From Acidobacteriota bacterium (GTDB lineage: Bacteria; Acidobacteriota; Vicinamibacteria; Vicinamibacterales; UBA2999), in the NCBI GenBank assembly GCA_027622905.1, contig JAQBVV010000005.1:1-51900 (forward strand): a stretch of DNA of 51,900 nucleotides, read 5' to 3'. Within the stretch, counting starts at the first letter, position 1; the number at the start of each line of letters is the position of its first letter. This document shows positions 1 to 51,900 of the stretch, one piece after another. Made by a program: the position numbers and the translations under genes. Under the pieces are notes generated by a model. It ran no database searches. It saw nothing but the letters and a program-made list of their open reading frames with translations, and was not told where the DNA came from.

Positions 1-106
1 CCGGATCCGCCTGCAGCCCGCCAATCCCGCCATGGAACCGATCGTGCTCGACGCCGACAATGTGCAGGTACAGGGCGTCGTGGTCGGCGTGATGCGCAAG
101 TATTGA
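1..106 (+). CDS. lexA: LexA repressor, C-terminal end (partial)
   Basis: Only the last 34 codons are in the window, reading in frame from base 2 to a TGA at 104-106. The peptide contains RLQPANPAMEP and ends QGVVVGVMRKY, the typical C-terminus of the LexA S24 autoprotease domain (late beta strands of the latch domain). LexA represses SOS genes and cleaves itself when RecA filaments form. The DNA-binding domain and the catalytic Ser and Lys lie upstream of the window, so function cannot be checked. No palindromic SOS box was recognised near the following genes. The assignment is by sequence pattern and is quite specific despite the short length. Confidence 0.85.
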   Translation, partial: RIRLQPANPAMEPIVLDADNVQVQGVVVGVMRKY

Positions 107-142
107 CGACGAAGACCATGGGCAAAGGTAGAATCCTTTACC

Positions 143-466
143 ATGAGCGACCAACCGGAACGTAAGCAGATCAACTTCACCATCGTCCCCGACGAGCAGC
201 CAGGCGAGCCGCGCATCTACGCCAACTTCTGCTCGATCGCCCATACACCATTCGACTTCACGCTGACGTTCTGCGAGGTGCTGCCGCTCTCTGACGAGGC
301 CGTCCGCGACGCGGAGAGCAAGCATGTCGTGAAGGCGCCGGTTCGAGCGCGCGTTGTCGTGCCCGTCCAGTTTTTGCCCAACCTCGTGGCAGCACTGCAG
401 GAGCACATGCGGGTGTTCTCGGATACCTACTCGAACGTCGGGTGGAACAAGGAGCCGGTGCACTGA
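143..466 (+). CDS. DUF3467 family protein
   Basis: A 107-residue acidic small protein of the DUF3467 family, which has no known biochemical role. The family look is clear: an IYANFCSIAHTPFDFTLTF strand region (about residues 28-46), a central VRARVVVP strand (about 68-75), and a C-terminal helix LVAALQEHM. No signal peptide or membrane segment is visible. It lies 36 bases after lexA, and nth starts inside its last codons. The ATG at 143 has no Shine-Dalgarno sequence, and a TAGAAT hexamer at 129-134 sits so close that the transcript could be leaderless. Confidence 0.8.
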   Translation: MSDQPERKQINFTIVPDEQPGEPRIYANFCSIAHTPFDFTLTFCEVLPLSDEAVRDAESKHVVKAPVRARVVVPVQFLPNLVAALQEHMRVFSDTYSNVGWNKEPVH

Positions 467-1155
467 GATCGGTCGCCACCCGCCGCCGGATCATCAGAAC
501 CCTCTCTCATCAGCACCCGAACGCGGACACCGAGCTGCGCTACCGCAACGCGTTCGAGCTCCTGGCGGCGACCATGCTGTCGGCGCAGTCGACCGACGTG
601 GGCGTCAACCAGGTGACACCGATGCTGTTCGAGCAATACCCCGACGCCAGGGCGCTCGCCGCAGCCACCACCGAGCGGCTCGAGCCGCTGATCCTCTCGA
701 CGGGCTTCTACCGGCAGAAGGCGAAGGCGTTGATCGCGATGGCGCAGATGCTCGTCGCAGACCACGACGGACAGGTTCCTGCGAGCATGGACGCACTGAC
801 GGCGCTGCCAGGCGTCGGACGCAAGACGGCGAACGTCGTACTCGGCCACGCGCTCGGCGTGCCAGGGCTGCCCGTCGACCGCCACGTGCTACGTGTGACC
901 AACCGCATCGGCCTCGCGTCGGGGGACGACCCGGTGGAGGTGGAGACGCAGCTCTGTGCGGCGCTCTCAAAGTCGACGTGGACGCTCGCATCCGACGTCC
1001 TGATCCTGCACGGGCGGCGGGTCTGTCGCCCGAAGCCGCTCTGCGACGAGTGCTCCATACGCACGGACTGCGACCACGACCGCCGCGTCATCGCGACCGG
1101 TCAGACCACCACGAAGACACGTGACACGCGCCGAGTTCGAACGCCTCGTCGTTGA
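442..1155 (+). CDS. nth: Endonuclease III (DNA glycosylase/AP lyase)
   Basis: Base-excision repair enzyme that removes oxidised pyrimidines and nicks the abasic site. Numbered from GTG 442, the helix-hairpin-helix LPGVGRKTANVV is at 122-133 with catalytic Lys128, and the catalytic Asp is Asp146 in PVDRHVLRV. The 4Fe-4S cysteines are Cys195, Cys201, Cys204 and Cys210. The first spacing is five residues, one shorter than the usual C-x6-C-x2-C-x5-C. GTG 442 overlaps the DUF3467 gene by 25 bases. An AAGGAG at 449-454 points instead to a CTG start at 463, which would remove seven residues that are not part of the family core. The next gene overlaps its 3' end. Confidence 0.93.
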   Translation: MEQGAGALRSVATRRRIIRTLSHQHPNADTELRYRNAFELLAATMLSAQSTDVGVNQVTPMLFEQYPDARALAAATTERLEPLILSTGFYRQKAKALIAMAQMLVADHDGQVPASMDALTALPGVGRKTANVVLGHALGVPGLPVDRHVLRVTNRIGLASGDDPVEVETQLCAALSKSTWTLASDVLILHGRRVCRPKPLCDECSIRTDCDHDRRVIATGQTTTKTRDTRRVRTPRR

Positions 1156-1540
1156 GGCCGTCATGCTGATTCCGAAACGCTTCCGGCGCGAGATGCAGAA
1201 CCTCGCGCTGGTGGTCGAGAAGGAACCCAGCCCGGACCTGCTCCGCGACATGGAGATCGAACCGCCCGATTCGCTCTACGGGCTCTATCAGGGAACGCCG
1301 CTGACCGAGCGAGGCTGGGCAGACGGCAACGCGCTCCCCGACACCATCACGCTCTTCCAGCGTCCCATCGAGGAAGACTGCGACGACGAGGACGAGGTGC
1401 GCGCCGCCATCGGCGAGACACTCATCCATGAAGTCGGCCACTACTTCGGACTGAGCGAGGAGGAAATCCAGGAGATCGAAGACCTCTACTGGCGAGGTGG
1501 CACGCTCGGGGCCGACGAAGACGACGAGGATGACGCGTGA
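1121..1540 (+). CDS. Small zincin-like metallopeptidase (Zincin_1 / DUF1025)
   Basis: A 139-residue cytoplasmic protein with a clear zinc-binding HEVGHYFG at residues 103-110 (His103, Glu104, His107), the hallmark of the short Zincin_1 family. The substrate is unknown. The N-terminal half is a typical helix plus strand (LIPKRFRREMQNLALVVE), and the tail ends in a run of Asp/Glu (GADEDDEDDA). The GTG start at 1121 lies 35 bases inside nth, and the stop overlaps the rsmA start, so translation is probably coupled. No signal peptide is present. Confidence 0.82.
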   Translation: MTRAEFERLVVEAVMLIPKRFRREMQNLALVVEKEPSPDLLRDMEIEPPDSLYGLYQGTPLTERGWADGNALPDTITLFQRPIEEDCDDEDEVRAAIGETLIHEVGHYFGLSEEEIQEIEDLYWRGGTLGADEDDEDDA

Positions 1541-2388
1541 GGCCCATCAGGTCACATACGGCGGGCACGCCGACGTATCCGCGCGCCAGAAAACGCTTCG
1601 GCCAGCACTTTCTCGAACAGGCCTGGGTGAACAAGCTGATTGCCGCGCTCGGTACCGATCCCGCGGATACGTTTCTCGAGATCGGCCCCGGCCGCGGTGC
1701 GCTCACCCGTGCACTCGCCCCGCACGTTGCGCGGATCGTGGCGGTCGAGATCGACCGCGACCTGGCGGCCGCGCTCCCGGCCCACGCGCCGTCACATGTG
1801 CGCGTCGTCACTGGCGACTTTCTTCAGGTCGACCTTGACGAACTGCTGGCTGACGAGCCGTTGCCGCTGCGAGTGATCGGCAACCTGCCGTACAACGTCG
1901 CGTCCCCGATCCTCTTCCGCCTGCTGCACGAGGCGAAGCACGGCCGCCGCTTCCGTGACGCCACGCTGATGCTGCAAAAGGAGGTGGCCGACCGGATCAT
2001 GGCGAAGGTTGGCTCGGCCGACTACGGGGTCCTCGCCCTCCAGGTCGGCCTGCTGGCCGACGTCGAACGGATCCTGACGCTGCCGCCAGGCGCCTTCCGT
2101 CCACCGCCGAAAGTCACGTCCGTCGTGGTACGGCTCCGGTTCCGGCCGCCGACGGCCGATGTCGGGGACCCGGCGATGTTTGAACGGGTGGTGCGCGGCG
2201 TCTTCCTCCAGCGCCGCAAGACGCTCCTCAACGCATTCCGCCCCGTCGCGGACTCGTTCGGGCAGGAGGCTGGCAGCGTGATCACGCTAGCCGATCTGGA
2301 CGGGAACCGGAGGTCGCAGACGCTGACGCTGACGGAAATGGCCCGGCTGGTCAGGGCATTGCAGGCTTCGGCGCCGCGCCCCGAATGA
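1537..2388 (+). CDS. rsmA: 16S rRNA dimethyladenosine transferase RsmA (KsgA)
   Basis: Dimethylates the two adjacent adenosines in the 3'-terminal hairpin of 16S rRNA late in 30S assembly. The 283-residue protein has the family opening KRFGQHFLEQ (19-28), the SAM-binding EIGPGRGALT (48-57), the acidic ribose-binding EIDRDL (71-76) and the catalytic NLPYN (116-120). A RRKTLLNAF segment in the C-terminal helical domain is also typical. The GTG start at 1537 overlaps the previous stop as GTGA. It is the last gene of the lexA-side cluster; RNase J follows after 318 bases. Confidence 0.95.
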   Translation: MRPIRSHTAGTPTYPRARKRFGQHFLEQAWVNKLIAALGTDPADTFLEIGPGRGALTRALAPHVARIVAVEIDRDLAAALPAHAPSHVRVVTGDFLQVDLDELLADEPLPLRVIGNLPYNVASPILFRLLHEAKHGRRFRDATLMLQKEVADRIMAKVGSADYGVLALQVGLLADVERILTLPPGAFRPPPKVTSVVVRLRFRPPTADVGDPAMFERVVRGVFLQRRKTLLNAFRPVADSFGQEAGSVITLADLDGNRRSQTLTLTEMARLVRALQASAPRPE

Positions 2389-2589
2389 TCGGATTCGAAC
2401 CGGTCTGGCGTCACTCATCTGGAGTCCACTCCTGAAAATCGGCGGAAACGACGGCAGAATGCGTCCAAGCCGTCCACGGACGCCTCCGAACATCCACGAA
2501 TCCCGGGGTCGCATGGCAGTCCGATCCGGGGCCATTCCTGTGCTATAGTTTTCGCCGGAAGTCGTTGAGCCTACCGGAGATCCAGGCAT

Positions 2590-2701
2590 TCCCAGCTGCC
2601 TGACGCTCGACTTGCCGTTGGTGAGTCTGGCACCCCCGTGTCGCAACCCTCCCGGGTCGTCGGCGCGGTTGAAAACAACGTGGTGCTGTTCCCAGCTGGG
2701 A
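2590..2701 (+). promoter_or_regulatory. Candidate structured 5' leader of the RNase J gene
   Basis: The 318-base gap between rsmA and the RNase J gene has no credible ORF. TCCCAGCTG at 2590-2598 can pair over nine bases with CAGCTGGGA at 2693-2701. The second site lies inside a 12-base perfect palindrome, TCCCAGCTGGGA (2690-2701), that covers the GGGA ribosome-binding element just before ATG 2707. Either pairing would hide the ribosome-binding site. A CTATAGT near 2541-2547 could be a -10 box, but no convincing -35 is present. The regulatory role is inference. Confidence 0.4.
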
Positions 2702-2706
2702 TCTGA

Positions 2707-4404
2707 ATGAATCAGTCTGTCTTACCGGCCGTGTCTCCGGACACGCTCGAGATCGTCCCTCTGGGCGGGCTCGGCGAGTTCGGCATGAACATGATGGCGG
2801 TGTCCTGGGAGGACACCACGATCCTCATTGACGCCGGTGTCATGTTTCCTGACCCCGATCAGCTCGGCGTGGACCTGATCATTCCCGATCTGACCTATCT
2901 CGAAACGCGCCGGGACCGGATCAAGGCGCTCGTCCTCACCCACGGCCACGAGGATCACATTGGCGCTGTGCCCCACGTGATGCCGCTGTTTGACGGCCCC
3001 GTGTACGGCACCGCGATGACGCTGGCCATGGTGGAGCCGAAGCTCGAGGAACACGGTATCGACGCCGGCGATCGGCTGCAGACGGTGAAGCCGCGCCAGA
3101 CCGTGACGATCGGTCCGCTCACGGTCGAATTCATTCGGGTGACGCACAGCATGCCGGACTGCGTGGCGCTCGCGATCACGACGCCGCTTGGTACCATCGT
3201 CCACACGGGCGACTTCAAGATCGATCAGACACCGATCGACGGCCAGCACTTCGACCTGCATCGCTTCGCGGAGCTTGGCACCCGTGGCGTCCTGGCGTTG
3301 CTGGCCGACAGCACCAACATCGATCGAAAAGGCTTCACCGGTTCAGAGGTCGAGGTCATCGACGCCTTCGAGGAGCTGTTCACCAGCACGACGGGCAAGC
3401 TCATGGTCGCCATGTTCTCGTCGAGCATCTATCGGATTCAGCTCCTCGTGGATCTCGCGGTGCAGTTCGATCGAAAAGTGGCGTTCGTCGGCCGCAGCCT
3501 CGTGAGGAACTCGGAGATTGCCCAGCGGCTCGGGTTTCTCCGCGTGCCGACCGGCGTGCAGATTCGCGATGTCGATGTGCCGAAGTTCCCGCCTCAGGAT
3601 GTCCTGTGCCTCGTCACGGGCTCGCAGGGTGAGCCGCGAGCGGCGTTGTCGCGCATCTCGGTGGACGAACACCGCCACGTACACCTAGCGGAGGACGATG
3701 TCGTGGTGTTTTCCGCTCGTGCGATTCCCGGGAACGAGAAGGCGATCGCCAGGACGATGAGCCATATCGCCAGGCGCGGGGCGGACGTGGTGACCGACGC
3801 GATGAAACACGTGCATGTGTCGGGTCACGGCAGCGCCGAGGAGATCAAGCTCGTCCTCTCGCTCGTGCGGCCCCGCTATTTCGTGCCGATCCACGGCGAG
3901 TATCGCCAGCTGTCGCAGCATGCGCGGGTCGCGCAGCGGATCATGGCTGGCGTGGAACCCAAGCTCCAGGCACTGCTGGCCGACGACGGCGACATCCTCC
4001 AGTTTGACGCCCGCGGCGCGCGCATCGCCGGGAAGGCGCCCGCGGGTCGCGTCCTGATTGACGTCACCCGCATCGGTGAAGTCACCGACGAGGTCCTCCG
4101 CGACCGCCGGCATCTGGGGGCCGACGGCATCGTGATTGCCGTCGTCACGATCAGCCAGCAAGGCGGCCTGCTCGTGGGCGAACCCGAAGTGGTCTCGCGC
4201 GGCTTCGTGGTGGGCGACGGCGACGAGACATCGATACTCAAGGACGCAGCCGGGGTCATCGCGGCATGCATCGAGTCCTCCAGCGTGGAGGCCCGCGCGG
4301 ACCAGGGACTCATGACCGAAACACTTCGCGGCGAGCTGCGACGGTTTTTCAAGAAGCGTTCCGGGCGCCGGCCACTGGTCCTGCCGGTGGTGATGGAGAT
4401 CTGA
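2707..4404 (+). CDS. rnj: Ribonuclease J
   Basis: A 565-residue metallo-beta-lactamase/beta-CASP ribonuclease with 5'-3' exonuclease and endonuclease activity in RNA decay and maturation. The metal motif HGHEDHIG is at residues 79-86. The N-terminal LEIVPLGGLGEFGMNM and later THSMPDC, HTGDFKID and SGHGSAEE (beta-CASP C-terminal histidine motif) are all diagnostic. Length matches bacterial RNase J, including the C-terminal domain. The ATG at 2707 has GGGA five bases upstream. It overlaps ftsK by one base (TGATG), implying cotranscription. The preceding leader may regulate it. Confidence 0.95.
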   Translation: MNQSVLPAVSPDTLEIVPLGGLGEFGMNMMAVSWEDTTILIDAGVMFPDPDQLGVDLIIPDLTYLETRRDRIKALVLTHGHEDHIGAVPHVMPLFDGPVYGTAMTLAMVEPKLEEHGIDAGDRLQTVKPRQTVTIGPLTVEFIRVTHSMPDCVALAITTPLGTIVHTGDFKIDQTPIDGQHFDLHRFAELGTRGVLALLADSTNIDRKGFTGSEVEVIDAFEELFTSTTGKLMVAMFSSSIYRIQLLVDLAVQFDRKVAFVGRSLVRNSEIAQRLGFLRVPTGVQIRDVDVPKFPPQDVLCLVTGSQGEPRAALSRISVDEHRHVHLAEDDVVVFSARAIPGNEKAIARTMSHIARRGADVVTDAMKHVHVSGHGSAEEIKLVLSLVRPRYFVPIHGEYRQLSQHARVAQRIMAGVEPKLQALLADDGDILQFDARGARIAGKAPAGRVLIDVTRIGEVTDEVLRDRRHLGADGIVIAVVTISQQGGLLVGEPEVVSRGFVVGDGDETSILKDAAGVIAACIESSSVEARADQGLMTETLRGELRRFFKKRSGRRPLVLPVVMEI

Positions 4405-6674
4405 TGGCAGACTCGACTATTCCTCGTCGTATCAGCGAGTTCGTCGGAATGGCACTGTTCGCCCTCGGCTTGATCTGGTTGATTGCGCTCGTGACGCACG
4501 AGCCCACGGATCCGGTCTGGTTTTTCACGACCGATGCGGCACAGCCGCCGGCCAACTTCATCGGGCGAGTGGGCGCGTTCCTCTCCGAACTGTCCCTCCA
4601 GCTGTTCGGATACGCGTCCTACCTGCTGCCCGTGCTGATCGCGGCCGTCGGGTGGCACTACTTCTGGTGCCGACAGCCCGACGCCGCGTACACCAAGGTG
4701 GTGGGTGTCGCGCTGTTCTTCGGCTGCGCCAGCACGTTTCTCAGCCTGATCGCCGGCACCAGCCAACTGGACGGCCAGACGTTCCACGCTGGCGGTTGGA
4801 TCGGTACGTCGCTCGGTGCGGCGATGTCCGAGTACCTGAACAGAACCGGCTCGATCATCGTGCTCCTGACGCTGATCGCCCTCTCGGCGATTCTCGCCAC
4901 GCAGTTCTCGTTTGGCCGCCTCTTCGCGCAGATCAGCAAGGAGTCGCGCGCACTCTGGATGCGGAGTACGGGCGCGCTGCGCGTGAGGGTCGAACGGTTT
5001 CGCAAAGAACGTGAGCGCCGCAAGGTCACGGCCAAGCACGCGAAAACGGCGGCACGCGCGGCAAAGGCCGACGCCCGCGCAGCCAAGGCCAAGCCCCAGG
5101 TGGCGGCTTCGGCCTCTCCGCGGGTGATGACCCGCACGCCTGTCGCGGTCGAGCCTTCGCTGCCGCTCCCCGACCCCGTCCCTGCCCCCGCCAAGGCCAC
5201 CGCGCCCCGCAAGGACGGCGTCTATACCTTGCCACCCCCGTCTCTGCTGGATCCGGCAAAGCTGGAACAGAAGATCGACGAACGCGAACTGATGGACTCG
5301 GCGCGCCAGCTCGAGGACAAGTGTCGGGAGTTCTCCGTCGAGGGTCAGGTCGCGCAAATTCACCCGGGCCCTGTCGTGACCACCTTCGAATTCAAGCCCG
5401 ACGCCGGAGTCAAGTACAACAAGATCACGGGCCTGGCCGACGATCTGTGTCTCGCGATGCAGGCGGACTCGGTCCTCATCGATCGTATCCCCGGCAAATC
5501 GACCGTCGGGATTCAGATTCCCAATCCCAACCGCGAGTCGATCTCCCTGCGCGAGTTGCTCGAATCCGACGCCTTCCAGCGGTCGACATCCAAACTCACG
5601 CTGGCCCTGGGCAAGACGATTCATGGAGAGCCGTATCTCGCGGACCTCGCCACGATGCCGCACCTCCTGATTGCCGGCTCGACCGGGTCTGGAAAATCAG
5701 TCGGTGTGAACGCGATGCTGACCAGCATCCTGTACCGCGCCACGCCGGCCGACGTGCGGATGATCCTGATCGATCCCAAGCGGCTCGAGCTGGGGATGTA
5801 CGAGGAGATCCCGCACCTGCTGACACCGGTCGTGGTCGACCCCAAGAAGGCCGCCAACGCGCTGCGGTGGGCCGTACGTGAAATGGAGGAGCGCTACAAG
5901 ACTCTCGCCGCCGAGGGCGTCCGGAACATCGAACAGTACAACCGCAACATCCGGCTGGTGCTCGCCGAGACCGGCGCCGCCAACGATCCCGACTCACCCA
6001 AGCCACTGCCGTTCGTGGTCGTCGTCATCGACGAACTTGCCGATCTGATGATGGTGGCAAGCAACGAGGTGGAGGAGTCGATCTGTCGCCTGGCCCAGAT
6101 GGCCCGCGCCGTCGGGATCCACTTGATCCTCGCGACGCAGCGCCCGTCAGTGGACGTGATCACCGGACTCATCAAGGCCAACCTGCCCTCGCGAATCTCG
6201 TTTCGGTTGTCGTCCAAGACCGACTCGCGGACTATCCTCGACGCCAATGGCGCGGAACAGCTTCTCGGCAAGGGTGACATGCTGTTTCTGCCGCCGGCCT
6301 CGTCTCGCTGTATCCGCCTCCACAGCCCCTATATCTCGGAACAGGAGAGCGCGCGGCTTGCCAGCTTCCTCCGCAAGCAGGGTGCGCCGGTGTTTGACGA
6401 GTCGATCACCGCCGAAGACGAGAAGACCGGACCTGGCGGCCTCATGTTCGAGAAGGACGACCTCTACGAGGAGGCGGCGCGGATCGTCGTCGGCACCGGG
6501 CAGGCCTCCATCTCGCACCTGCAGCGGAAGCTCCGCATCGGGTTCAGTCGCGCAGCGCGCCTGGTGGACATGATGGAATCGGAAGGCCTCGTCTCGCAGG
6601 GCGCCGGCGGAAAGCCGCGCGAAGTCCTCGTCGGTCACGGCTACTTCGAGGAGGTCGATGCGCAACTTCGCTAG
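4404..6674 (+). CDS. ftsK: DNA translocase FtsK/SpoIIIE
   Basis: Membrane-anchored ATPase that pumps chromosome DNA at the septum during division. The 756-residue protein has four N-terminal membrane segments (roughly 14-31, 55-80, 95-115, 140-165), then a basic and Ala/Pro-rich linker. The motor follows with Walker A GSTGSGKS (about 424-431) and Walker B VVVVIDELADLM (about 537-548), and the protein ends in a winged-helix gamma domain (ISHLQRKLRIGFSRAARLVD, about 697-716) that reads KOPS-like sites. ATG 4404 was chosen because it gives the standard membrane N-terminus and a one-base overlap with the RNase J gene. The next gene starts 17 bases before its end. Confidence 0.95.
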   Translation: MADSTIPRRISEFVGMALFALGLIWLIALVTHEPTDPVWFFTTDAAQPPANFIGRVGAFLSELSLQLFGYASYLLPVLIAAVGWHYFWCRQPDAAYTKVVGVALFFGCASTFLSLIAGTSQLDGQTFHAGGWIGTSLGAAMSEYLNRTGSIIVLLTLIALSAILATQFSFGRLFAQISKESRALWMRSTGALRVRVERFRKERERRKVTAKHAKTAARAAKADARAAKAKPQVAASASPRVMTRTPVAVEPSLPLPDPVPAPAKATAPRKDGVYTLPPPSLLDPAKLEQKIDERELMDSARQLEDKCREFSVEGQVAQIHPGPVVTTFEFKPDAGVKYNKITGLADDLCLAMQADSVLIDRIPGKSTVGIQIPNPNRESISLRELLESDAFQRSTSKLTLALGKTIHGEPYLADLATMPHLLIAGSTGSGKSVGVNAMLTSILYRATPADVRMILIDPKRLELGMYEEIPHLLTPVVVDPKKAANALRWAVREMEERYKTLAAEGVRNIEQYNRNIRLVLAETGAANDPDSPKPLPFVVVVIDELADLMMVASNEVEESICRLAQMARAVGIHLILATQRPSVDVITGLIKANLPSRISFRLSSKTDSRTILDANGAEQLLGKGDMLFLPPASSRCIRLHSPYISEQESARLASFLRKQGAPVFDESITAEDEKTGPGGLMFEKDDLYEEAARIVVGTGQASISHLQRKLRIGFSRAARLVDMMESEGLVSQGAGGKPREVLVGHGYFEEVDAQLR

Positions 6675-8313
6675 CGGCTGCGCCGTCCTCGTTGCACTGG
6701 CGTGCGCGGGCCTCAGCACCGATCTGGCGGCCCAGACCGCCGAAGGCATGTACACGGACATGCTGGCTCGCGAAGCCGTCCTGCGCGACGAACTCGGCCT
6801 GGCACCACAGCTCCGGGCACGACCGCCCGGTGAGGCGTCCACGGCGCTGCTCCGGCGCGTGCGCGCCACGGTGTCGGAGTACAAGGTGATCGTCAGCCGC
6901 TTTCCGCGCAGCGGATACAGCGACAACGCGCTCTGGCAGGGCGCCATGCTGGCCGTCGATGCCTTCTGGCAGTTTGGCGACACCCGCGATCGCACGACCG
7001 CGCTCGAGATGCTCGGGCAGCTGAAGTCGGAGTATCCGACCAGTTCGCTGATCGCACGCATCGCGAGCCTCTCGTCGCGGCTCACCGGCTCCCCCGCCAG
7101 CCCCGACCACTTGACCACGCTCCAGTCCGTGCGACGGGAGGTCTTGCGCGGCACGGTGCGCATGACGCTCGAACTCCAGGACGAGGCCACGTTCCACGAG
7201 GAGCAGCTCAGCGGACCTCCGCGCGTCTTCGTCGATCTCGACAACACGCTGGCGGTTGGCGCCCTCCGCGACGCGACGATACCGTTCGAGGGGGACGTCG
7301 TCCGGCGCGCGCGCGTCGGACGGCAGCCGAACAACCGTACACGCGTCGTGTTCGACCTGACAGGCGAGGGGCGCTACAGCGTCTACTCCCTTCACAACCC
7401 CTATCGTGTCGTGATCGATTTCGAGCGGCGCCCCGCCGACGAGTCGCCGGCGATGCTGGCCGACGGTGGTTCAGATGCGACACCGGATCTCGCGGACGCG
7501 AGCGCCGAACAACCGGCCGTCGGCGCGGCACTTGCGCCAGACGCTTCGGTTCCTTCCCCCGTCGCGGCGACGGCCAATGCCGCCGGCGGCTTCTCGCTGT
7601 CACGTCAGCTCGGCCTCGGAATGTCGCGCATCGTCATCGACCCGGGCCACGGCGGTCGTGATCCCGGCGCGCAGGTGCGTGGTCTCAGCGAGGCTGAACT
7701 CGTCCTTGATATCGCCATGCGGCTGGAGCGGCTCCTGAGCAAGGAGCCTGGCGTCGAGGTGGTGATGACGCGGCGCTCCAACGCCTACGTCGCGCTCGAG
7801 GAACGCACGGCCATCGCCAACCGTAGCGATGCCGATCTCTTCCTCTCGCTCCACGTCAACGCCTTGAAGGACGCGCGCGTGCGCGGATTCGAAACCTATT
7901 TCCTCAACTTCGCGTCGAATCCCGAGGCCGAGGCCATCGCGGCACGCGAGAACGCCGGCTCGGCCAAGACCATGGGGAACCTGCCCGACATCGTCCAGGC
8001 CATCGCGTTGAACAACAAGATCGACGAATCACGGGATTTCGCCGAGATGATCCAGAAGTCGATGCAGGATCGACTCAGCCGCGCCGACCGCCCGGTGCGC
8101 AGCCTCGGTGTAAAGCAGGCGCCGTTCATGGTGCTGATCGGCGCCACCATGCCGAGCGTACTGGCCGAGGTGGCGTTTCTGTCAAACGGTGACGAGGCCG
8201 CAGCGCTCAGGACGGAGCAATACCGCCAGGAGATCGCTGAAGCGCTGTTCGCGGGCGTGATGCAGTATCAGCACTCGTTGAAGAACCCGCCGGACATGCG
8301 CTCCGGCCTGTAG
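6658..8313 (+). CDS. N-acetylmuramoyl-L-alanine amidase with AMIN domain
   Basis: Exported peptidoglycan amidase of the AmiC type (551 residues). The N-terminus is a signal peptide (VLVALACAGLSTDLAAQ). A helical TPR-like segment spans about 65-145, an AMIN domain about 165-265 (RVFVDLDNTL, YRVVIDFER), then a low-complexity linker and an Amidase_3 domain. That domain has zinc motif DPGHGGRDPGA (about 327-337), FLSLHVNA, and catalytic Glu in VLAEVAFLSN. AMIN domains localise such enzymes to the division site, which fits its position directly after and overlapping ftsK. Confidence 0.93.
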   Translation: MRNFASGCAVLVALACAGLSTDLAAQTAEGMYTDMLAREAVLRDELGLAPQLRARPPGEASTALLRRVRATVSEYKVIVSRFPRSGYSDNALWQGAMLAVDAFWQFGDTRDRTTALEMLGQLKSEYPTSSLIARIASLSSRLTGSPASPDHLTTLQSVRREVLRGTVRMTLELQDEATFHEEQLSGPPRVFVDLDNTLAVGALRDATIPFEGDVVRRARVGRQPNNRTRVVFDLTGEGRYSVYSLHNPYRVVIDFERRPADESPAMLADGGSDATPDLADASAEQPAVGAALAPDASVPSPVAATANAAGGFSLSRQLGLGMSRIVIDPGHGGRDPGAQVRGLSEAELVLDIAMRLERLLSKEPGVEVVMTRRSNAYVALEERTAIANRSDADLFLSLHVNALKDARVRGFETYFLNFASNPEAEAIAARENAGSAKTMGNLPDIVQAIALNNKIDESRDFAEMIQKSMQDRLSRADRPVRSLGVKQAPFMVLIGATMPSVLAEVAFLSNGDEAAALRTEQYRQEIAEALFAGVMQYQHSLKNPPDMRSGL

Positions 8314-8335
8314 CGGGAGCCCGCCGGCCGCCCCT

Positions 8336-8575
8336 CTACAGGCCCAGGCCGCGACTCCTGGCGTCAGGGGGAAGCGGCGCGGACGATTCGCGAAAACGAC
8401 GGAAACCGACCACGACCGCCCCGACGACGACGCCGCCGACGGCCGCGAACAGGAGCATCACACCCGCAAGGGCGAACATGCTCAGCACGACCTCGACGCC
8501 GATGTCCGGCGTGATCGCCGGCTGCGTGTAGAACTCGACGACGATCGGACCCTGGTCAGGCTGCATGAACATCAT
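8336..8575 (-). CDS. Small single-span membrane protein, hypothetical
   Basis: A predicted 79-residue protein starting at ATG 8575. It has a short polar N-terminus, one long hydrophobic stretch of about 27 residues (VVLSMFALAGVMLLFAAVGG onward) and a basic then Pro-rich tail (GFRRFRESSAPLPPDARSR). The frame stays open upstream into the 104-base repeat, but that part is repeat sequence and not likely coding, so the internal ATG was chosen. It lies convergent to the amidase gene with 22 bases between the stops. No family was recognised. Confidence 0.55.
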   Translation of the reverse strand: MMFMQPDQGPIVVEFYTQPAITPDIGVEVVLSMFALAGVMLLFAAVGGVVVGAVVVGFRRFRESSAPLPPDARSRGLGL

Positions 8576-8593
8576 GGGCACACGTTTCGCGCT

Positions 8594-8697
8594 TAGAGCG
8601 CTTTTCGTTTCGGTCTGGGGCTTCCGGCAGGGGCCATGCCTTTTCGAAAAGCGCTTTCCCACGTTTTTCGGTCTCCACGGAATCGAAAAACGCTCTA
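8594..8697. repeat. 104-bp dispersed inverted-repeat element, copy 1
   Basis: A 104-base element with terminal inverted repeats of 17 bases (TAGAGCGCTTTTCGTTT and its near-complement at the right end, two mismatches). An internal TTTTCGAAAA palindrome is present. A second 104-base copy at 25037-25140 matches in about 93 positions by eye, in the same orientation. It starts 19 bases beyond the pepA stop. It resembles a MITE or REP-type element that could also act as a terminator. No transposase was seen. Confidence 0.85.
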
Positions 8698-8716
8698 GTC
8701 GTCCGCCGACACGCGA

Positions 8717-10255
8717 CTACACACCAAATGGGGTCGGGTCAAGCGCGAGTTCCGCCAGCGTCCGCACGCCGGTGCCGGTCGCCCCTGTGGGTTGGTAGGG
8801 TGTGGCCTGTTCGGCCCACGCGGTACCGGCGATATCCAGATGGACCCATGGCAAACCGCCGGTGAACTCCTTGATGAAGAGCGCGGCTGTAATCGCCCCA
8901 CCCGCGCGCCCACCGGTGTTCGCGAAGTCGGCGATCTCGCTCTTGAAGAGTTCCTTGTAGTCGTCAAACACCGGCATCGGCCACGATCGCTCGCCGGCCC
9001 GCTCGCTGGCCTGTTTGACCCGGTTGACCCACGCGTCCGGTGTCCCGAACAACCCGGTCGCGGTCCGTCCGAGCGCCACGACGCAGGCGCCCGTCAGCGT
9101 CGCGACATCGACAAGATGCGTCGCGCCGAGCTGGCGCGCGTACCAGACCGCGTCGCCCAGGATCAGCCGACCTTCGGCATCGGTGTTGAGGACCTCGACC
9201 GTCTTCCCCTCGGCACTGGTGAGCACGTCACCGGGCTTCGCCGCGAGCCCGTCTGGCATGTTCTCGACCATGGGAATGACAGCGACGCAGCGAACGGGGG
9301 CCTGCAATCGAGCGATCGCGGCCATCGCGCACACGACGGCGGCACCGCCGGACATGTCGTCCTTCATCTTGTCCATGTTGTCCGACGGCTTGATCGAGAT
9401 GCCACCCGTGTCGAACGTGACTCCCTTCCCGATCAGCCCCAGCACCGGCTGTGGCGCGCCGTCGGTCCCTGAGGACCGCCCCTTCCCTGCCGGTGGTTCG
9501 TAGCGCAGCACCACCAGCCGCGGGGGCTCCCGGCTACCACGCGCCACACCCAGCAGCAGGCCCATCTTCAAATCGGCGATACGCGCTTCGTCAAAGATCT
9601 CGACGCTCAGTCCTGCGTCGGTCGCGATCGCGCTGGCCCGCTCCGCGAACACGCGCGGCGTCAAGACATTGCCCGGCTCGTTTGACAGCGACCGCGACAG
9701 ATTGGTGCATTCGCCCAGCACTCGACCACGCTCAGCTGCCCGTGTCAGGTCCGCCGACTCGCCACCCACCTTGAGCTGTACAGTCTCGAGCCACACGCGC
9801 GGCGGGTCGGCTGTCTTGTAGGCGGCCCCGTCGAAATTCGCCAGCACCGCCCCCTCGGCCATGACCTGCGCCGCCACGGCTGCTGCGACACCCGTGTCGG
9901 GCCGATGCACGATGGCGATGCGGGGCAGGCGCCGGTGCCGGGCCGCCAGTGCGCCCGTCGTCGCGGCGCGCCGAAGCCGATCCGCCGACACGTCGTTGCC
10001 GGATCCCACGCCGACCAGCGCCACGCGACTCGCCTTCCAGCCGCGAAGCGTCGTGACGAACACGCTGAACGCCTTACCGGTGATCTCGCCGCGCGCGCGC
10101 GCGGCCTCGACCTCGCCGCCGGAGGCCGTGTCCAGCTCAGGTTCGTCAGCGAGCGCGGCGTTCTCGACAATCGGAAGAATAAGAAGGTCTGCTTCGATGT
10201 CGCGGGACGCGCGCGCGGTCAGGGTGACATCGGGTGTCTGATGGACGGTCAACAT
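8717..10255 (-). CDS. pepA: Leucyl aminopeptidase (M17 family)
   Basis: A 512-residue cytoplasmic di-zinc aminopeptidase. The N-terminal macro-like domain (1-170) is variable. The catalytic domain shows GKGVTFDTGG (276-285; Lys277, Asp282), the DDMSGGAA segment with metal ligand Asp300, and the signature NTDAEGRL at 357-364 (Asp359, Glu361, Arg363). Length is normal for the family. It is transcribed alone on the minus strand, divergent from the secreted protein at 10338. The ATG at 10255 gives the usual family N-terminus. The 104-bp repeat lies just past its stop and may end its transcript. Confidence 0.95.
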   Translation of the reverse strand: MLTVHQTPDVTLTARASRDIEADLLILPIVENAALADEPELDTASGGEVEAARARGEITGKAFSVFVTTLRGWKASRVALVGVGSGNDVSADRLRRAATTGALAARHRRLPRIAIVHRPDTGVAAAVAAQVMAEGAVLANFDGAAYKTADPPRVWLETVQLKVGGESADLTRAAERGRVLGECTNLSRSLSNEPGNVLTPRVFAERASAIATDAGLSVEIFDEARIADLKMGLLLGVARGSREPPRLVVLRYEPPAGKGRSSGTDGAPQPVLGLIGKGVTFDTGGISIKPSDNMDKMKDDMSGGAAVVCAMAAIARLQAPVRCVAVIPMVENMPDGLAAKPGDVLTSAEGKTVEVLNTDAEGRLILGDAVWYARQLGATHLVDVATLTGACVVALGRTATGLFGTPDAWVNRVKQASERAGERSWPMPVFDDYKELFKSEIADFANTGGRAGGAITAALFIKEFTGGLPWVHLDIAGTAWAEQATPYQPTGATGTGVRTLAELALDPTPFGV

Positions 10256-10286
10256 GCATGGGGCCTGCCCGCGATCCGGAGACGGC

Positions 10287-10316
10287 TTGTGGGGCCGACG
10301 GATACGGGCATAGAAT
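10287..10316 (+). promoter_or_regulatory. Candidate promoter for the 10338-12590 gene cluster
   Basis: TTGTGG at 10287-10292 and TAGAAT at 10311-10316 are separated by 18 bases, 21 bases before ATG 10338, in the divergent gap between pepA and the secreted protein. This matches a sigma70-type layout with a good -10 and a modest -35. It is pattern-based only. Confidence 0.45.
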
Positions 10317-10337
10317 CGTACTGTCCAGGGCCAACGT

Positions 10338-10778
10338 ATGACGAATCAACTTCGCGCGCGTTTCACGCTCGCTCTCGCACTCGCTGCGCTGCTGCCGCCA
10401 CACACGGCGCAGGGGCAGGAGGAGGAAGCCAGCAAGCCCAGTCTATCACTGCGTGCCACGCCCGCCTCTGGCTTCACGCCGCTGCGCGTCCAGGTCGTGG
10501 CGACACTCCAGGATGGCAGCGACGACTACAAGGACTACTACTGCGCGACGGTCGAATGGGAGTGGGACGACGGTACCGTGTCGGAGAGCTCGATCGACTG
10601 CGACCCGTACGAAGCCGGATCGAGCGAGATACAGCGGCGCTTCACGGCGGAGCACATCTTTCGCCAGCAGGGGCGACACCGGGTGACCTTCCGGCTGAAG
10701 CAGAGGGACGACGTGGTCGCGTTCGACAGCGTCAACGTCCAGGTTCGCCTCGGCGTCGGCGATCGATTTGGACGCTGA
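10338..10778 (+). CDS. Secreted PKD/Ig-like domain protein
   Basis: A 146-residue protein with a signal peptide (RFTLALALAALLPPHTAQGQ) and one immunoglobulin/PKD-like beta sandwich. The signs are SLSLRATPASGFTPLRVQV near residue 35, then CATVEWEWDDGT and the closing HIFRQQGRHRVTFRL. Two cysteines (in YYCATV and IDCDP) could form a disulfide. It is probably periplasmic or outer-surface. Its last codons overlap the next gene. The neighbours (hypothetical protein, glycosyltransferase) suggest an envelope role, but the function is unknown. Confidence 0.75.
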   Translation: MTNQLRARFTLALALAALLPPHTAQGQEEEASKPSLSLRATPASGFTPLRVQVVATLQDGSDDYKDYYCATVEWEWDDGTVSESSIDCDPYEAGSSEIQRRFTAEHIFRQQGRHRVTFRLKQRDDVVAFDSVNVQVRLGVGDRFGR

Positions 10779-11292
10779 CCCCATCGTCCCGGTGGACGTG
10801 GCGATGACAGCGCTTCGCGAGCGCGTGCGCGCACGGCTGCGTGACCGGATCGTCTCGGGTCACGGCGACCACGCCTTCAACGACCCGCAGGTCTTTGACG
10901 AAGTGGAAGCCCTCCTTCGCGAGGCTGCCAGCACCGCTGACACCACCACCCTGATCCTCCCCGAACTGCTCGGCGCGCCCGATGCGTGGCGGCTGACCAC
11001 GTCGATGCGCTACCAGTCTCATCGGGCCCGGGGACCCGCGGCGCTGTTCGGTTTCGTCAAACGAAGAGTCCTGATGCCGGCGTTTCGTTGGCTCTTCGAG
11101 TACAGCCGCGACAACTTCGAGCGCCAGCGACGCACGAACCTCGTGCTCTTCGCATGCGTGCAGGAACTGGCGGTCGAAACGGCAGAGCTACGCCGGGACC
11201 TACGCCACTTACGCCGCGACGTGCGCCGGCTGTCATCCGCCGCCGGGGCCGGACGCTCCGGATCCCACCCACCACCTTCGGCGGAGCCGTGA
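10768..11292 (+). CDS. Hypothetical protein next to a glycosyltransferase
   Basis: A predicted protein of 174 residues from a TTG start at 10768, or about 166 from GTG 10792. The N-terminal half is charged and helical. The middle has a conserved-looking block, FVKRRVLMPAFRWLFEYSRDN (about 92-112), and the C-terminal half is Arg-rich with LRRDLRHLRRDVRRL, a likely amphipathic helix or coiled coil. I recall similar proteins beside polysaccharide glycosyltransferases but cannot name a family. It overlaps the genes on both sides (11 bases upstream, GTGA downstream), so the three genes look translationally coupled. Confidence 0.6.
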   Translation: MDADPIVPVDVAMTALRERVRARLRDRIVSGHGDHAFNDPQVFDEVEALLREAASTADTTTLILPELLGAPDAWRLTTSMRYQSHRARGPAALFGFVKRRVLMPAFRWLFEYSRDNFERQRRTNLVLFACVQELAVETAELRRDLRHLRRDVRRLSSAAGAGRSGSHPPPSAEP

Positions 11293-12590
11293 AGCTCGCA
11301 TTCGTGGTGCAGCGCTACGGCGCAAACATCGCCGGCGGTTCCGAGGGCCATTGCCGCGAGCTCGCCGAGCGGCTGGCCTCGCGCCACGCCATCACCGTGC
11401 TGACGACCTGCGCGACCGACTACGTCACCTGGGAGAACGCCTCCCCGGCCGGACGGTCGGTCGAGAATGGCGTGGACATCCTTCGCTTTCCGGTGGCGCA
11501 TCCAAGGCGGATGCGGGCCTTTGCCGAGATCAGCGACGAGGTCTTCGATCGTCCGGCCCCCCGGGAGCGACAGGTGGAATGGTTTCGGGAGAACGGTCCG
11601 GCCACGCCCGCGTTGCTCGACCACCTGCGTGCGCACGGGCACGAGTTCGATCTCGTGCTGTTCTGGACGTTCCGGTACTACCACTCCTACTTCGGTCTTC
11701 CCCTGGTCCACCAGCGCGCGATCCTCGTCCCGACCGCGGAAGAGGACGCCGCCATCGATCTCGACACGCTCGGGGAGTTCTTTGACACGCCCGCCGGGTA
11801 TCTGTTCATGACACCCGAGGAACGGGACCTGGTATCCAAACGTGCCCTGCATCCACTGCCAGCATCCGCGGTCGTCGGTATCGGCATCGAGCCAGCACTC
11901 GTTGGCAACACGCCACGCGCGCCGCTGGACCTGCTCGATATTCCGACCAGCTACCTGCTCTACCTCGGGCGTGTCGACAAGAACAAAGGGTGCGACGCCC
12001 TGCTGGACAATTTCCAGGAGTACGCGTCCAGCCGCCCGGACGTGACGCTCGTGCTGGCCGGGCCCGCAAAGATGCAGATCCCCGAACACCCGCAGATCCG
12101 CGCGCTCGGCTACGTCTCCGACGAGGTACGGTCGGCGCTCCTCGCCCACGCCTCCGCGCTCGTCGTCCCGTCTCCGTACGAGAGCCTCAGCATCGTCCTG
12201 CTCGAAGCGTGGAACCACGGTGTCCCCGCGCTGGTCAACGGCCAGTGCAAGGTACTCGCCGGCCAGGTCCGGCGAGCCAACGGGGGCTTGTACTACATGT
12301 TTCCCGCCGAGTTCGACGAGGCCGCGGACTATCTGCTGACGCAGCACGACGAGCGAGCCACCCTCGGGCGACAGGGCCTCGCGTACATCGAGCGCGAATA
12401 CCGCTGGCCCACCGTGCTGGCTCGCGTCGAGGACCTGATGCAGCAGGTCTACCAGGCCCGCGTGCCGGCCAGCGGGGACCGCTGGGGCTGCTCGGCTAGT
12501 GGCTCACCGCGATCTCCTCGAACTCGCCCTCGATCAGCCGATACGCCCGCAGGGCGATCGGTTCCGAACCGCCGACCGGACCGACGATGA
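11289..12590 (+). CDS. Family-4-type glycosyltransferase
   Basis: A 433-residue GT-B glycosyltransferase, probably transferring a sugar in surface polysaccharide synthesis. The N-terminal domain opens KLAFVVQRYGANIAGGSEGH, with the Gly-rich loop typical of GT4 enzymes. The C-terminal domain has LYLGRVDKNKG, VLAGPAKM, and the E-x7-E signature in PSPYESLSIVLLEAW. GTG 11289 overlaps the previous stop (GTGA) and starts exactly at the Rossmann strand. The last ~40 residues (after VYQARVPA) are low-complexity, Arg/Ser/Pro-rich, and run antisense through the end of the JAMM gene. This tail is probably non-functional readthrough past a lost stop codon. Confidence 0.88.
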   Translation: MKLAFVVQRYGANIAGGSEGHCRELAERLASRHAITVLTTCATDYVTWENASPAGRSVENGVDILRFPVAHPRRMRAFAEISDEVFDRPAPRERQVEWFRENGPATPALLDHLRAHGHEFDLVLFWTFRYYHSYFGLPLVHQRAILVPTAEEDAAIDLDTLGEFFDTPAGYLFMTPEERDLVSKRALHPLPASAVVGIGIEPALVGNTPRAPLDLLDIPTSYLLYLGRVDKNKGCDALLDNFQEYASSRPDVTLVLAGPAKMQIPEHPQIRALGYVSDEVRSALLAHASALVVPSPYESLSIVLLEAWNHGVPALVNGQCKVLAGQVRRANGGLYYMFPAEFDEAADYLLTQHDERATLGRQGLAYIEREYRWPTVLARVEDLMQQVYQARVPASGDRWGCSASGSPRSPRTRPRSADTPAGRSVPNRRPDRR

Positions 12591-12933
12591 TGTAGAGAAA
12601 GTCCGGGAGCGCCTCCCGACGATCGGTCGGCGACGGCACCGGAGCACTCCGCGGGTGCGAGTGATAGACGCCGATGATCTCGACCGGCTCCGCCCCCTGG
12701 GCCGACGCCTCACGGCAGCGTGCGATCAGCGCGAAGTGGTCCGCCGGCGACACCTGGTACTGACGGGCCGGCTCCGCCGCGACGTTCGCTGTGGCAACGG
12801 CCTCGCGCACCTCACGCGCCGTCCCGAGCAGCAGGCCACAACACTCTCGCGGACTCTCGCGTTCGGCGTGAGACCTGATCGTGCTGACGACTGCACCTGC
12901 CACGTACACGGGGCCAGTCCGGACCAACGCCAC
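12496..12933 (-). CDS. M67 family (JAMM/MPN+) metallopeptidase
   Basis: A 145-residue single-domain JAMM protein of the Mov34/MPN/PAD-1 family. The active site is complete: Glu30 in RECCGLLLG, then His91-x-His93-x7-Ser101-x2-Asp104 in YHSHPRSAPVPSPTD. Bacterial members often trim C-termini of ubiquitin-like sulfur carriers, but no ThiS/MoaD partner is nearby, so the substrate is open. It is tail-to-tail with the glycosyltransferase and overlaps it by 95 bases. scoB lies 3 bases upstream, so it is probably the last gene of the scoA-scoB transcript. Confidence 0.88.
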   Translation of the reverse strand: MALVRTGPVYVAGAVVSTIRSHAERESPRECCGLLLGTAREVREAVATANVAAEPARQYQVSPADHFALIARCREASAQGAEPVEIIGVYHSHPRSAPVPSPTDRREALPDFLYIIVGPVGGSEPIALRAYRLIEGEFEEIAVSH

Positions 12934-12936
12934 GGA

Positions 12937-13563
12937 CTAGACGATCGTCGCAGCGGTCGCGGCGCGCAGCTCGTCTTCGGTCACGCCATCAGCGGTCTCG
13001 ATGATTTTCAAGCCGCCTTCAACCACGTCCAGGACGCCGAGATTGGTGATGATCCGGTCGACCACGGCTTTGCCGGTCAGCGGCAGCGTACAGGCCGTCA
13101 GGAGCTTGCTGTCGCCGTGCTTGTTGGTGTGGTCCATGACGACGACCACGCGGCCGACACCGGCCACCAGGTCCATCGCACCGCCCATGCCTTTCACCAG
13201 TTTGCCGGGGATCATCCAGTTGGCGAGGTCGCCGTTCTCGGCGACTTCCATCGCGCCGAGGATCGCCATCGCGATCTTGCCGCCACGGATCATGCCGAAC
13301 GCGATCGCACTGTCGAAATAGGACGTCTGCGGCAGCTCGGTGATGGTCTGTTTTCCGGCATTGATCAGGTCGGCATCCTCGTCACCCTCGACCGGAAACG
13401 GACCCGTACCCAGCATGCCGTTTTCCGACTGCAACGTCACCGTGATCCCTTCGGGAATGAAGTTGGACACCAGCGTTGGAATGCCGATGCCCAGATTCAC
13501 ATACATGCCGTCCTGCAGCTCGAGGGCCGCGCGGGCGGCCATCTGATTTCGGTCCCATGCCAT
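12937..13563 (-). CDS. scoB: Succinyl-CoA:3-ketoacid CoA-transferase subunit B
   Basis: The 208-residue beta subunit of a class I CoA transferase. It moves CoA from succinyl-CoA to a 3-oxo acid such as acetoacetate. The catalytic glutamate is Glu47 in [10 protein letters not shown], and the N-terminal [14 protein letters not shown] and [15 protein letters not shown] blocks are family signatures. It forms the enzyme with the upstream scoA product, 12 bases away. Length is standard. It could also act in butyrate or propionate-type metabolism, since specificity cannot be read from sequence alone. Confidence 0.93.
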
Positions 13564-13575
13564 GACGCGCGTTCC

Positions 13576-14274
13576 TTATGCCGCAGCGCGCGTGGTGCGC
13601 TGTTCGATACGCTTTTCGTGCGTGCCCTGAATGATCCTGTGCACGTAGACGCCGGGCAGGTGAATGTGATCGCCGTCAAGCGATCCGGTTGGCACGATTT
13701 CTTCGACCTCGACCACGCAGACCTTGCCGCACATCGCCGCCAGAGGATTGAAGTTGCGCGCCGTTTTTCGAAACATCAGGTTGCCCGTGGCGTCAGCTTT
13801 CCAGGCCTTGACGATGGACAGATCGACAGACAGCCCCTCTTCCAGTATGTAGGTCTCGCCATTGAACTCTCTGTGCTCTTTGCCTTCCGCGATCACGGTG
13901 CCCACGCCGGTCTTGGTGTAAAAGCCCGGGATGCCGCAGCCCGCAGCACGCATCCGCTCCGCCAGCGTGCCCTGCGGATTGAACTCCACTTCCAGTTCCC
14001 CCGACAGGTACTGCCGCATGAACTCGGCGTTCTCACCGACATACGAGCTGATCATCTTTTTGACCTGCCTGGACTGCAGCAGGATTCCGATGCCGAAATC
14101 ATCGACCCCGGCATTGTTGGACGCAAAGGTCAGATTTCTTGCGCCATTGTCCTTGATCGCCTGCAACAGGAGTTCCGGTATTCCGCACAGACCGAATCCG
14201 CCGGCCGCGATGAACATGCCGTCAAATAACAGATCGTTCAGCGCCTCTGCGGCAGACTCGTAGACCTTCTTCAT
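13576..14274 (-). CDS. scoA: Succinyl-CoA:3-ketoacid CoA-transferase subunit A
   Basis: The 232-residue alpha subunit, partner of scoB. It starts MKKVYESAAEAL at ATG 14274 and carries the CoA-transferase signature GGFGLCGIPELL (about 25-36), NNAGVDDFGIG and GVYVHRIIQG. The frame is open further upstream, but the family N-terminus fixes this start. The subunit gives most of the CoA-binding fold, while the catalytic Glu is in ScoB. It is transcribed away from the peptide transporter. Confidence 0.92.
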   Translation of the reverse strand: MKKVYESAAEALNDLLFDGMFIAAGGFGLCGIPELLLQAIKDNGARNLTFASNNAGVDDFGIGILLQSRQVKKMISSYVGENAEFMRQYLSGELEVEFNPQGTLAERMRAAGCGIPGFYTKTGVGTVIAEGKEHREFNGETYILEEGLSVDLSIVKAWKADATGNLMFRKTARNFNPLAAMCGKVCVVEVEEIVPTGSLDGDHIHLPGVYVHRIIQGTHEKRIEQRTTRAAA

Positions 14275-14565
14275 ATCGGTGTAGCCTCGAAAATACGTGC
14301 GTGAGCCAGTGATGACGCTGCGCCCAGTGAGAATCGACGATATGGCACGGCACGGAGACATGGCAGCATCGCAAGGGCGTGGTGATCGGCTGCAGCCAAT
14401 GCGCCCAACGCCAGGGTCATGCGCGGCGCCATCCGGCCACGTATCTCGGCTAGAATCATAACCTCGTGGGTCCTGTCCGAAGCATCCACAGCGGGTCATG
14501 CCGCCGTGCGTATGTCTATCGAATCGGGTAACCATCGCGGTTGCTCGCCAGAAAGGATGAATCCG
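14275..14565. other. Divergent intergenic region between scoA and the peptide transporter
   Basis: A 291-base noncoding gap that must hold the promoters of both operons. A TAGAAT at 14451-14456 is a candidate -10 for the transporter, but no good -35 lies 16-18 bases upstream. No conserved RNA, repeat or small gene was recognised. Confidence 0.4.
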
Positions 14566-16539
14566 ATGCGCGTCGTCGCAACCTCAGCCCTCACGGTGTT
14601 TCTCGTCACGGTTTCTGTTGCCTGCGGTGGCGGCGGCCCCGACGTGGGCCGTAGTGGCGTCACGCCGACCACCGGCGGCGCCACAGCCGTGGACGTCGCG
14701 ATGGACAAGGACGCCTATCCAGTGTTCCCGGACCCGGATGCCGGCGCCGACCCGGATGTCCCGGCCGAGGACGGTGGCGCCGGGTTCACCGGCGAGGGCT
14801 GGGAGACCAACATCGACTTCGAGCTGATCGGCGACCCGCGCGCGGTCAAGGGCGGAACGCTCCGGCAGGCCGGAATGACCGACTTCCCCACCACGCTCCG
14901 GTACTACGGTCCGAACGTGACTGCCTGGAATCAGATGCTGCAGGGCATGGTCTACGAAACGCTCCTGAGCCTGCATCCCACGACGCTCGACTGGATACCG
15001 GCGCTGGCGACGCACTGGCAGATCTCCGACGACAAGCAGACCTTCCGCTTCCGGATCGACCCGAATGCGCGGTTCTCCGACGGCACGCCGGTCACCTCCG
15101 AAGACGTCGTCGCCAGCTGGGCGTTGACGGTCGATCCCGGCCTGCAGGACCCGGCCCGCATGCTCGTCTATTCCAACTTCGAGCGACCGGTCGCCGAAAG
15201 CACGTACCTGGTCTCGGTCCGGGCCAAGACGGTCAACTGGCAGAACTTTCTCTATTTTTCCGGCCTCTACATATTTCCCGCGCACGTCCTGGCGACCATC
15301 ACCGGCGAGGAGTACATCCGCGAATACAACGACAGGATGCTCCCGGGCACCGGACCGTACATCGTCAACGAAGACGACGTGGACAAGGGCACGATGATCA
15401 CCATCCGTCGCCGTCCCGATTACTGGGCCTCGACCCATCGACGGAACATTGGGACCTCCAACTTCGACGAGATCCGGCAGCTCGTCGTGCGAGATCGCAA
15501 CCTCGAGTTCGAGATGTTCAAGAAGGGGGACACCGACTACTACGCGGTGAATAGAGCACAGATGTGGGTCGAGGATCTCGGCTACGACAACGTCACGCGT
15601 GGACTCAATCAGAAGCGGAAAATCTTCAATCACAATCCGCAGGGCGTCCAGGGTATCGCGATGAACACGCGACGCGCGCCGCTCGACGACGTCCGTGTCC
15701 GCAAAGCCCTGCGCCACCTGTTCAACCGCGAATCGATGGTCGCCAAGCTCATGTACAACGAGTACGCCATGGCCGACTCGATGTTTGCCGGCAGCGTGTA
15801 CGAGAATCCCGGCAACGAGCAGATCGCCTACGACCCGCGGCAGGCCATGGAGTTGCTCGCCGACGCCGGCTGGTCCACGCGGGATGCCCAGGGCAGGCTC
15901 ACGAAGAACGGCCAGCCGCTGAGCATCGAGATCGTCTACGGCGACCAGGCCTCCGAGCGATTCTTCACCGTGTATCAGGAAGATCTGCGCAGGGTTGGGA
16001 TCACGCTGAACCTTCGTCTCACGACGTTTGAAACGCTGGTCAAGCTGCTCGATGAACGTACGTTCGGCATGGCCTCGATCGCCTATACCGGCAGCATCTT
16101 TCCGAGTCCGGAACAGAACTGGCTCGGCCGCCTGGCCGACGAGAACAACACGAACAACATCACCGGGTTCAAGAACGCCCGCGCAGACGAGATCATCGAC
16201 CTGTACGGCAAGGAATTCGATTTTGACCAGCGCGTCACGCTGCTGCAGGAGCTCGACGGGCTCATCACCAACGCCCATCACTGGATTCTCGAGTGGACCG
16301 CGCCGTACGAGCGCGTCGTCTACTGGAACAAGCTCGGCCAGCCGCCGGGCTACATCACACGCATCGGTGATTATCGTGACATCGTGACCCTCTGGTGGTT
16401 CGACGCAAACAGATCCCAGCAGCTGGAGGAGGCGGCTCGGAACTCGTCGGTCGACCTTGGAGAGGGCCCGAGCGAAGACCGGTACTGGCTGGACTACGCT
16501 CAGCTTGAGGCGCAGCGCGACAATCCTGTCACGCGATGA
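14566..16539 (+). CDS. yejA: Oligopeptide-binding lipoprotein (SBP family 5, YejA-like)
   Basis: The 657-residue substrate-binding component of the transporter encoded downstream. The N-terminus MRVVATSALTVFLVTVSVAC reads as a lipoprotein signal with Cys20 as the lipidated residue. The mature part has family-5 motifs: GMVYETLL, LATHWQISDDKQTFRFRI, DGTPVTSEDVVASW, GTGPYIV and VRKALRHLFNRE. The AAGGA at 14552-14556 lies nine bases before ATG 14566, better placed than for ATG 14557. The two following permeases are YejB- and YejE-like, which supports a YejA-type oligopeptide receptor over a nickel or sugar one. It overlaps the next gene by 4 bases. Confidence 0.88.
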   Translation: MRVVATSALTVFLVTVSVACGGGGPDVGRSGVTPTTGGATAVDVAMDKDAYPVFPDPDAGADPDVPAEDGGAGFTGEGWETNIDFELIGDPRAVKGGTLRQAGMTDFPTTLRYYGPNVTAWNQMLQGMVYETLLSLHPTTLDWIPALATHWQISDDKQTFRFRIDPNARFSDGTPVTSEDVVASWALTVDPGLQDPARMLVYSNFERPVAESTYLVSVRAKTVNWQNFLYFSGLYIFPAHVLATITGEEYIREYNDRMLPGTGPYIVNEDDVDKGTMITIRRRPDYWASTHRRNIGTSNFDEIRQLVVRDRNLEFEMFKKGDTDYYAVNRAQMWVEDLGYDNVTRGLNQKRKIFNHNPQGVQGIAMNTRRAPLDDVRVRKALRHLFNRESMVAKLMYNEYAMADSMFAGSVYENPGNEQIAYDPRQAMELLADAGWSTRDAQGRLTKNGQPLSIEIVYGDQASERFFTVYQEDLRRVGITLNLRLTTFETLVKLLDERTFGMASIAYTGSIFPSPEQNWLGRLADENNTNNITGFKNARADEIIDLYGKEFDFDQRVTLLQELDGLITNAHHWILEWTAPYERVVYWNKLGQPPGYITRIGDYRDIVTLWWFDANRSQQLEEAARNSSVDLGEGPSEDRYWLDYAQLEAQRDNPVTR

Positions 16540-17567
16540 CCGGATATTTCATCCGCCGGCTCCTGCTCGTCGTCCCGACGTTCATCGGGATCACGCTCGC
16601 CGTTTTCGTCGTGATGCATTTCGTTCCGGGAGGTCCGATCGAGCGACAGCTCATGGCCTACAAGATGGCCGTGGCCACCGAAGGCGGCGCCGGCGGTGGG
16701 ATGATCGGGGGCGGCGCCGAACTCCCACCCGCCGCCCTCGAAGAACTGCGGCGCTTCTACGGCTTCGACAAGCCCCTGCACACCCGCTACCTCACCTGGC
16801 TGTGGAACGTCGTGCGCCTCGATCTGGGCACCTCGTACGTCTACCAGGACCCGGTCTGGGAAGTCATTCGCACGCGCTTTCCCGTCTCGATCTTCCTTGG
16901 CCTCACCGGGTTCCTCCTCAGCTATCTGGTGTGCATACCGCTCGGCGTGTTGAAGGCGATCCATCATCACTCGAAGTTCGACTTCCTGAGCAGCTTCGTT
17001 GTCTTCCTCGGCTATTCGGTGCCAGGCTGGGCGCTCGGCACGGCGCTGCTGGTGCTCTTCGGCGGCGGGAGCTTCTGGAACGTGTTTCCTCTTGGCGGAT
17101 TCCGCCCGAGCAACTGGGAACTGCTCAGTATCGGAGAGAAGATCGTCGGACAGCTCCATCACATGTTTCTTCCGGTGGTCTGCTACATGGTTGGCTCCTT
17201 CGCCACGCTGACCATCCTGACGAAGAACTCGCTCCTCGAGAATCTCGGCCAGGACTACGTTCGCACCGCCTTTGCCAAGGGCCTCAGCGAGCGGCGGGTC
17301 ATCTTCGTCCACTCGCTGCGCAACTCGCTGATCCCGCTGGCCACCGGCCTCGGTCAGGTGTTCGGCCTGGTCCTCGCGGGCTCGTTTCTCATCGAACGCG
17401 TGTTCAACATCGACGGCATGGGCTATCTGGGATACACGTCGATCCTGCAGCGTGACTATCCGGTCGCGCTCGGCATCCTGGTCATCGGCAGTCTCCTCAT
17501 GCTCGTCGGCAACATCCTGTCCGACATGATCTACGCGGCGATCGATCCGCGCATACGTTTCAGGTGA
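16536..17567 (+). CDS. yejB: Oligopeptide ABC transporter permease (YejB-like)
   Basis: A 343-residue inner-membrane permease with N-terminal IRRLLLVVPTFIGITLAVFV and APGGP-like VPGGPIERQL. A Gly-rich extracellular loop (EGGAGGGMIGGGAEL) follows the first membrane segment, then FYGFDKPLHTRYLTWL and the EAA-type cytoplasmic loop (RTAFAKGLSERRVIFVHSLRN). It ends DMIYAAIDPRIRFR. The long first loop and the overall pattern match YejB more closely than DppB/OppB. It overlaps genes on both sides by 4 bases (ATGA at the start, GTGA at the end), forming one operon. Confidence 0.92.
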   Translation: MTGYFIRRLLLVVPTFIGITLAVFVVMHFVPGGPIERQLMAYKMAVATEGGAGGGMIGGGAELPPAALEELRRFYGFDKPLHTRYLTWLWNVVRLDLGTSYVYQDPVWEVIRTRFPVSIFLGLTGFLLSYLVCIPLGVLKAIHHHSKFDFLSSFVVFLGYSVPGWALGTALLVLFGGGSFWNVFPLGGFRPSNWELLSIGEKIVGQLHHMFLPVVCYMVGSFATLTILTKNSLLENLGQDYVRTAFAKGLSERRVIFVHSLRNSLIPLATGLGQVFGLVLAGSFLIERVFNIDGMGYLGYTSILQRDYPVALGILVIGSLLMLVGNILSDMIYAAIDPRIRFR

Positions 17568-18652
17568 CCGCACCATTGGCGCCGGTACCGGAATCGATCT
17601 TCCGGCGACGGCTTCGGAAGTTCCGGCGCATCAAGCGCGGCTACTGGTCGTTTCTCCTCATCGCCGGCGCATACGTCTGCTCGTTTGCGCTGCCGTACGT
17701 GATGAACAGCACGGCGTTTCTGGTCAAGTACGACGGTGACTACTATGTGCCGGCACTGACGTTCTACCCGGCTGCCACCTTCGGACAGGAGGCGTTCGGC
17801 GAGACAGACTACCGCGCACTCAAGGAGCAGTTCGACGCGGCCGGCGACGACAACTGGGTGCTGCTGCCACCCTATCCGTACGGCCCGAATGAATCACTGC
17901 TCGACCTTGCTGGTGTACCGCCCCATCCCCCATCACGGGAACACCTGTTCGGGACCGACGACAGGGGCCGCGACGTGTTCGTGCGCCTGGCGTATGGCTT
18001 CAACATCTCGCTGACCTTCGCGTTGATGGTCATGCTCATCGGATACGGGATCGGCATCTGCGTTGGCGCGATGCTCGGGTACATCAGCGGCAAGCTCGAT
18101 CTGTTCGGCCAGCGTGTGATCGAGGTCTGGTCGTCGCTGCCCTTTCTGTACACGATCATCATCGTCAGCTCGATCGTGGTGCCGGTCTATATCCCCGGGC
18201 GCATCCAGGTCTTGCAGCCGTCCTTCTGGCTCCTGATCATCATCCTGTCGGCCTTCGACTGGATGGGCATGACGTACTACGTGCGCGGGGAGTTCTATCG
18301 TGAGAAGGCCAAGGACTACGTCGGCGCCGCGATCGTCACCGGCGTCTCCGACCCGGCGATCATGTTCCGCCACATTCTTCCCAACGCGCTGACGCCGGTC
18401 GTCTCGTTCGCGCCCTTCACCATCGTCGCCAATATTTCAGCCCTCGTGGCGCTGGACTTTCTCGGCTTCGGTCTGCCGGCGCCGACCCCCAGCTGGGGCG
18501 AACTGATCGGGCAGGGCATGGAGAACCTGACGAAATGGTGGCTGGTCTTCTTCCCGCTTGGCGTCCTGTTTTCCACCCTCCTGCTGGTCGTCTTGATCGG
18601 CGAAGCCGTGCGCGAGGCGTTCGACCCAAAGGAATACTCCCGACTGCGATGA
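17564..18652 (+). CDS. yejE: Oligopeptide ABC transporter permease (YejE-like)
   Basis: The 362-residue partner permease. It opens with the YejE-type basic segment RRLRKFRRIKRGYWSFLL. A large periplasmic loop follows (VKYDGDYYVPALTFYPAATFG), then the hallmark HLFGTDDRGRDVFVRLAYG. The EAA loop is DYVGAAIVTGVSDPAIMFRHI, and the end is [14 protein letters not shown]. The loop and ending closely resemble E. coli YejE. GTG 17564 overlaps the upstream stop, and the stop overlaps the ATPase start (ATGA). Confidence 0.93.
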   Translation: MTAPLAPVPESIFRRRLRKFRRIKRGYWSFLLIAGAYVCSFALPYVMNSTAFLVKYDGDYYVPALTFYPAATFGQEAFGETDYRALKEQFDAAGDDNWVLLPPYPYGPNESLLDLAGVPPHPPSREHLFGTDDRGRDVFVRLAYGFNISLTFALMVMLIGYGIGICVGAMLGYISGKLDLFGQRVIEVWSSLPFLYTIIIVSSIVVPVYIPGRIQVLQPSFWLLIIILSAFDWMGMTYYVRGEFYREKAKDYVGAAIVTGVSDPAIMFRHILPNALTPVVSFAPFTIVANISALVALDFLGFGLPAPTPSWGELIGQGMENLTKWWLVFFPLGVLFSTLLLVVLIGEAVREAFDPKEYSRLR

Positions 18653-19680
18653 CTGCCACGCAACCCTTGCTTCAGATTCGCGGCCTCAGAACGCATTTCT
18701 CCACCGAGTCCGGGGTGGCGAAGGCCGTGGACGGCCTCGACCTCGATGTTCGGCCAGGCGAAGTCCTGGGGCTTGTCGGCGAGTCCGGATCCGGCAAGAG
18801 CGTGACCGCGCTGAGCATCTTGCGCCTCATTCCGGATCCGCCCGGCCACATCGCCGCGGGCGAGATCTGGTTTCAGGGACGTGACCTGCTGACGCTCAGC
18901 TGGAGGGATATCCGTCGCATCCGGGGCAAGGAGATCAGCATGATCTTCCAGGAGCCGATGACCTCGTTGAATCCCGTGTTCACGATCGGCCGGCAGGTCA
19001 TGGAAATGATCCTCACGCATGAGCCCGCCACGTCACGGGATCAGGCCCGGAGCCGGTCGATCCAGATCCTGACGGAAGTCGGTATCCCCGATCCGGCCAC
19101 GCGGATGGACCAGTACCCGCACGAACTGTCAGGCGGGATGCGACAGCGCGTCATGATCGCGATCGCCCTGGTGCTCAACCCGTCGCTGCTGATCGCCGAC
19201 GAGCCGACCACCGCGCTGGATGTCACGATTCAGGCGCAGATCCTCGATCTGATGCTCGAGTTGAAGGCGCGTCGGGCGGGAGGCGCCATCCTGCTCATCA
19301 CCCACAACCTTGCCGTCGTGGCCGAAACCTGCGACCGAGTCGCCGTGATGTATGGCGGCAAGATCCAGGAGGTCGCACCGGTCCGCGACCTGTACCGCAA
19401 CCCGCTGCATCCCTACACGCGTGGGCTGCTGGCCTCGCTGCCCCGCGTGGATGGCGAGCGCGCAACGCGACTGACCACCATCCCGGGATCCGTGCCCGAC
19501 ATTCACAACATGCCCACGGGCTGCAAGTTCAGCACCCGCTGCGCCGAGCGATTCGAACCCTGCGACAGCATCGAGCCACCGCTGGTCGAAGTCGCACCGG
19601 ACCACCTGGTACGGTGCCACCTGCACGAGGCGCCACCCGGGACTCCGGCCCACCAGCCAGCGAGCGCGCACGATGTCTAG
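18649..19680 (+). CDS. Oligopeptide ABC transporter ATPase 1 (DppD/OppD type)
   Basis: A 343-residue nucleotide-binding protein that powers the Yej-type permeases. Walker A is GESGSGKS (44-51), the ABC signature is ELSGGMRQR (about 156-164), and Walker B is [12 protein letters not shown] (about 182-193). The C-terminal oligopeptide-transporter extension has the characteristic cysteine pattern ([16 protein letters not shown]). ATG 18649 gives [13 protein letters not shown] and a 4-base overlap with yejE. In E. coli the two NBDs are fused in one protein, YejF; here the N-terminal half is a separate gene. Confidence 0.93.
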
Positions 19681-20716
19681 TCCAGACACCATTCTCGATG
19701 TGCAGGACCTCAACGTGCGGTTTCCGGTGTTCGGGGGCATCATCCCGCGGAAGACCTCCGAGGTGCACGCCGTCGACGGCGTGTCGCTGACCCTCGGCCG
19801 GGGCGAGACGATCGGCCTGGTCGGCGAGTCCGGGTGCGGCAAGACCACCGTCGGACGGGCCATCGTGAACATTCTTCGGCCGATGAACTACCGCGTTGAC
19901 GTCACCGGCCGCGTGCTCTACCACCGGAATGGCCAGGTCGTGGACCTGGCGTCACAGGGACAGGCCTCGATGCGGCGCTACCGGGCCGACCTGCAGATGG
20001 TGTTTCAGGACCCGTATTCGTCGCTGAATCCCCGGATGACCGTCGGCGCGATGATCGAAGAACCGCTCACGATTCACACGTCGCAGTCCAAAGCGGAGCG
20101 ACGGGACCGCGTGCGCTGGCTGCTCGACAAGGTCGGGTTGTCACCGTCGCATGCCAGCCGGTTCCCTCACGAATTTTCAGGCGGACAGCGGCAACGCGTC
20201 GGCATCGCCCGTGCGCTCGCGACGAACCCGAAGATCGTGATTGCCGACGAACCCGTCAGCGCGCTCGACGTCTCGGTTCAGGCGCAGGTCGTCAACCTGA
20301 TGCAGGACATCCAGCAGGAGTTCGGCCTGTCCTATATCTTCATCTCGCACGATCTCTCCGTGGTCCGTCATGTCTCGGATCGGATCTTCGTGATGTACCT
20401 GGGCAATATCGTGGAAGCCGGCCCGGCCGACGAGATCTATCGACGCCCGGCGCACCCCTACTCGCAGATGCTTTTGGCGGCCGTGCCGCGACCGGGCCCC
20501 GATGCGCGCCGCACGCGCCGCGTTCGCCTGCGCGAGGAGCCTGAACCATCCGGGGTCGCGCACCCTGTCGTTGACGACCTCCCATCGCCGCTCAACAAGC
20601 CGTCCGGCTGCGCCTTCCGGACCCGCTGCCCCATCGCACGGCCTGACTGTGCCGATAGCGCGCCACCGCTGGTGGAGCGCGACGGCCGACAGGTGGCGTG
20701 TCCGTACACGACATAG
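19673..20716 (+). CDS. Oligopeptide ABC transporter ATPase 2 (DppF/OppF type)
   Basis: A 347-residue second ATPase, equivalent to the C-terminal half of YejF. Walker A is GESGCGKT (about 54-61), the signature is EFSGGQRQRVGIA, and Walker B is IVIADEPVSALD. The C-terminal Cys cluster is SGCAFRTRCPIARPDC. It overlaps ATPase 1 by 8 bases and is the last gene of the transporter operon. Its final 27 bases (20690-20716) reappear with three changes at 22775-22801 inside the adjacent accessory segment. Confidence 0.94.
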   Translation: MSSPDTILDVQDLNVRFPVFGGIIPRKTSEVHAVDGVSLTLGRGETIGLVGESGCGKTTVGRAIVNILRPMNYRVDVTGRVLYHRNGQVVDLASQGQASMRRYRADLQMVFQDPYSSLNPRMTVGAMIEEPLTIHTSQSKAERRDRVRWLLDKVGLSPSHASRFPHEFSGGQRQRVGIARALATNPKIVIADEPVSALDVSVQAQVVNLMQDIQQEFGLSYIFISHDLSVVRHVSDRIFVMYLGNIVEAGPADEIYRRPAHPYSQMLLAAVPRPGPDARRTRRVRLREEPEPSGVAHPVVDDLPSPLNKPSGCAFRTRCPIARPDCADSAPPLVERDGRQVACPYTT

Positions 20717-20777
20717 TGCAGAGACGATAGCCGACATGGAGCTGACCCGCTTCCGTGGACGGGTACGGACTTGGGTT

Positions 20778-20915
20778 TCAAGCGCTCTGCCGCAGGTGTC
20801 TCCTCTCGTAGTTGATGGGTGAGCGATAGCCAAGGCCCGAGTGGGCGGTCTCGATGGCCATGGCCATCGAGTGTACCAGCCCTTGATTGAGCCCTCGCGG
20901 CCGGCCCAGCCGCAT
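20778..20915 (-). pseudogene. IS3-family transposase remnant (OrfB C-terminus, internally deleted)
   Basis: Reading the minus strand from an ATG at 20915 to a TGA at 20778-20780 gives 45 codons. They end in AHSGLGYRSPINYERRHL, the typical end of IS3-family OrfB integrases. Just before it is RGLNQGLVHS, which resembles the start of the GLVHHSDRGSQY block that normally lies well upstream. The catalytic DDE part between is missing, so this is a deletion remnant. The terminal inverted repeats were not found. Confidence 0.7.
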
Positions 20916-21149
20916 AGCGTGCATCTCGTGACGGGGCTACCCTGCTTTCAATGAGGGTCGGCGCTCGGACTGACGTGCCTGGCTGTTCCCCGACAGCCGC
21001 GGTAGCTGAGCGCCTGGCTGAACATCACCCTACTTCGCCAGCACCCTCTCAAGTTCACAAAGCCTCAAAGAGGATTCGAGGATCAGAGTTTACGCGTTTG
21101 TAACATGCCGGAAATCGGCATTTAAACCGTAGTTACTATTCTCAATGCA
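20916..21149. other. Noncoding stretch upstream of the porin
   Basis: Together with the IS remnant this makes a 433-base gap between the transporter and the porin. The last 90 bases are AT-rich for this genome and contain a small hairpin, ATGCCG-gaaat-CGGCAT, at 21105-21121 followed by TTTAAA. It is a possible operator or terminator between the remnant and the porin start. No clear -35/-10 pair was recognised. Confidence 0.4.
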
Positions 21150-22523
21150 ATGACAAGATCATTTCGGTTTCTCCAAACAACGATTCGCGCGGCCTCGATC
21201 CTACTGCTAGCCACGCCGCTTGCCATGGCGCAAGAGCCCGCGGAAGCCGTTCTTGACGCCCAAGCCAAGCCGCTGTCGCAGGAAGCCGCCGCGCCTCAAG
21301 AGACGGTGGCGCCCCAGGAAGCAACGGCGCGCATGGATGCCACCGCGGCCCCACTGTCACCGGCGGCGAGTGCTCCAGTAACGTGGCGCACGTTTCAATG
21401 GACGATCGTCAAAACCCCCTTTCAAATGAAGTACAGTCGCCGGGGACTTGAGCTCCAGACGAACGATGGTCGCCATACTTCCCGGATCCGCTGGCGCCTT
21501 CAGGTGCGAGGCTCCAACCCGTTCGACGCGGCCCCCCGGCGCGTCAGCCAGTTCGGCGAGTCCGACCAAGACCACCTCATCATGCGCCGCGCCCGCTTCA
21601 AGGCGGAGGGCCGGCTGTTCGGACCGCACGTCGACTACAAGTTCGAGCACGATCTGGTCGCCGGAAAAACGATCGACCTGTATTTCGACTTCAAGTTGAA
21701 ACCGTGGCTCACGATCCGCGCCGGCCAGTGGAAGTCCCACTTTTCGCAGGAACGCGTTATTTCATCCGGCTCGCAGCAGTTCGCGGAGCGGTCCATTGTG
21801 AACCGCGAGTTCACTGCGGACCGTCAATCCGGCGCGATGCTCTATGGCCGCTTGAAGCCGGGTACGCTCGCCGATTCGTCTTACTTTTTCGAGATCCTGG
21901 GAGGCTCTGGCATCAATAGCGTCTACCAGGCCGACAGTCCGATGTTCGTGAGCCGTTATCAATGGAACGTCTTCGGGCGGGAGCCTGAGTTCTTTTCGAG
22001 CGATCTCGAAGGCGCGGAGAAGCCGGAGGCCTTTATCGCTATTTCGGCACTCCGCAACCGCAGTCGCTTCACGCGCTTTTCGACAAGCGGCGGCGGCCAA
22101 CTGGACGGTTTCGCGGCGGGCGGCTCGAACCAATACGCGTTGACGCAGGTCAACGTGGAGTTCCTTCTGAAGTACCGCGGCCTCTCGATTCAGAACGAGA
22201 ATCACTGGAAGAACATCCACGATAGCGTCAAGTTGACCGATTCCAGCATGCGCGGCGGCTACGCCCAGGCCGGATATTTTCCGCATCAGGTTTGGACGCC
22301 GTTTCCGAAGGAAGTGGAACTGGCGTACCGCTACGCGTTTGTGGACAGCCGGCTTGGCGTCCCGGACGACGTGAGGCAGGAACACACGGTTGCCCTCAAT
22401 GTGTTTCTAGAAGGCCACACCAACAAGTTCACCATCGAGGCCGGCCGGCTTTCACTGGCGCGCGCCGGCATGTCGGACATTCTCGATTTCCGCTACCGGA
22501 TTCAGTGGGATGTCCATTTTTGA
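21150..22523 (+). CDS. Outer-membrane porin, probably phosphate-selective porin O/P-like
   Basis: A 457-residue protein with a signal peptide (RAASILLLATPLAMAQ) and an Ala/Gln/Pro-rich linker (about 30-75, repeated QE(A/T)-type units). The rest is a beta-barrel pattern of alternating aromatic strands. It ends in Phe (YRIQWDVHF), the BAM-recognised outer-membrane signature. Strands such as RARFKAEGRLFGPHVDYKFEH and LTIRAGQWKSHFSQER resemble the OprO/OprP family, but the ion preference is a guess. It stands alone in the accessory segment with no partner gene. Its stop lies in the first unit of a 13-base tandem repeat. Confidence 0.75.
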   Translation: MTRSFRFLQTTIRAASILLLATPLAMAQEPAEAVLDAQAKPLSQEAAAPQETVAPQEATARMDATAAPLSPAASAPVTWRTFQWTIVKTPFQMKYSRRGLELQTNDGRHTSRIRWRLQVRGSNPFDAAPRRVSQFGESDQDHLIMRRARFKAEGRLFGPHVDYKFEHDLVAGKTIDLYFDFKLKPWLTIRAGQWKSHFSQERVISSGSQQFAERSIVNREFTADRQSGAMLYGRLKPGTLADSSYFFEILGGSGINSVYQADSPMFVSRYQWNVFGREPEFFSSDLEGAEKPEAFIAISALRNRSRFTRFSTSGGGQLDGFAAGGSNQYALTQVNVEFLLKYRGLSIQNENHWKNIHDSVKLTDSSMRGGYAQAGYFPHQVWTPFPKEVELAYRYAFVDSRLGVPDDVRQEHTVALNVFLEGHTNKFTIEAGRLSLARAGMSDILDFRYRIQWDVHF

Positions 22524-22547
22524 TGTCCATTTTTGATGTCCGTTTCT
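22509..22547. repeat. 13-bp tandem repeat across the porin stop codon
   Basis: Three head-to-tail 13-base units: GATGTCCATTTTT twice (22509-22521, 22522-22534) and a diverged GATGTCCGTTTCT (22535-22547). The porin TGA (22521-22523) straddles units one and two. Since 13 is not a multiple of three, gain or loss of a unit would shift frames only after the stop. Confidence 0.9.
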
Positions 22548-22946
22548 GGTGTGCGTTCTCGCCGTGAATGTCAAAGAGGTTGTTCATCCTTGCAGCCTGT
22601 CGGACTGCGCCCGTACGACCTGGTACAAAACGTCTTCTGCGGGACGCCGGGATTCGTAGCGCGCGGACGGCAGGGCCACACCCCGGTGCGAGGCGAGCGA
22701 TGTGCCAACAAAAGGAGCGCCGGATTCGTGGCATCTCGAAACACTGCGGCTGTGGACGTCGCGGTTGCCGCTTGCAGGTGGCGTGTCTCCACACGACATA
22801 GTTGCTCCTACGTGGCTCGTATCGGACGCTTGATTTTTCCGAGAGTGTCGGCGCCATCTTCGTGAGACGATGGCGGTGCCGGGAACCCGCCCGGCGCAGC
22901 AGAGACGGCCTCGAGGGCAAGGGTCTTCAGGGCCGGTGAGGCCGAC
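22548..22946. other. Noncoding stretch with remnants between the porin and the PilZ gene
   Basis: About 400 bases with no credible intact gene. They contain the ATPase 3'-end fragment (22775-22801) and a GC-rich hairpin GCCGGG-aacccg-CCCGGC near 22877-22894. The small open frames here lack start context and family features. Confidence 0.5.
22775..22801 (+). pseudogene. Decayed copy of the 3' end of the transporter ATPase 2 gene
   Basis: These 27 bases match the last nine codons of the ATPase gene (20690-20716) at 24 positions, keeping the reading frame and the TAG stop (QVAC-x2-TT-stop in both). Weaker similarity extends upstream; none continues after the stop. It is best explained as a leftover of a second ATPase 3' end from a past insertion or recombination, though the short length leaves room for chance. 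Confidence 0.5.
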
Positions 22947-23267
22947 GTGAAAGACAGACGCACACATCAACGAGTCTCGCTGCGGACCGAGATCTGGATC
23001 GGGCAGGACGGCATCTTCACCAATGTCAATCGGATGATCCGGGACATGGGGAACGGGGGTGCCTTCATCGAAACCCCCGAACTGTTTTCGATTGGCACTG
23101 TCTTGAGCATTCGTCTCAGGCTGCCGGACACCCGCGACCTGCTCTCCTGCGCCGTGTCCGTTCGACATCTGGGGGAAGGCGCCGGACTCGGGGTGCAGTT
23201 CCTGGATCTCTCGCAGGAAGACCGCCAACTCGTGGGTGCGTTCGTGAAGCAAAACGCCCAGGGATAA
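22947..23267 (+). CDS. PilZ-domain protein (putative cyclic-di-GMP receptor)
   Basis: A 106-residue single-domain protein, so probably a diffusible c-di-GMP effector. The RxxxR motif is in DRRTHQRV (residues 3-10). The second motif is DMGNGGAFIET (about 33-43), fitting (D/N)xSxxG except that Ser is replaced by Gly. The rest is a six-strand barrel pattern ending GVQFLDLSQEDRQLV. The GTG at 22947 is preceded by a weak purine-rich stretch (GGCCGGTGAGG). No flagellar or pilus gene is nearby. The Ser-to-Gly change could weaken ligand binding. Confidence 0.8.
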   Translation: MKDRRTHQRVSLRTEIWIGQDGIFTNVNRMIRDMGNGGAFIETPELFSIGTVLSIRLRLPDTRDLLSCAVSVRHLGEGAGLGVQFLDLSQEDRQLVGAFVKQNAQG

Positions 23268-23329
23268 CGGTCAGTCCCGCCCCTTCGTCCATCGTCGAAG
23301 CGAACACGCCGAACGGATGGCCGGCGGCT

Positions 23330-23650
23330 TCAGGCGGCCCGGCCTTTCGTGGTGTTCTTCAGCCATACGTGAACGCGCACACCCTCAGCGCGTTGCAGGT
23401 GATCGATGACGTCACACAAGTTCCTTGCCTGGGGGTTGCCTTTCGGCCCAAGCATCCGCATGAGGCTCTTTGCCGGAATGTGCGTCAGCTTGGCAAGGCG
23501 GTGAAAACCCATGGTGCCATTGACGTAGTCGCGCAGCAGAGCCCTTCCAGTGTCAACGTCACCAGCGAGCAGCCCGTCGATGGCCTCTTGCAGTACAGCC
23601 TTTCGGAATCCCCGCGAGCGGATCAGGCGCGCCGGCACGGGGCACCTCAA
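23330..23650 (-). CDS. Xre-type antitoxin-like DNA-binding protein
   Basis: A small protein of up to 106 residues resembling HigA2-type or probable addiction-module antidotes. The segment LLRDYVNGTMGFHRLAKLTHIPAKSLMRMLGPKGNPQARNL (residues 38-78) carries the helix-turn-helix, and the end is a short strand VRVHVWLK. The start is unclear. TTG 23650 or an inner GTG both lack the usual N-terminal ALT-x-DF segment of the family, so the 5' end may be truncated. No toxin gene is adjacent on either side, which makes it an orphan. Confidence 0.6.
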   Translation of the reverse strand: MRCPVPARLIRSRGFRKAVLQEAIDGLLAGDVDTGRALLRDYVNGTMGFHRLAKLTHIPAKSLMRMLGPKGNPQARNLCDVIDHLQRAEGVRVHVWLKNTTKGRAA

Positions 23651-23744
23651 AGGATGCCGCGGCGCCAGCAGAGTCGCACCCGCCGAAGGCGAGAGTGGAG
23701 CGACCTGGGAACTGGACCGGCAATCCAGGTGAGGAACTACGACG

Positions 23745-23827
23745 TCAGTCCCGGACCTTCATCAGCTCGGCGCGCCATCGCGCCGCATCCGGAAAGACGG
23801 CGTCGACGATCCCCGCCCGAGCCAACT
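23745..23827 (-). pseudogene. Decayed duplicate of the tyrA 3' end
   Basis: These 83 bases align without gaps to the 3' end of tyrA (25189-25271) with about ten differences. The minus-strand frame is still open and ends with a TGA at the same place. It reads IVDAVFPDAARWRAELMKVRD, against IVDAVFTDAAGWRAELMKGRD in TyrA. Similarity stops abruptly upstream of the tyrA codons. It marks a former tyrA terminus now 1.4 kb from the real one. Confidence 0.85.
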
Positions 23828-23952
23828 ATCGGCTGTCTGAAAAGGGGGGCAACGTCACGATCGGCCGGACTTTCGACAAACGTGCTGCTCAAAAGCGGGA
23901 GGACGTCACAGGGATGCAGAATGGCCGACCGGTGACCGGCTACACTCAAGCG

Positions 23953-24510
23953 ATGGAGGCACCCGCGGACGAACAACTCGCCGTGCTGGCGCGTGTGCTC
24001 GACATCCTGCGCTCGCTTGGCATCGATCACATGGTCAGCGGGTCGATCGCGGGAAGCTACTATGCGCAGCCGCGGATGACGCGGGATATCGATCTCGTCA
24101 TCGACTTGCGGCCTTCGTCGGCGGCAGGCCTGGCGGAGGCGCTCGCGCAGGAGTTCTACTGCGACGCTGGCGCGCTGGAACGGGCCGCGTCGGGCCGATC
24201 GATGGCGAACGCGATTCACGACGACACGTTGCTGAAGATCGACTTCATCGTGCGGAAAGACGACCCGTATCACCGGGAGGAGTTCGCGCGCCGCGTGACG
24301 CACCAGCTCGGCACCGTGACCGCGGATGTCGTGACGGCCGAGGACCTGATCATCGCCAAGCTCCTCTGGCTGAAGCAGGGCAACTCGCCCGTGCAGCGCC
24401 TGGACCTGGAGCACCTCGTGCACGACGTCGACGGACTCGACTGGGCGTATGTGGAGCGTTGGGCCGCCACGCTCGGCCTCGTCGCGTTGCTGGCGGAGGT
24501 GCGGGCGTGA
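23953..24510 (+). CDS. Nucleotidyltransferase-fold protein (AbiEii/MNT-like)
   Basis: A 185-residue protein with the polymerase-beta-type nucleotidyltransferase signature. Gly30-Ser31 in MVSGSIAGSYYAQPRMTRDID is followed by metal-binding Asp45 and Asp47 (RDIDLVIDL). A third acidic position probably lies in LLKIDFIV. The C-terminal helix has TAEDLIIAKLLWLK, typical of such proteins in toxin-antitoxin or abortive-infection modules. ATG 23953 was chosen because the frame further upstream runs through the tyrA fragment. It overlaps the next gene as GTGA. The likely activity is NMP or amino-acid-like transfer, but the target is unknown. Confidence 0.75.
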   Translation: MEAPADEQLAVLARVLDILRSLGIDHMVSGSIAGSYYAQPRMTRDIDLVIDLRPSSAAGLAEALAQEFYCDAGALERAASGRSMANAIHDDTLLKIDFIVRKDDPYHREEFARRVTHQLGTVTADVVTAEDLIIAKLLWLKQGNSPVQRLDLEHLVHDVDGLDWAYVERWAATLGLVALLAEVRA

Positions 24511-24779
24511 CCGCGCGGCCCGTCGACACGGCACCCGATATCGCGGAGCGGATCCGTCAGCGACTGCTGGCCCGGCCTGGGTGCGACCGCGTAGCCATGG
24601 CCACACGGATGTTTCAGACGGCCAAGACGCTCGTTTGGTCGCGCGTGCGCGCCAGCGGCATCACCGACGAGACCGACGCTCGGCTGGCGGTGTTGGCACA
24701 ACTCTACGGAGACGACCTTACGCCCGCGCAGTACGACGCCCTGCGCTCGCGTCTCGACGTGCGTCGCGGTCTCCAGTGA
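24507..24779 (+). CDS. Small partner protein of the nucleotidyltransferase
   Basis: A 90-residue, charged, mostly helical protein from GTG 24507. Recognisable pieces are IAERIRQRLLARPGCDRVAM (about 11-30), ATRMFQTAKTLVWSRVRASG and a C-terminal AQLYGDDLTPAQYD. Proteins of this shape follow nucleotidyltransferase genes in other bacteria, as far as I recall, but no named family applies. The 4-base overlap with its partner indicates coupled translation, as in toxin-antitoxin pairs. A repeat element begins at its stop codon. Confidence 0.6.
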   Translation: MTARPVDTAPDIAERIRQRLLARPGCDRVAMATRMFQTAKTLVWSRVRASGITDETDARLAVLAQLYGDDLTPAQYDALRSRLDVRRGLQ

Positions 24780-24816
24780 CCTGATCGCGAATTGGCTTGT
24801 GCACCGAGGGCGGTGC
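24780..24816 (-). repeat. Partial copy of the 164-bp inverted-repeat element
   Basis: The run beginning CCTGATCGCGAATTGGCTTG at 24780 matches the reverse complement of the right end of the element at 51671-51834 over about 37 bases, with very few differences. Similarity then fades. It abuts the stop codon of the small partner gene. Confidence 0.75.
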
Positions 24817-24825
24817 GGCGCCTCG

Positions 24826-24937
24826 CGCGGATTCACGTGAAATCCGCGCTGGCCAGCGCGGATTTCACCTGTCCTGGATGGCGGCACTTCGGGAGCCCAC
24901 GCGCGCATGAAATCCGCGCCAGTCCGCGGATGCAGCC
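24826..24937. repeat. Nested palindromes (REP-like)
   Basis: A perfect 32-base palindrome lies at 24837-24868, with 16-base arm GTGAAATCCGCGCTGG. Its left arm also takes part in a second inverted repeat, GCGCGGATTCACGTG and following, at 24826-24850. A diverged half-copy, TGAAATCCGCGCcagTCCGCGGAT, lies at about 24907-24930. The RNA would form a very stable stem on either strand. The 409-base gap 24780-25188 otherwise contains only the two repeat elements. Confidence 0.85.
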
Positions 24938-25036
24938 TGGCAATCATGGTGGTATCCACGGGCCGACAATAGACTCCGTCACGATCGGGTGGCCCGACAC
25001 GATCGGCGAGTGCTGTTACGCTTCCTGAGGGACGGC

Positions 25037-25140
25037 TAGAGCGCTTTTCGTTTCGGTCCAGTGCTTCTCGCAGGGCCCAGGCCTTTTCGAAAAGCGCTTT
25101 CCCGCGTTTTTCGGTCTCCATCGAATCGAAAAACGCTCCA
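25037..25140. repeat. 104-bp dispersed inverted-repeat element, copy 2
   Basis: Second copy of the element at 8594-8697, same length and orientation, with about eleven substitutions. The left terminal repeat is intact (TAGAGCGCTTTTCG), and the right end reads CGCTCCA instead of CGCTCTA. It lies 48 bases past the tyrA stop, so as in copy 1 it follows the end of a minus-strand gene and may serve as a terminator for the aromatic operon. Confidence 0.85.
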
Positions 25141-25188
25141 ACAACCGCGTATACGAAACATTCGCGGGGGTCCGAGGTTCACGGACGC

Positions 25189-26055
25189 TCAATCCCGACC
25201 CTTCATCAGCTCGGCGCGCCATCCCGCCGCATCGGTAAAGACGGCGTCGACGATCTCCGCTCGATCCAGCTCGGTGCGCATCTCTGACAACTGCTCGATC
25301 AATACGTCGAGCGCCTTCCTGATCTCGTCCGTGTTGGTCGCGCAGATGTCCCGCCAGACATCGGCCGGACTGGACGCGAGACGCGTCGTATCGATCAACC
25401 CCTGGCCGGCCATGCGTAACCCGGCAGCCGTCGCCCCCTTGCCGACCACGTCCATCAGCACGGTGGTCGCCAGCTGCGGCAGGTGGCTGATCAGCGCCAT
25501 CAGCCGGTCGTGATCCGACGCCGTCATCGTCGTCGCCTGCGCACCGAGACCGGCCACGAACTCGGAGAGGCGTGGCACCGCCTCGCGCCCAGCCGCGTCA
25601 TGCGGTGTAAAGATCCACGGACGCCGCGCGAACAGGCCGGCAGTCGCGAACTCGAACCCACCGCGCGCGCCACCGCCGAGCGGATGCCCGCCGACGAACG
25701 TCACCGGGGCCGGAAGCGCCGCCGCCGCGTCGACAATTCTTCGCTTGGTGCCGCCAACGTCGGTGATGACGGCCGACGACGAGGCGTGCGCGGCCACCCG
25801 CTGGAGCAACGACAGGTTCTGGCGCACGGGGGCGGCCAGCACAACAAGGTCGGCGTCACCCACCGCGGCCAGGTCGTCAGTCCCGGCGTCGATGGCCCGC
25901 CGATCCAGGCCGGCGCGCAACACCGACTCGCGATCGATGGCGGTCACGTGTGTCGATGGCCATGCCTTGCGAGCGCCGAAGGCGATGGATCCGCCCACGA
26001 GTCCGAGCCCGATGATGACGATTCGAGGAAACACCGGCGGCGTCGGTGACTCCAT
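25189..26055 (-). CDS. tyrA: Prephenate dehydrogenase
   Basis: Oxidatively decarboxylates prephenate to 4-hydroxyphenylpyruvate on the Tyr branch. In the 288-residue protein the NAD-binding Rossmann loop is GLGLVGGS (16-23), the catalytic-site histidine lies in GGHPLGGGARGGF, and the helical dimer domain has HLPQLATTVLMDVVG. No ACT domain is attached. ATG 26055 was chosen; a TTG at 26088 would add eleven residues. It is the last gene of the aromatic operon, 85 bases after the DAHP synthase gene. Its 3' end is duplicated in part at 23745-23827. Confidence 0.93.
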   Translation of the reverse strand: MESPTPPVFPRIVIIGLGLVGGSIAFGARKAWPSTHVTAIDRESVLRAGLDRRAIDAGTDDLAAVGDADLVVLAAPVRQNLSLLQRVAAHASSSAVITDVGGTKRRIVDAAAALPAPVTFVGGHPLGGGARGGFEFATAGLFARRPWIFTPHDAAGREAVPRLSEFVAGLGAQATTMTASDHDRLMALISHLPQLATTVLMDVVGKGATAAGLRMAGQGLIDTTRLASSPADVWRDICATNTDEIRKALDVLIEQLSEMRTELDRAEIVDAVFTDAAGWRAELMKGRD

Positions 26056-26140
26056 CGTCAACGCCCGGAAGCCTGGTCCCGGCGGCAACGCCGCGACCGT
26101 CCTCCCACCGGAACCTGGGATCCGGTCACGTCACCGAACC

Positions 26141-27193
26141 CTACCGGGACCGACCTGGACGCGAGACCGCCTCCAGGCAGATGCTGCGACCGATCGCCGG
26201 CGCGATGATCCGCAACTCGGCCATCAGGCGATCGAACTGGTCCGGGTACATCGACTGCGCGCCGTCGCTCCAGGCATGATCCGGGTCGGCATGCACCTCG
26301 ATGAGCAGACCGTCTGCGCCGGCGGCCACCGCAGCGCGCGCCAGCTGCGGCACCATGTCGCGACGACCCGCCCCGTGGCTCGGATCGGCCACGACGGGCA
26401 GGTGGCTGAGCTTGTGCACGACGGGAATCGCGGAGATGTCGAACGTGTTGCGCGTGGCCGTCTCGAACGTCCGGATGCCTCGCTCGCACAGGATGACGTC
26501 GTTGTTGCCGCCCGCGAGGATGTACTCCGCCGACAGTAGCCATTCCTCGATCGTGGCGGAAATGCCCCGCTTGACGAGTACCGGCTTGCGCGCGTGACCG
26601 AGCTCCCGGAGCAGGGTGTAGTTCTGCATGTTGCGCGCGCCAACCTGAAAGATGTCGCAGTACTTCGCGATCAGCTCGATCTGACTGACGTCCATCACTT
26701 CCGAGATCAGCTTCAGGCCGTGGGCGTCGGAGGCCTGACGCAACATCTTGAGGCCGGCCTCCCCGTGCCCCTGAAAGCTGTAGGGCGAGCTGCGCGGCTT
26801 GAAGGCGCCGCCGCGGAACACCTTGGCCCCGGCGCGCTTGACCGCCGCGGCGGCCGCTTCGCACTGCTCCTCGGTCTCTGCCGAGCAGGGCCCTGCCATG
26901 ACGATCACTTCGTCGCCGCCGATGCGCACGTCGCCCAGCGTGACGATCGTCTTGTCCGGCCGGTAGCTGCGGCTCGCGCGCTTGTACGGCTCGGTGATCC
27001 GCATCACCTCGTGGACGCCGTCGAGGATCTCGATGATCTCCTTGTCTACCTGCACCTTGCCGGTGCCGACCACGCCGAGTACCGTCCGTGTCGAACCGGA
27101 CGACCGATGCACGTCCATTCCCAACTCGATGAGCCGGGCGATCACCGAGTCGACCTGCGACTCGCTCGCCCGCTCCTTCATTACAACGATCAT
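26141..27193 (-). CDS. aroF: DAHP synthase, class I-beta with N-terminal ferredoxin-like domain
   Basis: Condenses phosphoenolpyruvate and erythrose-4-phosphate, the first step of the shikimate pathway. In the 350-residue protein, residues 1-70 form the ferredoxin-like (FL) domain ([20 protein letters not shown]) that mediates feedback inhibition in this class. The barrel follows with GPCSAE (101-106, metal ligand Cys103), [16 protein letters not shown], and [10 protein letters not shown] near the end. Length matches FL-type enzymes. It lies 31 bases after the chorismate mutase gene. In related organisms the FL domain binds Tyr or Phe; here that is inference. Confidence 0.95.
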
Positions 27194-27224
27194 GACGTCA
27201 ACCTTCCGCTCTCTCCGTGTACGC

Positions 27225-27548
27225 TCATTCTTCAGTCGCCGGACCCTGGCTATCCCCGTATCCGCTGGACGCCCGCTCCGCCCTCCGCGCCTCGTCGATG
27301 ATCCGCTCGAATATCCTGACGACCGCCTCGCCCGTCAGCGGACCAGAGAGCTCGGTTGCCGCTTCTCTCACCTTGCCCAGCACCTGGGCCTCTCGCTCGG
27401 GTTGGTACACGGGCAGCGCGGACTCGTGTTTCAGTCGCCCGACTTCCACGGCACAGGCCACCCGCACGTTCAGCAGTCGCAGGAGCTGATCGTCGATAAC
27501 GTCAATCCGGTTGCGCAACTCTTCGATGTTCGTCAAGACTTCAGCCAC
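27225..27548 (-). CDS. Chorismate mutase, AroQ class
   Basis: A 107-residue all-helical monofunctional chorismate mutase that converts chorismate to prephenate. The pattern [22 protein letters not shown] (8-29), [18 protein letters not shown] and [12 protein letters not shown] is the AroQ signature, with the active-site Arg and Lys positions present. It overlaps trpA by 16 bases. Together with tyrA two genes on, it gives the Tyr/Phe branch inside the Trp operon. No prephenate dehydratase is in the window. Confidence 0.9.
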
Positions 27549-28339
27549 CGCACATACTCCTCTACCCGTGAATCAAGATCGTCTGAGGCGCCGGCATCGG
27601 CGATGACGCTGACGAGTCCGCTACCGACCACCGCGGCGTCCGCCCACCGCCCCACTTCCCGCACGTGCGCCGGCGTCGAGATGCCGAATCCGAGGGCGAC
27701 GGGCAGGGGACTGACAGCCCTGATCCGTCGGACCATCTCCTCGGCGCCATCCGCAACGGCGTCGCGAGCCCCGGTCACACCGAGCCGCGAAATAGCATAG
27801 AGGAATCCGCTACCCAGAGACACCGCACGCCGCAGGCGCCCGTCGGTCGTCGTCGGGCTCAGCAGGAGGATTGTATCAATCCCCCGCGACGCCAGAAGTT
27901 GACGGAACTCGTCCGCCTCCTCCAGCGGCAAATCCAGGACGAGCACGCCGTCTACTCCGGCGTCCCGCGCGCGGTCAGCGAACTGTTCCGCGCCAAGCCG
28001 CAGGATCGGGTTGGCGTAGCTGAACAGCACTATCGGCGCCTGTATGTCCCCGCGCAAGCGGCCGACCATGTCGAGGACTCCAGACAGGGTGGTGCCCGAC
28101 GCGAGCGCCCGCTCGGTGGCCCGTTGAATCACCGGACCGTCCGCGAGTGGATCGGAGAACGGCACACCGACCTCCAGGACGTCGGCGCCGGCGCGGTCGA
28201 GGGCACGCAAGATCCCTTCGGTCCTCGGCACGTCCGGATCCCCGGCGGTGATGTACGTCACCAGCCCGGGACCCGCATTGGCCCCGCGAATACGACGAAA
28301 CGTCTCGTCCAGACGCCCCTGGCCGCCGGAGCGACTCAT
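27533..28339 (-). CDS. trpA: Tryptophan synthase alpha chain
   Basis: Cleaves indole-3-glycerol phosphate to indole. The 268-residue TIM barrel has catalytic Glu56 in [15 protein letters not shown] and Asp67 in the same motif, and the phosphate-binding [10 protein letters not shown]. Length is standard. It overlaps trpB by 4 bases (ATGA) and the chorismate mutase gene by 16. It pairs with TrpB to channel indole. Confidence 0.96.
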
Positions 28340-29655
28340 CGGAGCGCCTCGACGACGCTCTGGACGTCCTTGTCGCCTCGTCCTGACAGGTTCACCAGGA
28401 TGACGGTGTCATCCGCGACCTCTGCTGCCAGCCTCATGGCGTAGGCGATCGCGTGCGCCGACTCCAGGGCCGGCAAGATGCCCTCGAGACGCGCGAGGGT
28501 CTGAAACCCCTCGAGCGCGTCTGCGTCAGACACGTGGACGTACTCCGTCCGCCCGAGGTCGCGGAGCCATGCATGCTCCGGCCCGATCGCCGCATAGTCG
28601 AGACCGGCGGAGATGGAGTGGGTCGGTTCGATATTCCCAGCCTCGTCCTGCAGGATGAACGTCCTGGTGCCCTGCAGCACCCCGGTGCTGCCCCCCGCGA
28701 ATCTGGCCGCATGGCGACCTGGCGCGATCGCGTCGCCTCCCGCTTCGACGCCCACGAGACGCACCTCAGCGTCCTCGAGAAATCCGTCGAAGATCCCCAT
28801 GGCGTTGCTGCCTCCACCCACACATGCGACGACGACATCCGGGAGGCGTCCCACCTGATCGAGCATCTGGCGCCGGGCCTCGTACCCGATCACCGACTGG
28901 AACTCCCGCACCATGAGCGGATACGGATGCGGGCCGAGCGCGGACCCCAGTAGATAGTAGGTGTCGGTCACGTTGGCGACCCAGTCGCGCATGGCTTCGT
29001 TGATGGCATCCTTCAGCGTACGACTGCCGGCCTCGACCTCCCGCACCTCCGCGCCGAGCAGTCGCATGCGGACGACATTCAGCGCCTGCCGTCGCATGTC
29101 TTCGGCGCCCATGTAGATGCAGCAGCGCAGTCCCAGCAGTGCGCAGGCCGTGGCCGTGGCCACGCCGTGCTGTCCCGCTCCCGTCTCGGCCACCACGCGC
29201 CGCTTGCCCATGCGCCGGGCGAGCAGCGCCTGTCCCAAGGCGTTATTGATCTTGTGGGCCCCAGTGTGCGCCAGGTCCTCCCGCTTGAGAAGAATGCGCA
29301 CGCCCCGCCCGGCTTTTGCCGGGCCCCGCGCGGCCGCAGTCGCAGCCGCAGCCGCGCCCGCGCCCACAGCCTTCCCAGACGGCCCGCCCCCACACTCGGC
29401 GGCCAGTCGCCGGGTCTCGTAGAGCGAGGTGGGGCGGCCGACGTAGTGCGTCAGCAGCGTCTCGAGCTCACCACGGAACGCGCGATCGTCTCGCGCCGCC
29501 AGATACCCGGCGGTGAGCTCCTCGATCGGCGCGACCAGCGTCTCTGGTACGAAGCGCCCCCCATAGGCCCCGAAGTACCCGCGGGCATCGGGATCCCGCC
29601 TTCCGAACATCGGGCGATCTGCGACCGCAGACTTATCGTTCTCCACGTACTCCAC
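28336..29655 (-). CDS. trpB: Tryptophan synthase beta chain with an Ala-rich insertion
   Basis: PLP enzyme joining indole and serine to make tryptophan. It has [13 protein letters not shown] (28-40), PLP lysine Lys135 in [22 protein letters not shown], and GGGSNAMG (phosphate loop). At 439 residues it is longer than the usual ~400. The excess is an Ala/Gly-rich stretch at about 88-118 between ETRRLAAE and RILLKREDL, at the entry to the communication domain region. Starts at GTG 29655, GTG 29646 or ATG 29610 are possible; the first two overlap trpF. The core is intact, so activity is expected. Confidence 0.95.
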
Positions 29656-30277
29656 CCGCGCCCCGTGCGCTTGCCAGAAAGCGCGCTACCTTGTCCCTGT
29701 TCTTGACACCGGGGGCATCTTCCACGCCCGATGACACATCCACGCCAAACGGCCGAACGGTGTCGACCGCCTCCGCCACATTGTCCGGCGTTAACCCGCC
29801 CGCCAGGACGATTCGCCACGATCGCGCCGCCGCTGCGGCTCGTCCCCAATCGACCGTCCGCCCCGTCCCACCGCGGAGCACCGGATCCGCCGCATCCATC
29901 AGAAAGATCGTATCGGCAGGCCACGCGGCTGCCACCTGCTCGATGCGATCGACCGTCGTGGCTCGCAGCACCGACCGATCCAGCTCGTTTGCATACGAGG
30001 CCGGCTCGTCGCCGTGCAACTGGATCGTGGTGAGCCCGGCCTGGTCGGCCACGAGTCGAATCTCATCGACCGCCTCGTTGACGAACACGCCGACCGTCTG
30101 CACACCTGGCCGCAGCGCCGCGGTGATCGTCGCCGCACGGTCAGGGCTGATGCACCTGGGACTCCGCGACCAGAACACGAACCCCAGCGCCGTCGCGCCC
30201 TGCTCGACCGCATGAACCGCGTCGGACAACTCGGTGATCCCGCAGATCTTCACGAACAGTTCCGCCTGCGCGGTCAC
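29633..30277 (-). CDS. trpF: Phosphoribosylanthranilate isomerase
   Basis: Isomerises phosphoribosylanthranilate to CdRP. The 214-residue TIM barrel has FVKICGIT with catalytic Cys12, the IQLHGDE motif, [10 protein letters not shown] and the catalytic aspartate in [10 protein letters not shown]. It overlaps trpC by 4 bases upstream and, depending on the trpB start, trpB by up to 23. All family motifs are in place and nothing looks disrupted. Confidence 0.96.
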
Positions 30278-31083
30278 CGCCGCACCGTGGCCGGAGCGAC
30301 CAGTTCGCGGATCGCCCGTGCCGGATCGGGATCCACCATGAACCGCTCGCCGATCAGAAACGCCCGGTATCCAGCTGCCGCCAGACGGTCGAGGTCGTCT
30401 CTGGACTGCAGGCCGCTCTCACTGACCCCGATCACGCCCGTCGGCATCTTCGCGGCCAGTCGATGCGAGGCGTTGACGTCCACCTGCAACGTCCGCAGGT
30501 TCCGGTTATTGACGCCGATCACCCGCGCACCGGCGTCGATCGCGCGCGTCAACTCTTCGTCGTCGTGCACCTCCACCAGGGCCGCAAGGCCGAGCTTCCA
30601 CGCGCGCGCCTGCAACCGCGTCAGCGTGGGCTGGTCGAGGGCCGCGACGATCAACAAGATGGCGTCGGCACCCGCAGCGCGTGCTTCCAGCAGCTGATAC
30701 TCATCGACGATGAAGTCCTTCCGTAGCAGCGGCAACGTCACGGCCTCGCGCACCGCCACGAGGTGTTCGAGCGCACCGTCGAAAAACGTCGGCTCGGTCA
30801 ACACGGAGATCGCCGCCGCTCCCCCGCGCTCGTAGCGACCCGCGATCGCCGCCGGATCGTAATCGGCCGCCAGCACACCCTTCGAGGGAGAGCGGCGCTT
30901 GCATTCCGCGATCACGTTCACCCGCCCGACCGTTCCGAGCGCCTGCTCGAATCGAGGGCCGGCCGGCGACGCCTCAGAGGCCCGCGCCTCGAGCGCCGCG
31001 ATCGACTCGCGCTCCCGCCGGGACTGGACCATCCGCTCGGTGGCTCCGATGATCGCCTGCAGCAGATCAGGCGTGGCGCTCAT
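30274..31083 (-). CDS. trpC: Indole-3-glycerol phosphate synthase
   Basis: Closes the indole ring from CdRP with loss of CO2. In the 269-residue enzyme, [13 protein letters not shown] (57-69) holds catalytic Glu60 and Lys62. [13 protein letters not shown] gives the second lysine, and [17 protein letters not shown] and SESGL complete the barrel motifs. It is a separate protein, not fused to TrpF as in E. coli. 4-base overlaps on both sides place it firmly in the operon. Confidence 0.96.
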
Positions 31084-32105
31084 GGACCCGCCTCTGCATG
31101 CGAACCCTGCGCCATCTTCTCGAGCGTCGCCAACGCGGCCCCGGTATCGATCGCCGCGCTGGCGCGCCGGATACCCTCGCGCACGCTCCCGGCGTCGCCG
31201 GCCACCAGCAACGAGGCGCCCGCGTTCAGCACCACCACGTCTCGCGCCGCACCCCGCTCGCCGCGGAGCACGCCGCGCACGATCTCTGCGTTCTGTGTTG
31301 CGTCACCTCCCTGCAGGTCCGACAACGCTGCCTGCGCGACACCGAACTCCGCCGGATGGATATAGAAACTGTGCACCGCCCCGGCGCGGCACTCCGACAC
31401 CTTCGTGTAGCCCGTGGTCGACAGCTCGTCGAGACCGTCGGCGCCGTGCACGACCCAGGCGCGGTCGGCGCCGAGCAGCAACAGCGAACGTGCCAGCACA
31501 TCGGTCAGCTCCGCGCGGGGCACGCCGACGATCTGCCGCCGGGCGCCGGCCGGGTTGGTCAACGGTCCCAGGAGATTGAAGACGGTCCGTATCCCGAGCT
31601 CCCGCCGTGTCGGCGCGGCGTGCCGCATCGACGGATGGAAGGTCGGCGCGAAGAAGAAGGCGATGTTGGCATCGCGCAGGGTTCGCTCCACGGTGGCAGG
31701 CGATGCGCCGATGTTCACGCCAAGCTGTTCAAACACGTCGGCACTGCCGCAGCGACTCGACACCGATCGGTTGCCGTGCTTGGCGACCTTCACGCCACAC
31801 GCGGCCACCACGAGCGCCGCGGCGGACGAAATATTGAACGTGCCGGAACGGTCCCCGCCGGTGCCGCACGTGTCGAACACGTCGCCGACCGGAGCGCTCA
31901 TCGGCACGGCGTGCGCGCGCATCGTCTGCGCGAAGCCCACGATCTCCGCCGGTCGCTCGCCCTTCATCGCCAGCGCGGTCAACAACGCCGCCAGCGCCGC
32001 CGACGACGCGCGCCCTTCCATGACCTCGCGCATGACGGCCGCGGCCTCATCGGCCGTGAGATCCTCGCGACGCATGACTTTCTCGAGCAGGGGTCTCAAC
32101 ATCAC
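31080..32105 (-). CDS. trpD: Anthranilate phosphoribosyltransferase
   Basis: Adds the phosphoribosyl group to anthranilate. The 341-residue protein has the PRPP loop [14 protein letters not shown] (78-91), [18 protein letters not shown] (about 109-126) and the metal site in [11 protein letters not shown]. The helical N-terminal domain is standard. It is a stand-alone enzyme, not fused to TrpG. It overlaps trpG and trpC by 4 bases each. Confidence 0.96.
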
Positions 32106-32668
32106 AACTCGATGAAGTTCTTCAGGATGCGCTGGCCCTCGCCGGTCAGCACCGACTCGGGATGAAACTGCACGCCGTGCACCGGGTGCGTGCGATGCCG
32201 GACACCCATGATGACGTCCTCGTCGCGCCCTCGCGCGGCGACCTCGAGGTTCGACGGAAGGTCCTCGCTGGCGACGATCAGCGAATGGTAACGTCCGGCC
32301 TCGAACGGACTGCTGATGCCCTTGAAGACCCCCTTGCCGTCGTGCACGACAGCTGATGTCTTCCCGTGCATCGGCATCGACGCCCGACAGACCCGCCCCC
32401 CGTACACCATGCCGATCGCCTGATGACCGAGGCAGACGCCAAGGATCGGCGTCGTCGCGCCGAGACGACGGATCAACTCGACGGTGATCCCCGCGTCCTC
32501 CGGACGGCCTGGCCCCGGCGAGATCACGATTCGCTCGGGGCGCATGTCCGCGACCTCGTCCACGGTGATCTGATCGTTCCGATACACACGCATCTCCGCG
32601 CCAAGCTCGCCAAGGTACTGGACGAGGTTGTACGTGAACGAGTCGTAGTTATCAATGACAAGAACCAT
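32102..32668 (-). CDS. trpG: Anthranilate synthase glutamine amidotransferase subunit
   Basis: Supplies ammonia from glutamine to TrpE. It is a 188-residue class I glutaminase with catalytic Cys79 in LGVCLGHQAIG and the His169/Glu171 pair in FHPESVLT; the oxyanion region is SPGPGRPEDAG. It may also serve para-aminobenzoate synthesis, as in other bacteria with a single copy, but that is inference. It lies 3 bases after trpE and overlaps trpD by 4. Confidence 0.95.
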   Translation of the reverse strand: MVLVIDNYDSFTYNLVQYLGELGAEMRVYRNDQITVDEVADMRPERIVISPGPGRPEDAGITVELIRRLGATTPILGVCLGHQAIGMVYGGRVCRASMPMHGKTSAVVHDGKGVFKGISSPFEAGRYHSLIVASEDLPSNLEVAARGRDEDVIMGVRHRTHPVHGVQFHPESVLTGEGQRILKNFIEL

Positions 32669-32671
32669 GGT

Positions 32672-34138
32672 CTACAACCCGCGCTGCGCCAGTTCCAGCG
32701 CCTGAATGACGGCACGCGCTTTGTCGCGTGTCTCCTCGTACTCCGCCGCCGGATCGGAATCGGCCACGATCCCCGCGCCAGCCTGGACGTAGGCGCGGCC
32801 GTTCTCGATGACGACGGTGCGAATCGTAATGCAGAAATCGAGGTCGCCACCACAATCCAGATAGCCGATCGCTCCCGCGTAGACACCACGTCGGTCGCGC
32901 TCAAGCTCGGCGATGATCTCCATCGCGCGCACTTTCGGTGCGCCCGACACCGTGCCGGCCGGAAAGCAGGACACCAGCGCATCGAGTCGATCCCGCTGGT
33001 CGGACAACCGTCCGGTGACGATCGACACCAGATGCATCACGTGGGAATACCGCTCGACCGTCATGTAGGTCGGCACCTCCACGCTGCCGTAGTCCGACAC
33101 GCGTCCGAGGTCGTTGCGCCCAAGGTCGACGAGCATGACATGCTCGGCCCGCTCCTTGTCGCTGCCCAGCAACTCCGTCGCCAGGCGCAGATCCTCCTCG
33201 GCCGTCGCCCCACGCGGACGCGTGCCAGCGATCGGATGCGTCTGCACCTTCCGACCCTCCACGCGCACCAGCATCTCCGGCGAGGATCCGACGATGGTCC
33301 GGCCACCCATGCGCAGGAAGTACATGTAAGGGGACGGGTTCACATGACGGAGCGCCCGATACGCGACGAACGGGTCGGCGTCGAACCGTGTCTCGAAGCG
33401 TTGCGACAGCACGACCTGGTAGATGTCCCCGGCGGCGATGTACTCCTTGGCGGTGCGCACCCGATCCTCGAATTCGCCCCGCGCGACGTTCGACGTCACG
33501 TCCAGCGGCTGCGACGGCGCCGGCGTCATCACCGACAGCGTTCGGTCCAGCTCGCGTTCGACAAATTCGATTCGCGCGCGAGCGAAGCGATACAGCGATT
33601 CAAGATCCTGGTCTCCTCCGATACGCGCGTTGGCGACGATCAGGATCCGATGGCGAAGGTGATCGAAGACGAGCACGGTGTCAAACAGCATGAAGCACGC
33701 GTCGTCGTCGACCACGCTGGTCTCCTGCAGTGTCACCGGCTCGAACCAGGCGGCGGCGTCGTACCCGAGATAGCCCACCGCGCCGCCGGTGAATCGCGGC
33801 AGCCCCGGCAACTCCGGCGAGCGGAAATCCGCCATCAGTGCCCGAACGGCCTCCACGAACGGCTGGTCGCTTTCGGTGGTTTCTCCGGCTTGGTCGATGA
33901 TGGTCTTGCCACCGCGGGACCGCGCGATCAAAAACGGGTCCTTACCGAGAAACGAGTAGCGCCCAACCTGCTCTCCGCCCTCGACCGACTCGAACAGGAA
34001 CGCGTAGTCGGAATACTCCGCGACCTTCAGAAACGCGGAGACGGGCGTCAATAAATCCGCGACGCTTTCCTTGTACACAGGTACAAACGTGCCCTCCGTC
34101 GCGAGCGCCCGAAATTCTTCAAACGTGGTGATGTGCAT
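32672..34138 (-). CDS. trpE: Anthranilate synthase component I
   Basis: Converts chorismate and ammonia to anthranilate, the first committed Trp step. The 488-residue protein has an N-terminal feedback domain with FLFESVEGG (the LLES-type Trp-binding site), then the chorismate-binding domain. That domain carries GDIYQVVLSQRFE, GSSPEMLVR, HPIAGTRPRG and GTVSGAPKVRAMEII. Presence of the Trp site suggests allosteric inhibition on top of transcriptional control. It starts at ATG 34138, overlapping the aroDE stop by one base. Confidence 0.96.
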   Translation of the reverse strand: MHITTFEEFRALATEGTFVPVYKESVADLLTPVSAFLKVAEYSDYAFLFESVEGGEQVGRYSFLGKDPFLIARSRGGKTIIDQAGETTESDQPFVEAVRALMADFRSPELPGLPRFTGGAVGYLGYDAAAWFEPVTLQETSVVDDDACFMLFDTVLVFDHLRHRILIVANARIGGDQDLESLYRFARARIEFVERELDRTLSVMTPAPSQPLDVTSNVARGEFEDRVRTAKEYIAAGDIYQVVLSQRFETRFDADPFVAYRALRHVNPSPYMYFLRMGGRTIVGSSPEMLVRVEGRKVQTHPIAGTRPRGATAEEDLRLATELLGSDKERAEHVMLVDLGRNDLGRVSDYGSVEVPTYMTVERYSHVMHLVSIVTGRLSDQRDRLDALVSCFPAGTVSGAPKVRAMEIIAELERDRRGVYAGAIGYLDCGGDLDFCITIRTVVIENGRAYVQAGAGIVADSDPAAEYEETRDKARAVIQALELAQRGL

Positions 34139-35661
34139 CAGTCGGTACCCGCCATCCCGCTCATCGGCCTCGCGGCTCCGCCGTCGGCCGCCTCACGCAT
34201 GACGCCGGGGCCAGGACGCATCCCGGTCCACCATTCAAACTGCCGCTCAGCCTGCGCCACCAGCATCGGCCGGCCATCGAGCGCCGACAACCCGGCTTGC
34301 CGAGCATCGCGCATCAGGGGTGACTCGCCCCGTTGATACGTCAGGTCGTAGACGAATCGACCGTCCAGTGCCTCGCCGGCCATCGGCGAACTGTCCGGCG
34401 CGGATGCGCTCCCCAGTGGCGTGCAGTTCACCAGTACGTCCCACGATCCGGCGTCCGGAGGCCACGGCCCCACGCTGGCGTCCAGCGACTCGGCCAGCGC
34501 CTGCGCCTGCGCAGCGCGCCGCGCATGCACGGTGACGCACGCCCCGCGCGATTTCAAGGCCACGACGACCGCGCGCGACACGCCACCGGCACCGAGCACC
34601 GACACGCGTATCCCCATCTTCCCGGTAGGCCCCGTCTTCCCGGCGGGCCCCGTCGCCGCCTGCCCCAGCAGATCCGCGCCCCATGCTGCCTCCAGCGGCT
34701 CCAGAAACCCCGCGAGATCCGTATTGGTCGCCTCCCACCCGTCCGGCACCCGTCGCACCGTATTGGCCGCGCCTACACGCCGCGCCAACGCATCGGAGGC
34801 GATCGATGCGTCGAGCGCATCCCGCTTGAACGGAATGGTGACGCTGGCGCCCGCCAGGTCCAGCGCCTCGGCAAACGCCAGAAAATCCGCGAAGTCCGCC
34901 GCACACAACGGAACGTACACGGCGTCACGGCCGGCGGCGGCGAACGCGGCATTGTGCATCGCCGGAGACACCGAGTGCATGACGTTGTTACCCACGACGC
35001 CGTACACCGCGGTGTGCGCACCCACGGCACGAAACCGAAACTCGCCGACCATGCGGGTCGCGGGAATCTGACCGGGGGCGACGTTCTGACCGGCGAATGT
35101 CCACCGAGAGCCGAATCGCGACGCCAGCAACCGACTCGGGACACCGGCGTCGCCCATCGCAACCACGACCGCATCTCCCTGCTTGGCCACCTCGAGCAGG
35201 GGTAGCGAATCGGACAGCCGGGCCGCCGAGACCGCCACCTTGATCAGCGCGGCGCCGGTGCTCCGCATGGCGCGTGCCCGCGTCGCGAGATCGGCGGGTA
35301 CCCCGGTGAAATCGTGGGACGAGACGACGACGCGTGGCTGGTTGGCCGCGATCATGTCGTCGAACCCCGCCTGCCATTCGATATCCACGTACCTCGCGCC
35401 GTGCGCCAGCGCGCGGGTCAGTACGCCCCGCCGTTCCTCCTCGCTGCCGTCGAATCGGCCGCCCTCCCAGACCGGTCGACACGTGGCGACCACCGGGACC
35501 GTGACGGCGTCCAGCGCACCGGCCACATCGAGATCGCGCACGCCGTCGAGGCGCAGCTCGACCATGTCGACCACACCGGCCGAGGCCGCGGCGTCGCGGG
35601 CCGCGATCAGTTCGGCCATCGTGGCGCCGGTCACCGTCTCGCACAACAACGCTGGAGTCAT
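34138..35661 (-). CDS. aroDE: Bifunctional 3-dehydroquinate dehydratase / shikimate dehydrogenase
   Basis: A fusion of two consecutive shikimate-pathway enzymes, 507 residues from ATG 35661. Residues 1-215 are a type I dehydroquinase with His116 in SSHDFTG and Schiff-base Lys141 in ALIKVAVSA. Residues 218-500 are a shikimate dehydrogenase with MHSVSPAMHNAAF, catalytic Lys279 in IPFKRD, NTDLAGF and NADP loop GAGGVSRA (358-365). A short GPAGKTGPTGK linker sits before the NADP domain. Such fusions are known in plants and some bacteria. It heads the operon; a start at 35670 is also possible, but the open frame above it runs through the attenuator terminator. Confidence 0.93.
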   Translation of the reverse strand: MTPALLCETVTGATMAELIAARDAAASAGVVDMVELRLDGVRDLDVAGALDAVTVPVVATCRPVWEGGRFDGSEEERRGVLTRALAHGARYVDIEWQAGFDDMIAANQPRVVVSSHDFTGVPADLATRARAMRSTGAALIKVAVSAARLSDSLPLLEVAKQGDAVVVAMGDAGVPSRLLASRFGSRWTFAGQNVAPGQIPATRMVGEFRFRAVGAHTAVYGVVGNNVMHSVSPAMHNAAFAAAGRDAVYVPLCAADFADFLAFAEALDLAGASVTIPFKRDALDASIASDALARRVGAANTVRRVPDGWEATNTDLAGFLEPLEAAWGADLLGQAATGPAGKTGPTGKMGIRVSVLGAGGVSRAVVVALKSRGACVTVHARRAAQAQALAESLDASVGPWPPDAGSWDVLVNCTPLGSASAPDSSPMAGEALDGRFVYDLTYQRGESPLMRDARQAGLSALDGRPMLVAQAERQFEWWTGMRPGPGVMREAADGGAARPMSGMAGTD

Positions 35662-35690
35662 GGCATGCATCAATCGAGTGGAGCCTATAA

Positions 35691-35728
35691 ACAAAAACGC
35701 CTCTTCAACCATGGGCTGAAGAGGCGTT
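35691..35728 (-). terminator. Attenuator: intrinsic terminator before aroDE
   Basis: On the minus strand AACGCCTCTTCA (35728-35717) pairs perfectly over 12 bases with TGAAGAGGCGTT (35707-35696) around a 9-base loop, followed by TTTTTGTTTATA. This is a strong Rho-independent terminator placed between the promoter and the first gene. Its 5' arm can instead pair with TGAAGGGGCG (35774-35765; nine Watson-Crick pairs and one G-U), a segment near the end of the leader ORF. That pairing would form the antiterminator. Confidence 0.9.
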
Positions 35729-35752
35729 GTCGTGGCTCAGTATGTGCGTGTG

Positions 35753-35851
35753 CTAGACGCGGGCCGCCCCTTCAGTCGCAGTCGGATACCGCCACCAGCC
35801 GCTGGTGTGGCTCGACAACCGGACGAAGGTAAAGTAGCGCGGCGAAATCAT
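35753..35851 (-). CDS. Aromatic leader peptide (attenuation control of the aro-trp operon)
   Basis: A 32-codon ORF from ATG 35851 to TAG 35755-35753, about 12 bases after the predicted transcription start and 24 bases before the terminator hairpin. Its composition is highly telling: Tyr6, Phe7, Phe9, then tandem Trp19-Trp20 and Tyr22, that is six aromatics in 32 codons. A ribosome stalled at Trp19, Trp20 or Tyr22 would have its leading edge just before the antiterminator segment (starting 35774), leaving it free. One at the stop codon would cover it. The Shine-Dalgarno is weak or absent, which is the main doubt. The peptide itself probably has no further role. Confidence 0.85.
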   Translation of the reverse strand: MISPRYFTFVRLSSHTSGWWRYPTATEGAARV

Positions 35852-35879
35852 TGATAGAACCGAACGTCGACTCTATCGT
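35851..35879 (+). promoter_or_regulatory. Candidate promoter of the S55-like gene
   Basis: TTGATA (35851-35856) and TATCGT (35874-35879) with a 17-base spacer face the S55-like gene at 35966. The -10 overlaps the -10 of the opposing aromatic-operon promoter. Confidence 0.5.
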
Positions 35880-35899
35880 AGAGCTTCAGGAACTGTCAA
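35870..35899 (-). promoter_or_regulatory. Promoter of the aro-trp operon
   Basis: On the minus strand a perfect -35 TTGACA (35899-35894) and TAGAGT (35875-35870) are 18 bases apart, which places transcription start near 35863, just upstream of the leader peptide. The palindrome CTCTA-tcg-TAGAG (35871-35883) covers the -10 of this and of the divergent promoter and could be an operator. Confidence 0.7.
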
Positions 35900-35965
35900 C
35901 GACCAACGCGCCATGTCCTTGCAGTTTCCTCGGTTTACCCGTATCGTCAGAAACGAGTCCTGACA

Positions 35966-37840
35966 GTGCGGAACCTTCCACTCATCGTCGTGAGACTGCT
36001 TGCCGCCGTCGCCGCGCTTGTGGTGCTGCTGGTCGGCGGCCTGCCGGCTCAAAGCCGCACGTTCCCCGTGGACGAATTGCGGGCCGGCATGGTCGGCATC
36101 GGCAGGACGGTGTTCGAAGGCGATCGCCTCGACGAGTTTCAGGCTCACATCATTGGCGTGCTCCACAACGTCATCGGTCCACGCCGGGATCTGATCCTGG
36201 CCCGTCTTGAAGGCGGCCCCCTCGCTCGCACGGGCGTCATCGCCGGCATGAGCGGCAGCCCGGTCTACATCGACGGGCGCCTGGTCGGTGCGGTCTCGTA
36301 TTCCCTCGGTCAGTTTTCCACCGAACCCATTGCCGGGATCACGCCGATCGGCGAGATGACCGACGCCGCGACCTTCTCGGCGCCGAGACGCCAGGTCCCG
36401 GCCGTCGCGCTGGATACGCCGCTCACACCCGAAGGCCTCATCGCGTCGCTCCGGCAAGCGTTCAGTGCGGTGCGTCCGTTTGCGGATAGCCCGGGCGACA
36501 TCCAGGTCCTCGGCAACGCGGAGCTGCATGCCGGCATCGGCACGATGCTCCGCCCGATCGCCACGCCGCTCACGCTGGGTGGATTCGACGCCGGCGCGAT
36601 CGCCCCGCTCGCGTCTGTATTCCGCGACCAGGGCTTTGTGCCCGTGGTAGCCGGTGTCTCACCGCTGATGCCTCGACTGGCCCAGGGTGCCAGCGGCGCG
36701 GTGGCGGCGCCCCGTTTGCGACCCGGAGATCCCGTTGGGGTCTCGCTGATGAGCGGCGACCTCCAGATGGGCGCCACCGGGACGGTGACCGAGGTCGACG
36801 GTGACCGTGTCTATGCGTTTGGCCATCCGTTCTACGGGCTGGGACCGACGCAGTTCCCGATGACACGCGCGCACATCCTGACGCTGCTCCCGAGCCTGGC
36901 GAACTCCTCGAAGATCGCCAGCACCGGAGAGGTGATCGGCACGATCGAGCAGGATCGCGCCACGACGATCGCCGGCACCCTCGGCGCGGGTCCGACCCTG
37001 ATTCCGGTGCACATCACGCTGAAGTCGGAGCGCGGCATCGAAGAGATGTTCGACATGGCGATGGTTAACGACCGGCTGTTCACCCCCACGCTGGCCTATC
37101 TGTCGATCCTCAGCACGCTGAACTCGTACGAGCGACAAAACGGCGTGGCCAGCTATACGGTTCGCGGCACCGCTGCGCTGAAGGGACACGGGAGCGTCGC
37201 GTTCGAAAATCTCTTCACCGGCGACCAACCGTCGCTCGGTGCAGCCGCCTACGTCGTGGCCCCCATCAACGTGCTGCTCCGCAACGACTTCGAGGACGTG
37301 GAACTGGAGCGCCTCGATCTGCAGATCGAGGCGAGCGAAGAACCCCGCTCCGCCACGCTCGAGCGCGTGTGGGTCGATGGTCGTCGCGCCGCACCAGGGA
37401 CGACCGTGCAACTCAAGATGCTGCTTCGCACCTATCGAGGCGAAGAGATCACCCAGACCCTGCCGGTGGACATCCCGGCCAGGGCCCGCGGGACGGTCTC
37501 GATCATGGTGGCTGACGGCACGAGCCTGTCACAGTGGGAGGCACGTGAATTGCGGATACAACCGCTCCAGGCACGAGGGCTGCCCCAGATGATTCGCGTC
37601 CTCAATAACACGCGCAAGCACAACCGCCTCTACGTTCGTCTGCTTGGCGGCGGCAACGGCGCAGTTGTCGAGGGCGAGTCGCTGTCGTCGCTGCCGTCGT
37701 CGGTGATGGCGGTCCTCGAATCGGATCGCAACGGCGGCAGCTTCAGTCCGTTGCGGACCGCCATGCTTGGCGAATGGGACATCGCAACCGAGCATGCGGT
37801 CACCGGAGCCCGCACTCTGACGTTGGCGATCGAGGAGTAA
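35966..37840 (+). CDS. Exported SpoIVB peptidase S55-like protein
   Basis: A 624-residue protein with an N-terminal hydrophobic signal (LLAAVAALVVLLVGGLPAQS). The serine motif VIAGMSGSPVYIDGRLVGAV is at about 91-110, and the histidine motif DRVYAFGHPFYGLG is at about 280-293. Both resemble the S55 domain of SpoIVB. In SpoIVB the His precedes the Ser, whereas here the order is reversed. The C-terminal half is beta-rich with no named domain. The GTG start at 35966 follows a divergent promoter shared with the aromatic operon. The next gene starts directly after its stop, so the two likely act together in the periplasm. The proteolytic role is unproven. Confidence 0.8.
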   Translation: MRNLPLIVVRLLAAVAALVVLLVGGLPAQSRTFPVDELRAGMVGIGRTVFEGDRLDEFQAHIIGVLHNVIGPRRDLILARLEGGPLARTGVIAGMSGSPVYIDGRLVGAVSYSLGQFSTEPIAGITPIGEMTDAATFSAPRRQVPAVALDTPLTPEGLIASLRQAFSAVRPFADSPGDIQVLGNAELHAGIGTMLRPIATPLTLGGFDAGAIAPLASVFRDQGFVPVVAGVSPLMPRLAQGASGAVAAPRLRPGDPVGVSLMSGDLQMGATGTVTEVDGDRVYAFGHPFYGLGPTQFPMTRAHILTLLPSLANSSKIASTGEVIGTIEQDRATTIAGTLGAGPTLIPVHITLKSERGIEEMFDMAMVNDRLFTPTLAYLSILSTLNSYERQNGVASYTVRGTAALKGHGSVAFENLFTGDQPSLGAAAYVVAPINVLLRNDFEDVELERLDLQIEASEEPRSATLERVWVDGRRAAPGTTVQLKMLLRTYRGEEITQTLPVDIPARARGTVSIMVADGTSLSQWEARELRIQPLQARGLPQMIRVLNNTRKHNRLYVRLLGGGNGAVVEGESLSSLPSSVMAVLESDRNGGSFSPLRTAMLGEWDIATEHAVTGARTLTLAIEE

Positions 37841-40084
37841 GTGCGAGACCTCCGCGCCGTGCTCGTCGCGTGCGGACTGGTGGCCGTGGCCATCGTCGGG
37901 GTGCAGGCGGCGCTCCCCACCTTCTGGCAGGTCTCGACCGAGGCCGAGTTCCTGCAGGGCGACATCGAGGACGTGTCGATCGATGCGTACGGCCGGCTGA
38001 CGCTGGGACCTGGCGTGACGCCGCGGTACGAATCCAGCGCGCCGTTTCTCTGGGCGCTTGCCAGCGCGCCCGATGGGTCCGTGTTCGTCGGAAGCGGGAA
38101 CGAAGGGCAGGTCTACCGTATCGACGCCGATGGCAACGGCACCGTCTTCTTTGACGCCGACGAACTCGAGGTGCATGCCATAGCGCCCGCGCCCGGCGGC
38201 GGCCTCTACGTGGCAACCTCCCCGGACGGCCAAATTTACAAGGTGGACGAAACCGGGACGGGCCAGACGTTCTTCGATCCCGAGGATCGATACATCTGGA
38301 GTCTCGCCGTCGATGCGGACGGCAACGTCTTTGCCGGCACGGGCGATACGGGCGTCGTCTACAAGATCAGCCCCGACGGCCAGGGTGCGCCGTTTTACCG
38401 GACCAAGGCGACACATGTGATGACGCTCGCCTTCGATGGCGAGGGTCGCCTGCTGGCGGGGACAGCCTCCCCGGGGCGGGTATTCCAGATCGACGGTTCC
38501 GGCAGGCCGTTTGTCCTGCTGGATTCGCCGTTCGATGAGATCCATACCGTCCGCGTCAGGGCTGACGGCGAGATCTATGTTGCCGCGGTGCGAGGGCGCG
38601 CGACACCCACGCAGGCACCAACGCCGGCACCAGCCCAGACACCTGCGCCGGTCCAGCAGACCGCCTCGGTATCGACCGATGTCTCGATCACGATCGTCAG
38701 CGGCGGCGCCTCCACCTCGCAGTCCACGTCGCAGCCCGCCCAGGGGAGCGGCCAGGGACCCGGGGCCGGTGCGGTGTACCGGATCCTGCCGAACGGCGCA
38801 TGGGATCTGATCTGGCAGATGGACCAAGATGCGCCGTACGATCTGGCCTTCGAAAACGGCGGCTCGGTGATGGTTGCCACCGGGAACGAGGGCAAGATCT
38901 ACCGCCTGTCTGGCGAGCCGATGCTCCCCACCCTGGTGGCGCGCGCGCCCGTCCAGCAAGTGACCGCGCTGCTGTCGGACGGCAACGCCGGCGTGCAGTT
39001 CGCGACGTCGAACCCCGGTAAGCTCTTTCGACTGTCGGCCGACCGCGCCGAACGTGGCACCTACACATCCGACGTCCGCGACGCGCAGGCGTCGGCCGCG
39101 TGGGGCGCGATCAAATGGGCCGCGCAGGTGCCCGACGGGGCGAGGCTCGGCATCGCGACTCGATCGGGAAATACCGAAACGCCGGATGAGACCTGGAGCG
39201 AGTGGAGCCCGAGTTACGCCAACGCAGCCGGCAGCACCATCGTGAGCCCCCGGGCACGATACCTCCAGTGGCGAGCCGTGCTCACGGGCAGCAGCGCCGG
39301 GGCGCCCGTCCTGACATCGGTCACCGCGGCGTATCTGCCTCGCAACACCCGTCCCCGCGTGACCGACATCACGATCCATCCGCCGGGCACGGTGTTCCAG
39401 CGCCCGTTTCCGACAGGTGACCCCGGGATCGCCGGATTCGAAGGGGACACGCCTGACCAGCGCGCGGCGGCACAGAGCCAGGGGGGACAGGTGTCATCGA
39501 CCAGTGCACCTTCGCTGGGGCGCCAGGACTACCAGAAGGGGCTGCTGACGTTTGTCTGGCGTGCCGAGGACACCGACCAGGACGAACTTCGCTACGACGT
39601 GCAGTATCGACGCGAGGGCGACACGGCGTGGAAGCCGCTCAGGCGCGAACTGGCGGAGTCCCTGCTCGTCTGGGATACCACATCGGTTCCCAATGGCCGG
39701 TACACCATCCAGGTGGTGGCCTCGGACGTGCCATCCAATGCCCCGGACACCGTGCTCACGGCCACCATGGAAAGTACGACTTTTGAGATCGACAACACGC
39801 CTCCGTCGCTGACCGTGACGGCCGTCCGCCGCGAGGGTGACAGCACGGTGATCGCGTTCGATGTGCGTGATGAGGATTCCGCGATCCAAAAGGCGGAGTA
39901 CTCGATGGATGGCGACCGCTGGCACGCGGTCTACCCCACTGACGGCATCGCCGACTCGCGCACCGAGGCGTTCGAGCTGACGCTCGACGCCGAGACCGCG
40001 GCCGGCGTGGTGATCCGTGTCACCGACGCGCTCAGCAACACGACCAGTGCCAGGGGCGACGTGCCCACCACCACGCGCCCCTGA
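37841..40084 (+). CDS. Secreted beta-propeller (NHL/WD-like) protein
   Basis: A 747-residue exported protein. After the signal peptide (LVACGLVAVAIVGVQAALP), repeats of the form VFVGSGNEGQVYRIDADGNG and LYVATSPDGQIYKVDETGTG (about 85-270 and 320-410) build a beta-propeller. A Thr/Pro/Gln and Ser-rich linker (about 249-310) interrupts it. Two fibronectin/Ig-like modules follow near 580-740 (NTPPSLTVTAV). GTG 37841 is immediately after the S55 stop, with GAGGAG in the end of that gene as ribosome-binding site. The likely role is envelope or extracellular ligand binding; no enzyme motif is visible. Confidence 0.75.
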   Translation: MRDLRAVLVACGLVAVAIVGVQAALPTFWQVSTEAEFLQGDIEDVSIDAYGRLTLGPGVTPRYESSAPFLWALASAPDGSVFVGSGNEGQVYRIDADGNGTVFFDADELEVHAIAPAPGGGLYVATSPDGQIYKVDETGTGQTFFDPEDRYIWSLAVDADGNVFAGTGDTGVVYKISPDGQGAPFYRTKATHVMTLAFDGEGRLLAGTASPGRVFQIDGSGRPFVLLDSPFDEIHTVRVRADGEIYVAAVRGRATPTQAPTPAPAQTPAPVQQTASVSTDVSITIVSGGASTSQSTSQPAQGSGQGPGAGAVYRILPNGAWDLIWQMDQDAPYDLAFENGGSVMVATGNEGKIYRLSGEPMLPTLVARAPVQQVTALLSDGNAGVQFATSNPGKLFRLSADRAERGTYTSDVRDAQASAAWGAIKWAAQVPDGARLGIATRSGNTETPDETWSEWSPSYANAAGSTIVSPRARYLQWRAVLTGSSAGAPVLTSVTAAYLPRNTRPRVTDITIHPPGTVFQRPFPTGDPGIAGFEGDTPDQRAAAQSQGGQVSSTSAPSLGRQDYQKGLLTFVWRAEDTDQDELRYDVQYRREGDTAWKPLRRELAESLLVWDTTSVPNGRYTIQVVASDVPSNAPDTVLTATMESTTFEIDNTPPSLTVTAVRREGDSTVIAFDVRDEDSAIQKAEYSMDGDRWHAVYPTDGIADSRTEAFELTLDAETAAGVVIRVTDALSNTTSARGDVPTTTRP

Positions 40085-40170
40085 TCGCTGCCGCACCCCG
40101 TGCAGGCCCTCGACACGCGACGCCCCTGCCGTTGGCCCGAACCCGTCCGCTGTCCTGTTAGGATGACCCT

Positions 40171-41364
40171 GTGAGACGGCTCCTCATCGTATCCGTGGGG
40201 CTTGGGGCCCTGATGGTCGGCACGCTCCTGGCGTGGTACCTCGTCCACCAGGAGCGCGAATATCAGCGTCTCATCGCGACGGGCGAGACCGCGTTGTCGC
40301 AGAACCAGACGTACGGCGCCATCGAGGCCTTCAGTGGCGCGCTGGCGCTCAAGGGCGATTCGATGCTGGCGTATCTGAAGCGAGGCGACACCTACCGTCG
40401 CCGCGGAGAGTACGCGGCGGCGCTCCGCGATCTGCAGGAGGCCCGGGTGCGAGACCCCGCCGCGCCCCAACCGGTTGAGCTGCTTGGCGACGTCAACGCC
40501 GCCATGGGCCAGTATGCCGACGCGGCCGAACACTACGACGTGTTCGTGTCGCTCGACGACCGCTCGCCACGGGTCCTCTACAAGCTGGCGCTCACCCGCT
40601 ACAGAAACGGCGAGGCCAGCCGTGCCCTCGATCCGCTCAGGGCTGCCATCGCGCTTGACGCTGACTTTACCGAAGCGCTCTATCTGCTTGGCATGTGCCT
40701 CAGGGAGACCGGACAGGACGGCGACGCGCTGGACACGTTGGCGCACGCCGTCGAGATCAATCCGGCATTTGTAGCGGCGCGCGAAGAGATGATGGCGATC
40801 TTCGACAGCACGGGCCGACGGCGCGAGGCGCTCCAGCAGCGCGAAGCCATCGCCGCGCTCGAACCGACCCGCGCCACCCGCCTGATCGACCTTGGACTCA
40901 CCTACGCGCGCGGGGGGCGCACCGACGCCGCCGTGGTCACGCTGGGGCGCGCGGCCGAACGGTTCCCGGATGACCCGATGGTCTACACCGCGCTTGGTCG
41001 CGTGTGGCTCGACGCCGCGGATCCTGAGGGCGACCGCGTGGCCCTGGGTAAGGCGATCGAGGCGTTGAAACGACCTGCCACCTCGGCCGGAGCGTCCGGC
41101 GAAGCGCTGATGTTGTACGGCAGGGCGTTGCTCCGGTCCGGCGAGGCATCGGATGCCGAACGCGTGCTCGTGCGGGCCACCGAACAGCCACCCGTCGAAC
41201 GAGCCGTCTTCATCGATCTCGCCAATGCCGCCGAACAGCTGGGGCATATTCCTCTCGCGACCGATGCACTCAGACATTTCCTCGCGCTGACAGACGGCAG
41301 CGCCGCGGATGCGGCGATCGCGAGACGCCTCGCGCGGCTGGAACAGGAACAGCCGACGCCGTAG
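40171..41364 (+). CDS. Membrane-anchored TPR protein
   Basis: A 397-residue protein with one N-terminal membrane helix (IVSVGLGALMVGTLLAWYLV) and then about nine tetratricopeptide repeats to the C-terminus (for example AYLKRGDTYRRRGEYAAALRDL and ALYLLGMCLRETGQDGDALD). It is probably anchored in the inner membrane with repeats facing the periplasm, as a scaffold. The GTG start at 40171 lies 86 bases after the propeller gene. The context suggests a partner of the S55/propeller proteins, but this is inference. Confidence 0.8.
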   Translation: MRRLLIVSVGLGALMVGTLLAWYLVHQEREYQRLIATGETALSQNQTYGAIEAFSGALALKGDSMLAYLKRGDTYRRRGEYAAALRDLQEARVRDPAAPQPVELLGDVNAAMGQYADAAEHYDVFVSLDDRSPRVLYKLALTRYRNGEASRALDPLRAAIALDADFTEALYLLGMCLRETGQDGDALDTLAHAVEINPAFVAAREEMMAIFDSTGRRREALQQREAIAALEPTRATRLIDLGLTYARGGRTDAAVVTLGRAAERFPDDPMVYTALGRVWLDAADPEGDRVALGKAIEALKRPATSAGASGEALMLYGRALLRSGEASDAERVLVRATEQPPVERAVFIDLANAAEQLGHIPLATDALRHFLALTDGSAADAAIARRLARLEQEQPTP

Positions 41365-41644
41365 GTCCGTCCGGTCCGCACCCGATCCACGTCTGACAGC
41401 CGGCCGCCCGCATCGCAACAACTGCGCACCTGCGCGGGCTCGACGTGCCCACGCCCTGCCACATCCACCAAGCCCATCTCCTGCGATCGGACAGATCGCG
41501 CCTGTTCTTGCTGATCCAGGAGCTGGCGCGCCAGTTGCTCCCCCTGAACAGCATGACAACCAGTAAGGGCACCCACGCGGGGAGCCTCAAGGTCGAATGG
41601 GCGGGACGAGGGACCCATCGCCTCAGGAGGCGTGAGGAGGCCAT

Positions 41645-44383
41645 GTGGGCGACAGACTGACACGTAGGGGAACGCGGCCTTTTCGAGCGACGCTCATCTG
41701 CGCCTGCCTCGCGGCGGTGGCCGGCACGTCAACGCCGGCTTCGCGCTCAAGACCGACCGTCGAGGTCGTCGCGGGAGGCTTCGGAGACCCCGTGGGCGTG
41801 GCCGTGGCTCACGACGGCTCCGTCGTGGTCTCCGATCGAAAGACCGGAGAGATCGTCCAGATCGCTCCGATGGGCGCTCGGACTGTGCTGGTGGCGGGAC
41901 TCGAAGGGCCCGCCGGCGTGGCGTTCGATCCACAGGGTGGCCTGCTTATCGTCGAGGAGCGAGGGCGGCGCGTATTGAGACGAGATCCCTCCGGGTCGCT
42001 CGACGTGCTGGCGTTCGGCATCACCGGTGCACGGTGGATCGCCAGTGCGCCAGACGGCACGATCTATGTCACGGCGAAGCGGCTGGCCGATCTCAGGAAG
42101 CTCGATTCGAAGAAGCCCAGTACCAAGGAGCCCAGTGTCAAGGGGCAGAGTTCCAAGAAGCGCGTGACCAGGAAGCACAGTAACAAGAAGCACAGTAACA
42201 AGAAGCACAGTGCCAAGAAGCAAGACGGAAAAGCGATGCACATTCTGGCGCTTCGTCCCTCCGGCGCGGTGCGCTCCATCGCTGACGGGTTTCACGCACT
42301 CGAAGGGATCGTCTGGACCGACGACGGGCTCTACGCGACGGCCGAAAGGATGTCGACGGACCGCGGGAGAACTCGCACATGGCTCGTGCGTGTACCGATC
42401 GATGCCAACGGCGCTGCCGGTCCACCGGAATCCGCATCGGTCGGTCGCCGCTACGCCCCGGCCGGTGTCGCGGTCGACCGGCTCGGCGCGCTGTTTGTCG
42501 CCGCCGCTGCGCGAGGCGGCACGTCTTCCAAGAAAGACAACGGCGTGGTCATCAAGCCACTCAACGCCGCGTCCACTTCCGTGGTCCTTGACGGTGTGCG
42601 CGAGCCGCGAGGGCTCGCGTTTGAGCCTACCGGCGACCTCCTGATCGTCGAGGGCAGGAAGTCCGGACGGCTCCTGCGCGTGCGCGCGCCGGCCCCCCCC
42701 AGCCTCAGCGCACCGCTCTTCACGAACCTGTCTCCGGTCGCCATCGCTGGACGGGCATCACCGGGCCAGCGCATCAGCGCGTTCGGCACCCGTGCGCTGC
42801 GGCGCCCGTTCGCCACCACGCAGGCCGACAGGGTCACGGGCGCCTTCAGGCTCCTCGTGCCGCTCAGCGACAATACCGACACGTGGTTCGCAGCGACCGC
42901 GACGGCCGACGGTGGCCGCGGCTTGAGTTCGGCACCGGCTGTGCGAACCGTCACCCACGATACGACGCTTCCCCACGCGGCCATTCAGGCACCGCCGATC
43001 GGAACGCACGTGCGCGACTTGACGATGATCCGTGCGTACGGAGACGATGCCGGCAGCGGCCTGGCATCGCTGGTGTTCATGCTGGACGACGTGACGGTGG
43101 CGACGGTCGAGAACCCGACACCGCCAGAGCCGCTCGTCAGCGCCGTCCCGATAGACACGCGCTCGGTTGGCGAAGGGCCGCACACGTTCACGGTCATCGC
43201 GACCGATCGAGCCGGAAACACGTTCGCCGATGCTCGATTCGTGATCGTCGATCGGACGCCCCCGGAGGTTCGAATCGTGCAAGGACCTGCCGACGACACA
43301 GCCGAAACGTCCGCGACGTTCCTCATCGCAGGGACCGACACGTACTCGTCGGCGCTCGCTTTCTCGTGGCGTCTGGACGGCGGCGCGTGGTCGCCATTTG
43401 CACCGTCAACCACGATTCGCGTCAGTGGGCTCACGCCTGGAGCGCACACGTTCGAGACGCGAGGACGTGACATGGCCGGAAACGTGAGCGCGAACCGAGC
43501 CGTGCAGACATTCACGGTCACCAGCATCCGGATCAGCATTCTCGAGCCCGCGGCCGGCAGCAACGTGATCACCCCGACCGTCTGGCTGCGCGGAACGTAT
43601 GATGGCGGTGGCGGCGGCAGCGGCGTCGGCGTCACCGTTCCCCTCCCGCCCGGGTCGGCGATCCCGTCGATACCAGCGAGCACCGAAGCCGGCATCTTCG
43701 CCGTGGAAGTGCCCGTCGACGCGACAACGGGGACCCTCACCGTGAATGCAGTCGATCTCGAGACAGGCGCGACCGCCTCCGACACTGTCAACATCGTGGT
43801 TGACCAGCGACCGGCGGCATCACGACCCAGGCTCGTGGCGCACCCGGCCGGTGGCCTTGCACCTCACGTCGTGACCTTCAGCGTGAGTTTAGCCGCGAGC
43901 ACCCGCGTCGAGCTCGACCTGGACAGCGACGGCTCGGTCGACTTCGACGGCACCACGCTCGACGGGCTTCCATTCGTCTACGCGCAACCGGGTATCTACG
44001 TGCCGACGCTTCGTGCCATTGCGTCTGACGGCCAGGTCCAGACCCACCGGGCCGCGGTGGAGGTCTACGACCGTGCCGCACTTGACGCGCGCATCCAGCA
44101 GGTCTGGCGCGGCTTCACCGGATCTCTTCAGACCGGCGATCCTGAGCAGGCTCTCAGCTTCGTACACGGGGCACGCCAGGCCGGGTGGCGGGAATATTTC
44201 GAACCCTTCTCCCCCGATGAACTGGCCGACTATGGAGCCAGCTTTACAGCGATCGAACTGATTCGGGTCGGTCGCGGCGGCGCCGAATACGAGATGCTGC
44301 GAGAGGAAGCCGGGCAGGTATTCTCGTACCCCATCGCATTTGCCGCAGATGTCGATGGCCAGTGGCGATTGTGGCAGTTCTGA
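41645..44383 (+). CDS. Large secreted protein: beta-propeller, Ig-like repeats, PKD domain
   Basis: A 912-residue protein from GTG 41645. A signal peptide (ATLICACLAAVAGTSTPAS) precedes a six-bladed NHL-type propeller (VEVVAGGFGDPVGVAVAHDG; about 40-340). The propeller is broken by a Lys/Ser/His-rich insert at about 155-200. Bacterial Ig-like modules follow (TTLPHAAIQAPP, DRTPPEVRIVQGP), a Gly-rich GGGGSG loop, and a PKD-like domain near 720-790. A C-terminal about 100-residue helical domain ends DVDGQWRLWQF. The 280 bases before it show no gene. It is probably a surface adhesin or structural protein, and no catalytic motif was seen. Confidence 0.75.
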   Translation: MGDRLTRRGTRPFRATLICACLAAVAGTSTPASRSRPTVEVVAGGFGDPVGVAVAHDGSVVVSDRKTGEIVQIAPMGARTVLVAGLEGPAGVAFDPQGGLLIVEERGRRVLRRDPSGSLDVLAFGITGARWIASAPDGTIYVTAKRLADLRKLDSKKPSTKEPSVKGQSSKKRVTRKHSNKKHSNKKHSAKKQDGKAMHILALRPSGAVRSIADGFHALEGIVWTDDGLYATAERMSTDRGRTRTWLVRVPIDANGAAGPPESASVGRRYAPAGVAVDRLGALFVAAAARGGTSSKKDNGVVIKPLNAASTSVVLDGVREPRGLAFEPTGDLLIVEGRKSGRLLRVRAPAPPSLSAPLFTNLSPVAIAGRASPGQRISAFGTRALRRPFATTQADRVTGAFRLLVPLSDNTDTWFAATATADGGRGLSSAPAVRTVTHDTTLPHAAIQAPPIGTHVRDLTMIRAYGDDAGSGLASLVFMLDDVTVATVENPTPPEPLVSAVPIDTRSVGEGPHTFTVIATDRAGNTFADARFVIVDRTPPEVRIVQGPADDTAETSATFLIAGTDTYSSALAFSWRLDGGAWSPFAPSTTIRVSGLTPGAHTFETRGRDMAGNVSANRAVQTFTVTSIRISILEPAAGSNVITPTVWLRGTYDGGGGGSGVGVTVPLPPGSAIPSIPASTEAGIFAVEVPVDATTGTLTVNAVDLETGATASDTVNIVVDQRPAASRPRLVAHPAGGLAPHVVTFSVSLAASTRVELDLDSDGSVDFDGTTLDGLPFVYAQPGIYVPTLRAIASDGQVQTHRAAVEVYDRAALDARIQQVWRGFTGSLQTGDPEQALSFVHGARQAGWREYFEPFSPDELADYGASFTAIELIRVGRGGAEYEMLREEAGQVFSYPIAFAADVDGQWRLWQF
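42173..42217 (+). repeat. 15-bp in-frame tandem repeat in the propeller gene
   Basis: Three units of AAGCACAGTAACAAG (third unit AAGCACAGTGCCAAG) encode KHSNK, KHSNK, KHSAK. Flanking codons repeat the Ser-x-Lys-Lys pattern more loosely from about 42105 to 42230, giving a strongly basic insert in an otherwise neutral secreted protein. Confidence 0.9.
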
Positions 44384-44390
44384 GGTCCCC

Positions 44391-44996
44391 ATGAACGACA
44401 CGCACCACGAAATGACAGTGAGCGAAGGAACACACCATGGCCGGAGCCGCGCGTGGCGCTGGGTCCGCCGGCTGGCCGTCGGCCTGGTCGCCAGCAGCCT
44501 TCTCCTGGCGTTCGGCAGCTGGCTCAGAGGGCAGGCTCAATGGGGCCCGTTCTCGGGACAGCTCGTCGATGAGGAGACAGGCGCGCCGATTGCGGGCGCG
44601 CACGTCATGGTCAGTTGGGACCGCCGGCTACCCACGCTGACCGGCGACGGAGGGCGGAGTTTCCTCTATGCCACCGAGTCTGTCACCGACGACGATGGAC
44701 GCTTCGAGCTGACCGGCCGACCACCGTACTGGGAACTCTTCGCGACCCCGCCAGAACTCGGCTTCTTCGCGCCGGCGTATGTCGCTCGCGGTCGCGACGT
44801 CACGCCGCCGGGCGGTGTCCGATTCGTGGATCCCACCGTCGTCAACATGCAGCCGCTGACGACTCGTGACGAGCGCTGCATTCCTCAAAACCGGGCGGGC
44901 GTACCACTTCACGGCGAGGCGCCTCGCTTTCGTGACGCCATCTACGCCTACGACCGCGAGCTTCGTTGCTTTGAGTCACAAGGGACCACGCGATGA
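44391..44996 (+). CDS. Membrane-anchored carboxypeptidase-regulatory-like protein
   Basis: A 201-residue protein from ATG 44391, seven bases after the previous stop. One N-terminal membrane helix (VRRLAVGLVASSLLLAFGSWL, about 25-45) is followed by a CarboxypepD_reg-like beta domain. The signs are FSGQLVDEETGAPIAGAHVMV and SVTDDDGRFELTGRPPYW. The C-terminal tail contains two cysteines (RCIPQN, LRCFES). Such domains are common on secreted proteins of this phylum. It overlaps the next gene by 4 bases, so the pair is coupled. Confidence 0.7.
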   Translation: MNDTHHEMTVSEGTHHGRSRAWRWVRRLAVGLVASSLLLAFGSWLRGQAQWGPFSGQLVDEETGAPIAGAHVMVSWDRRLPTLTGDGGRSFLYATESVTDDDGRFELTGRPPYWELFATPPELGFFAPAYVARGRDVTPPGGVRFVDPTVVNMQPLTTRDERCIPQNRAGVPLHGEAPRFRDAIYAYDRELRCFESQGTTR

Positions 44997-47380
44997 CCAC
45001 TGCCCAACCCCGACGATCACAACCAGCTCAGCTTTGCCTCCTGGCCATTCTTGCCAGCGTGCCAGTGGCAGCACTCGAAGTGTCAAGCCACCGGCTGGTT
45101 AACCGACAGGCCGTGCTCTCCGCTTCGACAACCGATCTTGAAGCGTTCTTTCGCGACACCCTTGAACTGTCGCTGGGCTCTGAGACTTTTTTGACGCCGC
45201 TTGATGGCCCACCTCGGCGCGTGCGCGAGTGGATCGAGCTGGGCGGCGAGCTGGAAGACGAGGGTTGGCCACTCCTGCCGAAGACGGGCCGTTACTACAA
45301 CCACTTCCATGACCCGCTACAACGCTGGGACTCGGCGGGACTGACGTTTCTTGGCCCCAACGAATCGTCTGCACGCTGGATACAGAACCGCGATCAGAGC
45401 AGTGTCGGCGCGGCTGGAGGTAACTGGTCGTGGCATGACGCCCGGGACACGTACTACCAGGCGCTCACCGAACCCAACTCACCCCAGCGTGAGGCACTGC
45501 TGGCCAACACCTTCCGCGCCCTCGGGCAGATCATGCATACGGTCGTCGACGCGTCGGTGCCGGAGCACGCGCGGAATGACGAACACCCGCTTGGCAGTGT
45601 CCCCTTCTTCTGGTCGTATGACACGTGGGTGCAGTCAGGCCATGCCGGCGGCAACGACCCTGAGCCGTTCATCGGCCGGTTCCTCTCACACCCCATCGGG
45701 CCGGATCCGAGCATCCTCCGGATCCCGATACCCGTAAGTGAGCCGGCCAACGCTCCGATCGGGCGACTGATCGACGCCGACATGTATGACGGCTCGAATC
45801 CAAGCGTGACGTTCAACGCGGCCTCTCCATCAGCCCCGGCGGCCATCGGCCTCGCCGAAATCGCGAATGCCAACTTCTTCAGCGAAGACACGTTGTCGGG
45901 ACCGTATCCGTTCCCGCGCCCCGACACCGACGGCCTGGTCCGCACCGAGCTCGCCACGCCCCGGCGGACTCCTGACGGGCGCAAGATTGTCCGTCGCTAC
46001 TGGACACGACCCGAGGGTCAGGGGCTGCTGCCCGCGAATCCAGTTCGCGCCGAGTGCGCCGGAGACCTCAATCCGCGAAGCCGACCCTCACGGCCCTACC
46101 CATGCGTCGACGGTGTCGTCTGGGACCAGGTGGCGGCGCACATGTTGCCGCGCGCGGTCGGGTACGCACGCGCGGTCCTCGACTACTTTTTCCGCGCATC
46201 GATGCGAGTCCATGCTCTCGGCTATGACGACAAGGGGGCGTTCATTCGTATTGAGAACCTGACGGACGAAACCATGGAAGGTGCCTTCGAGATCTACGCG
46301 CGCCCGAAGGCGGGCAGTCCGGGCGAGGGCCGCGAGCTCTCTGGCATGGTCAACGCCGGATCGGTCACAACCCTGGAGGCCAGGGCGACGGTCACGTTGC
46401 CCGTCACGCTGCTGCCGGGCGAGCACCCGACCGCATCGCAGATCCTCGTGTTTCGCGGCCGCCTGGGCCTCGAAACGGAGAGCGTCGCCGCACAGGTGTT
46501 CGAGGTGCCACAGGTCTTCGTCGCACAGACCGCTGGCACCACGACCATGAGCGAAGCGTGCCAGGGCATTGATTTCCTGTCGACCGAAAAGGGCTACGAG
46601 TGTGAATGGCGCGCGAGCACCTTCGAGGCGACAGGTGCACTGCTCACCGATGTCTCCGTCCCGGTGATCGAGCAGGTGTCGGCCGTCTGGGAGAGGTCGA
46701 CGGCCACCAGAGCAGCCCAGCTCGAACTGGACGGCGTTGCGATTCCCGGTGGCGTGTGGCGGCGGCGCGCGGAGGAGCCGGATCCGCGGCAGTTCAGCGT
46801 CCGTTCCAGCCAGATCTTCGGGAACCGCCTGGTACTCCGAATCCGACTCGCGAGCGGCGACACGTACACGACCCCGCTCGCAGTACTGTCGATGGCATCC
46901 GCACGATCGAGAACGTCCTACACGAAGCCGATATCCCATCGGGAGACCGGGCCCTGGTGGGTCGCGGCGGTTCGGAATGCGTCAGCGCTCGTCTTCGTGC
47001 ATCCTCCATTTCAGGCTCTCTCGATCAGCGGACGTCCGAACCCGACCAGCGTCGTGAACGACCCGTTCGGGATCGCCGCTCTTCGCGACTCTGTGCAGGT
47101 GAACAACGAGTCGCGCGGCGCGTCGTACGGGCAGACCTGGGTCGATGCGGCCATCATCACGACCACTCCCCCACCTGGCGGGCCGATCGTGCTCCAGCCG
47201 ATATTGCAGCAACAGTTCGACGCGATGCCAGTCAGTCCACTACCGGTCGTTGCGATGGAATCGGAGGTCACACGCGTGATCGAACCGGTCGAGCGGGAAT
47301 TCTTGCGGACATTCGTCACAGCCGACGACCTTTCGCAGCCGTTCACGATTGTCGGGCTGCGCCCCGGAGAGGAGCCGTAG
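44993..47380 (+). CDS. Secreted phospholipase C/P1-nuclease-like helical zinc protein
   Basis: A 795-residue protein with a signal peptide (QLCLLAILASVPVAAL). The N-terminal helical domain carries YYNHFHDPLQRW (about 100-111) and ALGQIMHTVVDASVPEHARND (about 175-195). The spaced His/Asp/Glu residues match the zinc-dependent phospholipase C / S1-P1 nuclease pattern. The C-terminal 400 residues are beta-rich, with several Cys. Enzyme activity is plausible but not shown, since not all zinc ligands could be placed. The stop lies 38 bases inside the convergent permease gene. Confidence 0.65.
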   Translation: MTTAQPRRSQPAQLCLLAILASVPVAALEVSSHRLVNRQAVLSASTTDLEAFFRDTLELSLGSETFLTPLDGPPRRVREWIELGGELEDEGWPLLPKTGRYYNHFHDPLQRWDSAGLTFLGPNESSARWIQNRDQSSVGAAGGNWSWHDARDTYYQALTEPNSPQREALLANTFRALGQIMHTVVDASVPEHARNDEHPLGSVPFFWSYDTWVQSGHAGGNDPEPFIGRFLSHPIGPDPSILRIPIPVSEPANAPIGRLIDADMYDGSNPSVTFNAASPSAPAAIGLAEIANANFFSEDTLSGPYPFPRPDTDGLVRTELATPRRTPDGRKIVRRYWTRPEGQGLLPANPVRAECAGDLNPRSRPSRPYPCVDGVVWDQVAAHMLPRAVGYARAVLDYFFRASMRVHALGYDDKGAFIRIENLTDETMEGAFEIYARPKAGSPGEGRELSGMVNAGSVTTLEARATVTLPVTLLPGEHPTASQILVFRGRLGLETESVAAQVFEVPQVFVAQTAGTTTMSEACQGIDFLSTEKGYECEWRASTFEATGALLTDVSVPVIEQVSAVWERSTATRAAQLELDGVAIPGGVWRRRAEEPDPRQFSVRSSQIFGNRLVLRIRLASGDTYTTPLAVLSMASARSRTSYTKPISHRETGPWWVAAVRNASALVFVHPPFQALSISGRPNPTSVVNDPFGIAALRDSVQVNNESRGASYGQTWVDAAIITTTPPPGGPIVLQPILQQQFDAMPVSPLPVVAMESEVTRVIEPVEREFLRTFVTADDLSQPFTIVGLRPGEEP

Positions 47381-48206
47381 CCGGTCGTTTCCGCGACAGC
47401 CACCCTGAGATCCCACGCCGCGTCGTGGGGTCCATCCGATCGCGCAGGCCATCGCCGAGGAAGTTGAACCCGAGGACCAGCAGGGCGATGCCCAGGCCGG
47501 GAACAATCGTCAGGTGTGGCGCGTCCAGCAGGTGTCCCCGCCCGTCGTTCAGCATCGCGCCCCAGCTCGGCGTCGGTGGCTGCACACCGAGGCCAAGAAA
47601 ACTCAAGGAGGCCTCGGCCAGGATCACGCCCCCCATGCCCAGGGTCGCCTGGACGACCACGGCCGGCAGCGTCGCGGGGATCACGTGACGGAGGAGGATC
47701 CTCGGGGTCGTGGCGCCCAAGGCCCGCGCAGCCTCGACGAACTCCAGCTCGCGAGTGTGGAGGGCCTGCGCGCGGACGACTCGTGCGTAGCCAACCCACC
47801 CGATCAGCGAGAGCGCCAGCACGACATTGGCGAGACCCGGTCCGAGTGCGGCAACCAGCGCAATGGCCAGCAATAGATCTGGAAACGCCAGCAGAATGTC
47901 CATGACCCTGCCGACGCCCTCGTCGATCCAGCCACCACAATAGCCGGCGATCGCGCCGACCGCGATGCCGACCGTCACCGAGATACCGACGACGACGAGG
48001 GCGACGGCCAGCGATACTCTGGCGCCCGACAGCACGCGAGCAAGGATGTCCCGGCCCAGCTCGTCCAGGCCGAACCAGTGTGCGGCTGATGGCCCTGTCA
48101 GCCGAAGCGCCAGTTCCTGTGTGGCAGGGTCGAACGGCACGAGCCACGGCCCGACAATCGCCGCAACCACGGCAACCAGCACGACCGCAGCACCAACCCT
48201 GGTCAT
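47343..48206 (-). CDS. Dipeptide/oligopeptide ABC permease (DppC type)
   Basis: A 287-residue inner-membrane permease. It has LVPFDPATQEL after the first helix, HWFGLDELGRDILARVLSGARVSL, the EAA loop (EAARALGATTPRILLRHVIP), and SFLGLGVQPPTPSWGAML near the end. It pairs with the DppB-type gene 3 bases upstream. No binding protein or ATPase accompanies the pair in the window, unlike the complete system at 14566-20716. It overlaps the end of the phospholipase-like gene by 38 bases, tail to tail. Confidence 0.92.
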   Translation of the reverse strand: MTRVGAAVVLVAVVAAIVGPWLVPFDPATQELALRLTGPSAAHWFGLDELGRDILARVLSGARVSLAVALVVVGISVTVGIAVGAIAGYCGGWIDEGVGRVMDILLAFPDLLLAIALVAALGPGLANVVLALSLIGWVGYARVVRAQALHTRELEFVEAARALGATTPRILLRHVIPATLPAVVVQATLGMGGVILAEASLSFLGLGVQPPTPSWGAMLNDGRGHLLDAPHLTIVPGLGIALLVLGFNFLGDGLRDRMDPTTRRGISGWLSRKRPATAPLRGAARQS

Positions 48207-48209
48207 CGG

Positions 48210-49130
48210 TCAGGTATAGCGGATGCGCGGGTCCAGCAGACCGTAGGCGAGATCGACCACCAGGTTGACGCCCACGTAGATCACCGCGATGAGCAGCACG
48301 CAGCCCTGCACCATCGGGTAGTCGCGAAAACCGATCGACTGGACCAGCAGCCGGCCGACGCCAGGCCAGGCGAAGATCGTCTCCGTGATCACCGCTCCAC
48401 CAAGCACGGCGCCACACTGCAGGCCCACGAGTGTCACGACCGGGATCAGGCTGTTCGGGAGCGCGTGCCGCAGGACCGCCCGAGTGCGCGACGCGCCCCG
48501 GGCTCGCGCGGCTTGCACGTAGGGCTTCCGCAACTCCTCCACCAGCGAGGCTCGCGTCATGCGTGCCAGGACTGCCGTCAACGCGGTACCCAGCGTGATC
48601 GCGGGAAGGACAAGGTGTGCCACGGTGCCTCGACCGGAGACTGGCAACCAGCCGAGCTCGACCGCGAACACGATGGCCAGCAACGGCCCGAGCCAGAAGT
48701 TCGGGATCGACACCCCCGCCAGCGCCACGGCGGTGGCGCCGTGGTCGACCAGGGTCCCCTGCCGCACCGCCGCGAGTATGCCCAGCGGTATCGCCACGCC
48801 GAGGGCCACGAGTAACGCGGCGACCGCGAGTTCGAACGTGGCGGGCAACCGGGCGACGATCGCATCGGCAACCGGCTCGCCCGTGCGAAGTGAGGTACCA
48901 AGGTCGCCGCCGACGGCGCCCCTCAGAAATCTGCCGTACTGCACAGACAACGGCCGGTCCAGTCCGAGCCGCGCCCGCAGTGCCGCGATGTCCTCCTCCG
49001 CGGCCGTCTCTCCGAGCATCGCCTGCGCCGGGTCGCCCGGGATCAGGTGCATGAGCGCAAACACGAGTGTTGCCACCCCGAGCAGCACGGGGATGGTCAA
49101 GACGAGGCGGCGCACGAGGAACCGAATCAC
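48210..49130 (-). CDS. Dipeptide/oligopeptide ABC permease (DppB type)
   Basis: A 306-residue permease starting VIRFLVRRLVLTIPVLLGVA at GTG 49130, with GGGAGG-like purines about 12 bases upstream; a GTG at 49157 would add nine residues. It has HLIPGDPAQAML, the RLGLDRPLSVQYGRFL loop, the EAA loop (AARARGASRTRAVLRHALPN), and the ending DLAYGLLDPRIRYT. These are DppB/OppB family marks, and the protein lacks the YejB-type long loop. The substrate is unknown and the rest of the transporter is missing here. Confidence 0.92.
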   Translation of the reverse strand: MIRFLVRRLVLTIPVLLGVATLVFALMHLIPGDPAQAMLGETAAEEDIAALRARLGLDRPLSVQYGRFLRGAVGGDLGTSLRTGEPVADAIVARLPATFELAVAALLVALGVAIPLGILAAVRQGTLVDHGATAVALAGVSIPNFWLGPLLAIVFAVELGWLPVSGRGTVAHLVLPAITLGTALTAVLARMTRASLVEELRKPYVQAARARGASRTRAVLRHALPNSLIPVVTLVGLQCGAVLGGAVITETIFAWPGVGRLLVQSIGFRDYPMVQGCVLLIAVIYVGVNLVVDLAYGLLDPRIRYT

Positions 49131-49227
49131 CGGCGGTTCTGCCCTCCCGATTGCCACGAGAGGTGGAGCACGGCGATGTCCGGGCGGATCACCCTGCGAT
49201 CGATTCGCCTGTCGCCGTCAGTGGGCG

Positions 49228-49446
49228 CTACCATCCCGCCTGAATCATCACATACAGTCCGCCCCCGAGCAGCGCACCGACGCTGATGAGCGTGACGACG
49301 TCGCCTGCAAAGTAGGGATAGACCATCAACCTCAGTCCCGCGATCAACTGCGGCCACCTGCTCACCTTTCGCCCGTACACGAAGAGAACGAACCCGACTC
49401 CGCTGGGAATCAGCGACAGCATCAGCAGCGCCGAGTCGAGATCCAT
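49228..49446 (-). CDS. Small two-helix membrane protein, hypothetical
   Basis: A predicted 72-residue protein from ATG 49446 with two membrane spans: LLMLSLIPSGVGFVLFVYG (7-25) and VVTLISVGALLGGGLYVMI (about 51-69). A conserved-looking RWPQLIAGLRLMVYPYF lies between. I recall similar small proteins in many bacteria but know no function. The frame is open upstream to 49518, but that part is hydrophilic and not needed. It is separated from the permease genes by about 100 bases. Confidence 0.65.
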   Translation of the reverse strand: MDLDSALLMLSLIPSGVGFVLFVYGRKVSRWPQLIAGLRLMVYPYFAGDVVTLISVGALLGGGLYVMIQAGW

Positions 49447-49583
49447 GCGACTGGCGCCATTCTTCTCGGTCACCGGTGCCTTTGCAACAGCCGGATCCGA
49501 GCCGCCGGGGCTGCGCACCGTTGCACCCGACCATGCCTGCCGCTACAGACGAATGCCACTTCCGCCGATTTCTATCAGGGAGA

Positions 49584-49589
49584 TATAAT
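49584..49589 (+). promoter_or_regulatory. Candidate -10 box of the secreted zincin gene
   Basis: A perfect TATAAT lies 14 bases upstream of ATG 49604 in a locally AT-rich stretch, unusual for this GC-rich region. No good -35 lies 16-18 bases upstream. GGAG at 49593-49596 is the ribosome-binding site, seven bases before the start. Confidence 0.45.
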
Positions 49590-49603
49590 TCCGGAGCCGA
49601 ATT

Positions 49604-51493
49604 ATGAGGTCCTCACGCCTGCGCATAACCGTCGCCCTCGCAGCGGCGATGACCGGCGTTGCCCTCGCCACGCTTGGCGCGCAGCAACTTCCCGAGGGGC
49701 CACAAGCCCTGCCGCCGTCGCCATCGAGAACGCTGCTCATCTGTGGAACGCCTGACGTCATGGCGACGACGCGGGGCGTTCGCCCCCTCGTCGCTCCTTC
49801 CGTCGGGCAGCCGCTGTGGTTTACCCAGCAACCGTCGATCCTGACACCGGACTACGCGGGTGCGGTGACACTCAGTAACTTCGTGGTGTCCGGTGATGTG
49901 CCGACCATCCGCTTTCAGTCCGCCGCCCCACTCAACGAGGGCGACATCGAAACGTGGACGCGCACGGCAACACAGCTCATCAACGGGCAACTGGTGAGCG
50001 TGCTCAACCCGGTCTGGGGGGGCGACGCACTCGAGCGCGTGCTGCGCTCGTATTCGTTTGGGTGGGACAAGCCGCGCATCGAGTGGGGTGAGGTCTTGCC
50101 TGGCGAGACGCTCCCGGGCGGGGGATCCTTGATCTTCCTGCGGCTGAGTCCGCGAAACCTGCAGACGTCGGCGGTGGTGCAGCTGAGCGGCGACGTGCAG
50201 TACTCCAGCAACATCGTCAACCTCCGCATCCCCGGGTACGGCGGGTCCCGCCTCGGTGATGACCAGGACGACTACGACGCCGCGACCGTCGCTGCGATGT
50301 TCTACGAGCACTTCGAAGATTCGTACGACGCGCTCGCCATCGTTCCGCATGACGATCACCTCGCCTCGTATACCGCCTTTCATAGCATCATCAAGAATGA
50401 GGTCAGCGGCATCGGCCAGCCGTTGATGGACGACTCGGCGGCCTTTGGCAGCACTGGCCGCCTGAAGGCGTACGAGGTCTACCTGGACGGGTCGGTCAAC
50501 GACAATGTGACCTCATCGCACGAGACGGCGCATCAGTGGGGGCACTACTTCGACTGGGCCGCCCTGACCGGCCTGGTCCGCGCCGGCTCACAAGCGACAT
50601 TCCACAGCCCTCTGTGGGCGACGGATGAAACATTCATGGCCGGCCTCCTGGTACCCACCAGGCGTCTGGCAGTGGTCGATGGTGCATGGCAGGTGGTCCG
50701 AACCCCGAGACTGGCGCGGTTTCACCCGTTCATGCGATACGCGATGGGGATACTGCCAGCCGGATCGGTGCCCGAGGTGACGCTCTTTGACGAGCAGGGG
50801 CAATTCGGCGGCATTGCCGAGCCAGCCGCGGGCACGCCCACGGTTGGTGCCACCCGAACGGCAACGGTGTTCAACGTGATCGGCATGCTCGGCGAGCGAC
50901 AGGGCCCCGTCCCCACCGATTGGCAACGTGCCACGATCGTCGTGACACGCGATCGACTGCTGACCCAGGCGGAGATGGACTACTGGACGTTCTTCGCGCG
51001 GCGCATCGAAGACCCGTTCCAGAGCGGAGTTGCCACCAGGCAAGGTATCCCGTCGTTCGACCTCTCGACCGACCGTGCCATCGATCTGGTCACCACGATT
51101 CGGCCGAAAGTCGCGGCCCCATTGGTGTCGGTGCTCGATGTGAATTACCCCGCTCTTGACGCCACGTCATGGCGAGGCCTCACGTTCGATGCTCCGATCA
51201 GGACGAGCTATGCCTCAGGAGAGCGCGTGACCATCTCCGGGCGGGTCACCGCCACGGACAGGGCCGACTTCAGCCAGGTTGTCCTCATCTTTTCCCCAGA
51301 CTCCGGTCTTCCTGGCGAGGTGCTGCAGACCGCTGCGACGGTCAGCCCTGCAGGCACGTTCGTCCTCAGCTTTCAGTTCGAGGCCCAGCACATCGGAACG
51401 CACGCGCTGTCTGCGTACCTGTTCTGGCCCGGTGCGCCCAACCAGATCCCTCGCGGTACCGTCACGCCGATCGTCGTGGCGGCCACTCCGTAG
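49604..51493 (+). CDS. Secreted zinc metallopeptidase-like protein
   Basis: A 629-residue exported protein with a signal peptide (ITVALAAAMTGVALATLGAQ). The centre holds a zincin motif SSHETAHQWGHYFDW: His306, Glu307, His310, with Gly313-His314 following. This fits HExxHxxGH, so a third ligand in His314 is possible. Before it, DSYDALAIVPHDDHLASYTAF (about 243-263) resembles the approach to the active site of immune-inhibitor-like peptidases, but no family could be named. The C-terminal ~130 residues form an Ig-like beta domain (GERVTISGRVTATD). The gene stands alone with its own -10 box. Confidence 0.7.
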   Translation: MRSSRLRITVALAAAMTGVALATLGAQQLPEGPQALPPSPSRTLLICGTPDVMATTRGVRPLVAPSVGQPLWFTQQPSILTPDYAGAVTLSNFVVSGDVPTIRFQSAAPLNEGDIETWTRTATQLINGQLVSVLNPVWGGDALERVLRSYSFGWDKPRIEWGEVLPGETLPGGGSLIFLRLSPRNLQTSAVVQLSGDVQYSSNIVNLRIPGYGGSRLGDDQDDYDAATVAAMFYEHFEDSYDALAIVPHDDHLASYTAFHSIIKNEVSGIGQPLMDDSAAFGSTGRLKAYEVYLDGSVNDNVTSSHETAHQWGHYFDWAALTGLVRAGSQATFHSPLWATDETFMAGLLVPTRRLAVVDGAWQVVRTPRLARFHPFMRYAMGILPAGSVPEVTLFDEQGQFGGIAEPAAGTPTVGATRTATVFNVIGMLGERQGPVPTDWQRATIVVTRDRLLTQAEMDYWTFFARRIEDPFQSGVATRQGIPSFDLSTDRAIDLVTTIRPKVAAPLVSVLDVNYPALDATSWRGLTFDAPIRTSYASGERVTISGRVTATDRADFSQVVLIFSPDSGLPGEVLQTAATVSPAGTFVLSFQFEAQHIGTHALSAYLFWPGAPNQIPRGTVTPIVVAATP

Positions 51494-51542
51494 TCCCCTG
51501 GAACCGTGATTCCTTGGATAAGTCCCGGAGCGCGGCGCCCGA

Positions 51543-51602
51543 CTGGTAAGGCGCGACGACCGAGAATATTGGGCATATGCGAGGGAGGAGCAACGCCGCC
51601 AG
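51543..51602 (+). repeat. 60-bp repeat, inverted relative to the core of the 164-bp element
   Basis: These 60 bases match the reverse complement of 51722-51781 at about 47 positions, with both ends fully conserved (AGGCGCGACGA and CAACGCCGCCAG). The pair forms a large imperfect inverted repeat with a 119-base spacer. It is either an older copy of the element core or a paired stem. Confidence 0.75.
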
Positions 51603-51670
51603 CCCGGGGCCCCCGCCGCGCGGACTGTGCGTGGTGGGGTGGAGGCGGGATGCCCCGCCCGGGAATTGTG

Positions 51671-51834
51671 CTAGTGGTCTGATCGCGAATCAGCTCGGCA
51701 TTCGGCCGGCGAGGCCTCCGTCTGGCGGCGTTGCTCTTCGGTCACATGCGCCCAGCATGCTCCCTCGTCGCGCCTGGCCAGCCGGACGCCTCACCGCCCT
51801 CGGTGCACAAGCCAATTCGCAATCAGACCACTAG
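51671..51834. repeat. 164-bp inverted-repeat (MITE-like) element
   Basis: The left end CTAGTGGTCTGATCGCGAAT (51671-51690) and the right end (51815-51834) are inverted repeats of 20 bases with one mismatch. The ends read CTAG on both sides. The core shares 60 bases with the inverted copy at 51543-51602, and the right end recurs at 24780-24816. No transposase ORF is inside, so it would need a helper in trans. Confidence 0.85.
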
Positions 51835-51900
51835 GCTGAAGTTCCCCGCGTCGTTAGACAGTATCCCCTATGCGGTCTATAAGATAGCTCGGGATGCCGG

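Follow-up and report, generated by a model that had tools for sequence, protein, structure and literature searches.

The window, by which we mean the whole 51,900-nt stretch of DNA analyzed here, carries on its minus strand a run of 11 nearly abutting genes for aromatic amino acid synthesis, with junctions of about -20 to +52 nt. The first is aroDE, a fusion of type I 3-dehydroquinase and shikimate dehydrogenase (34138-35670), followed by trpE (32672-34138), trpG (32102-32668), trpD (31080-32105), trpC (30274-31083), trpF (29633-30277), trpB (28336-29655), trpA (27533-28339), aroQ, encoding chorismate mutase (27225-27548), an FXD-type DAHP synthase gene, aroG (26141-27193), and tyrA, encoding prephenate dehydrogenase (25189-26088). 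The original prediction of an aromatic supra-operon covering shikimate, Trp, and Tyr steps is borne out by Pfam and NCBIfam matches for all of these genes except trpA, which was assigned from its translation and position and matches its counterparts in relatives, where the order is the same. A search of genome contigs with a profile built from an aroDE alignment added 80 named loci, nearly all labeled as Acidobacteria, Vicinamibacteria, or Vicinamibacterales MAGs, the few other names probably being mislabeled bins. The full order aroDE-trpEGDCFBA-aroQ-aroG-tyrA is present in 42 of these 80 loci; most of the remainder end at a contig edge with the same order up to that point, and a few are without a detected aroQ or aroG. 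The source genome apparently has no DAHP synthase besides that of the operon, and no class II enzyme was found in it. A second PF00793 match was rejected as a DAHP synthase: it resembles KDO-8-P synthase and follows a CTP-synthase-like glutamine amidotransferase domain. Prephenate dehydratase (pheA) is encoded elsewhere in the source genome, and reading the region upstream of it revealed no attenuator in the form of a short Phe-rich ORF followed by a terminator. Beyond the operon's distal end, an 83-nt sequence at 23745-23827 is repeated directly with 88% identity at 25189-25271, the 3' end of tyrA; the former lies about 1.4 kb beyond the tyrA copy and looks like the leftover of a tyrA duplication. 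On the other side, the divergent neighbor (35966-37840, plus strand) encodes a protein of which one stretch resembles SpoIVB peptidase S55.

Between this neighbor and aroDE lies a compact leader, also on the minus strand. A sigma-70-like promoter (35870-35899), composed of TTGACA (35899-35894), an 18-nt spacer, and TAGAGT (35875-35870), places the predicted transcription start at about 35863. The leader peptide ORF (35753-35851) has 32 codons and encodes MISPRYFTFVRLSSHTSGWWRYPTATEGAARV before its stop, including Tyr6, Phe7, Phe9, and a control segment of Trp19, Trp20, Arg21, and Tyr22 written TGG TGG CGG TAT (35786-35797). It is preceded by no Shine-Dalgarno sequence and by a predicted 5' UTR of only 11-12 nt or so. 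Region 1 (35816-35843, comprising GCCGC at 35843-35839 and CCTTCGTCCGGTTG at 35829-35816) overlaps the Phe9 codon and pairs with 35784-35763, and the resulting 1:2 hairpin encloses the Trp codons. Region 2, the 5' strand of the antiterminator (35765-35774), encodes T-E-G-A, and its sequence, TGAAGGGGCG, is nearly a copy of the terminator 3' arm. The intrinsic terminator, 3:4 (35696-35728), has the arms AACGCCTCTTCAGCC and GGTTGAAGAGGCGTT, which form a 15-bp stem around a 3-nt loop and are followed by TTTGTTTA, with a U-rich tail to about 35688; region 3 is its 5' arm (35728-35714). Region 2 can form 10 bp with CGCCTCTTCA (35726-35717) inside this arm, extendable to 13 positions with one mismatch. 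The true start of aroDE is probably near 35670, about 25 nt past the terminator. The longest aroDE frame opens at an ATG at 35712, within the terminator hairpin, and an annotation pipeline might choose this start and so mask the attenuator. The leader has a folding z-score of -3.74, and none of 200 shuffles was equally stable. The original prediction gave the promoter, ORF, codons, and competing 10-bp pairing as we find them; it also placed the terminator correctly, but its 12-bp stem was slightly short of the 15 pairs seen when G-U pairs are counted. Its view that these elements are unlikely to coincide by chance agrees with a scan of the entire window for a strong terminator with a competing upstream pairing and a nearby TGG-rich segment, which returned this single site, and no site in three shuffled copies of the window.

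The leader is conserved well beyond the source genome. The aroDE protein is present in 58 of 59 genomes searched, the source genome included, and upstream of nearly every aroDE there is a short ORF that ends in a variant of YWWWYRTATEGAAGV. After removal of duplicates, we collected 105 non-redundant aroDE leaders from Vicinamibacterales-type Acidobacteriota MAGs. All 105 have a terminator with a U-rich tract after the hairpin (the tract being a requirement of the search), and all 105 were assigned a Trp-coding segment and an adjoining pairing between region 2 and the terminator 5' arm. Absence of the codons or of the competing stems from close relatives would have spoken against the original prediction; all three elements were assigned in every leader, a few of them poorly, and both stems covary. 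The poor script assignments (L040, L077, and L107) were excluded from later counts, and one of them, L040, has a normal leader on direct reading, ending in FGFGWWDYAHTEGAPALA. Of 102 leaders, 93% have an exact TTGAC upstream, and 75% reach a promoter score of at least 9, compared to 4.5% of shuffles. A Shine-Dalgarno-like run occurs in just 4 of 96 leaders and the median predicted 5' UTR is 9 nt; given these short UTRs and rare runs, ribosomes probably translate the leader ORF from an almost leaderless transcript. In some alphaproteobacteria, trpL begins at its own AUG. At E<=0.001, a covariance model of the element has matches in 98 of 106 genomes from the order, with one real site per genome, second matches being either weak or antisense to the palindromic terminator; a search for a second leader copy in the source genome returned only matches of these two kinds. 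Outside the order the model matches weakly, and most such matches in other classes were set aside as terminators behind unrelated genes. Judged by these sequences, the element is fixed in nearly the entire order.

Both of the competing helices are under evident constraint. Across 93 aligned leaders, 95.4% of cells in the terminator stem are paired, with 28 double-change cells compared to 6.5 in shuffles, and 96.5% of cells in the core helix of the 2:3 antiterminator are paired, with 27 double-change cells compared to 9.6 in controls; the controls are shuffled or slid alignments, and since the leaders are related to one another, comparison with shuffles exaggerates the significance of these differences. 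When U is replaced by C in region 3, regions 2 and 4 both have G in 8 of 8 cases at one position and in 9 of 10 at another. The terminator and antiterminator are conserved in the same alignment columns as mutually exclusive structures that share region 3. Region 2 imitates the terminator 3' arm, with which it competes for region 3, and the conserved peptide tail TEGAA is for this reason best read as region-2 RNA running through the reading frame. The RNA is kept in other genera even though their frame or peptide differs (EEAA, GEAH, and QKRQ). Without a ribosome, upstream RNA holds region 2 (P>0.5) in 89% of leaders.

A terminator with an alternative pairing would, taken alone, be equally compatible with control by another kind of RNA sensor, such as a T-box, a riboswitch, or a TRAP-type protein, with the ORF being incidental. 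We consider this very improbable. Rfam 15, including Trp_leader (RF00513) and the T-box and riboswitch models, gave nothing in the window at gathering score, and a search relaxed to E=10 over 35600-35950 gave nothing plausible, only chance miRNA models and no match to RF00513. In addition, the conserved Trp-rich frame and the conserved spacing from Trp to region 2 to stop codon would be needed only by a translating ribosome. The aroDE start codon of many relatives comes directly after the U-tract, as might be expected if the 3:4 hairpin acted mainly by hiding the aroDE ribosome-binding site. However, the U-rich tract after the hairpin in every leader examined, although required by the search, is the mark of an intrinsic terminator, and such translational attenuation seems improbable.

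We instead read the element, with a probability of roughly 0.92, as a ribosome-mediated transcription attenuator before the aroDE operon, and the relatives' leaders and covarying stems give strong support to the original prediction of leader-peptide attenuation ahead of an aromatic supra-operon. Its anatomy, conservation, covariation, and operon content can be read from the sequences, and from these we infer termination itself, its response to stalling, and Tyr as a second input. Transcription would start about 12 nt before the leader ORF, which has no Shine-Dalgarno site. When charged tRNA is ample, the ribosome would reach the stop codon and bury region 2, leaving region 3 to pair with region 4, and transcription would end ahead of aroDE. 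A shortage of charged tRNA-Trp or tRNA-Tyr would instead hold the ribosome at Trp19, Trp20, or Tyr22, where it would disrupt the 1:2 hairpin; region 2 would stay free, 2:3 formation would pre-empt the terminator, and the entire shikimate-Trp-Tyr operon would be transcribed. With no translation, 1:2 would form and termination would be the default.

The geometry of this mechanism was modeled with a ribosome whose footprint extends 16 nt beyond the first base of the P site, the uncovered RNA being folded up to the terminator loop; this is an equilibrium calculation on truncated RNA, and it says nothing of the extent of termination. For the window leader, the modeled probability of the 2:3 helix, P(2:3), is 0.07 with no ribosome. 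It rises to 0.87-0.90 when the ribosome waits at Trp19, Trp20, or Arg21, is 0.75 for Tyr22, drops to 0.22 by codon 24, and is 0 at every codon from 26 on, the stop included. All 104 leaders modeled have P(2:3) below 0.1 with the ribosome at the stop codon, and in 99% the best Trp codon gives more than 0.5; the means are 0.86 at Trp codons and 0.82 at Tyr codons, and the result holds for leading edges from +12 to +18. As a positive control, a near-identical script applied to E. coli trpL, with its sequence checked against E. coli genomes, gave 0.00 without a ribosome, 0.78 at W10, W11, or R12, and 0.06 at the stop codon, a modeled output that matches the expectation from known biology. The original proposal that a ribosome at the stop codon masks region 2 while one stalled at Trp19, Trp20, or Tyr22 frees it is thus reproduced by the stall model and its control. 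With no ribosome, at the stage when region 3 is made, P(2:3) is below 0.2 in 42% of leaders and has a median of 0.51 over all leaders, and in this model the case for default termination without translation is clearer in some leaders than in others. Equilibrium folding of the full leader in the stalled state favors the terminator (P of about 0.97), so the model requires the usual co-transcriptional order of events. Since modeled stalls at almost any codon from 2 to 22 antiterminate, geometry alone cannot single out Trp or Tyr.

Which amino acids are read has to be judged from the codons that have been kept. By their conservation, Trp is the universal control codon, occupying the control position in all leaders that entered the counts. 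The window leader has WWRY where WWWY is the usual form among close relatives; its Arg21 codon, CGG, is one change from TGG and probably replaced a Trp codon. Tyr makes up 124 of the 577 non-Trp residues of the cluster (21.5%) compared to 1.8% of residues in the operon proteins, an enrichment of about 12-fold, and is present in the clusters of 94 of 102 leaders and of 63 of 70 sequence clusters defined at 70% identity; in the other two frames of the control segment it accounts for at most 0.7%. An alternative reading would have the leader respond physiologically to Trp alone, its Tyr and Phe codons being by-products of RNA pairing or drift. The universality of Trp in the cluster is consistent with this, as is the fact that classical Trp-only leaders are the norm (PMC1262725), and the Tyr codons of the close family lie partly in the apical stem of 1:2 and could be constrained as RNA. 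However, Tyr is enriched precisely at the control cluster, where its arrangement varies (WWWY, WYWYW, WWYW, WRWYW, WWYYG, and WWWFFYF) and both of its codons are used (TAT:TAC of 79:45, the reverse of the 18:46 in the window's operon), and this variety suggests that the amino acid, rather than the RNA, has been kept. The operon, moreover, also makes Tyr through tyrA and contains the sole DAHP synthase. We regard a Trp-only attenuator as rather unlikely and Tyr as a probable second input beside Trp.

Phe is a weaker candidate. Its frequency in the N-terminal part of the peptide is 7.3% in frame 0 compared to 3.2-3.6% in the other frames, an enrichment of about 2-fold, stalls at Phe7 and Phe9 of the window leader give P(2:3) of 0.88 and 0.87, and some lineages have Phe inside the cluster (WWWFFYF and WFWFIYF); each of these would fit a sensor in which starvation for Trp, Tyr, or Phe relieves termination. 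Yet Phe falls within the cluster in only 26 of 102 leaders, and N-terminal Phe codons depend on lineage and are not conserved in position over the order. Part of the enrichment, moreover, would also be expected if Trp were the only signal: region 1, of the CCUUC type (for example, AGCCCCTTC), complements GAAGGGGC and thereby encodes Ser-Pro-Phe, and Phe is commonest in these region-1 codons (11.9% compared to 5.8% elsewhere). Prephenate dehydratase, as noted above, lies elsewhere with no attenuator seen before its gene. We therefore treat Phe as a possible third input, with weak support from the codon counts, and a sensor for all three amino acids as doubtful. The original suggestion that the leader senses several aromatic amino acids holds up for Trp and Tyr, through position-specific enrichment, and poorly for Phe. 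Its fullest form, in which a single leader is an OR-gate for Trp, Tyr, and Phe that sets the committed step (the sole DAHP synthase) together with the shikimate, Trp, and Tyr genes across the order, remains speculative and is to our mind doubtful as well.

The element resembles E. coli trpL (RF00513) in having a short ORF with tandem Trp codons, 1:2, 2:3, and 3:4 pairings, an intrinsic terminator, and region 2 buried by a ribosome at the stop codon, and the two show the same response in similar stall models. It differs from trpL in having no sequence similarity detectable by Rfam, 32 codons rather than 14, Tyr codons in the cluster, a near-leaderless ORF without a Shine-Dalgarno sequence, and aroDE as the first gene of an operon that also holds aroQ, DAHP synthase, and tyrA. 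One leader reading codons for several products of its operon is known from the ilvGMEDA and thr leaders of E. coli, which read branched-chain amino acids or Thr and Ile, not aromatic amino acids; here, Trp and Tyr codons are both kept at the control position. The trp attenuators of actinobacteria such as Corynebacterium and Streptomyces share with the present element double or triple UGG codons, a GC-rich terminator with a competing antiterminator, and patterns conserved at multiple interactions, but they precede trp genes only, and the study that described them came upon no RNA structure that might serve a Phe or Tyr operon (PMC1262725). Attenuators are also predicted before tyrA-containing supra-operons of, for example, Desulfovibrio vulgaris, Enterococcus, and Streptococcus (PMC1173090); these are, as here, large aromatic gene sets thought to be attenuated, but they are database-listed and belong to other phyla with other gene orders. 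In a 2010 survey, the predicted attenuators of Acidobacteriota had almost no assigned function (PMC2965389). A partial literature search found no published account of attenuation in this group or phylum, although an earlier survey may list the element. The mechanism is a textbook one, and what appears to be new is the phylum, the 11-gene target, and the apparent dual input.

Other candidate leaders came to light during the search. In another class of Acidobacteriota, a TrpB2-like gene is preceded by a Trp leader peptide (for example, MMPFGSAPITNPILGWWWCAGATGGREAAL; L176, L177, L183, L184, and L201-L208) with its own terminator, GCCCTCCGG/CCGGAGGGC. In L176, L177, L183, L201-L203, and L205, a WWW peptide stands ahead of region 2 and a terminator, as in the aroDE leader; unlike there, the stem is GGAGGGC/GCCCTCC, the target gene is different, and Cys or Tyr follows WWW. 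It is apparently a separate, true Trp attenuator of its own kind, and unlisted. In another order of the same class as the source genome, one locus (L180) has a terminator, GCCTCTTCAGGG...CCTGGAGAGGC, upstream of aroDE and a nearby short frame, RWRPVFRHHRYHP, with one Trp and several His codons, a decayed or different leader.

With the covariance model, the element can be annotated in genomes that presently have no annotation for it. The aroDE leader documents classical ribosome-mediated attenuation, nearly order-wide, in Acidobacteriota. It places one attenuator over the entry to the aromatic pathway, its trunk, and two of its branches, and the Tyr codons beside the Trp codons make it likely that this textbook switch has more than one input.
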